From the NCBI GenBank assembly GCA_005790565.1, contig SXUJ01000157.1, positions 1 to 36,105 of the forward strand: 36,105 nt of DNA. The letters run 5' to 3'. Position 1 is the stretch's first letter. Each line of letters begins with the position of its first letter. Source of the DNA: Planctomycetia bacterium (lineage in GTDB: Bacteria; Planctomycetota; Phycisphaerae; Phycisphaerales; SM1A02). The translations under genes and the position numbers were made by a program. The notes under the pieces were generated by a model. The model ran no database searches, was not told where the DNA came from, and saw nothing but the letters and a program-made list of their open reading frames with translations. This document shows, one piece after another, positions 1-36,105 of this stretch.

Positions 1-49
1 AGAATCTTGCACGAGCGCTCAAGCACGCGCGCGGCAGAATTCCAGTCTC

Positions 50-69
50 GCGCTCAAGTACTTGAGCGC
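50..69. repeat. Perfect 20-bp palindrome in an intergenic region
   Basis: GCGCTCAAGTACTTGAGCGC is identical to its own reverse complement. The half-site CTCAAG recurs nearby at 18-23, 137-142 and 150-155, the last overlapping the stop codon of the lipoprotein gene that ends at 151. The first 150 bases hold no convincing gene. The palindrome lies about 80 bases beyond that gene's 3' end. It has no T-run, so a classical intrinsic terminator is doubtful; an operator or a dispersed intergenic repeat is equally possible. Confidence 0.6.
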
Positions 70-150
70 TCGCGACTTGCGCCGCGTTGCGTCCTCCGTG
101 CAACGAACCTCGTAGGTGCGGCGTCCGGCACAAGTACTCAAGTCAGCCGC

Positions 151-822
151 TCAAGATTCGCTTGACGGAGTCGCTTCTTCGCTCGCCACTTCTTCTGCGC
201 CTGTGGGCGTGGCAGTTTCAGCAGTGGTGTTCGCTCGTGCCGCTTCGCGCGCGGCAAGACTTGCAGCCTTCCGCGCTTCGCGATCCGCTTCCGCCTGCGC
301 TTGCACGATGGCCTCGGCAGGTCGTGGATCATTGGCGGTTGGCGCAGTGACCGGAATCACCCACCGAGTGACAGAGTCAAGTTGATACCCCGAGAAGACG
401 CCGCCGGAGAACTTCACCGTCGCGAGTTGCCAGATTCCTCGGTCAACATAGAGCACATCGACTTCCGCCTTGCCGCCGTTGAGTCGAATCTGTTCAACGC
501 TGTAGACGATCGCATCACCATCCGTCATCGCTCGCACGGGCAGCGTGGTGCGCGAACTCAATCGCGACTCCACTCGCTTCCACACTGTGCTCTGCACGCC
601 TGCAGGCAGGTTGAACACGACTGCTTCCTGATTTGGATCCTTCGCCGCTCGCGCAACGCCAAGCACCGCATCGCCCATCAACTCAGGACAGGGCGAAACA
701 TCCGGTCTCGCGGGCGCCTTGCCGGCAGTCGCGGGGTAGGTGAGCGACGATGTGCAGCCAGTCACCGCAACGCATCCAAGAAGTGCGGAAGTACCAATGG
801 CAAGAATACGAAGTGCGCGCAT
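151..822 (-). CDS. Predicted lipoprotein of unknown function
   Basis: This is a 223-residue protein starting MRALRILAIG. A hydrophobic signal sequence is followed by two possible lipobox cysteines, Cys17 (LLGC) and Cys23 (VTGC), so it is probably lipid-anchored. The middle is a compact domain of about 130 residues with mixed beta pattern and no motif I recognise. The last 55 residues or so are Ala/Glu/Arg-rich (AEAIVQAQAEADREARKAA) and look helical, ending in an Ala/Thr/Glu/Ser-rich disordered tail. The reading frame stays open upstream to 1083, but that extension is Arg-rich and runs over the end of mnmE, so I chose the internal ATG that begins the signal peptide. It follows mnmE on the same strand with a gap of 64 bases. 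I do not recognise the family. Confidence 0.75.
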   Translation of the reverse strand: MRALRILAIGTSALLGCVAVTGCTSSLTYPATAGKAPARPDVSPCPELMGDAVLGVARAAKDPNQEAVVFNLPAGVQSTVWKRVESRLSSRTTLPVRAMTDGDAIVYSVEQIRLNGGKAEVDVLYVDRGIWQLATVKFSGGVFSGYQLDSVTRWVIPVTAPTANDPRPAEAIVQAQAEADREARKAASLAAREAARANTTAETATPTGAEEVASEEATPSSES

Positions 823-886
823 GGCGAGATCGTAGCGCGTGGAACCGCGCGTGAGTCTGCAATCAACCGCTAGCAGATAGACGCCA

Positions 887-2293
887 CTACTTTCCAATAC
901 AGAATCGCGAGAAGATTCGGCCAAGGACTTCGTCGGAGTCAAGTCCGCCCGCAATCGGATGCAGCGCCTCAACAGCCGCGCGGAGCAGTGCTGCGGTCTC
1001 TTCTGGCCGAGACCACCGGCGCGGTGAGAGCTGCGCGTCCGCCGCCGCTGCGGCCTCGAGAAGAATGCCGCGCGCCTCCGCAACGGCCGACGCCTGCCTC
1101 GGAAGGACAGCCGACAGCGCTGCCCCGCGCGATGGCAAGCGACGCAACATCCTTGCGACGAGTGCCTTCAGTGCTTCCACGCCTTCGCCACTATGCGCGC
1201 TCGTTCGCAGCGCGTCGGCTGCGACCTCGCGATCGGCGTTCCGATCGCACTTGGTTGCCACGCGCGCCAACCTTGCGGGGTCAAGCTCGGTCGGTGCGCG
1301 ATCGAATTCGACCGAATCGACGGCCTCGCACCAAAGCACAAGGTCCGCATCCGCCCGTTCCTCCTGCGCACGCTTCTGCGCGAGCGCCGCGATGGAGTCA
1401 TCCAATGCCAAACATGGTGTGTAACCCGCAACATCGGTCAACTCTGCGGTGATGTCCTTGGCAAACACAACGCGCTCAGTAATCGCGTCGCGCGTCGTTC
1501 CAATCTCATCCGCAGTCACCGTCCGCTCTCTCCCAAGCAGGGCGTTGAAAAGCGAACTCTTCCCCGAGTTTGGCGCCCCAAACAGCGTCACTCGACTAAG
1601 GGCTCGTGCGCGATCCTCTGCCACCCCACGCCCAGCAAGGATGTCGAGCCGCTCGCTCAACGCGCGCAGCAGCGGCGCAAGCTCCGCGGGGGTGATTGCG
1701 GTGACATCTTCCACATCGCTGAAGTCAATACCGGCCTCGACAAGCGCGAGAAGGTTCGTCACCTCATCGACAACCGCAGTGGCTTCGAGCGCGAGTGCGC
1801 CGGACGCAAGCATGCGCGAGGCGGCAAGCTCTGCATCGTCAGCCGCCGCAATCGCCGCGGCGAGCGCCTCGGCAGCAGCAAGGGCGAGTCGTCCGTTGAG
1901 AAATGCACGCATCGCAAACTCCCCCGCCACCGCCTGCCGCGCGATGCAATCCTCCTTGGACGCACTCGCGAGGAGTGCCTCGAGTGCGGCGTCGAGGAGC
2001 GCTGGATTCGACGGCAAGAGTGCCTCGAAGCAATCTTCCCCAGTGAAGCTCGCAGGCGCGGGCATCCAAAGCACCAAACACGGGACGATGCCCACGCTCG
2101 TCTTGAGACGATTGGGCGCATGACATCGGTGGGTCGGCAAGGCGCGCACAAACGCGTGTTGAAACGCACGCGCGAGCGATGAACCCGATGCTCGAAGCAA
2201 TGCACGGGTGCCGCGCCCCGGCGCGCTGCCGCGAGCGATCACGATGCCCGACGCAGACGCAGGAGTTGCTTGCGTCGTGGGTTCCACACTCAC
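887..2293 (-). CDS. mnmE: tRNA modification GTPase MnmE (TrmE), divergent
   Basis: MnmE works with MnmG to install the 5-carboxymethylaminomethyl group on wobble uridine of certain tRNAs, in the cytoplasm. The 468 residues match the usual length. Visible are the N-terminal folate-binding domain (GSAPGRGTRALLRASG; SFTGED at 82-87; GEFAMRAFLNGRL), the P-loop GAPNSGKSS at 239-247, G2 GTTRD at 265-269, G3 DVAG at 287-290, G4 TKCD at 347-350, and the diagnostic C-terminal CIGK whose Cys is catalytic. The start is GTG; it overlaps the yidC stop by 4 bases (GTGA), which suggests translational coupling. Oddities: the usual histidine/glycine-rich stretch after TGED is replaced by EALLPSNP, G3 reads DVAGY rather than DTAGI/L, and the following K-loop region is unlike the standard one. 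mnmG is not in the window. Confidence 0.93.
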   Translation of the reverse strand: MSVEPTTQATPASASGIVIARGSAPGRGTRALLRASGSSLARAFQHAFVRALPTHRCHAPNRLKTSVGIVPCLVLWMPAPASFTGEDCFEALLPSNPALLDAALEALLASASKEDCIARQAVAGEFAMRAFLNGRLALAAAEALAAAIAAADDAELAASRMLASGALALEATAVVDEVTNLLALVEAGIDFSDVEDVTAITPAELAPLLRALSERLDILAGRGVAEDRARALSRVTLFGAPNSGKSSLFNALLGRERTVTADEIGTTRDAITERVVFAKDITAELTDVAGYTPCLALDDSIAALAQKRAQEERADADLVLWCEAVDSVEFDRAPTELDPARLARVATKCDRNADREVAADALRTSAHSGEGVEALKALVARMLRRLPSRGAALSAVLPRQASAVAEARGILLEAAAAADAQLSPRRWSRPEETAALLRAAVEALHPIAGGLDSDEVLGRIFSRFCIGK

Positions 2294-4413
2294 CTGCCCT
2301 TGAAGCGATTGGGCTGATCGGGCTTCTGCTTCGCGCGCTCGAGCGCTTTCTCGTAAAGGCGGCCCATGAAGTCTTGCTTCTTCTTGGCCTTCGGCGCAAG
2401 CAGGTCCATTTGCTCAACCTGCTTGCGAATGATGCGACCTTCGATGATGCCAAAGCAAGTAGAGGTGAAGATATACAGGGTCAAGCCACTCGGCGCGGAG
2501 TAGAGCATGATCGGGAACATCGCCGTCATCATGATCTGCATCATGCGCTGCTGCGACTTCTGTTCGTCAGTCATGGTGGCGGAAGGCGGAGGCGACATGT
2601 ACTTCGCCTGCACCCAGAAGACAAAACCCATCATGATCGGAAGAACATTCAATGACGAAATGGACAACCAATCGAAGCCAATCGGTGAACCGAATACGAA
2701 GAAGCGGTCGGCCGTGCTGAGATCAGCGAGGAACGACCAGCCACCAAAGTTCTGGAAAACACCGAAAAATGCAGCCTCTTGGCGAAGCGCGATCGCGAAG
2801 TACAGGACGGCGTAGAGCGCCATCCAGATAGGCATCTGCAGGAAAGTGGGCAACATGCCACCCACACATCCAGCTGGACTCACGCCCTTCTCGCGGAACA
2901 TGCGAATCTGTTCCTGCTGCATTCGAGCTGGTTCGTCCTTGTACCGCTTCTGCAGAGCGTCGAGTTCTGGCTTGAGCGCGGACATCGCCTTCGAAAAACG
3001 CTGCATCGAAATCTGAGACTTCTTCGTCACCGGATGCAAGATCAATCGAACGACGATCGTGAGCGCAATGATCGACAATCCCCAATCGAAGAGCACATAG
3101 TCATGGAGTGTCGTCAACACCCACAGCAAGGATCGCGCGAGCCAAGGGAAGGTGCAGAAACTGCAGCAGCCGGCCATGGAGTAGACGATGAGTTCACCCA
3201 TGTTGAGCGCCGCGTAGGGATCGTGCGACTCAAGGATGCGCGGCTCAAGTGGCCCTGCGTACACGCCAACATCAAACGATGCGCTGGCATTCGGCGCGAT
3301 GGTCGCGGTGGGTGACCACACGGTTGTGAAAAGCTGAGGCTTTCCATCGGAGCCCGGAGTTGTGCCGCCTGACACTTCGTCAATCGCGATCAACTTCTTT
3401 GATGGCGAAGATGGCGGGGCGTAGGGCGCATAGAGCGCAAGCGTGAAGTATCGATTCGTCGAACCCACCCAGCTCAGCGAGTATTCACCCTCTTTCGCCG
3501 CTGCATCCGGCCACAGGCCAGTGTTTCCACCATCGACAAGGTCAATCAACGTCTGCCGTTCAAAGGTCTGACCGTTGGAGAGAACGGTCGCTTGCAAGGG
3601 ATCCCTCTTCTGTGGAAGGATGTACCCAAAATGCATGCGTCGCGTTTCGGTGTACGCGCCCTTGTCCCCAGGCAGGTCACTCGGTCCATACATCTCGAAG
3701 CGCACTTCGAGCGGCGCTGCGGTTCGATTCGTGACTGACTGCAGAAGTGTTAGGTCATAGTTCGTTCCGCTCGATCGGTACTCGCGCGCGATCGTTGCAA
3801 TGACCGCGCCGGTCGCGTCGACGATTTCTGATTCAAACCGACCCGCGCTCGGTGAATGCCAGACCACGCCAAAGAGTGGAACGCTCGTGCCGTTTACGAC
3901 GATCTGACGAGCGGCGAACACTGGAACTTCGAATCCACCAATCGCCGACTCTCGTGTCACTTCGTACGGTTCACGCACCTCGCCCACCGTGGTTGCCGCG
4001 ACAAAGTACTTATTGAAGATGATGCTGCGAATGCCTGCGGCGTTGCGCGCGAACTCGATGCGAAATGGAAGAGCCTCATCGCCGCCTTGGCCCCCGAGAG
4101 CTCCGAGGCCAAGTGGTTCACCGACAACGGCATTGCCAGCTGGTCGCGCGGCGAGGGCGGAAAGCGGCGTAACCGTCGGAGCAGCCTCAGGCGTGGCCGT
4201 CAACTCGGTTCGCGGAGCGATTGCATTGGCTCCGCTCGCATCGCTTTCTCCCTCGGCACTGACCGACGCTGGTGCGACCTGTGCAATCGGAGTCGGTTCT
4301 GCATTCAGCGCACCACGACCCTTTCCTGTCATGAGGATCGCCACAAATCCTCCAAGCAGGCAGAGCGCAAACAGAGTGAAAAAGAGTTTTCGCCGGGCGG
4401 GATCCGTAAACAT
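2290..4413 (-). CDS. yidC: Membrane protein insertase YidC
   Basis: YidC inserts and folds inner-membrane proteins, alone or with SecYEG. The 707-residue protein starts MFTDPARRKLFF and has a single N-terminal membrane helix, an Ala/Pro-rich linker, a large periplasmic beta domain (about residues 115-400) and the conserved C-terminal membrane core. The core begins around LHDYVLFDWGLSIIALTIVV and includes RLILHPVTKKS, whose Arg is the groove arginine, then the cytoplasmic hairpin with RMFREKGVSPAGC and the helices from LPTFLQMPIWMALY onward. It ends in a basic tail (KAKKKQDF...NRFKGR), as expected for ribosome contact. An in-frame ATG at 4449 would add 12 residues; I prefer 4413 because it places the membrane anchor right at the start. 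It is co-transcribed with mnmE. The usual upstream partners rnpA and rpmH are absent. Confidence 0.95.
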   Translation of the reverse strand: MFTDPARRKLFFTLFALCLLGGFVAILMTGKGRGALNAEPTPIAQVAPASVSAEGESDASGANAIAPRTELTATPEAAPTVTPLSALAARPAGNAVVGEPLGLGALGGQGGDEALPFRIEFARNAAGIRSIIFNKYFVAATTVGEVREPYEVTRESAIGGFEVPVFAARQIVVNGTSVPLFGVVWHSPSAGRFESEIVDATGAVIATIAREYRSSGTNYDLTLLQSVTNRTAAPLEVRFEMYGPSDLPGDKGAYTETRRMHFGYILPQKRDPLQATVLSNGQTFERQTLIDLVDGGNTGLWPDAAAKEGEYSLSWVGSTNRYFTLALYAPYAPPSSPSKKLIAIDEVSGGTTPGSDGKPQLFTTVWSPTATIAPNASASFDVGVYAGPLEPRILESHDPYAALNMGELIVYSMAGCCSFCTFPWLARSLLWVLTTLHDYVLFDWGLSIIALTIVVRLILHPVTKKSQISMQRFSKAMSALKPELDALQKRYKDEPARMQQEQIRMFREKGVSPAGCVGGMLPTFLQMPIWMALYAVLYFAIALRQEAAFFGVFQNFGGWSFLADLSTADRFFVFGSPIGFDWLSISSLNVLPIMMGFVFWVQAKYMSPPPSATMTDEQKSQQRMMQIMMTAMFPIMLYSAPSGLTLYIFTSTCFGIIEGRIIRKQVEQMDLLAPKAKKKQDFMGRLYEKALERAKQKPDQPNRFKGR

Positions 4414-4526
4414 GGGAGGGGAAGAATAGCGGAGGGGTCGAGCGGGCACTCGCAGGCGACTCGAGCAGGGCTAGGGCTACCAAACCATTCCATCCAGGGC
4501 ATCGCCATCGCAGGTCCTACGCGACC

Positions 4527-4553
4527 AGCGTCAGCAGGGTGTCCCTGCACGCT
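4527..4553. promoter_or_regulatory. Strong bulged hairpin upstream of yidC
   Basis: AGCGT (4527-4531) pairs with ACGCT (4549-4553), and GCAGGG (4534-4539) pairs with CCCTGC (4543-4548). This gives an 11-bp stem with a two-base bulge and a TGT loop. It lies about 115 bases upstream of yidC on the minus strand and before the plus-strand secreted-protein gene. Neither strand has a T-run after it, so it is not a standard terminator. A leader structure for yidC is the simplest guess. The rest of 4414-4698 shows no gene. Confidence 0.45.
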
Positions 4554-4698
4554 ATGAGAAAAACTCAGGTTTGACGACGCGCGCTGCTGATCTTTCAAGT
4601 CTCACTAGAGTTTGATTGACGCGAGTGGGAGCCTTGGAATAGTCAATTTGTCATGGCCTCGGGATCGTGCCCCCGAGATTGGAGTCCCGAGGACCAAC

Positions 4699-5670
4699 AT
4701 GATCGAGAGGAAGAACAAGGTCTACGATGCCCTCGCCGAACTCCCAACGTGGTTCATGCGCACGGCTATGTGCCCGTGGCTCCTCATCTGCGCATCTGTG
4801 ACTTGCACTGACGCTCGTGCGCACGCCATGCAGGAAGTTGCGCCCGCCTCGATTACAACCATTGCGGAGTCTGCGACAGCGATGACGCTCCGATTCACGG
4901 ATGCGCGTGCCGCGCACATGACGATCGAGTTCAAGCGAACTACATCCACTGCGGCATGGACGCCTCCCGCTGATGCGAACGGATCCGAAGGAATCGTTTT
5001 TGGTCGAACCAATCCCGTCTACGCCTCCATCGCGCGGCAGCGCGCGCAAGGCATCACCGCCGAACAAGCAATCACAACGCTCACTTCTGCAATCTCGACT
5101 CGACCACTGACCGACATCACCATCTTTCGACTCGGTGCGACAGAAATGGCGATCGGCCTCTGGCAGGGAAAGTCCATTACGGAGATTTGGTTTGTTGGGG
5201 CACTCGTCGGGGAAATGCTCACTGTGGTCGCGCCCGGCGGTTGGTCGTTTTGCGATCGGGCCCTGCGCCTGTGCTGCCGAAGTGTTCCGAACCCCACCCC
5301 GGCGTTCGGCGAGCCCGCCAACATTCCGCAACCTCGAATCGGTTCCTGCAAGTTTGTGGCGAGAATCTGCGGCGAGGCCGCGAAGGAGGCCGCGTGCGAT
5401 TGCCTCCATACAGCCTGCGAATTCTGCTTTACCGAGCCGGAGTATTGCTGTGGCGACGACCCGCCGACCGATCCACCGACCGGTCCGCCGTGCCCGCTGC
5501 CCTGGCTTCCCGCAGACAGTGAGGATGCGTGTGTGACCGGCGTCGAGATCTGTGTCACGCCACCGGAGTCGCCCGCTCCGGCGCCGCCAGGACCATTGAC
5601 TCTGCTCCTTGATGAGATCGCGAATCGGCTGCAAGCTTGCATCGACCTACAGAACGCACAGGCGACGTGA
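4699..5670 (+). CDS. Cys- and Pro-rich secreted protein of unknown function
   Basis: This is a 323-residue protein read from ATG 4699, which has GAGG six bases upstream. An alternative ATG at 4756 gives a tidier signal peptide (MRTAMCPWLLICASVTCTDARAHA) but lacks a ribosome site. After the signal comes about 130 residues of ordinary globular composition. The C-terminal half then holds about 15 cysteines, many clustered (CCRS, ACDC, CEFC, EYCC), then a Pro-rich stretch (DPPTDPPTGPP). Such a pattern fits a disulfide-stabilised extracytoplasmic domain. An overlapping minus-strand ORF of 327 codons is Arg/Gly-rich and looks like a shadow. I do not recognise a family. Confidence 0.65.
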   Translation: MIERKNKVYDALAELPTWFMRTAMCPWLLICASVTCTDARAHAMQEVAPASITTIAESATAMTLRFTDARAAHMTIEFKRTTSTAAWTPPADANGSEGIVFGRTNPVYASIARQRAQGITAEQAITTLTSAISTRPLTDITIFRLGATEMAIGLWQGKSITEIWFVGALVGEMLTVVAPGGWSFCDRALRLCCRSVPNPTPAFGEPANIPQPRIGSCKFVARICGEAAKEAACDCLHTACEFCFTEPEYCCGDDPPTDPPTGPPCPLPWLPADSEDACVTGVEICVTPPESPAPAPPGPLTLLLDEIANRLQACIDLQNAQAT

Positions 5671-5701
5671 CCCCACACACGAGCCTTGCTAGCCTTTGAT
5701 T

Positions 5702-5756
5702 GTGGCGCGAATCCGTTGCGCGCGGTCGCCACAAGATCGAAGCTCGCTGTGGCGAC
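5702..5756. repeat. Competing hairpins between convergent genes
   Basis: GTCGCCACA (5725-5733) pairs perfectly with TGTGGCGAC (5748-5756) around a 14-base loop. The same CGCCAC can instead pair with GTGGCG at 5702-5707. The element lies between the 3' ends of a plus-strand and a minus-strand gene, so a shared transcription end structure is likely. There is no clear T-run on either side. Confidence 0.4.
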
Positions 5757-5815
5757 TCATGCCGCGCGTCGGTGCCCCATGGAAGGGATGCAAATCAGTT
5801 TGTGATTTGACCTCA

Positions 5816-6730
5816 CTACCTACCCTCAAGCAGCCGCTCCCCAAGCCATCGGTCGAGTTGATCATTCGCGAGAATGCGATCGCAAGTCTTCTGCACATCG
5901 TATTCAACGCGGTGAAACTCGATGCGATGGCGCGGTCCACCTAGATCGAGAATTGCATAGCTCGCGCGCGGATCACCGTCCCGCGGTTGACCCACTGAAC
6001 CCGGATTCACGATCGCCTTCAACTCTTCAGGTGACTCAACTTCGGACGCATCGGGCACCGTCCACACATTGTCAATGTCGGCGGGGCTCTCGAAAATGAA
6101 ATCGTCGTAATCGCGGCTGAAGACGCCAGGCCAGTGTGTGTGACCAACAAAGAGCGTGCAACCATCAGGAATGAGGCTGAAAATGTCTCTCATCTTGCGC
6201 GGATACGCCGACGCATCCTGCGGAAACAAGTACTCGTTGATGTACTTGCGCAGCGTGCCATGCACCGCGACATAGCGATCGAAGCGCTTGCGCACCGGCA
6301 TCATGTTGATGAAATCGAGTCGACGCATGCGATCTCGCTCAATGCGTGCGCGTTCTTCGGGGATGGATGGGTCCGTCGCAGCGAGCGTCCCTGATGCAAT
6401 GCGCGCATCAAGCGCCGCTGCCTCGACGATATGCCGCTGCATGATCGCGTCGCGGGTCCAATACGCCGCGCGCTTGGCAACCTCATTGAAGTTCGTCGGC
6501 TCATAGAGCACGGCGCAGTCGTGATTACCAAGAAGAGACCAGTCGCAGCGAGCCGCGACGATGTCGACACATTCCACTGGGTCTGGACCGTATCCGACCA
6601 CATCACCAAGGGAAACGAACTGCTCCACACCGTTGGCCTCGGCGTGCGCGATCACTGCCTCGAGCGCAGCGAGGTTCGCGTGAATGTCACTGAGGATCGC
6701 AATTCGCAAGGGAGGTGGACTTTCCGACAA
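5816..6730 (-). CDS. Calcineurin-like metallophosphoesterase
   Basis: This 304-residue protein has the full set of binuclear-metal motifs: SDIHAN (D-x-H), GDVVGYG, GNHD and GHTHWPG. The order and spacing resemble the YfcE/MJ0936-type phosphodiesterases, which hydrolyse phosphodiester or phosphomonoester bonds in small molecules. The substrate cannot be told from the sequence. The start is TTG at 6730; no ATG is available between the upstream stop and the first motif. A second TTG at 6709 would begin LRIAILSDIH. No signal peptide is seen, so it should be cytoplasmic. It is divergent from lpd, with 278 bases between them. Confidence 0.85.
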   Translation of the reverse strand: MSESPPPLRIAILSDIHANLAALEAVIAHAEANGVEQFVSLGDVVGYGPDPVECVDIVAARCDWSLLGNHDCAVLYEPTNFNEVAKRAAYWTRDAIMQRHIVEAAALDARIASGTLAATDPSIPEERARIERDRMRRLDFINMMPVRKRFDRYVAVHGTLRKYINEYLFPQDASAYPRKMRDIFSLIPDGCTLFVGHTHWPGVFSRDYDDFIFESPADIDNVWTVPDASEVESPEELKAIVNPGSVGQPRDGDPRASYAILDLGGPRHRIEFHRVEYDVQKTCDRILANDQLDRWLGERLLEGR

Positions 6731-7008
6731 GGATGAAGGCCTAGAACCAGAAGCGAGGGTGAATACTACAGGCTTGATCCACCAAACTGAGCGGCGCGGA
6801 CATACGGCGGGTATCGAAACGGGAGCAAGCCCCAGGGTCCACGGTTCCGTTCACCCCGCCATCCGTTCCCAGAGGGCCCGATCTCGCAGAGCAAATCGCA
6901 AACGCGGCGATATCGTCACCTCTACAATCCGCCCCCTTCAGTCGTGCGGCGATCGCAATCGCGGCACTCCTGCACGCATACTTCGCACTTCCCTTGGAGT
7001 TTTCAGTC

Positions 7009-8493
7009 ATGGCAGAAACAAAGCACTTCGATCTCATCGTCATTGGCGGAGGCCCCGGTGGCTATGTTGGCGCGATTCGCGCGGCGCAAATGGGAATGAA
7101 GGTCGCGTGCGTTGAGCGAAGTAAGCTCGGCGGCGTCTGCCTCAACTGGGGTTGCATTCCCACAAAGGCGCTCTTGCATAACGCTGAGCTCTATCTCGAA
7201 GCGATTCGCCACGGACGCGATTGGGGTTTCGACATCGATCCCGCAAGCGTGAAAGTGGATTGGTCGAAGGTCATGGGACGGAGCCGAAACATCACCACGC
7301 AGATCAGTAGCGGCGTCGCGTACCTCTTGAAGAAGAACAAGATCGAGCACTTCGAAGGACACGCGAAGATTGTCTCGGGCAAGACCTCGACTTCTCCATG
7401 CCGCATCGAACTCTCGAAGGCCGACCAGAACTACTACCACGGCATCGGCGGCGAGAAACTCGGCGAGATCACTGCTGATCGCATTCTCATCGCCACTGGA
7501 GCAGCACCTCGCGAACTTCCAAACACGCCGTGCGATGGAAAGACGATTTTGTCGAGTTACGACGCGCTCGCCTGCACCGAACAACCCAAGTCGATCGTCA
7601 TCGTCGGTTCCGGCGCTATCGGCATGGAGTTCGCGTACTTCTTCAATGCATTCGGCACCAAGGTCACGGTCGTCGAAATGGTGGATCGCATTCTTCCCAT
7701 CGAAGACGATGACATCTCCAAAGCCGCGCTGAAGACCTTCACCAAGCAAGGCATGGAGTTCCTCGTCGCGCACACGACGACCAAGATCGAGAAGAAGGCA
7801 ACGGGCGGCGCGATCGTGACCGTGGCGAGCACGCAAGACAAGTCGCAGACGAAGACGATTGAATGCGATGCAGTGCTTGTTGCCATTGGTGTGAAGGGGC
7901 GCTTTGATGGACTCTTCGACGCGAAGCTCGGCATGCGCGTGGAGAAGGACCACATCTGGACGGACTACAAGGACAAGAAGGAACCGACTTATCAAACTTC
8001 CGTCGCTGGCGTCTACGCCATCGGCGATGTCATCGGGCCGCCATGGCTCGCGCATGTGTCGAGCGAAGAAGCGGTCGCGTGCGTCGAGCGCATGAAGGGG
8101 CATCACACGCTCGGCGTCGACTATGCGTCGATTCCAGGCTGCACCTACTGCAACCCGCAGATCGCATCGGTTGGCATGACCGAGCGCGACGCGAAGGCCA
8201 AGGGCATCGCGTACTCCGTCGGTACCTACAACCTCAAGAGCCACGGCAAAGCGATCGCGGTCGGCGCAACCGAGGGCCTCGTGAAGATCATCACCAGTAA
8301 GCCGTATGGAGAAATCCTCGGCGCGCATATCTTTGGTGAAGACGCAAGCGAACTCATCGGCGAGATGTGCCTCGCACGCAGAGTCGAAGCAACCATCGAA
8401 GATGTGATCTCGACGGTGCACGCACATCCGACGATGCACGAAGCACTCCACGAAGCAGCCCTTGCCACCGAAGGCCGCGCGATTCACGCGTAG
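7009..8493 (+). CDS. lpdA: Dihydrolipoyl dehydrogenase (E3)
   Basis: This flavoenzyme reoxidises dihydrolipoamide in 2-oxo acid dehydrogenase or glycine cleavage complexes, passing electrons to NAD+. The 494-residue protein shows the FAD motif GGGPGG at 13-18, the redox disulfide Cys44/Cys49 (GGVCLNWGCIPTKA), the NAD-binding GSGAIGMEF, the second FAD motif GVYAIGDV, and the catalytic HAHPTMHE near the C terminus. The ATG at 7009 is preceded by GGAG at a suitable distance; an in-frame start at 6994 is less likely. It stands alone, with no E1, E2 or gcv genes nearby, so it probably serves complexes encoded elsewhere. A TACAAT box at 6923-6928 could be a -10 element but lacks a good -35. Confidence 0.95.
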   Translation: MAETKHFDLIVIGGGPGGYVGAIRAAQMGMKVACVERSKLGGVCLNWGCIPTKALLHNAELYLEAIRHGRDWGFDIDPASVKVDWSKVMGRSRNITTQISSGVAYLLKKNKIEHFEGHAKIVSGKTSTSPCRIELSKADQNYYHGIGGEKLGEITADRILIATGAAPRELPNTPCDGKTILSSYDALACTEQPKSIVIVGSGAIGMEFAYFFNAFGTKVTVVEMVDRILPIEDDDISKAALKTFTKQGMEFLVAHTTTKIEKKATGGAIVTVASTQDKSQTKTIECDAVLVAIGVKGRFDGLFDAKLGMRVEKDHIWTDYKDKKEPTYQTSVAGVYAIGDVIGPPWLAHVSSEEAVACVERMKGHHTLGVDYASIPGCTYCNPQIASVGMTERDAKAKGIAYSVGTYNLKSHGKAIAVGATEGLVKIITSKPYGEILGAHIFGEDASELIGEMCLARRVEATIEDVISTVHAHPTMHEALHEAALATEGRAIHA

Positions 8494-8506
8494 CTTGAGT
8501 ATCGCT

Positions 8507-9124
8507 TCACGCTCTGACGAATCCGCTTGGCGGAGTTGCCCGCATTCGCGTAAGGAGTTCCGTGAGACACAGTGGCGTGCAGGCGTTGTCCTTGTGATCG
8601 ACTCCGCAGTCGTGTCGCCTTGCGACATCCGATCCAAATCCGTGGACATGTCCATGAAGGTGCATCGCGCCCGTTGGCCTGCCCTGCCATTGTTCGAGTG
8701 GATAATGAAAGAGCACTACGCGTTCTTCGATGCCTTGGATGCCCTTCACAGAGACGATCTCGCCCACTGACTCAAACATCGCGTCGAACATGTCCTCGCC
8801 CCTTGGATCGTGATTGCCTTGAATCAAGTGCACGCGTTCGCAGTGGATTCGATCTCGATACTGTTGCGCGCGCTTGAAGTCCTCGCGTTCCCACCTGCGT
8901 CCGGTGCCCTTCACCATGAAGTCACCGAGGTGAATCAGAATGTCCTGCGCATCCACGCGGGCGTTGATGCCGTCAATCAATGCGTCGTCCATTGCTTCCA
9001 CACTCGCATACTGGCGTCCATACCATTGCATTGCATCGGTATGACCAAAGTGCGAGTCCGCCGTCACGAAGATCTGCCGCTCTGTGTTGGCGAGGACTTT
9101 GGCGAGAGGTTTGGTGGAAGCCAT
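8507..9124 (-). CDS. Small metallophosphoesterase (COG4186-like)
   Basis: This 205-residue protein has the calcineurin-like motifs in order: DSHFGH, GDFM, GNHD, FHYPLEQW and HGHVHG. The length and the motif spelling resemble the short predicted phosphoesterases of COG4186, whose substrate is unknown. I chose ATG 9124 (MASTKPLAK); an ATG at 9142 adds six residues and is also possible. It ends 13 bases from the lpd stop (convergent), and its start is 36 bases from the divergent fucosidase start. Confidence 0.82.
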   Translation of the reverse strand: MASTKPLAKVLANTERQIFVTADSHFGHTDAMQWYGRQYASVEAMDDALIDGINARVDAQDILIHLGDFMVKGTGRRWEREDFKRAQQYRDRIHCERVHLIQGNHDPRGEDMFDAMFESVGEIVSVKGIQGIEERVVLFHYPLEQWQGRPTGAMHLHGHVHGFGSDVARRHDCGVDHKDNACTPLCLTELLTRMRATPPSGFVRA

Positions 9125-9160
9125 ACGCGAAGAATAGTCCATGCCCTGTAGCATTCGCGC

Positions 9161-11269
9161 ATGCACCTTCGAGCCATCGCTGCGGCACTCGTCTGTTCAC
9201 CATCGATCTTCGCTCTCCCCCAAGAGGAACTTCCCCGCCACGCCGGCACGAATCTTGTGAACGAAACGCCCGCGGAGCACGACGCGCGTATGCAGTGGTT
9301 TCGCGAGGCAAAGTTTGGGATGTTCATCCACTGGGGCGCGTACTCGACTGCGGGCGGCGAGTGGGATGGCAAGCCCGTGCGGGGCGCGGGCGAGTGGCTC
9401 CTTTCCAATGCGCAAATCACGCCCGAGGCATACGAACCGCTACGCGATCAATTCAACCCTGTGAAGTACGACGCCAAGCGATGGGTGGAAATCGCGAAGG
9501 ACGCGGGCATGAAGTACATCGTGATTACTTCCAAGCACCACGATGGGTTCGGCTTGTGGGACTCGCCAATCAGCGATTGGGATGTTGGCTCGTCACCATT
9601 TGCTCCGCGCGATCCACTCAAGGAACTCGCCGATGCGTGCGCCGCGGCAGACATTCGCCTGTGCTTCTACCACTCGATCATGGATTGGCATCACCCCGAC
9701 TATCTCCCGCGCCGACCATGGGACAAGCGACCAACGGATGCTGCTGTGTACGATCGCTACGAGCAGTACATGAAGTCGCAATTGCGCGAACTCGTGGGCG
9801 GCAAGTACGGCAAGGTTGGGATCCTCTGGTTTGACGGTGAGTGGGAAGGCACTTGGACGCATGAGAAGGGCATGGATCTCTATGACTTCGTCCGCGGACT
9901 AGATGCCGACATCATCGTGAACAATCGCGTCGATACTGGTCGAAGTGGCATGGAAGGCGTCACGCGTGAAGGCAACTATCGCGGCGACTACGGCACGCCT
10001 GAGCAACAAATCCCAGCGACAGGGCTGCCCGACGGCGTCGATTGGGAAACATGCATGACGATGAATGGGACTTGGGGATTCGACAAGAACGACCATGATT
10101 GGAAATCGACGGCAGATCTCATTCACAAGCTCTGTGACATCGCGAGCAAGGGCGGAAACTTCTTACTCAATGTTGGACCAACGGGCGATGGCGAGATTCC
10201 AGCAGCGAGTGCCGAACGACTCGCTGCAATCGGTGCGTGGATGAAGGTCAACAGCAGCGCGATCTATGCGACGCATGCGAATCCGTTTTCTGAAGCACCC
10301 GCATGGGGGCGAGTCACGCGCGGAGTCAATCCGAGCGGTGGCGATCGCCTCTATCTCATGGTGTTCGATTGGCCCAACGATGGGAGGTTGCAGCTCTCCG
10401 GATTGCTGAGTGGGGTTGGAACCGTGCAAGTCCTCGGGCAGAAAACGAAGGAACTCTTCCGCAACACACAAGAGGGCGGCATCACGACCTTCCTGCTTCC
10501 GACAACGCCGATCGATCCAGTCTGTACGGTTGTTTCAGTCGACCTCGAAGGCACGCTCGTCATCGCATCGAGTCCCGTCATATCCGCTGCCGACGACAAC
10601 TTTGTCGACGCGCTGCGGGTGTCGGTTGCCCCAACCTCTGACGAGGGATTGCTCGTCTATCGATACACGACAGACGGAAGCGAGCCAACCCACAAGAGCG
10701 CGCTGGCAAGCGAGCCACTCACCATCCATGCAACGACGACAGTCAGCGCGCGGGGCTTCTATCAGGATCAACCCGTCACGAAGATCGTGAACCGCACCTT
10801 CACGCGACTTACGCTCGCCCCCGCGGTCCAAGCGCTCACGATTGACGCAGGACTCGCGTACACAACCTACTCCCTCGCGGAGACTACGAAAGCGTGCGCG
10901 CAGATTCGAAGTGGCAAGAAAGAATCCGAAGGCGTGGCAGCAACGCCGTCCGTCGCAATCAAACCGCGCGAAGAATTCTTCGGGCTTACCTTCACCGGCT
11001 TCATCGACGCGCCCGAAGATGGTCTCTACCGCTTCTTCGTCGACTCCGATGACGGCAGTAGACTCACAGTACAAGGCACACTCGTCGTCGACAACGATCA
11101 ACTCCATAGCGCCGCAGAAAGGTCTGGCGCGATCGCGCTCGCGAAGGGGCTGCATCCAATAGAGCTCGACATGTTCGAAGCCGCAGGACAAGATCTCCTG
11201 CGCGTGTCGTGGATTACGCCAAGCAACGCAAAGAAAGTCGTTGTCCCAGCCGAGGTGTGGAAGCACTAA
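9161..11269 (+). CDS. Secreted alpha-L-fucosidase, GH29, with PA14 domain
   Basis: GH29 enzymes release alpha-L-fucose by a retaining mechanism. The 702-residue protein starts with a signal peptide (MHLRAIAAALVCSPSIFA). The catalytic barrel runs to about residue 370 and contains FGMFIHWGAYS, SKHHDGFGLWDS and ILWFDGEWEGTW, in which Asp225 is the predicted nucleophile, then GGNFLLNVGPTGDG. About residues 380-470 look like the usual GH29 C-terminal beta domain. Residues near 490-550 (YRYTTDGSEPT) resemble the chitobiase-type C-terminal module, and about 565-702 (GLTFTGFIDAPEDGLYRFF, SDDGSRL) are PA14, a likely sugar-binding module. Export and the two added modules point to action on polymeric glycans outside the cytoplasm. 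The substrate is inferred. Confidence 0.92.
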   Translation: MHLRAIAAALVCSPSIFALPQEELPRHAGTNLVNETPAEHDARMQWFREAKFGMFIHWGAYSTAGGEWDGKPVRGAGEWLLSNAQITPEAYEPLRDQFNPVKYDAKRWVEIAKDAGMKYIVITSKHHDGFGLWDSPISDWDVGSSPFAPRDPLKELADACAAADIRLCFYHSIMDWHHPDYLPRRPWDKRPTDAAVYDRYEQYMKSQLRELVGGKYGKVGILWFDGEWEGTWTHEKGMDLYDFVRGLDADIIVNNRVDTGRSGMEGVTREGNYRGDYGTPEQQIPATGLPDGVDWETCMTMNGTWGFDKNDHDWKSTADLIHKLCDIASKGGNFLLNVGPTGDGEIPAASAERLAAIGAWMKVNSSAIYATHANPFSEAPAWGRVTRGVNPSGGDRLYLMVFDWPNDGRLQLSGLLSGVGTVQVLGQKTKELFRNTQEGGITTFLLPTTPIDPVCTVVSVDLEGTLVIASSPVISAADDNFVDALRVSVAPTSDEGLLVYRYTTDGSEPTHKSALASEPLTIHATTTVSARGFYQDQPVTKIVNRTFTRLTLAPAVQALTIDAGLAYTTYSLAETTKACAQIRSGKKESEGVAATPSVAIKPREEFFGLTFTGFIDAPEDGLYRFFVDSDDGSRLTVQGTLVVDNDQLHSAAERSGAIALAKGLHPIELDMFEAAGQDLLRVSWITPSNAKKVVVPAEVWKH

Positions 11270-11679
11270 GTCCGCGCACAGAGTCGCTGCCCCTGAACGA
11301 AGGCCCTTCGAGCACCACTCCGCGCCTCGTCACTGGCTCCCCAATTCGCGCGTGCAGATCCCACCTGCTCCCTTTCACGCCGCTTCATCCCAACTCCTGG
11401 AACGAGGGTCCAATCCACTTCGATCGCCGTATCACCACTCTGTTGAAACTGAAATCCTCGAACGGAGCCGAACAAAGCGCACACCGAGGAACAAGCGCAA
11501 CGCCAACCTCAACGACGACTACGACACAAATCTGCAATCGCGTGTAACTTCAAGTGCGACTGATTCACGACCAGAATGGCGGCAATGAGGCTGTAATCGC
11601 TTCGATCCACCCCTTGTGAACAGCATCACGAAGAGTCGAACCGCCACTGCATACCCCGTGTCCGCCTCGAAGCCGCGAA
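11270..11679. other. 410-bp gap between convergent genes, nothing recognised
   Basis: The stretch lies between the fucosidase stop and the end of the large heme-protein gene. Short ORFs on both strands look non-coding in composition. No T-run hairpin, tRNA or known RNA was found. Two spots (around 11360 and 11408) loosely resemble tRNA T-arms, but no matching acceptor stem exists. Confidence 0.4.
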
Positions 11680-14600
11680 TCAACTCGCTTGCAAGAGATA
11701 CGCGCACAGATCGCGCACCTCTTGTGCATTGAGCCGATCGATGAAACCCGGCATCATCGGCGAGAGCTTCGATCGTCGTTGCGACTTGATCTGCGACTTG
11801 AGCACTTCAACGCGCGCGTCTGGCGCGAGCAGATTCTCGACAATCAGATATCGAGTGTCGTTGTCATCAACAATTCGACCCACGATCGCTGAGCCGTCGA
11901 GAAGTTCAAACGCTTCGAACTCGTACTGATCACTCAAGACCTTCGAGGGTTCCACGATTGCTTCTGCAAGTTCGCGCGCGCCAAACCGCAGGGCGACATT
12001 CGTGAGATCGGGTCCACCCATGTGAAGCGCCGTGAGCGCACCGCTGCGATGGCAATCGATACAACTTGCGGCGGCGAACATCATCGCGCCATTCACGACA
12101 TTCCCTCTCGCCGAATCAAGAGCGAGTTGCTCGACTTCGTCGGTGGTCCAGCTTCGCCCGGGTCCAATCGGCTGCGGACGGTCGGCGAGGTCCGCGCCGT
12201 CATCGCTCGCGAGTTGCTCAAATCGACCGCGCTTCGACTCTGGCACATTGACCAGTGCGTCCTTCAATATCTGCTTGAGAGATCCCTGATACGAGTTTCC
12301 TCCGGCCGTTCGGCGCGCGCGTGCCAACCAGAGTGCATATCGATCGCGGAGTCCGTCCGTCCAGCCATTCTTCGCCTCACGCAACATCATCGCAGCCGCG
12401 AACTGTTGCCTCTCACCTCGTTGTGCGTGCATTCGTTCGACGGCTGGACCATACCCCTCACTGCGCGCCAACATTGCGGCATCGTGCGCGTCACGGACGA
12501 CATCCTTCGCTTCGAGCATCGATACAAGCTTTGGAACCACCGAGCTTGCGCCAAGACGCACAAGCAGTGCTCCGACCTCTCGGTCGTAGAGTTCGTCGCC
12601 AGACGGAAGTCGCGCTTCGAGTCGCTCAATGGTCGCGATGCGGGCGAGCGGGGATAGTTCGTGCCCTCGCGCAAGCGTAATGCCGAGAATGCGCGCGGCA
12701 CTCCGCGCGTGATCTTTCGACAGTGAACCGCTGTCGAGTTCCGCAATCCGCGCTTGCACCGCAGCCGCGTCGCTTGGTGAAGTGCGGGCGAGTGCGAGCA
12801 ATGACGCGATCGCCGTCTCATGATCACTCTCGCTCAACGCCCGCGGGCTCCACGATGGCGGATCTTGGTGCTCGAGTGCAACTCGCGCCGCATTTCGGAG
12901 CAAACGATCTTGGTGACCAAGTCCGTGCCAAACCCTCTCGAACTGGTCGGCCGTGAGTGCGGGGTGCTGCAGCGCCTCCAACTCGCGGCGCATGGCGCGA
13001 AGTCCTTCTACATCGGGCATCTCAACCATTTCCGACTGCGGAGCGCGCTCGCGTTCCTGCACGCGATAGATCGCACTCGCGGCACCACGACCTCCGACGG
13101 CGAAGTAGAAGCCACCATCTCCGTCGCGCGCCACGCACGCGTCAGTCAACGGAAGTGGTTTGCCCGAGAGAAACTCGGTTCGCGTCGCAGAGAATCCAGA
13201 GCCGGATGGTTCAAGGAAGAGTGCGTGAATGGTGCCGTACGTCCAATCGAGAGCGAGTACCGCGTGCTTCCATTTCCGATCAGAAAAACACTCTGCGCAG
13301 TTCAGCATTCCGGTTGGTGAACCAGGGCCAATGTCGAGAACCGCCGGATTGGTGTCGGGGTACCACGACGGAAACTTCCCTGAACCACTGCGCCACCCAA
13401 AGTCGGCGCCACTCGCGAGGTGCAAGATTCGCGTGGGGCGGTACCACGGCGTTCCCATTTCCCACTCCATGTCGGAGTCGAAAGTCAACACTTCGCCATC
13501 GATGAATGCGATGTCATACGCATTTCGCATCCCGATGGAAAGCAATTCGAACTGCTTCGCATCAAGGTCGGTTCGAACAAGCCATCCGCCTGGCGCGAGC
13601 AATCCGACAGCGTGACCACCCGGATCCCACATGCGCGTCAATACATGGTCTTCCTGCCACACCCGCGGTACACGCGAGGTTGCGCAATCGGGCGGCGGAA
13701 GATGGTTCCCGCCAATGGCGTAGAGCATGCCATCGGGAGCAATCGCGATGCCATGTGGTCCGTGTTCGCCGCCGGTTTCCGGGTAGCCGCGCAGGAGTTC
13801 CACGGATTCAAACTCTCCATTCGAATCGCTATCGCGAAGGCGGTAGAGACCACTCGGCACCGTTCCGGTCGAGTTCACATTCACATAGAGATGTCGTTCC
13901 TCGCCGCGTTCTAGGTAGGCAAGCCCCTGCGCATCACCGATCGGAAGTTCGATCGGCGTCACGCTCGCAGGAGCTCCCGTTGAGGAGGGAACGATGCGAA
14001 GCAACTTGCCGTGTTGCGGGCTCGCGACAAGAGAACCGTCTGGCAACGACTCAAGCGCGACGATTGAACCGAGTGATCGCGTGATCTGCGTCACAAGTTC
14101 AACAGTAAATCCTTCGGGAACGACGATCGATGACTGCACCGCGTGCGCGTCGAATGACGCAAGCGCGCCCCAAGGTGCGACGCCGTATGGTCCGATGACT
14201 CGTACTGGTGCGCGTGCTTCGCCTTGCACCGTCCCCCAACTCCCATCACTCACGACCTGCGTCTCGCGTCCGAGCGCATCGCGAATCATGAGATCGACGA
14301 GCACGGCCGCGACACCACCCTCGTTGTGCGCGCGAACTTCGATCGTGTGCGACCCGCGCCCAAGTTGCGCCGCCACGCTTGCTTCGACTGGCGCCGCCCA
14401 GTCGTTCGTTTCCGAAACCAGCGTCCCGTCAATCAACACTTCTGCCGAGTTGTCGACGCTGACGACGAGCGTGGCCACTTCCGCGGCCTCTGCAAGCGTG
14501 AACTCTCGAACAAAGGTCGCGTCGATGGCGTTCGCCTCGTGTGTCCAGATCCACTGCGGCCGCTGCGGCGCCGCGCGAATTGGGGCCACGCGCGTTTGCG

Positions 14601-14739
14601 TGACGAGCACAGGAGGCGGCGCGTCGAGCACAGTCTCGCCGTGCTTCAATACTGTCGAGACCGCAACAACACTGAGGAGCAACGTGCCGCATCCGACGAG
14701 GATCACCGCCAAGGGGAGCCGTGACTGCACTTCCCTCAT
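11680..14739 (-). CDS. PVC-type membrane-bound dehydrogenase with C-terminal heme domain
   Basis: This is a 1019-residue protein of the Pirellula/Verrucomicrobium-type dehydrogenase family. An N-terminal membrane anchor (LPLAVILVGCGTLLLSVVAVS) is followed by a jelly-roll domain at about 60-190 (WIWTHEANAIDATFVREFTL). A beta-propeller at about 205-590 contains PHGIAIAPDGMLYAIGGNH and GMRNAYDIAF. HEAT-like helices occupy about 600-860. A cytochrome c domain carries Cys893, Cys896 and His897 (CIDCH), then MGGPDLT and PMMPGF with candidate Met ligands. Such proteins are thought to oxidise sugars in the periplasm; the substrate is not shown. I chose ATG 14739 because it overlaps the DUF1080 stop (ATGA), so the two genes are coupled. 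Confidence 0.88.
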   Translation of the reverse strand: MREVQSRLPLAVILVGCGTLLLSVVAVSTVLKHGETVLDAPPPVLVTQTRVAPIRAAPQRPQWIWTHEANAIDATFVREFTLAEAAEVATLVVSVDNSAEVLIDGTLVSETNDWAAPVEASVAAQLGRGSHTIEVRAHNEGGVAAVLVDLMIRDALGRETQVVSDGSWGTVQGEARAPVRVIGPYGVAPWGALASFDAHAVQSSIVVPEGFTVELVTQITRSLGSIVALESLPDGSLVASPQHGKLLRIVPSSTGAPASVTPIELPIGDAQGLAYLERGEERHLYVNVNSTGTVPSGLYRLRDSDSNGEFESVELLRGYPETGGEHGPHGIAIAPDGMLYAIGGNHLPPPDCATSRVPRVWQEDHVLTRMWDPGGHAVGLLAPGGWLVRTDLDAKQFELLSIGMRNAYDIAFIDGEVLTFDSDMEWEMGTPWYRPTRILHLASGADFGWRSGSGKFPSWYPDTNPAVLDIGPGSPTGMLNCAECFSDRKWKHAVLALDWTYGTIHALFLEPSGSGFSATRTEFLSGKPLPLTDACVARDGDGGFYFAVGGRGAASAIYRVQERERAPQSEMVEMPDVEGLRAMRRELEALQHPALTADQFERVWHGLGHQDRLLRNAARVALEHQDPPSWSPRALSESDHETAIASLLALARTSPSDAAAVQARIAELDSGSLSKDHARSAARILGITLARGHELSPLARIATIERLEARLPSGDELYDREVGALLVRLGASSVVPKLVSMLEAKDVVRDAHDAAMLARSEGYGPAVERMHAQRGERQQFAAAMMLREAKNGWTDGLRDRYALWLARARRTAGGNSYQGSLKQILKDALVNVPESKRGRFEQLASDDGADLADRPQPIGPGRSWTTDEVEQLALDSARGNVVNGAMMFAAASCIDCHRSGALTALHMGGPDLTNVALRFGARELAEAIVEPSKVLSDQYEFEAFELLDGSAIVGRIVDDNDTRYLIVENLLAPDARVEVLKSQIKSQRRSKLSPMMPGFIDRLNAQEVRDLCAYLLQAS

Positions 14740-15434
14740 CGACCGCCCCACGCTGACTCATTGTCCGCGTCCACCTTGGTGATGCGTAGGTTTCGATACT
14801 CGACGAGCATCGGTTCACCGACATGCAACTGCACGCCGATACGACCGCTCTTGCGAACGGCGACATCTTCTTCCACTCTGGTCATGAGCACGCCATTGAG
14901 ATCGTGCGTCACGAGGCCATTGATCGCGATGATGCGATACGCATTCCAATCCTCGCGCTTGATCGCGTTGTCCATGGTTGCTGCGTCAGCAAATCGTTCG
15001 GCGGTCCGGGCACCATTGCTGTAGTGCACCGACTCGCCCCGCTCATTGATCAACCCACGCCCACCATCGCCACCTTCATAGACTCGCGCGGTGTAACTGT
15101 GCGCAGCGTCAAAGTCCGCTTGGAACCCGCGCGGCTCACCGTTCACTTGCGGCTCGGAACGATATTGAATGCCTGAGTTCCCACCCGCGATACGAACTTC
15201 ACACAGCAATTCGAAATCGGAGTACTCGCCCGGAAACCACAAGTACTGATTCTTCGTGATCGGGTTCTCGGCAGTTGTTCGCCCGATCAAGGTTCCCGCA
15301 TCAACCGACCAGTACTTCGCGTCGTACTCACATCCCACGAGACCGTTCTCGAGAAGTGAAACCGGCGGCTTGGGTGCCGCATCGCACGCAGTGAAAATGG
15401 TCACCGCAACAAACGCGAAGATCGAGGCACGCAT
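14736..15434 (-). CDS. DUF1080 (3-keto-disaccharide hydrolase-like) lipoprotein
   Basis: This 232-residue protein begins with a signal peptide and lipobox (MRASIFAFVAVTIFTAC, Cys17), so it is predicted to be lipid-anchored. The concanavalin-like fold of DUF1080 is indicated by LWFPGEYSDFELLCEVRI, GNSGIQYRSE, REDWNAYRIIAINGLVTHDLNG and RIGVQLHVGEPMLVEYRNLRI. Characterised members hydrolyse 3-keto-glycosides. It overlaps by 4 bases the downstream PVC-type putative dehydrogenase, which fits a two-step scheme of oxidation at C3 and then cleavage; that scheme is inference. An upstream in-frame start at 15458 is less likely than the ATG opening the signal peptide. Confidence 0.88.
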   Translation of the reverse strand: MRASIFAFVAVTIFTACDAAPKPPVSLLENGLVGCEYDAKYWSVDAGTLIGRTTAENPITKNQYLWFPGEYSDFELLCEVRIAGGNSGIQYRSEPQVNGEPRGFQADFDAAHSYTARVYEGGDGGRGLINERGESVHYSNGARTAERFADAATMDNAIKREDWNAYRIIAINGLVTHDLNGVLMTRVEEDVAVRKSGRIGVQLHVGEPMLVEYRNLRITKVDADNESAWGGR

Positions 15435-15528
15435 CAATCGGTCGGTTGGGCGGATCATCTACGCAGCCTGACCTCGATTGCTCCAATATTCAAGGCGCAC
15501 TTGCTTCCTCTGGGTTACAGTCGCATCG

Positions 15529-16425
15529 ATGCGCATGACGACTGCCGTGGCCGACTCCTTTCTCTTGACTGCAGCAGCGATTTGGGGAGCAGGATTCGTG
15601 TTCCAGGTGCTCGGCGCAGATCATGTCGGTCCATTTGGGTTCACGGGTCTTCGATTCACAATCGGGACCATCCTGTTGTTGCCGCTGCTGTTTGTGATTC
15701 CGTGGCCAGAAGAGGATACGAAACAGGTGCAGCGGACCACCATCCGAGGTGGCTTGATTGTGGGAATCGCGATGGCCGCTGGTGCGCTCTTTCAGCAAGC
15801 GGGGCTTGGGTTCACTACAGCCTCCAACGGCGCATTCATCACGAGCCTCTATGTCGTCTTCGTGCCATTGCTCGGATTGTTCATCGGGCACCACTTGCGT
15901 TGGCCGGTCTGGACTGGTGTCGCACTTGCGGCGGTTGGGCTTGGGCTGCTGGGCATCACGCGGCAGTTCGAAGTCAATCCGGGGGATGGGCTCGTTCTTG
16001 TTTCCGCTGTCATCTGGGCAATTCAAGTCATTCTCGTCGGTCGCTACTCGTCACGAGTGGAAGCGATTCGTTTCTCCATCATCCAGCTTGGAGTGACTGG
16101 AATCGTCTCGTTGATCTTCGCCGCCTTCTTCGGTCAGCTTGAATGGGAATCCATCCTGCTTGCGAAGTGGTCGATCCTGCTCGGCGCCGCGTTTCCGGTC
16201 GCTGTCGCTTTCACCCTTCAAGTGCTCGCGCAAAAGCGAGCTCCCCCCGCGCATGCCGCGCTCATCATGTCACTCGAAAGTGTGTTCGGTATGGCGTGCG
16301 GCATCATCTTTCTGAGTGAGCGACCGGAGTTGCAGCAATATGCCGGTGCCGCGCTCATGCTCACGGGCGTGATGCTGAGTCAGTTGGTGCCACGGGAGTC
16401 GGCGCCAACCGCGCCTCAAGGATAA
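15529..16425 (+). CDS. DMT superfamily transporter (EamA)
   Basis: This 298-residue integral membrane protein has about ten hydrophobic segments arranged as two EamA halves. The first half opens with DSFLLTAAAIWGAGFVFQVLG and the second with GDGLVLVSAVIWAIQVILVGRYS; the conserved end of the second half reads APPAHAALIMSLESVFGMACGIIFLSE. Members export amino acids, metabolites or nucleotide sugars; the substrate here is unknown. The start at 15529 (MRMTTAVADS) is chosen over 15478 because the longer version places polar residues before the first helix. It is divergent from the DUF1080 gene. Its last 65 bases overlap the 3' end of the opposite-strand gene. Confidence 0.88.
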   Translation: MRMTTAVADSFLLTAAAIWGAGFVFQVLGADHVGPFGFTGLRFTIGTILLLPLLFVIPWPEEDTKQVQRTTIRGGLIVGIAMAAGALFQQAGLGFTTASNGAFITSLYVVFVPLLGLFIGHHLRWPVWTGVALAAVGLGLLGITRQFEVNPGDGLVLVSAVIWAIQVILVGRYSSRVEAIRFSIIQLGVTGIVSLIFAAFFGQLEWESILLAKWSILLGAAFPVAVAFTLQVLAQKRAPPAHAALIMSLESVFGMACGIIFLSERPELQQYAGAALMLTGVMLSQLVPRESAPTAPQG

Positions 16426-17284
16426 CCGTGCCATTCGATGTTTCGACGACCGACTGCGCGGTGCCAGCGCCAAGTTCGACTTGTGCAACGGTTTCACCAA
16501 GGCGCGGTGTTCGCATGCGCTTGCCTGTGTCGCGAAGCACGATGCCCCCCGCCGTTGTGCGAAGCGTTGCGACGCCGTCATAGGCGGCGCTGACCGAAAC
16601 AGTCACTGGGCCATTTGTGGTTTCGATTTTGAACTCCGCATCGGCGGCATCTGCGTAACGCAGGGAAACCGGCGCATGCTTGGATGCGATGTGTACATCC
16701 CGCATCGCCTCGAAAACATCAATCGTGCCATTCTCCGATTGCACATCAATCACGCCGGTACACCCGCGAAGCAACACGCTCCCGTTGGCGCCGCGAAGTC
16801 GCAGCTTTCCCGCCACGCCCGTGGCCTTCATCGCGCCATTCCTCGCACGAATCGAGGTGTCAGCGGCCGCGAAAGTTCGAACCGTCACATCCACGCGCTC
16901 GCCGGGACGCATGCCGTCAACCAGAATCGGTTCCACGAGAATCAATCCGTCGGCGGTGCGCGCAGCGTAAAGGCGAAGGGTCGCGCACCGCTTTGCCAGT
17001 TCAGCCGCATCGCGGCCGACGAGGCGAAAGACTGCCTGCACATTGGTACAGGTCAGCGATGGGTCCACTTCAACGGTGACATCGCCAGCATCACAACCAA
17101 TCACGAGCCTCTCGGCCTCGCTGTCGCTGCGTTGCTCAATGTCTGCGCTGCGCGACTCGGTCGCAATCGGCGGGTCGTCTGCACGCAGTTGCTTCGTGCA
17201 CATCAATCCGAGCGCGCACACGAACAGGCGAATCACTGCCCACGATGGAGAAACGGATATCGGTCGAAAGCGGATTCCTCGCAT
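16361..17284 (-). CDS. Exported DUF4097-like beta-repeat protein
   Basis: This 307-residue protein starts MRGIRFRPISVSPSWAV and has a signal peptide ending near LRAD. The body is built of short repeated strands with alternating N-G and D-V-x-I patterns: DTSIRARNGAMKATGV, KLRLRGANGSVLLRGC, DVQSENGTIDVFEA, FKIETTNGPVTVSVS, VVETSNGTVILEA. This is the look of DUF4097/putative-adhesin beta-helix proteins. Their function is mostly unknown; an envelope location is inferred from the signal. The reading frame extends upstream to 17548, but that part looks non-coding. The 3' end overlaps the DMT transporter tail-to-tail. Confidence 0.75.
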   Translation of the reverse strand: MRGIRFRPISVSPSWAVIRLFVCALGLMCTKQLRADDPPIATESRSADIEQRSDSEAERLVIGCDAGDVTVEVDPSLTCTNVQAVFRLVGRDAAELAKRCATLRLYAARTADGLILVEPILVDGMRPGERVDVTVRTFAAADTSIRARNGAMKATGVAGKLRLRGANGSVLLRGCTGVIDVQSENGTIDVFEAMRDVHIASKHAPVSLRYADAADAEFKIETTNGPVTVSVSAAYDGVATLRTTAGGIVLRDTGKRMRTPRLGETVAQVELGAGTAQSVVETSNGTVILEARLAPTPVAPTDSASRP

Positions 17285-17390
17285 GTGTGTGTAGAGCATG
17301 GGTTTGAGCGAGCAGTTCCGCAACCCCCTTTCGTTATTGGCTACACATTTCTTGCGCTGTTCGAAGCCGAGGCTGGCTGCCGAAACAACC

Positions 17391-17442
17391 GTTGTCGCAG
17401 CGTGATGCGTGTCACGCGGACAACAACCGGGAGGATCCCGGT
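17391..17442. promoter_or_regulatory. Two stacked inverted repeats before the B12-fold gene
   Basis: GTTGTC (17391-17396) and GCGTGA (17400-17405) pair with TCACGC (17412-17417) and GACAAC (17419-17424). The result is a 12-bp stem with a small internal loop. Directly after it, ACCGGGA (17426-17432) pairs with TCCCGGT (17436-17442). They lie in the 225-base divergent region and would be in the leader of the gene at 17510, or act as operator sites for both genes. They do not match the cobalamin riboswitch core. Confidence 0.45.
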
Positions 17443-17509
17443 CCTCGAAAGCAGCCAAGGCGCACTCTGGATGGTGCCTAAGGCCTCTGGCTCTAAGCCC
17501 CTCACTCTC

Positions 17510-18202
17510 ATGAACATTGAACGCAGCATCGAGCAACTCCACTCGCACCTCGTCTCAGGCGAGCGCCGCAGCGCACGAAGATTCGTCAACTCCCTTTACA
17601 ACTCCGGTGCGGACGCTGAATCGCTCGCGAAGGACCTCTTCTGGCCACTCCTTGAAATGACGAGCACGCTCTTCCGCAAGGATCAGATGACGACGCTCGC
17701 ACACCACTACTCGACACGCATGCTCCGTATGCTCGTCGATCAAGCGCAGGCGCGTTATGAAGAGAAGCCACTTCGCGGCCGATCCATCTGCATCTTCTGT
17801 GGTCCAAACGAAACCGAAGAGCTCGCCGGCCAGATGGTCGCTGATCTTCTCGAAGCAGATGGATATGAGGTGACCTTTGCGGGCGGGGGCGTCGCGAACG
17901 ATGACATCTCCGAAGAACTCGCACACCGACAGCCTGATGTCCTTCTCCTGTTCGCTTCGAGCGCGAAAGATGCGCCAATGATTCGCGAACTCATCGATTC
18001 GATTCGAGAGAAGAACGCGCACCCCTCAATGCAAATCGCGGTTGGTGGTGGAATCTTCAATCGTGCGCCAGGACTCGCTGAGGAAATCGGTGCGGACATC
18101 AGCGCGAAAGGCCCTTCGGATCTTCTCACTCGACTCGTCCAACTCGAAACCGTCCGCAACGAGCGCTGGGCGAAGAAGCTCAAAGTCCGCGCTGCGGCCT
18201 AA
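17510..18202 (+). CDS. CarH-like B12-binding-fold protein without DNA-binding domain
   Basis: This 230-residue protein comprises a helical bundle (about 1-85) and a Rossmann-like B12-binding domain (about 90-210: RSICIFCGPNETEELAGQMV, GYEVTFAGGGV, PDVLLLFASSAKD, MQIAVGGGIF, GADISAKGPSDLL). The layout matches the cobalamin modules of CarH/LitR photoreceptors, but the MerR-type DNA-binding domain is missing. Key positions differ: the DxHxxG motif that supplies the cobalt-binding His reads TEELAG (102-107), and the capping Wx9EH motif reads Phe55 with His65-His66. Corrinoid binding, if any, should be base-on or His65/66-based, or the protein may have lost it. It could be a sensor partner acting through protein contacts. 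A start at 17471 is possible. It ends at a strong terminator. Confidence 0.75.
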   Translation: MNIERSIEQLHSHLVSGERRSARRFVNSLYNSGADAESLAKDLFWPLLEMTSTLFRKDQMTTLAHHYSTRMLRMLVDQAQARYEEKPLRGRSICIFCGPNETEELAGQMVADLLEADGYEVTFAGGGVANDDISEELAHRQPDVLLLFASSAKDAPMIRELIDSIREKNAHPSMQIAVGGGIFNRAPGLAEEIGADISAKGPSDLLTRLVQLETVRNERWAKKLKVRAAA

Positions 18203-18236
18203 CGCTGAGCCCACTCACAAGTCTCACTTTTTCCTG

Positions 18237-18268
18237 ACAACCGCCGTTCGCTTCGGAACGGCGGTTGT
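18237..18268. terminator. Strong terminator hairpin between convergent genes
   Basis: ACAACCGCCGTTC (18237-18249) pairs perfectly over 13 bp with GAACGGCGGTTGT (18256-18268) around a GCTTCG loop. GTTTCTC follows on the plus strand, so it should end transcription of the B12-fold gene. It also lies 24 bases past the xylA stop on the opposite strand and may stop that operon too, though the minus-strand side lacks a T-run. Confidence 0.85.
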
Positions 18269-18291
18269 GTTTCTCGGCGTGCGCTGCGCGA

Positions 18292-19605
18292 TCAGGACAT
18301 CGAATCAATGATGTGCTCAAGAAACTCTTGACGGCCACTCTCCACTGACCACTCCGATCGATCGAGGGCGAGCACTTCGAGTTCCTGTAGCGTGACGCGA
18401 CCTTGTTCAATGGATTTCCCCAGCGTGGCATCCCAACTTGCGTAACGCTGCTTTACGAAGTCGGCAATGCGGCCATCCGCGCGGATCGCGGCAGCGGCTT
18501 TCAACCCGCGCGCGAACGCGTCCATCCCCGCAACATGGGCGTAGAAAAGGTCGGCCGGCTCGAAGCTCTCGCGCCTTCGCTTGGCATCGAAATTCAAGCC
18601 GCCCGTCTTGAATCCACCTGCAGCGAGAATCTCAAGCATCATCTTGGTGCACAAGCGATGGTCCGTAGGGAACTCATCCGTGTCCCATCCGCAGTGATCC
18701 GTGCCACTATTGGCGTCCACTGATCCAAGCGTACCGGTTGCGCGGCACAGCGCGAGTTCGTGTTCAACCGTGTGACCCGCGAGCGTCGCATGATTGGTTT
18801 CAATATTCAGTTTGAAGTGCGTGCGCAGATCGAACTCCGCGAGAAACGCGAGGCATGCCGCTGCATCCGAATCGTACTGATGCACGCTTGGTTCGCGAGG
18901 CTTCGGCTCGATGTAAAACTGCCCCTTGAATCCGATCACCTTTGCGTAATCACACGCCATCTGGAGAAAGCGCGCGAGATGCTCGCGTTCGCGCTTCATG
19001 TCGGTGTTCACGAGGGACAGAGACCACTCGCGCCACCCCCAGAAAACATAGCCCTCTCCGCCGAGTTCATGCGTCACTTCAAGGGCCTTCTTCACCTGCC
19101 CCGCTGCGTGCGTAAAGACTTCGACGCGCGGGCTCGTTGCGGCACCGGAGACGAATCGTGGATGCGCGAACAAACATGCTGTACCCCACAGGAGTCGCAC
19201 GCCAGTCGCCTGTTGCAACTGCTTGCAGTGCGCCACCACCTTGTCAAGATCGCGATTCGATTCGCGAAGCGTGGCGCGCTCCGGAGCGATGTCTCGATCG
19301 TGAAAGCACCAGCGACCGATGTGGCATTTCGTGACAAACTCAAAGAATGCGTCGGCTCGGCGGAGGCAGTTGCTGACGCTCTCGGTACCGTCATCCCACG
19401 GCATCTGCGCAGTCGCGCTGCCAAACGGATCCGCCAGCCCATTGCGCATCGTGTGCCAGTACGCGCTCGCGAAGCGCAAGTGATCCTGCATCGCCTTCCC
19501 CTCGACCAACTCCGTCGGTCGATAGTGCCGAAATCCAAGCGGCGCGCGCGAGGCGAGCTCCACAAACGGCACACTGTCGATGTCTGGGAATGCGTTGCGG
19601 GTCAT
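18292..19605 (-). CDS. xylA: Xylose isomerase
   Basis: XylA interconverts D-xylose and D-xylulose in the cytoplasm using two divalent metals. The 437 residues match class II enzymes. Visible are FHDRDIAPE with His102 and Asp105, IEPKPREP with Glu233 and Lys235, [12 protein letters not shown] with Glu269 and His272, GSVDAN with Asp297, WDTDEFPTD with Asp308 and Asp310, and [13 protein letters not shown]. The metal ligands and catalytic His are therefore kept. Two conserved stretches differ from the common form: GGREGY is GWREWS (190-195), and DANRGDxQxGW is [11 protein letters not shown]. The substrate may thus be shifted. GAGGAG (19613-19618, minus) is a good ribosome site and overlaps the stop of the upstream fucosidase gene. 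It is the last gene of a four-gene operon. No xylulokinase is seen. Confidence 0.93.
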
Positions 19606-19617
19606 GCGATCACTCCT

Positions 19618-21045
19618 CTAGTAGCACTGAATCGACGAGATGCACGGCGCGGCGAGTGCGTCGTCAATCACGACGCGAATCGCCGTGGCGCTCACTCCAT
19701 CAAAGCGCAAGATCCGACGCGCGCCGATCGTTGTGCCTTCGGTAACGCGCTTCCATTCGCCATCCACAAGTGCGTCGACATGAAACTTTGCCACTCGCTG
19801 TCCAAGCTTGATGTACTCCTCGATACGCACAATGCCAACCTTGGTGGGAGCCGAAAACGAAATGGTGACAGCGCCATCGTGGACAGCATCGTCGGTTGCC
19901 CAATAGGTCGACGCATCGCCGTCGAGCACACGAGATGCGCTAAAGCGCGTGGGAGAGACCGTGGATACTCGTGTCGTCGTGGCTGATGCAGTCGCGCCAC
20001 GCGCGAGATCCTTCGCAAAAGTCGCATCGAGTCGCGCTCGCAACCCGCGCAGCACCGCGGCATCATTGTCATGGATCAGTCCGCGCCGATCGGGCGGCAC
20101 ATTCAACAAGAGTCCGCAACCACGACCGACACTCGCGTACCAAATCTCTTCAAGCGCATCAACACTCTTGACCTTCGCGTCTGTGTCGGGGTGATAGAAC
20201 CAACCTGGGCGAATCGAAACATCGCACTCCGCAGGAATCCAATGTGTTCCATCACGATGGCCTTCGCCAAGCTCCTCGCTGCGAGGGGTGCCTGGAAAAA
20301 ACTCATCCCGATTGAGTCGGCACCAATGCGTCTCGTTTCCAATTCCACGCTCATTGCCAACCCAGCGAACCTCTGGCCCTGCATCACTGAAGATCACCGC
20401 GCCGGGCTGGAGTTCATGCACGAGCGCATTGAAGGCGGCGAAGTCATACACCTGCCGCTTGCCGTTGGGACCTTCGCCACACGCCCCGTCAAACCACATC
20501 TCCACAATCGGTCCGTACGCACCACCAAGGACCTCTCGCAGTTGCGCCATGAAGTACTCGTTGTACGCCGAGCCTGTGCCGTACTTCGGATTGTTCCGAT
20601 CCCACGGCGAGAGATACACGCCAAGCCCAAGCCCAGCCTTGGCGCATGCGTCGCTCAACTCACGCAAGACATCTCGTTCGCCACCGCTCCACCCGCTCGA
20701 CGCAACATCATGCGTCGTGGATGCGCACGGCCAGAGACAGAACCCGTCGTGGTGCTTCGTCGTGAGAATGATGGCTTCCATGCCAGCATCCTTGGCCACG
20801 CGCGCCCACTGGTTGGCGTCGAGCGCCGTCGGCGCGAAAAGCTTCGGATTCTCGCCGCCCTCCCCCCACTCCAGTCCCGTGAATGTGTTGGGACCGAAGT
20901 GAATGAACATCTGCATCTCTCGATCATGCCAAGCCAACTGCGCCGCGGTCGGCACCGGTCCAAACGGAACTGGTGCGTCATCAGTGAGCAGCGAGCTTTG
21001 CATCGAGAGTGCCGAGAGAAGCAAGTGGGTGCAGAAAGCGAGCAT
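19618..21045 (-). CDS. Exported alpha-L-fucosidase, GH29, with discoidin-like domain
   Basis: This 475-residue protein has an N-terminal hydrophobic segment (MLAFCTHLLLSALS) that fits a short signal peptide. The GH29 barrel carries MQMFIHFGPNTFTGLEW, TTKHHDGFCLWPC, GVYLSPWDRN and EMWFDGACGEG, where Asp186 is the predicted nucleophile, then GLLLNVPPDRRG. About residues 340-475 look like an F5/8 type C (discoidin) sugar-binding module (ASRVLDGDASTYWATDD, RIEEYIKLGQRV). It differs strongly from the first fucosidase in the window, and the GPNTFTGLEWG and NVPPDRRG forms are typical of a separate GH29 subgroup. Its ATG overlaps the YceI stop by one base (TAATG), so the genes are coupled. Confidence 0.9.
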   Translation of the reverse strand: MLAFCTHLLLSALSMQSSLLTDDAPVPFGPVPTAAQLAWHDREMQMFIHFGPNTFTGLEWGEGGENPKLFAPTALDANQWARVAKDAGMEAIILTTKHHDGFCLWPCASTTHDVASSGWSGGERDVLRELSDACAKAGLGLGVYLSPWDRNNPKYGTGSAYNEYFMAQLREVLGGAYGPIVEMWFDGACGEGPNGKRQVYDFAAFNALVHELQPGAVIFSDAGPEVRWVGNERGIGNETHWCRLNRDEFFPGTPRSEELGEGHRDGTHWIPAECDVSIRPGWFYHPDTDAKVKSVDALEEIWYASVGRGCGLLLNVPPDRRGLIHDNDAAVLRGLRARLDATFAKDLARGATASATTTRVSTVSPTRFSASRVLDGDASTYWATDDAVHDGAVTISFSAPTKVGIVRIEEYIKLGQRVAKFHVDALVDGEWKRVTEGTTIGARRILRFDGVSATAIRVVIDDALAAPCISSIQCY

Positions 21046-21671
21046 TACACCGCCGTACCTTCAAGCCCAACGATCACGGTCGTCTCGTTCCCGAGCGCAC
21101 CGTTCTCGACGCCGTAACTCACACCAAAGTCAGATCGGTTGATCTTGAAACGAGCTTCTGCGCCAGCTCGAGCGCCGCGCCCCATGTCGAAGCCCCAGCC
21201 CGTCACTTCGATGACGGCGTTCACGCTCTTTGTCACGCCCTTGATCGTGAGATCACCAGTCAAAGCAAAGGTGCCATCGGCGTTCTTCGTGCACGCCGTG
21301 CTCTTGAACACCATCGTCGGAAACTCTTTCGCATTGAAGAAGTCTGGACTCTTCAGATGGCTATCGAGCTTTGTATTGCCCGAGTCCACGCTGTCTGTTT
21401 CAATGGAAACATCGAACGCCATCTTGGAGGGGTCCTGCGAGAGCGTGAAGGATCCGGCGATGTTATTGAAGCGCCCCCAGAACTGACCCGCGTGAAAGTG
21501 CTGCACGCGGAAGAGCGCACAAGAATGGACATCATCGATCGTGAAAGCTCCGTCCCGCCCTTGCACCACTGGTGCTGGTGCTGGTGGGACGGGTGGCGTC
21601 GATTGTGGAATCGGTACGAATGCCAGGGACGCGAAGAGAGCGAATGGAAGGGCAACGGTAGTGGCGTTCAT
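21045..21671 (-). CDS. YceI-family secreted lipid-binding protein
   Basis: This 208-residue protein starts MNATTVALPFALFASLAFVP with a signal peptide and a Pro-rich linker (PPVPPAPAPV). The YceI lipocalin-like fold is indicated by FTIDDVHSCALFRVQHF, GRFNNIAGSFTL, MAFDVSIETDSVDSGN, LKSPDFFNAKEFPTMVF, LTGDLTIKGVTKSV and RFKINRSDFGVSYG. YceI proteins bind polyisoprenoids or related hydrophobic molecules in the periplasm. Its place in a sugar operon is unusual; it may carry an electron-transfer quinone or a lipid-linked sugar, which is speculation. The start at 21671 is chosen over 21725 because it opens the signal peptide. Confidence 0.88.
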   Translation of the reverse strand: MNATTVALPFALFASLAFVPIPQSTPPVPPAPAPVVQGRDGAFTIDDVHSCALFRVQHFHAGQFWGRFNNIAGSFTLSQDPSKMAFDVSIETDSVDSGNTKLDSHLKSPDFFNAKEFPTMVFKSTACTKNADGTFALTGDLTIKGVTKSVNAVIEVTGWGFDMGRGARAGAEARFKINRSDFGVSYGVENGALGNETTVIVGLEGTAV

Positions 21672-21721
21672 GAGAGGAGTCCTACCAACAACTGGTGCGG
21701 GAGTATTGAGCAGCGAGAAAG

Positions 21722-22648
21722 TCAAACATCAGACTGTGCCAGTCGAAGTGCAGCTTCCTTCGCTTCGCAGCTTGGATTGCATTCAACGCCAATAGGCTTC
21801 TTGTACCCAAGGTCGCGTAGTTCTTTGTACACGCGGGCGTAGGAGATCTCTCCGGTGCCCGGCTCCATGCGACCTGGATTGTCGGCGATTTGAATGTAGC
21901 CCACTTGATCGAAGCCCTCGCGGAGTCGCCGACAGAGATCCCCTTCGCTGATTTGCATGTGATAGAGATCCCAATTGATCTTGACCCAAGGTGATGCAAC
22001 CTCGCGACAGATGCGTACAGGGTCAGGGCTTCCCCACAGGCAGTGACCCTTGTGATCGTTGCGAATGTTCATCGGCTCCAGAATGAGCATGACCTCATGC
22101 TTCGCTGCGATCGGCGCAAGTCGCTTGAGCACTTTGGTGACCTGTGCGTGCATGTCAGCCTTCGAGACACCCGCGATGTCGTTCCCCGCAACGACCGTCA
22201 TCATGGGCGCACTGATCTCTTTGGCGAAAAGGCACGAGGCTTCTACTTCAGCAACGCACGCCTCTTCAAACTTGGGGTCGTTCATCCCGGGCACGAAACC
22301 CCAAGCTGTGAACTGCGTCACCTGCACGCCAGTTTCTGCGAGTGCTGCTTTGATCGCCGCTGCGTCCTTGTTGCGCCACGGCCAGAACTCCACGAATTCA
22401 AAGCCAAGATCTGCTGTCGCTCGGATGCGATCTGCAAACGGCAGGTTGCCAAACCACATTTCGATGTTGATCGCAAACTTCATGTTCGGCGTTCGTCCTG
22501 GCTTGTTGGGATCGAGCGCGACCTTGCCAGCGGCTGCGGTCTCAACTTGCGGAAGGTGGCTCGCCGGCGCGATCGACGCGATTGACACGGCGCCCATTGC
22601 TCCAAGGAAGGTACGGCGCGCAGCGAAGGGATCAGCATGTTGCGACAT
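21722..22648 (-). CDS. Hydroxypyruvate isomerase-like TIM-barrel protein with Tat-like signal
   Basis: This 308-residue protein starts MSQHADPFAARRTFLGAMGAV, a twin-arginine-like signal (RRTFLG) that predicts export of the folded enzyme. The body is an AP-endonuclease-2-type barrel close to Hyi: LILEPMNIRNDHKGHCLWGS, VKINWDLYHMQISEGDLCRRL, YIQIADNPGRMEPGTGEISY and IGVECNPSCE. The Glu, Asp, His and Glu metal ligands are visible. Hyi converts hydroxypyruvate to tartronate semialdehyde, but an exported homologue beside a putative sugar dehydrogenase could act on a keto-sugar. It is the first gene of the operon with yceI, GH29 and xylA. Confidence 0.85.
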   Translation of the reverse strand: MSQHADPFAARRTFLGAMGAVSIASIAPASHLPQVETAAAGKVALDPNKPGRTPNMKFAINIEMWFGNLPFADRIRATADLGFEFVEFWPWRNKDAAAIKAALAETGVQVTQFTAWGFVPGMNDPKFEEACVAEVEASCLFAKEISAPMMTVVAGNDIAGVSKADMHAQVTKVLKRLAPIAAKHEVMLILEPMNIRNDHKGHCLWGSPDPVRICREVASPWVKINWDLYHMQISEGDLCRRLREGFDQVGYIQIADNPGRMEPGTGEISYARVYKELRDLGYKKPIGVECNPSCEAKEAALRLAQSDV

Positions 22649-22654
22649 TCGCGT

Positions 22655-22675
22655 GATGCTATCGCCGATAGCATC
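22655..22675. promoter_or_regulatory. 21-bp palindromic operator candidate between divergent genes
   Basis: GATGCTATCG (22655-22664) and CGATAGCATC (22666-22675) are perfect reverse complements separated by one C. They fill most of the 37-base gap between the start of the isomerase operon (22648, minus) and the start of the heme protein (22686, plus). A dimeric regulator bound here could control both sides. No regulator gene is seen in the window. Confidence 0.65.
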
Positions 22676-22685
22676 TCGCACTCTC

Positions 22686-25600
22686 ATGTGCTCAAGAGGT
22701 TCCACTCAATTCTTCGCGTTTGCAGCCAGTGCACTGGCGACCGTTGCGCCCAACAGCAGCCTCTTGGCACGAGTGCCACCCACTGAGGCGGAGAACGCAG
22801 CGCTTGCGGAAGCGCACCCGAAACTCACCGACCCCTGCAAGCTCCGGCCGGTCGCTGGATTGTCGTGCCGCATGATCGCCGTCTATCCAACGATTGATGA
22901 TCCTGTCGCGATTGCGATCGATGAGCAGGGTCGCATCTTCGTTGCGGAGAGTGATCGGCAAGAACTCGGCGTCGAAGACAATCGATCGAGTCGATGGTGG
23001 TTGCTTGATGACCTGCAATCCCAATCGACCGCCGATCGACTCAAGATGTACGAGAAGTGGGAAGCGAAGCGAGAAGGCGGTATGGCGTACTACAGAAAGT
23101 ACGAGGATCGCGTCTCGATGCTTGAAGACACCGATGGGGACGGCTTGCTCGATCGGCGGAGTCTTTTCGCGGGCCCGTTCAACGACCCACTTGACGGAAC
23201 GGGCGCGGGGCTCCTCGTTCGCGACGGGGCAGTTTGGTACACCAACATTCCGTCGCTCTGGCGACTGCGCGATCGCGACAACGATCGTCGCGCAGAAATC
23301 GAAGAGTCTGTGTACGACGGATTTGGTGTGCGCGTTGCGCTGCGTGGTCACGACATGCACGGCCTCGCGTGGGGGCCTGACGGGAAGCTCTATTGGTCCA
23401 TCGGCGATCGCGGCTACAACCTCCGCACACCAGAGGGCGAAGTGCTCAAGGACCCGCGCTCTGGAGCGGTCTTCCGCTGCAATCCGGATGGCAGTGCAAT
23501 CGAACTCTTCTGCACCGGTCTTCGCAATCCGCAGGAACTTGCGTTCGATGACTTCGGCAACCTCTTCACGGGTGACAACAACTCTGATGGAGGAGATCTC
23601 GCGCGATTCGTCTACTGTGTAGAAGGAGGCGAAACAGGTTGGCGCATGGAGTACCAGACGCTCGACGGAGTCAATCAACGCGGGCCGTGGAATCAGGAAG
23701 GCATCTGGCATTTGCGCGCGGACCTTGCACCGACGAAAGTTGCATCGAGCAATCCGTCGCAACCCGCGTGGACGATTCCGCCTCTTGACCATGTAAGCAG
23801 TGGGCCGAGCGGACTTGTGTGCTATCCAGGTACAGGCCTTGACGCGTCCTATCAAGGCGCGTTCTTCCTCTGCGACTTTCTCGGCGGCGCGTCGTACAGC
23901 CAAGTGCTCGATATCCGGATCCAACCCCTTGGCGCCGGTTTCCAAGTCACGAGCGTCACGCCCTTCATCGAAAATGTCCTCGCGACCGACATCGACTTCG
24001 CGCCCGATGGCCGCATCATCATCAGTGACTGGGGTGATGGTTGGTACTCCGCGAAGAAGGGGGAACTCTACGCCGTTTGGGATCCCAAGCACATCCAAGA
24101 TGCGAGCGTGCTCTCGACTGCCCAACTCTTGCGTGAAGGGTTTGCGCAGCGCGACAGCGATGAGCTTCGCGATCTGCTCGCACACGCTGATCGCCGCGTC
24201 CGTGCTCGCGCGCAATGGGAGCTCGCCTCACGCGGAAGCCAGACCACCGCGCTTCTTGGCGATACGGCGACCATCGCGCCCAACCAGCTCGCGCGCGTGC
24301 ACGCGATCTGGGCCCTGGGACAGCAGGCACAGATTCGCCGCGCGAGCAATCCGAGTGCGAGTGATCGCATGGACCCAATGCGATTCATCGCCCCCCTGCT
24401 CGATGATGTTGATCCAGAGATTCGCGCGCAATCGTCGAAGGTGCTTGGAGAAGCGAGAGTATTGACCGTCGCGCCGAAGCTCGCAGATCTCTGCGCCGAT
24501 CCTTCGCTTCGCGTGCGCTACTTTGCAAGCATGGCGCTCGGACGGATGCGAGCGATCGAAGAGGCGCCATCCATCATCTCTATGATTGCGGAGAACAACG
24601 ACCAGGATGTGTTCCTGCGGCATGCGGGCGTGATGGCCCTGCATTGGATGCAAGATCCAATCAAGCTTGGCGAGTTTGCAGCCGATCCGCGCCCTTCGGT
24701 TCGACTCGCGGCGCTTCTGGCAATGCGCAAGGCGGCCGATCCACGCATCGCGCAATTCCTCGAAGATCCAGATCGGCTCCTTCGCCACGAGGCCGCGCGC
24801 GCGATCAACGATCTCGAACTCAATCCACTCACCCCGAAACTTGCGGGATCGCTCGTTCGAATGAACTCACAACTCGATGCGGTTCCGACCGGCGCGCCCG
24901 CTATGGCGCCGACGCACGCCTTCACTCGCGAGGTCTGGCAACTCGATCGCGCCGCAACCGCGAGCGATCTTGGGGATGCGTCTCGCTTCGCCACGCCGCC
25001 GACAACGACAACATCGCTTGAAACCCCCGACGCTCCGCGCAACGCAGGTGACCAGTTTCTCGCTCGCATTCGTGGTCACATCGAAGCACCATTGACCGGC
25101 GCATACACCTTTGGCATCGCGAGCGACGATGACTCTGTGTTGCTCATTGGCACAAGCGAAGATCCGACCACTCTCCGCGAAGTTGCGCGCGTCGAGGGAT
25201 ACTCCAATGTGAACGCCTTCAGTTCCGCACCATCACAGCAAAGTGCGTCGATACAACTAGAGCAGGGAAAGCGCTACGCATTCGAAGCGCGACACGCCGA
25301 AGGCGGCGGCGGCGACCACCTCACGGTTCGTTGGACACTCCCGACTGGCGTAATCGAAAGTCCGATTGGCGCAACACCTATTGATACGAGCGAGTTCCCG
25401 TTCACTCGGCGCGCCCTCTATGCGGCGCTTCGTGAAGGTACGAGTGAGCTGGCGTCCGAGGTCTGCACCTATGCGTTACAGAGCGGGAACCCTGAGCCGA
25501 TGCGCCTTGAAGCAATCGCGATTCTCGGCGAGTGGCTGTCCCCGGGCGTGCGCGATCGTGTGAACGGTGCGTATCGGCCGATCGAAAGCGCGGGGCGCGA

Positions 25601-26474
25601 CGCGATTGCCTTCAAGGCGGTCCTCGCACGAAGGCTCGCGCCACTTGCAGAGGACAGATCGGCGGCGATCCGCGCGGCGACGCTCGAGATGACTTCGAAA
25701 CATGGCGTGTCGCTCGATCCCGATGCGGCGTTACGAGCGATCGCAGATGCGACGCTGCCGCCACGCGAACGCCTCGCGAGCCTTCGGTCGCTTGCGAGTG
25801 ATGTCGCGCGACGACCAGCGGCGCTCGAAGCGGCATTCGCGTCCGACGACCCTGGATTGCGCGCACAGGCACGATCCATTCTCGCCTCGATTGACTTCCA
25901 AGCCGCGATTCCTCATCTGCAGCGTGCGATAGAGTCGGGGTCCCTGCTCGAACAGCAAATCGCGCTTCGCGATCTTGCCAAGGAACCGGAACTTGTGCAT
26001 GCCATCGTCGCTCCACTCGCGCAGCAGCTTGCCGACGGAACGCTTCCCGCCTCGTTGGCGCTTGAGGTGGAAGAATTCGCCAAGACCACGCAGGATCCGT
26101 CTATACGCGCCGAACGAGAACGATTTCTCGCGAGAACACCGAGCGAACTCCAACGCTACGAGGCCCTTTGCCTTGACGGCGGAGACACCGAACGAGGTCG
26201 ACAGTTAGTGCTCTATCACCAGTCCGCTGTCTGCGTGAAGTGCCACACCGTTGAAGGCACTGGCGGTAACGCTGCGCCAACACTTGATGGCGTCGCACTC
26301 CACGCAGACAAGCGATCTTTGTTGCAGTCACTACTCGCGCCGCAAGCAGTCGTCGTCGACGGATTCGGTCCGGTCTCGGCCATGCCGAAGATGGGATCTG
26401 TCTTGACGAATGCGGAACTGCGCGATGTTGTGGCGTACCTCTCAACACTCAAGACGCAGACGAGCAAACCATAG
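22686..26474 (+). CDS. Large PVC-type heme-binding dehydrogenase with HEAT and PA14 domains
   Basis: This 1262-residue exported protein has a signal peptide (CSRGSTQFFAFAASALATVA). A beta-propeller covers about 55-460 (VAIAIDEQGRIFVAESDRQ, HGLAWGPDGKLYWSIGDRG, TGLRNPQELAFDDFGNLFTGDNN, IDFAPDGRIIISDWGDGW). HEAT repeats follow at about 480-710 (ADRRVRARAQWELAS, DVDPEIRAQSSKVLG, DPSLRVRYFASMALG). A PA14-like domain lies near 785-890 (AYTFGIASDDDSVLLIG). More HEAT-like helices follow, then a cytochrome c domain with Cys1183, Cys1186 and His1187 (CVKCH) and AMPKMG. It is predicted to oxidise a sugar in the periplasm. The open frame extends to 22059 but only the part from the signal peptide looks coding. 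The last 26 bases overlap the next gene tail-to-tail. Confidence 0.9.
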   Translation: MCSRGSTQFFAFAASALATVAPNSSLLARVPPTEAENAALAEAHPKLTDPCKLRPVAGLSCRMIAVYPTIDDPVAIAIDEQGRIFVAESDRQELGVEDNRSSRWWLLDDLQSQSTADRLKMYEKWEAKREGGMAYYRKYEDRVSMLEDTDGDGLLDRRSLFAGPFNDPLDGTGAGLLVRDGAVWYTNIPSLWRLRDRDNDRRAEIEESVYDGFGVRVALRGHDMHGLAWGPDGKLYWSIGDRGYNLRTPEGEVLKDPRSGAVFRCNPDGSAIELFCTGLRNPQELAFDDFGNLFTGDNNSDGGDLARFVYCVEGGETGWRMEYQTLDGVNQRGPWNQEGIWHLRADLAPTKVASSNPSQPAWTIPPLDHVSSGPSGLVCYPGTGLDASYQGAFFLCDFLGGASYSQVLDIRIQPLGAGFQVTSVTPFIENVLATDIDFAPDGRIIISDWGDGWYSAKKGELYAVWDPKHIQDASVLSTAQLLREGFAQRDSDELRDLLAHADRRVRARAQWELASRGSQTTALLGDTATIAPNQLARVHAIWALGQQAQIRRASNPSASDRMDPMRFIAPLLDDVDPEIRAQSSKVLGEARVLTVAPKLADLCADPSLRVRYFASMALGRMRAIEEAPSIISMIAENNDQDVFLRHAGVMALHWMQDPIKLGEFAADPRPSVRLAALLAMRKAADPRIAQFLEDPDRLLRHEAARAINDLELNPLTPKLAGSLVRMNSQLDAVPTGAPAMAPTHAFTREVWQLDRAATASDLGDASRFATPPTTTTSLETPDAPRNAGDQFLARIRGHIEAPLTGAYTFGIASDDDSVLLIGTSEDPTTLREVARVEGYSNVNAFSSAPSQQSASIQLEQGKRYAFEARHAEGGGGDHLTVRWTLPTGVIESPIGATPIDTSEFPFTRRALYAALREGTSELASEVCTYALQSGNPEPMRLEAIAILGEWLSPGVRDRVNGAYRPIESAGRDAIAFKAVLARRLAPLAEDRSAAIRAATLEMTSKHGVSLDPDAALRAIADATLPPRERLASLRSLASDVARRPAALEAAFASDDPGLRAQARSILASIDFQAAIPHLQRAIESGSLLEQQIALRDLAKEPELVHAIVAPLAQQLADGTLPASLALEVEEFAKTTQDPSIRAERERFLARTPSELQRYEALCLDGGDTERGRQLVLYHQSAVCVKCHTVEGTGGNAAPTLDGVALHADKRSLLQSLLAPQAVVVDGFGPVSAMPKMGSVLTNAELRDVVAYLSTLKTQTSKP

Positions 26475-27024
26475 CGCGTCGGCGTGATCGTCCAAGTGCA
26501 CTCAGCGCAAAGAGCCCAAGTGCGCCCGGCGCCGGCACTGCCGCAGGCGCTCCCCACAGGTTGAACACCCAGCCGTCCCAACTCCCGTTGGTCACTGCAC
26601 GATCGCTGAACCCAACCCACGATTCACTCCACGCTTCGCCCGCGGACTCGCGCGTCCAGTAGTGCCAGTAATCAAGATAGTCGGGAGCCGTGCCAAATCC
26701 TGAAGCGAAATCCGATCCGATGCCAACGCTGAACAAGGCGTCGCCGAAGGAAAAGGTGATGACCTCGTGCGAGAAGAACGATGGTTGCGCCTCCGCGATG
26801 ATCGCGAAGAGGTCATCGCCAAAGAGTCCCTCGCCATGCGCGACTTCATAGATGTAGGTATTCGTCTCGTTCGTACCGAGCGTGACGAAATCGAATTGCA
26901 CCGTCGAAACCTGCGTGCCACTCCCCACTGCGTAACTTCCAACGATGCCGCCGCTCGCGGTTGCGGCAACAACGAGTGCGAGTGCGTTCCCAATCGACGC
27001 GGCTGTGAAAACTGAAACCTGCAT
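26449..27024 (-). CDS. PEP-CTERM-like exported protein under a riboswitch-like leader
   Basis: This 191-residue protein starts MQVSVFTAASIGNALALVVA with a signal peptide. The C terminus has the sorting-signal form VPAPGALGLFALSALGRSRRRA: a VPAPGA motif, a membrane segment and a basic tail, as recognised by exosortases. The middle (about 30-155) is rich in Gly, Phe, Tyr, Ser and acidic residues (GSYAVGSGTQ, FGDDLFAIIAEAQPSFFSHE, YLDYWHYWTRE) and has no family I know. AAGGG nine bases upstream supports ATG 27024. A cobalamin-riboswitch-like RNA precedes it, so expression may respond to B12. No exosortase gene is in the window. Confidence 0.8.
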   Translation of the reverse strand: MQVSVFTAASIGNALALVVAATASGGIVGSYAVGSGTQVSTVQFDFVTLGTNETNTYIYEVAHGEGLFGDDLFAIIAEAQPSFFSHEVITFSFGDALFSVGIGSDFASGFGTAPDYLDYWHYWTRESAGEAWSESWVGFSDRAVTNGSWDGWVFNLWGAPAAVPAPGALGLFALSALGRSRRRAMVCSSAS

Positions 27025-27039
27025 ACGAATAACCCTTCT

Positions 27040-27058
27040 GGCTCGATGTGCGCGAGCC
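27040..27058 (-). promoter_or_regulatory. Hairpin next to the ribosome site of the PEP-CTERM-like gene
   Basis: On the minus strand GGCTCG pairs with CGAGCC over 6 bp around a seven-base loop, ending just before AGAAGGG, the likely ribosome site. It could be part of the expression platform of the upstream riboswitch-like element by occluding or exposing that site; this is inference. Confidence 0.4.
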
Positions 27059-27193
27059 AAAGCAAACACATCCCCTCCGTGTGGCACTTTCATAAAGTCG
27101 AGGCGCATTGCCGTGCGTGTTCATCGCCATTGGCGCGAACCCGTAGGGCAGCTGCAGCCGGCGCACCTCATGAGCGGAGGGGTCGGAAAGATT

Positions 27194-27290
27194 GGTTCGC
27201 CAGGTCGACCCGACTTCCGCACGAGCACTTCGCTCGCGCGGTTCACGGTGACGCCTTCGTAGCGGATTCACACCGCTTTCGCCTGACGCG
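27194..27290 (-). ncRNA. Cobalamin riboswitch candidate
   Basis: Read on the minus strand, the element has the parts of a cobalamin riboswitch core in order. The stem CGTCAGG (27288-27282) pairs with CCTGGCG (27204-27198), one G-U pair. GCGAAA is followed by the short hairpin GCGG-TGTGAAT-CCGC (27276-27262), containing the conserved GGTG..AATCC. Next come GTCACCGTGAA, matching the ACTGTGA region, an 8-bp hairpin GCGCGAGC/GCTCGTGC, and the B12-box-like AGTCGGGTCGACCTGGC (27215-27199). Downstream GGTTCGC (27141-27135) can pair with GCGAACC (27200-27194), a possible switching helix. It lies about 170 bases before the PEP-CTERM-like start. Certain assignment needs a covariance-model search. Confidence 0.72.
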
Positions 27291-27295
27291 CCAAA

Positions 27296-27316
27296 TGTCC
27301 CGCAACACACGGGACA
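27296..27316 (-). terminator. Intrinsic terminator hairpin of the glycosyltransferase gene
   Basis: On the minus strand TGTCCCG (27316-27310) pairs with CGGGACA (27302-27296) over 7 bp with a seven-base loop, followed by TTT. It starts 18 bases after the stop of the membrane glycosyltransferase gene and directly precedes the riboswitch candidate, separating the two transcripts. Confidence 0.65.
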
Positions 27317-27334
27317 GTCACAGCGTACTCGATT

Positions 27335-29488
27335 TCATTGATCAGCGAGCGCTCGGATCGCCTTTGCTTCTGCGACGGCGACTTCTGATTTCGATCTGTT
27401 CTCAACCTCGACAGCCAACGCTCGTGCCCCTGTTTGGTCTCCGGTGCGAAGCCGCATGCGCGCGAGCAAGAGTTTTGCAAGATCGCTCCCCCCACTGCGC
27501 TCGACCATCGAGTCCGCAAATCGGTGCGCCGTATCGATCTCATCCTGGGAGCAACTCACATCATCACCGACACTGCGCACATACCGGATCGCTGCTGCAA
27601 TCCACAGCGACTCCGTCAACTCCCGGCTCATCAGCTGCACAAGCAAGATGCGGCGACCTTCCCCCTGCGCGCCGCTCGCGATGAGCAATCCGCCAAGATT
27701 CAGTCGCGCCTCCCGATCGCCAGGCGCCACCTCCACAAGCGCGCGCGCCGCGACGAGCGCTTCGGGGATATCGCTCTTGCGCGCAGCAAGCGCGAGCAGG
27801 CTCCTGAGCGCAGTCTCTCGCACGCCGCTCCGCTCGTCGCGCGCAGCCAAACGAAACTCGACCTGTGCTTCATCGTCCCGAAGCAACTGCTCAAGCAACC
27901 GACCGCGAAGCCAGTGCCACTCTGCAGTCATCTCACATCTTCCTAACGCGCCTCTGGGCTCTGAATAAACTCTCTCTAGTTCATCGAGTTCAACGAGCGC
28001 GTGATCGAAGTTCCCAAGTAGTCGGTACGCCTCCGAACGATTGACGCGTGAGACGGAAGGATCATGTCGCTCAGACGCTGGATGATTGGACAACCAGAGC
28101 GCATCCTCCGCGCGCTCGCGGACAAACTCCGCCCGCGCCGCTTGCTCCCCTGCGAGTTCACTTGAAGGAAGATTGAGTACCTCCTCCGCCTCGCGCAGTG
28201 CGATCGCCGAGAGGTTGTCACGCGCGATCCAGGCCTCACTGTTCTGCGCGGCGGTGATTGTCCAAAGCGTCTTCTCGTCGGAGAATCGCTCGAGCGTCCG
28301 CCAACACTGTAATAGAAGGAGTGCAATGACCGCCGTGAAGATCGCGTGCTGGGTTCGCGAACCTACAACCCACTGCGTGATGAGCGACACGACGGCGCAA
28401 ACGATTGCAGGAATGGCGGCATAAGCGAAGTGATCCGCCACGAACGAATAGCGAAATGGATAAATGTCAAAGAACCCGAGTGCTGGAAAAATCGCCGCGC
28501 CATACCAGAGCAGAATCAAGAGTGGTGCGCGATTACGCCGCCACGCCACGAGCACTGCACTGACGATCGCGATCGAAAGGGCTAAGGCGACGAGGCTTAC
28601 TGCGTCGAGCCCGAAAAACTCTTCACCAAGGCGCCATCTCGGCATGATGAACACTTGTTCGGTGGGCACGAGCGCATGCAATGGATAGAAGATGAAGTTC
28701 TGCGCAATGAGTCCCAGTCGTTGCAAGAATGTCAACGCGAACTCCTCCCCCACTGCACCAACAAGCGTCTTCTCCAGATACGCCGTGTGCAATCCGCCGA
28801 TCGCGCCAAGCACAAAGTACGGAGCAACGCGCACGAAGAACGCAGAGTCGATTGGTCGCCGCGCCCACAATCGAATCAGGATCAACGCGGGAGGAACAAA
28901 GACCGCTGTCGTCTTCGACAACATCGCGGCAGCAAAGCACGCAAGAGAAATGGACCACCACTTCACCGCGTGCGCCGTCGATTCGCTGTCCTCTCCGCGC
29001 AACCACGCGAGCACACTCACGGCTGCAAAGAGAAACGAGAGCACATTCTTTCGCTCTGTCACCCACGCGACACTCTCCGCTTGCATCGGATGCACTGCGA
29101 CGATTGCTGCGATCCAGAACGCATGTGGCACGCGCAGCCAACTCAGAACGAGATAGAAACATGCGCAGCCCAACGCATGCAGGAGCGCGTTGTCGAGGTG
29201 ATAAAGCGCTGGGTGCAAATCAACGAGCGCATGCTCAAACCAGAAACTCACAAAGACGAGTGGGTAGTACTGCGGCGTCGCGCCAGGAATCCAAGCACGC
29301 CAAAGTCCGTCCGGACTCTGCACAACACGATTTAGCGTGATGTAGGAATCGTCGTCCCAGATCCACCCACACATCCACACCGTCGGAACGAATGCGAGGA
29401 GTGCCAAGCACGCCACGCAGAGTGCGAGCATTCGGACTCGACGGTTCTGGCTTTGTTCGTCGGTTTGGAGGGAGGAGGTGGCGTTCAC
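27335..29488 (-). CDS. TMTC-like membrane glycosyltransferase with TPR-like C-terminal half
   Basis: This 717-residue protein has an N-terminal half of about ten membrane helices (roughly 20-410). It carries the GT-C features WIWDDDSYITLNRVV (acidic pair in the first loop) and HPMQAESVAWVTERKNVLS, typical of TMTC/DUF1736-type O-mannosyltransferase-like proteins. These use lipid-linked sugars to glycosylate proteins outside the membrane. The C-terminal half (about 420-717) is helical with degenerate TPR-like pairs (SEAYRLLGNFDHALVELDEL, LRGRLLEQLLRDDEAQVEFRLA, ARALVEVAPGDREARLNLGGLL). The start is GTG at 29488 with no clear ribosome site; an ATG at 29431 is an alternative. The acceptor proteins are unknown. 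Confidence 0.82.
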   Translation of the reverse strand: MNATSSLQTDEQSQNRRVRMLALCVACLALLAFVPTVWMCGWIWDDDSYITLNRVVQSPDGLWRAWIPGATPQYYPLVFVSFWFEHALVDLHPALYHLDNALLHALGCACFYLVLSWLRVPHAFWIAAIVAVHPMQAESVAWVTERKNVLSFLFAAVSVLAWLRGEDSESTAHAVKWWSISLACFAAAMLSKTTAVFVPPALILIRLWARRPIDSAFFVRVAPYFVLGAIGGLHTAYLEKTLVGAVGEEFALTFLQRLGLIAQNFIFYPLHALVPTEQVFIMPRWRLGEEFFGLDAVSLVALALSIAIVSAVLVAWRRNRAPLLILLWYGAAIFPALGFFDIYPFRYSFVADHFAYAAIPAIVCAVVSLITQWVVGSRTQHAIFTAVIALLLLQCWRTLERFSDEKTLWTITAAQNSEAWIARDNLSAIALREAEEVLNLPSSELAGEQAARAEFVRERAEDALWLSNHPASERHDPSVSRVNRSEAYRLLGNFDHALVELDELERVYSEPRGALGRCEMTAEWHWLRGRLLEQLLRDDEAQVEFRLAARDERSGVRETALRSLLALAARKSDIPEALVAARALVEVAPGDREARLNLGGLLIASGAQGEGRRILLVQLMSRELTESLWIAAAIRYVRSVGDDVSCSQDEIDTAHRFADSMVERSGGSDLAKLLLARMRLRTGDQTGARALAVEVENRSKSEVAVAEAKAIRALADQ

Positions 29489-29648
29489 AAGAACTGCGCA
29501 TCATGGAGCAAGCACTGGATCTGTATCCGGAGCGGGATTCAGATGACGTCTGATAACCTGTCAAACTCGGGATGGCGGCTTGTCGCGCTGCATGCCGCTT
29601 GACATTCAAACTAGGAATCAGGACGCTACGGCAACTTCTCATGAACCA

Positions 29649-29664
29649 TGTTCCACGGGGAACA
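29649..29664. promoter_or_regulatory. parS-like site upstream of parB
   Basis: TGTTCCACGGGGAACA is close to the known parS consensus TGTTTCACGTGAAACA (three changes, keeping the palindromic arms TGTTCC/GGAACA). ParB would bind here to nucleate spreading on the chromosome. The same 16-mer recurs inside parB. Confidence 0.8.
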
Positions 29665-29706
29665 TGATTTCCGCACCCGACATGCAACGGATGGCATTCA
29701 TCACAA

Positions 29707-30810
29707 ATGAACGATTCAACCTCGAATTCTGCTGGAAAATCACCACTTCGAAAACTCGGAAGAGGGTTGGGGGCCTTGCTCGGAGCCCCGGTCGCTGTCA
29801 GCGTTCCAGATGCAAAATCTCTGCCTGAAGTTGAAGCCAAGGTCACCGCGACAAGGGCAAATCAAGCGCAGGATCGAAGTGCACTTGGATCAGAGCTAAG
29901 CCTCGGTGTTCCACGGGGAACATTGTCCCCCGCCGCCAGCGTCGAGCCCAAGCCATCGATTCAGGGGCGTTTGCCATCCACGCCTGAATCTGCGTCAGAG
30001 CGCACAAGCGAACTGCAGCAACTCGCCATCAGCCTCATCCATCCAAACACCCGGCAGCCGCGCGTCGATTTCGATGAATCCAGTCTGAAGTCACTGGCCG
30101 AGTCGATCCGCTCGGCGGGTCTGATGCAGCCGATCGTGGTTCGGCCGAGTAGTGGCGGGAGATACGAACTGGTTGCCGGCGAGCGGCGTTGGCGGGCGGC
30201 GAAGCTTCTTGGAATGACCCAGATCCCAGCGCTAGTCCGCTCAATCTCCGATCAATCTGCTGCCGAGCTAGCTCTCATTGAGAATGTCCATCGCGAGGAT
30301 CTCAACGCGATGGAAAGGGCGTTCGCTCTACGGAAACTCGCGGATGATTTTTCTCTCACGCACGCCGTAATGGCTGATCGCGTTGGCCTTGACCGCGCAT
30401 CGGTGACGAATCTCCTTCGCCTAACCGAACTTGACCCTGGAGTCGCGACCCTCGTCCGAACGGGCGCATTGTCCCAGGGACACGCGAAAGCGCTTCTTGC
30501 CATAACCGCAGTTTCGGAGAGACTATCCCTTGCGAAGGACGCGGTATCGTTCGACTGGAGCGTCCGAGAACTTGAGCGGCGAGTGAAATCCCGCCGTTCT
30601 CCGCGCGTAGAACAAGCAGCGGGGGGTGCGAGTGTCACGGTTGCTCATGTGAGTGACCTCGAGCGACAGATTTCCGCACAGCTCGGAACGAAGGTCAGAC
30701 TTCAGCTCGGACGCAAGCGTGGGTCAGGAAGACTCATTGTTGACTTCTTCACGCTCGATCAGTTCGACGGCATTTTGGCGAGGCTTGGTGTCGCCCAACT
30801 TGACTCGTGA
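29707..30810 (+). CDS. parB: Chromosome partitioning protein ParB
   Basis: ParB is a CTP-dependent clamp that loads at parS and spreads to organise the origin region for segregation. The 367-residue protein has the N-terminal ParA-contact motif LRKLGRGLGALLG (14-26), a long disordered linker (about 27-100), the CTP-binding domain with GERRWRA (158-164) and ENVHREDLN (192-200), a helix-turn-helix region (about 215-240), and a C-terminal dimer domain ending FFTLDQFDGILARLG. The gene carries a second parS-like site in the linker. parA, normally just upstream, is missing: the upstream gene is a divergent glycosyltransferase. parA must lie elsewhere. Confidence 0.95.
   Translation: MNDSTSNSAGKSPLRKLGRGLGALLGAPVAVSVPDAKSLPEVEAKVTATRANQAQDRSALGSELSLGVPRGTLSPAASVEPKPSIQGRLPSTPESASERTSELQQLAISLIHPNTRQPRVDFDESSLKSLAESIRSAGLMQPIVVRPSSGGRYELVAGERRWRAAKLLGMTQIPALVRSISDQSAAELALIENVHREDLNAMERAFALRKLADDFSLTHAVMADRVGLDRASVTNLLRLTELDPGVATLVRTGALSQGHAKALLAITAVSERLSLAKDAVSFDWSVRELERRVKSRRSPRVEQAAGGASVTVAHVSDLERQISAQLGTKVRLQLGRKRGSGRLIVDFFTLDQFDGILARLGVAQLDS
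29907..29922. promoter_or_regulatory. Second parS-like site, inside parB
   Basis: This is the identical 16-mer TGTTCCACGGGGAACA, 258 bases from the first and in the same orientation. It falls in the disordered linker of ParB (around residues 67-72), where protein sequence is little constrained, so the DNA site is likely the conserved feature. Confidence 0.8.
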
Positions 30811-31011
30811 TTTCGACGCAAAAGGCTGCGATTTCGCGTGTTTTCGCTGCAGAAGCCCTTTGGGTGAAACTGACTTGAGCACCCTTGTGATTTTGTACAA
30901 ATGGAATCGATCGGAAACTCACGAATGAGTGGAGTGGCGGCGCATTGAAGTCGACTAAATCGAAGCCAGAGTGGCGACTTTCGCTGCCGCTCGACGCAAG
31001 GAGGACTCTTC

Positions 31012-31251
31012 ATGCGCCCTACCCCAAGTTACCGAGCTTCGCCCGTCTCAGATTCGGGAGCCGTGGTCTCCTTGGAGATTGATGTCTGTCAGTCGCAACG
31101 AGCCGTTGAAACGGCGCATCGCTTGTTCAGCCGAGTGCTTCTGAATTGGGCGAGTGATGTGTTGGAATTGCGCAGGCGGTCGGAACTTACGCCGAAGTGG
31201 AAGTCCAACGCATCTGGGTCGTCCGACTGGTCGATGAACGAAGCGGCCTGA
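31012..31251 (+). CDS. Small ORF before fliD, unknown function
   Basis: This 79-codon ORF starts with ATG seven bases after AAGGAGG (30998-31004), the best ribosome site seen in the window. The first 50 residues (VVSLEIDVCQSQRAVETAHRLFSRVLLNWASDVLELRR) could be helical; the tail is Ser/Asn-rich. In many genomes flaG precedes fliD, but I do not see FlaG motifs. Another frame downstream (31197-31415) is open into fliD, so a frameshift ending is conceivable. It probably belongs to the flagellar transcript. Confidence 0.5.
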   Translation: MRPTPSYRASPVSDSGAVVSLEIDVCQSQRAVETAHRLFSRVLLNWASDVLELRRRSELTPKWKSNASGSSDWSMNEAA

Positions 31252-31357
31252 CGGGTACCGCGTTGGCACTCGCCTTGCTCAATCGACGGACTCCGACGAC
31301 GCAGCCGGAGTTCACTCGGAGAGTTTCCGAGCGAGTCATCACAGGGGTATCACCCAT

Positions 31358-34300
31358 ATGGCTGGGCTTTCCGTCGGTACTGGGCTCATCAGCGGCATCA
31401 ATAGTGCCGCGTTGATTGAACAACTGCTCTCGCTGGAGTCGCGTGGTAAGGCGCCGATTCAACGCAGAATTGGCGCAGTCACTGCGGCAAGGACTGCGCT
31501 TCTGGATGTGAACGCGCGCATTCTTGCGGCCAAGAGTGCTGCGGGGAAACTCCGTACCGGCAAAGTTTTCGACGCCATGCACGCCGTGCTCGGTGATGAC
31601 ACGCTCATGTCGGTTTCAACCGGTAGTTCAACGCCGCCCGGCGCGTACCAAATGCGCATCGCGCGCATGGTCACGAACAGCCAACTCCTCTCACGTGGGT
31701 TCGCGAGCACGAACACCGTTCCCGCAGGACTCGACTCGCTCTCCTTTGAACTTGGTCGAGGTGGTGTGCAGAACGACATCGCGCTGACCACGCTCAATGG
31801 CGGCGACGGTGTGCGTGGTGGCAAGGTTCGAATCACCGATCGACTCTTCAAGACGAGCCTGATTGATCTCAGCGCCGCCACAAGTCTGCAAGAAGTTGTC
31901 GAGGCCATCAATGCCGACGAGACCGTGAGTGTGACGGCAGCGATTGAGAATGAGCGACTTGTCGTGCGTGATGTCTCTGGTGGCGGCGCGTCATTCATCA
32001 TCGACGATGTCACGGGCTCGCTCGCGGAAGACCTAGGAATCGAAGCCAACATCTACTCGAACACCGTCACGAGTTCACAACTCAATGGCATTGGTCGCAA
32101 CACCTCGCTCGCAAGTCTCAATGATGGAGCAGGGGTACTGACGCGTGACGGCGTTTCGGATTTCCGCCTTGATGTGTCCGGCACGGTCTACAACATTTCT
32201 CTGGGCCGCGAAGACGCGCCGATCACCGCCTCAACCTTGCTTACCGATCTGCGCGATGGCGCGGGTATTCGCATCAACACCACCGATGCCGATGACTTCA
32301 CCGTCATTACTTCAACTGGGGTGAGTGTGGGCGTCAACCTTGGCGACATCCTTGAAGAGGAGGAAGTCACAGAGGTCAAGGTCAAGACCGTGGGGGAGTT
32401 GCTCGCGCGCGTCAACGATGAACTTGAAGCAACACTCGGCGCAGGCAAGGTTGTCATGACCCTGCGAGCTGATGGGAAGGGCTTCGTCGTGACCGACACG
32501 ATGGCGGGTAGTGGAACGCTGCAGGTTCGCGGCAGTGGTCCGCATGCCGATGCAACGGCGCAAGACCTTGGCATATTCACCGGCGTTTCCACGAGTGGCT
32601 CTGCGGTGATCAATGGAAGTGTTGTGCGCAACAAAGTGGCCGTGCCTCGCGCGACAACGGTAGGCGATCTCATCGATCGCATCGCCGCACAAACAACAGG
32701 GGCGGTCACCGCCACCGTCAATGGCGCGGGGACCGGACTGCAACTCAGCGCCGGCGCCAACACCATCACCGTTCTGGCTGGCACGATCGACGGATCGAGC
32801 CAGGGCACCGCGATCGCTGAACGCACCGCGCGCAGTCTCGGCATCCATGGGTTGACCGGAACTGGAAGCGTGACCGGAACGCGCCTCGCAACGGGCATTC
32901 AAACCGTCCGCGCGTCGACCATGAATGGTGGAAGCGGTCTGGGCGGCGCGGATGCCATCACGATCCAGGATCGTTCCGGCGCGTCGTTCTCGATGACAGG
33001 ACTCGCGGCTTTCGGCACGCTGACCGAAATCATCGACGCAGTCAACGCCCAGGCGGCGCTCAGCGGAGTGGATGTCGCGCTCGCGGTGAGCGATAGCGGC
33101 AAGTCGCTCGTTGCCAACGACAGTTCGGGCGGATCTGGTGCGCTCACGCTTTCGGGCACAATGGCGACAGCGCTCGGCATCGCGCGAAGCGGTTCCGCCG
33201 ACAGCTTGCGCGGCACGGATCTTCAAGCACAATATGTGAGCGAAGGATCGCTCCTCAGCGCGCTCAACTACGGTCGTGGCGTTGGTACCGGTCGCATGAA
33301 ATTGACGGACAGCACTGGCGCGACGGCGAATGTCGACATCGATAGCGATGCCGTCACGCTCTACGATGTCATGAGCGAGATCAATTCACGCGGCCTCTAT
33401 ATCGAGGCGCGGATCAATGCCAACGGCGACGGATTGCTCCTCGTCGATACCAACACAGGCGTGGCAACTCGCGCGATGAAGATCGAGGACTCCTCTGGCG
33501 GCGTTGCGAGCGCACTGGGCATCGCGAAAACCGCCGGAGCCGCGGGGGACGACATCGATGGCTCGTACCAACGCACCGTCGATCTCGAAACATCCGACAC
33601 GCTTGCGGACATCGTGCGCAAGATCACCGACGCGAAACTTCCAGTCTCCGCAACCATCGTCAATGCAGGGAGCGGCGCACAACCCTACCGACTCGCCATC
33701 ACTTCGACGGTGAGTGGACGAAGTGGCCGCTTGATGGCGGACTCGGGCCTCATTGACTTCGGTCTCTCGACAATGACCGAGGCACGTGACGCTGTTCTCC
33801 TGCTCGGCGCAGGGGGCTCCGAGACTTCCTTCGTCTTCACAAGTTCGAGCAACGAATTCAAGGATGTTGTCTCGGGCATGAATGTGACGGCAAAGAAAGT
33901 CGGCGAAACCACCGCGACGGTGAACCGCGACTTTGATGGCATTCTCTCAGGCGTCAAAGGAATCATCACCGCACTCAACGATGCGCTCGGCCGCATCAAC
34001 ATCTACGACAAGTATGATGACGAGGCGAAAACGAAGGGGCCACTGTTAGGCGATCCCACAGTCGCTCGCGCGAAACAGCAGATCGTCGGTCTAGTGCAGA
34101 GCAAGGCAAAGAATGTCGACGGCCGCTACCAGTACCTCACACAAGTAGGCATTCGGTTTGGCAAGAACGGGCAGATCGAGTTCGACGAGGCGAAATTCCG
34201 AACGGCCTACGACACGGATCCACAGGCTGTCGAGGATCTTTTTACGGCCTACCAAGCACAGTCGTCGACCTCGCAGACAGTCAGTCCAGGCATTACCGTC

Positions 34301-34585
34301 GCGAACGATTCGACGACCTACACGAGCCTTGGGTTCTCTGACCTCATCGCGACCACGCTGAACAAGCTCGTCGATCCGATCGACGGCGTCTTCAAGATCG
34401 CCGACAAAAGCTTGGCAGATCAACTCACTGGCCTCAATGGTCGGATCACACTCTTCGATTCCCGCATTGATGCGCGCCGTCTCCGACTGCAAACGCAGTT
34501 TGCAACGATGGAATCAACGCTCGCCAAGCTCCAGGCGCAACAGTCCTCCATGACAAGCATGCTGATGGGCTTCGGCGCCGGCTAG
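31358..34585 (+). CDS. fliD: Flagellar filament cap protein FliD, unusually long, with internal repeats
   Basis: FliD caps the filament and helps flagellin assemble. The conserved N terminus (GLSVGTGLISGINSAALIEQLLSLE) and C terminus (GFSDLIATTLNKLVDPIDGVF through the coiled-coil end RLRLQTQFATMESTLAKLQAQQSSM) are clear. At 1075 residues it is far longer than common FliD proteins. The extra length is in the exposed middle, built from degenerate units. Four begin with LNGGDGV-like motifs (147, 254, 522, 636), and five end in LGI (226-228, 404-406, 494-496, 606-608, 720-722); most contain a T-L-x-[DE]-[IV]-[IV]-[DE]-x-I helix. They resemble the flagellin hook IN motif. The start at 31358 has AGGGG about 11 bases upstream. 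Confidence 0.93.
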   Translation: MAGLSVGTGLISGINSAALIEQLLSLESRGKAPIQRRIGAVTAARTALLDVNARILAAKSAAGKLRTGKVFDAMHAVLGDDTLMSVSTGSSTPPGAYQMRIARMVTNSQLLSRGFASTNTVPAGLDSLSFELGRGGVQNDIALTTLNGGDGVRGGKVRITDRLFKTSLIDLSAATSLQEVVEAINADETVSVTAAIENERLVVRDVSGGGASFIIDDVTGSLAEDLGIEANIYSNTVTSSQLNGIGRNTSLASLNDGAGVLTRDGVSDFRLDVSGTVYNISLGREDAPITASTLLTDLRDGAGIRINTTDADDFTVITSTGVSVGVNLGDILEEEEVTEVKVKTVGELLARVNDELEATLGAGKVVMTLRADGKGFVVTDTMAGSGTLQVRGSGPHADATAQDLGIFTGVSTSGSAVINGSVVRNKVAVPRATTVGDLIDRIAAQTTGAVTATVNGAGTGLQLSAGANTITVLAGTIDGSSQGTAIAERTARSLGIHGLTGTGSVTGTRLATGIQTVRASTMNGGSGLGGADAITIQDRSGASFSMTGLAAFGTLTEIIDAVNAQAALSGVDVALAVSDSGKSLVANDSSGGSGALTLSGTMATALGIARSGSADSLRGTDLQAQYVSEGSLLSALNYGRGVGTGRMKLTDSTGATANVDIDSDAVTLYDVMSEINSRGLYIEARINANGDGLLLVDTNTGVATRAMKIEDSSGGVASALGIAKTAGAAGDDIDGSYQRTVDLETSDTLADIVRKITDAKLPVSATIVNAGSGAQPYRLAITSTVSGRSGRLMADSGLIDFGLSTMTEARDAVLLLGAGGSETSFVFTSSSNEFKDVVSGMNVTAKKVGETTATVNRDFDGILSGVKGIITALNDALGRINIYDKYDDEAKTKGPLLGDPTVARAKQQIVGLVQSKAKNVDGRYQYLTQVGIRFGKNGQIEFDEAKFRTAYDTDPQAVEDLFTAYQAQSSTSQTVSPGITVANDSTTYTSLGFSDLIATTLNKLVDPIDGVFKIADKSLADQLTGLNGRITLFDSRIDARRLRLQTQFATMESTLAKLQAQQSSMTSMLMGFGAG

Positions 34586-34629
34586 GTCGCGCAAGTTCAT
34601 TGGTCGTTTCGCCGATGAAGTAAGCAGCC

Positions 34630-35112
34630 ATGAAAGCAGCAGCTGGATCCCAAGTCTACTTACGCACGAAGGTGCTCACCGCCTCGCCTGCGGAATTGCG
34701 GCTCATGCTCATCGATGGCGCGATTCGGTTCAGCGAGAACGCAAAGTCAGGCTATGCGCGGAAAGACTACGAGGCGTCGTTCGAAGGGACGACTCGCGCG
34801 CAGGCCATTCTCCTCGAACTCATCAACGCCTTGCGACCGGAGCAGAATCCCTCGCTCTGCGAACGACTCACCTCGCTCTATAGCTACATGTACCAGCGCC
34901 TCCTCGAGGCAAGCACGGAGAAGAGTGAATTGATTGTGGATGAGGTGCTCAAACTGCTTCGGTTTGAGCGCGAGACTTGGGTGCTCTGCATGGATGAACT
35001 CGCGAGGGAGAATCATGCCGCGAGCGGCGTAACACAGATGCCGTCCGCGTCACCCTCCGCACCAACGTCGGGGACCGAGCCCTGGCGGCAACGACTCTCT
35101 GTGCAGATCTGA
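34630..35112 (+). CDS. fliS: Flagellar secretion chaperone FliS
   Basis: FliS binds flagellin in the cytoplasm and keeps it unfolded for export. The 160-residue protein has the expected start QVYLRTKVLTASPAELRLMLIDGAIRFSENA and the helical bundle through LYSYMYQRLLEAST and EVLKLLRFERETW. The last 30 residues or so are a Ser/Pro-rich tail longer than in many FliS proteins. It follows fliD by 44 bases, the usual fliD-fliS order. The ribosome site is weak. Flagellin genes are not in the window. Confidence 0.92.
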   Translation: MKAAAGSQVYLRTKVLTASPAELRLMLIDGAIRFSENAKSGYARKDYEASFEGTTRAQAILLELINALRPEQNPSLCERLTSLYSYMYQRLLEASTEKSELIVDEVLKLLRFERETWVLCMDELARENHAASGVTQMPSASPSAPTSGTEPWRQRLSVQI

Positions 35113-35170
35113 TCGTCATCCGTCGTTCGGATAACCTCCCCACTCACATTGGGTAGGCATTGAACTTCTT

Positions 35171-36105
35171 ATGACGACTTCATCATCGAGCCTCTCGGCT
35201 CCCGCACAACGATTACTTGCATCCATCGAATCAGACGACGCGCGTGTAGGCGTGGTGGGACTTGGATACGTCGGATTGCCGCTCGCGCACGCGCTCCATC
35301 GCGGCGGACTCCGCGTGCTCGGATTCGACGTCGACGACGCGAAGATTCAGGCGCTTGGACGCGGTGAGAGTTACCTCAAACACCTCGGCATCGAACTCGC
35401 CACTGACCTTCAAGCGAGTGCTCGCTTTGAAGCAACCTCAGACTTCAGCCGACTCGCAGAGGCTGATGTCCTGATCGTCTGCGTCCCCACGCCCATTGGC
35501 ATCCACCAAGAACCCGACATCTCGTACATCCTGCAAACCGCCGCTGCCATCGGAAAAACCCTGCGCGCCGGTCAGCTCATCATTTTGGAGTCGACGACTT
35601 ACCCAGGCACGACGCGCGATGACATGATGCCCGCAGTCCTCAAAGGCGCGGGTAATCGCGCAGACAATCTCAAGTCCGGTCGCGATGTCTTCTTCGCGTT
35701 CTCGCCCGAACGAGAAGATCCTGGACGCAAGTCGCACTCGACAAGCAGCATTCCGAAACTTGTCGGTGGAATTGATGAAGCCTCCACTCTCCTCGCGACT
35801 GCTGTTTACCGAAAGGGGATCACGACCGTGGTCCCCGTCGCGAGTGCCGAGATCGCCGAGAGCGCGAAGCTCCTCGAAAACATTTTCCGCGCCGTCAACA
35901 TCGCAATGGTGAACGAGATGAAGGTTGTGTTCACTGCCATGGGTATCGACATCTGGGATGTCGTTCGCGCGGCGAGCACAAAGCCCTTTGGGTTCATGCC
36001 TTTCTATCCTGGTCCCGGGCTCGGTGGACACTGCATTCCCATTTATCCGCAGATGTATTTATGGAATGACCCTGCAGCGACCATTGTGGATGCGGCTCGC
36101 CAGGC
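35171..36105 (+). CDS. Nucleotide-sugar dehydrogenase (UDP-N-acetylhexosamine 6-dehydrogenase-like), cut by window end
   Basis: The first 311 residues are present and the frame is still open at the last base. The NAD-binding VGVVGLGYVGLPLA (26-39), VCVPTPIG, LESTTYPGTT, FSPEREDPG, KLLENIFRAVNIAMVNE and GPGLGGHCIP with catalytic Cys288 mark the UDP-glucose/UDP-ManNAc dehydrogenase family. The SPEREDPG form points to the WbpA/WecC-like branch, which makes uronic acids from UDP-N-acetyl sugars for surface polysaccharide or glycoprotein. After the catalytic Cys the common HCIPIDPFYL reads HCIPIYPQMYL, an unusual change. It follows fliS by 58 bases. Confidence 0.9.
   Translation, partial: MTTSSSSLSAPAQRLLASIESDDARVGVVGLGYVGLPLAHALHRGGLRVLGFDVDDAKIQALGRGESYLKHLGIELATDLQASARFEATSDFSRLAEADVLIVCVPTPIGIHQEPDISYILQTAAAIGKTLRAGQLIILESTTYPGTTRDDMMPAVLKGAGNRADNLKSGRDVFFAFSPEREDPGRKSHSTSSIPKLVGGIDEASTLLATAVYRKGITTVVPVASAEIAESAKLLENIFRAVNIAMVNEMKVVFTAMGIDIWDVVRAASTKPFGFMPFYPGPGLGGHCIPIYPQMYLWNDPAATIVDAARQ

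Follow-up and report, generated by a model that had tools for sequence, protein, structure and literature searches.

The closest described relatives of the leader reported here are the cobalamin riboswitches (Rfam clan CL00101: RF00174 Cobalamin and RF01482 AdoCbl). It shares with them the order of P3, P4 with GGTG..AATCC, P5/L5, P6 and J6/3, and the complementarity between L5 and L13. Kissing of L5 and L13 and a P13 stem in competition with a downstream pairing are also known from the corrinoid riboswitches of P. megaterium metE and A. halodurans cobT (PMC10653944). Kissing loops of three base pairs function in P. megaterium (PMC10653944). In contrast to the Rfam families, the variant in the window (the whole stretch of 36,105 nucleotides that was analysed) scores below the gathering thresholds and its L5 ends with GCG. 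Many of the leaders studied here have two L13-like hairpins, and the controlled gene encodes a predicted carrier-like surface protein. The metE and cobT riboswitches are described with one L13 and with transcription termination (PMC10653944), whereas two L13-like hairpins are present here and a scan of the window leader for promoters and terminators found neither. In the literature consulted, including PMC10653944 and PMC9600662, no description of two L13 hairpins was found.

The encoded protein resembles the transcobalamin-like clade of the SLBB beta-grasp superfamily (Burroughs et al. 2007, PMC1796856) in its predicted beta-domain fold and its export signal, and planctomycete members of this clade have been reported there. 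Differing from that clade, the protein of the window consists of a beta domain alone, lacks the alpha/alpha toroid, has a PEP-CTERM-like tail and is controlled by a riboswitch. The alpha domain of the animal B12 carriers is likewise missing. In the literature consulted on planctomycete cobalamin riboswitches, PEP-CTERM and bacterial transcobalamin-like proteins, only PMC1796856 was relevant; it does not deal with riboswitches as far as its main text goes, where the word "riboswitch" does not occur. Surface capture of B12 under riboswitch control, as proposed here, has a counterpart in BtuG, a B12-binding surface lipoprotein of Bacteroides (PMC6143338). BtuG is encoded in btuB operons (PMC6143338), whereas the gene of the window is preceded by a leader of its own and adjoined by a convergent gene.

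The leader and its gene are located on the minus strand and comprise the following features.

27188–27308 (−), divergent cobalamin (AdoCbl-type) riboswitch aptamer
Within the aptamer (−), P3 outer stem, CGTCAGG / CCTGGCG, from sequence
27261–27277 (−), P4 hairpin AGC-GGTGTGAATCC-GCT with GGTG..AATCC, from covariation in 51 sequences
27250–27259 (−), P5/L5, CGA-AGGCG-TC, with L5 as candidate kissing loop, from covariation in 51 sequences
27243–27250 (−), CACCGTGA element, from sequence
27217–27242 (−), P6b hairpin, from covariation in 51 sequences
27203–27218 (−), J6/3 "B12 box" GGAAGTCGGGTCGACC, from conservation in 51 sequences
27166–27180 (−), proximal L13 hairpin CCTC-CGCTCAT-GAGG, from pairing in 18 leaders of genera g1 (the genus of the window) and g28
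27072–27182 (−), long-range stem of CCCCTCCG (27175–27182) with CGGAGGGG (27072–27079), from covariation and the minimum-energy fold
27037–27061 (−), distal L13-like hairpin TTTGGCTCG-CGCACAT-CGAGCCAGA, its 3' end entering the Shine-Dalgarno sequence, from covariation
27033–27039 (−), Shine-Dalgarno sequence AGAAGGG, 8 nt before the ATG, from sequence
ATG at 27024, last base 26449 (−), gene of a predicted secreted transcobalamin-beta-like protein of 191 aa with the PEP-CTERM-like C-terminus VPAPGALGLFALSALGRSRRR, from homologues and the predicted fold

The outer stem, the GGTG..AATCC hairpin, the CACCGTGA element, the further hairpin and the B12-box-like segment of the original prediction were all found on this strand in the order of a cobalamin riboswitch. 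A GTCCCG-TGTGTTG-CGGGAC hairpin (27297–27315, −) is located at the 5' side of the aptamer, where L008 and L009 hold similar sequences.

At gathering thresholds, Rfam yielded no match of any family in the window and none in 19 homologous loci. In E-value mode (521 nt, 4,227 families) the best match was RF01482 AdoCbl at 27155–27307 with 21.8 bits (E 0.1), the gathering score being 50. The leaders of 9 out of 11 homologous loci matched in this mode with scores between 24 and 47.7 bits, none of which reaches 50; those of L009 and L011 gave no match. Because its score stays below the curated gathering score and no gathering match was obtained, the window leader is not filed under RF01482 or RF00174 as Rfam defines them. 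Thus, the covariance-model search with RF00174 that had been proposed as a check failed at the curated threshold. Since Rfam's own rule gives no match, the aptamer was judged by conservation.

The alignment used for this purpose contains 51 aptamers and no more than four from any one genus; g29, g30 and leaders with an unrecognised J6/3 were left out. In this alignment 92.5% of the pairing cells are paired (71.9% in shuffles) and 188 cells have two-sided changes (64 in shuffles); none of 500 shuffles reached either value. When the partner is slid by one column, pairing falls to 46% or less. Two-sided changes are seen in P3, P4, the second pair of P5 and P6b. They occur at four of the five pairs of P4 (100% of cells paired) and at all four modelled pairs of P6b (81% paired), and the second pair of P5 is A-U in 44 and C-G in 7 sequences. 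P6a is invariant throughout. The conserved P4 loop and the B12 box of the class are both present, with A, G, C, G and G of the J6/3 motif AGYCGG invariant.

A held-out covariance model (R2) was built from 38 of the 51 sequences, after removal of eight from g1 and g28 and of five near-duplicates. It finds the window aptamer at 67.5 bits (E 6.7e-21, E-values of such models being rough), and the next-best match within the window has 9.4 bits. The canonical RF00174 riboswitch of the same genome (L001) is scored by R2 at 40.2 bits. Covariation and the held-out model show the P3–P6 core of the class with its compensatory changes. The window leader is thereby confirmed as a lineage-specific variant of the cobalamin-riboswitch-class aptamer, in agreement with the originally predicted cobalamin-riboswitch-like leader, for which the linkage to the gene also speaks.

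A homologue of the downstream gene is present in 100 of the 181 genomes of the source's family and in 24 of its 45 genera (one match in 99 genomes, two in G167), and no homologue was found at E 1e-5 in 81 of the 181. Leaders were taken for all 101 matches. The aptamer-core motif lies upstream of 94 out of 101 matches at two mismatches or fewer, and shuffling the 99 leaders with at least 150 nt yields 0.2 on average; at three mismatches it is found in 96 (4.0 in shuffles). The remaining five leaders are L107 and L124, cut by contig ends, and L126, L127 and L128, which belong to distant members. By a cruder measure, for which one of two short motifs anywhere within 700 nt was enough, 92 of the 101 leaders were positive. 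The comparison of homologous leaders that had been suggested as a check shows that the element is kept in most of them. A further model (R1) had 51 of these leaders as its training set, so that its high scores on them arise partly by construction. At E 0.001, R1 matches 168 of the 181 genomes. The scores fall into two groups, one of 91 matches at 65–104 bits (one per genome) and the remainder at 58 bits or less; the canonical second riboswitch of the genome belongs to the lower group (39.4 bits). All 91 matches of the upper group share the strand of the gene and lie 52–299 nt upstream of it. Nine gene-bearing genomes (G012, G065, G089, G090, G091, G092, G102, G136 and G159) have no match of at least 65 bits. 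In a class-wide sample of 397 genomes, scores of at least 65 bits are restricted to the source's family.

A profile search with the protein in these 397 genomes found it in 67, of which 45 are outside the source's family. The protein family was thus noted in 145 genomes (100 within the family and 45 outside). All 45 outside genomes contain RF00174 matches above the cut-off, and in each of them such a riboswitch lies upstream of the protein match on the same strand, at a distance of 166–1,638 nt (38 within 700 nt). L5 of these leaders often reads TCGCG or ACGCG. Because all 45 carry the upstream RF00174 element, we take this to mean that the linkage of the gene to a corrinoid riboswitch predates the variant aptamer.

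For the 191-aa protein no Pfam family exceeded its cut-off, and an NCBIfam search gave nothing useful. DUF4430 (PF14478) was unmatched in 22 members of the protein family and in the genome. A sequence search of the PDB revealed no relative (one chance match, E 0.97). A search for paralogues in the same genome gave only five weak matches (E 0.02–0.31); four of them are on the C-terminal tail and one on residues 45–135. The PEP-CTERM motif PF07589 reaches 14.7 bits with a cut-off of 20.7, and an exosortase (PF09721, 141.9 bits) is encoded on contig C66. Since the motif is sub-threshold, although an exosortase is present, the protein is called PEP-CTERM-like only. The exosortase-sorted surface protein of the original prediction is backed by the enzyme, with the motif below its cut-off. 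The last 26 bases of the gene are overlapped by its convergent neighbour, a frame of 1,471 aa (22059–26474, +) with DUF7133, HEAT repeats, PA14 and cytochrome c domains.

A single AlphaFold model, calculated from 22 sequences (pLDDT 76, pTM 0.67), consists of three strands, a helix and further strands; in the model, strands 84–91 and 94–102 come after helix 69–79 and are candidates for the beta-hairpin insert that, together with two signature glycines, marks the transcobalamin-like SLBB clade. In a Foldseek search of the PDB with this model, mammalian B12 carriers occupy each of the first 16 ranks (E 1.2e-3 to 0.078, probability 0.92–1.00), with the beta domain of transcobalamin at the top (E 1.2e-3, probability 1.00). 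The match that follows has E 0.47 and a probability of 0.02. No Foldseek match reaches E 0.001, and the TM-scores by query length are 0.33–0.42. VIA-align yielded Z-scores of 12.9 for intrinsic factor (110 residues, 2.7 Å), 11–12 for transcobalamin and 11.7 for haptocorrin. Beyond the B12 carriers, the Ruminococcus protein 3u7z has a Z-score of 10.6 and the next fold 5.8. On the predicted model, the fold is a beta-grasp like that of the transcobalamin beta domain, as in transcobalamin-like SLBB proteins, and the protein is predicted to be a domain of the kind found as beta domain in intrinsic factor, transcobalamin and haptocorrin. One of the matches carries the title "Beta domain of human transcobalamin bound to cyanocobalamin"; the ligand can thus be bound by a beta domain on its own. 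The earlier statement that the protein has no known family holds by sequence but not by predicted fold.

Genes resembling BtuF, BtuC and BtuD (periplasmic-binding protein, FecCD and ABC ATPase) are adjacent to each other on contig C8 (L159, 10302–13077, −). B12-binding domains occur at four places in the genome, three of them above the cut-off. CbiC, a protein of de novo corrin synthesis, was not detected in the genome of 177 contigs, in which the absence of one family is not proof. The gene content fits a corrinoid salvager. About 9 kb from the riboswitch, a frame at 16481–18202 (+) contains a B12-binding domain (PF02310, 50.8 bits) and PF02607 (25.2 bits).

Downstream of the aptamer, three pairings are conserved in the 18 leaders of g1 and g28. 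In the proximal L13 hairpin 92% of the cells are paired with no two-sided change. In the long-range stem 90% are paired, with two-sided changes at two of nine pairs, and all eight pairs of the window leader are present in its minimum-energy fold. This stem takes up the 5' arm and the first two loop bases of the proximal hairpin; the two structures are mutually exclusive. The distal hairpin has 95% of its cells paired and two-sided changes at five of six pairs, and is also part of the minimum-energy fold. The proximal loop CGCT of the window could pair with L5 GGCG (including one G-U), and in the distal loop an A is opposite the G of L5, so that only three loop-loop pairs are possible (CGC/GCG).

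Across the family, hairpins for the L5-pairing test were chosen by a loop starting with CGC, and the test rests on the fourth position. Of the 83 proximal or single hairpins, 73 allow a pair with L5 at this position. The same holds for 29 of 32 distal hairpins, a set including single ones in g18, g32 and g35 that are possibly due to chance or lie within coding sequence; the window is among the exceptions. The partners covary, mostly as C with G, G with U and U with A. The L5-L13 complementarity expected for kissing is thus observed (Fisher p 1e-15 for the set of 83, kinship of leaders ignored). A proximal hairpin was recognised in 83 out of 96 leaders, from which 38 long leaders were drawn. 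A second L13-like hairpin is present in 25 of these 38, compared to 2.4 expected from shuffles (kinship ignored). By genus, it is found in 4/4 leaders of g1, 13/13 of g28, 3/3 of g33, 1/1 of g29, 4/6 of g36 and 0/11 of nine other genera.

In the other families, 39 leaders were inspected, from the 38 of 45 genomes in which the distance does not exceed 700 nt. Many of these leaders run from the aptamer through L13 and an intrinsic terminator to a hairpin whose loop contains the complement of L5. Of the 32 leaders that have a T-run and in which L5 was recognised, 14 show a hairpin of this type behind the T-run (0.43 expected, kinship ignored), and the pattern recurs in five other families. Intrinsic terminators are present in many of the other-family leaders of the gene (L204–L242), for example in L216, L219 and L240.

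The terminator loop itself was also considered as an L13 that covaries with L5, which is unsupported by the loop counts in 36 other-family leaders with a recognised L5. With the L5 complement CGCG, the terminator loop is CGCG in ten leaders, CGGG in four and neither in nine, and six have no recognised terminator. With CGGG as complement, the loop is CGCG in three, CGGG in one and neither in two. The one leader with CGCA has no terminator.

Very probably, the locus is a corrinoid-sensing variant of the cobalamin class that controls one gene, whose exported and probably exosortase-anchored product has a transcobalamin-beta-like domain and captures corrinoids when these are scarce. At a high corrinoid level in the cell, the aptamer would bind a corrinoid. 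In the bound aptamer, L5 would kiss the proximal L13 and then the hairpin beside the Shine-Dalgarno sequence. This would block the ribosome site, and translation would fall. Under corrinoid scarcity the protein would be made and would catch corrinoids at the surface, which may be passed on to uptake, perhaps by the BtuFCD-like system. Most likely, the riboswitch is an OFF switch. Corrinoid capture, proposed at the outset for this protein, is a well-supported prediction. It draws on the riboswitch linkage (94/101 within the family, 45/45 outside), the predicted B12-carrier fold, the exosortase, the BtuF/BtuC/BtuD-like genes, the B12-binding domains and the lack of a detected CbiC.

A common fold proves no function, beta-grasp domains are versatile and the canonical riboswitch of the genome precedes a different, dockerin-bearing secreted protein. 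The product could thus be a structural or adhesive surface protein that is made at B12 scarcity and binds no corrinoid. We consider this improbable. The fold matches single out the beta domain of B12 carriers and score higher than generic ubiquitin-like folds, B12 scavenging has already been predicted for bacterial members of the transcobalamin-like clade (PMC1796856) and the riboswitch linkage holds in all 45 genomes of other families. A different ligand of the variant (another corrinoid, a precursor or an unrelated metabolite) would be compatible with the scores below the Rfam thresholds and with an L5 ending in GCG, the reported consensus being UCCCG (PMC10653944). However, the class sequences are retained in P4, P5 and J6/3, other families have the full RF00174 element at the same place, there often with TCGCG or ACGCG as L5, and R2 recovers the canonical copy; a different ligand is very unlikely. 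Held-out model and linkage refute a chance likeness of a GC-rich intergenic stretch to an aptamer, which the Rfam E-value of 0.1 in 521 nt over all families would allow. Covariation and the RF00174 elements of the 45 other-family genomes also argue against it, and its probability is negligible.

Within the preferred reading of a corrinoid-sensing OFF switch, the role of the second hairpin is a separate matter. One L5 may have two successive kissing partners, the proximal L13 and then the L13-like hairpin by the Shine-Dalgarno sequence, so that a single ligand-binding event would check transcription and translation in turn ahead of a gene for a B12-carrier-like protein. The proximal L13 would then sit before a terminator (other families) or before the long-range stem that destroys it (g1 and g28). 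We propose this tentatively, with a likelihood slightly below even. It is also quite possible, at a likelihood somewhat below even, that the second hairpin is an ordinary stem masking the Shine-Dalgarno sequence without loop-loop kissing, and that the proximal L13 alone counts. An A opposite G at the fourth distal loop position in three of the four g1 genomes, among them that of the window, points to such a stem, as does the lack of a second hairpin in 13 of 38 long leaders and 18 of 32 other-family leaders. Its frequency among the long leaders (25 against 2.4 expected), the 29 of 32 distal loops able to pair at the variable position and its recurrence behind the T-runs of leaders from five other families (14 of 32 against 0.43) argue for kissing.

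The analysis joins three usually separate subjects, namely a corrinoid riboswitch variant that is missed by the Rfam cut-offs (window and 19 loci), a bacterial protein with a predicted fold like that of the human B12 carriers and a bacterium without a detected marker of corrin synthesis. The riboswitch suggests a probable ligand for a protein family without a passing Pfam match. If the two-hairpin platform is true, one aptamer would act on transcription and translation in turn. The riboswitch class and the B12-carrier fold are known; new is the variant of the class in front of this protein.

The only RF00174 riboswitch found in the genome belongs to L159 (G000:C8; 190–419 and 504–2242), on the same contig as the BtuF/BtuC/BtuD-like genes. 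Behind it are encoded a secreted protein with a dockerin and a prepilin-like protein with DUF1559, and no classical B12 gene. In the relatives L161 and L165, the protein behind the corresponding riboswitch has sub-threshold dockerin or EF-hand matches.
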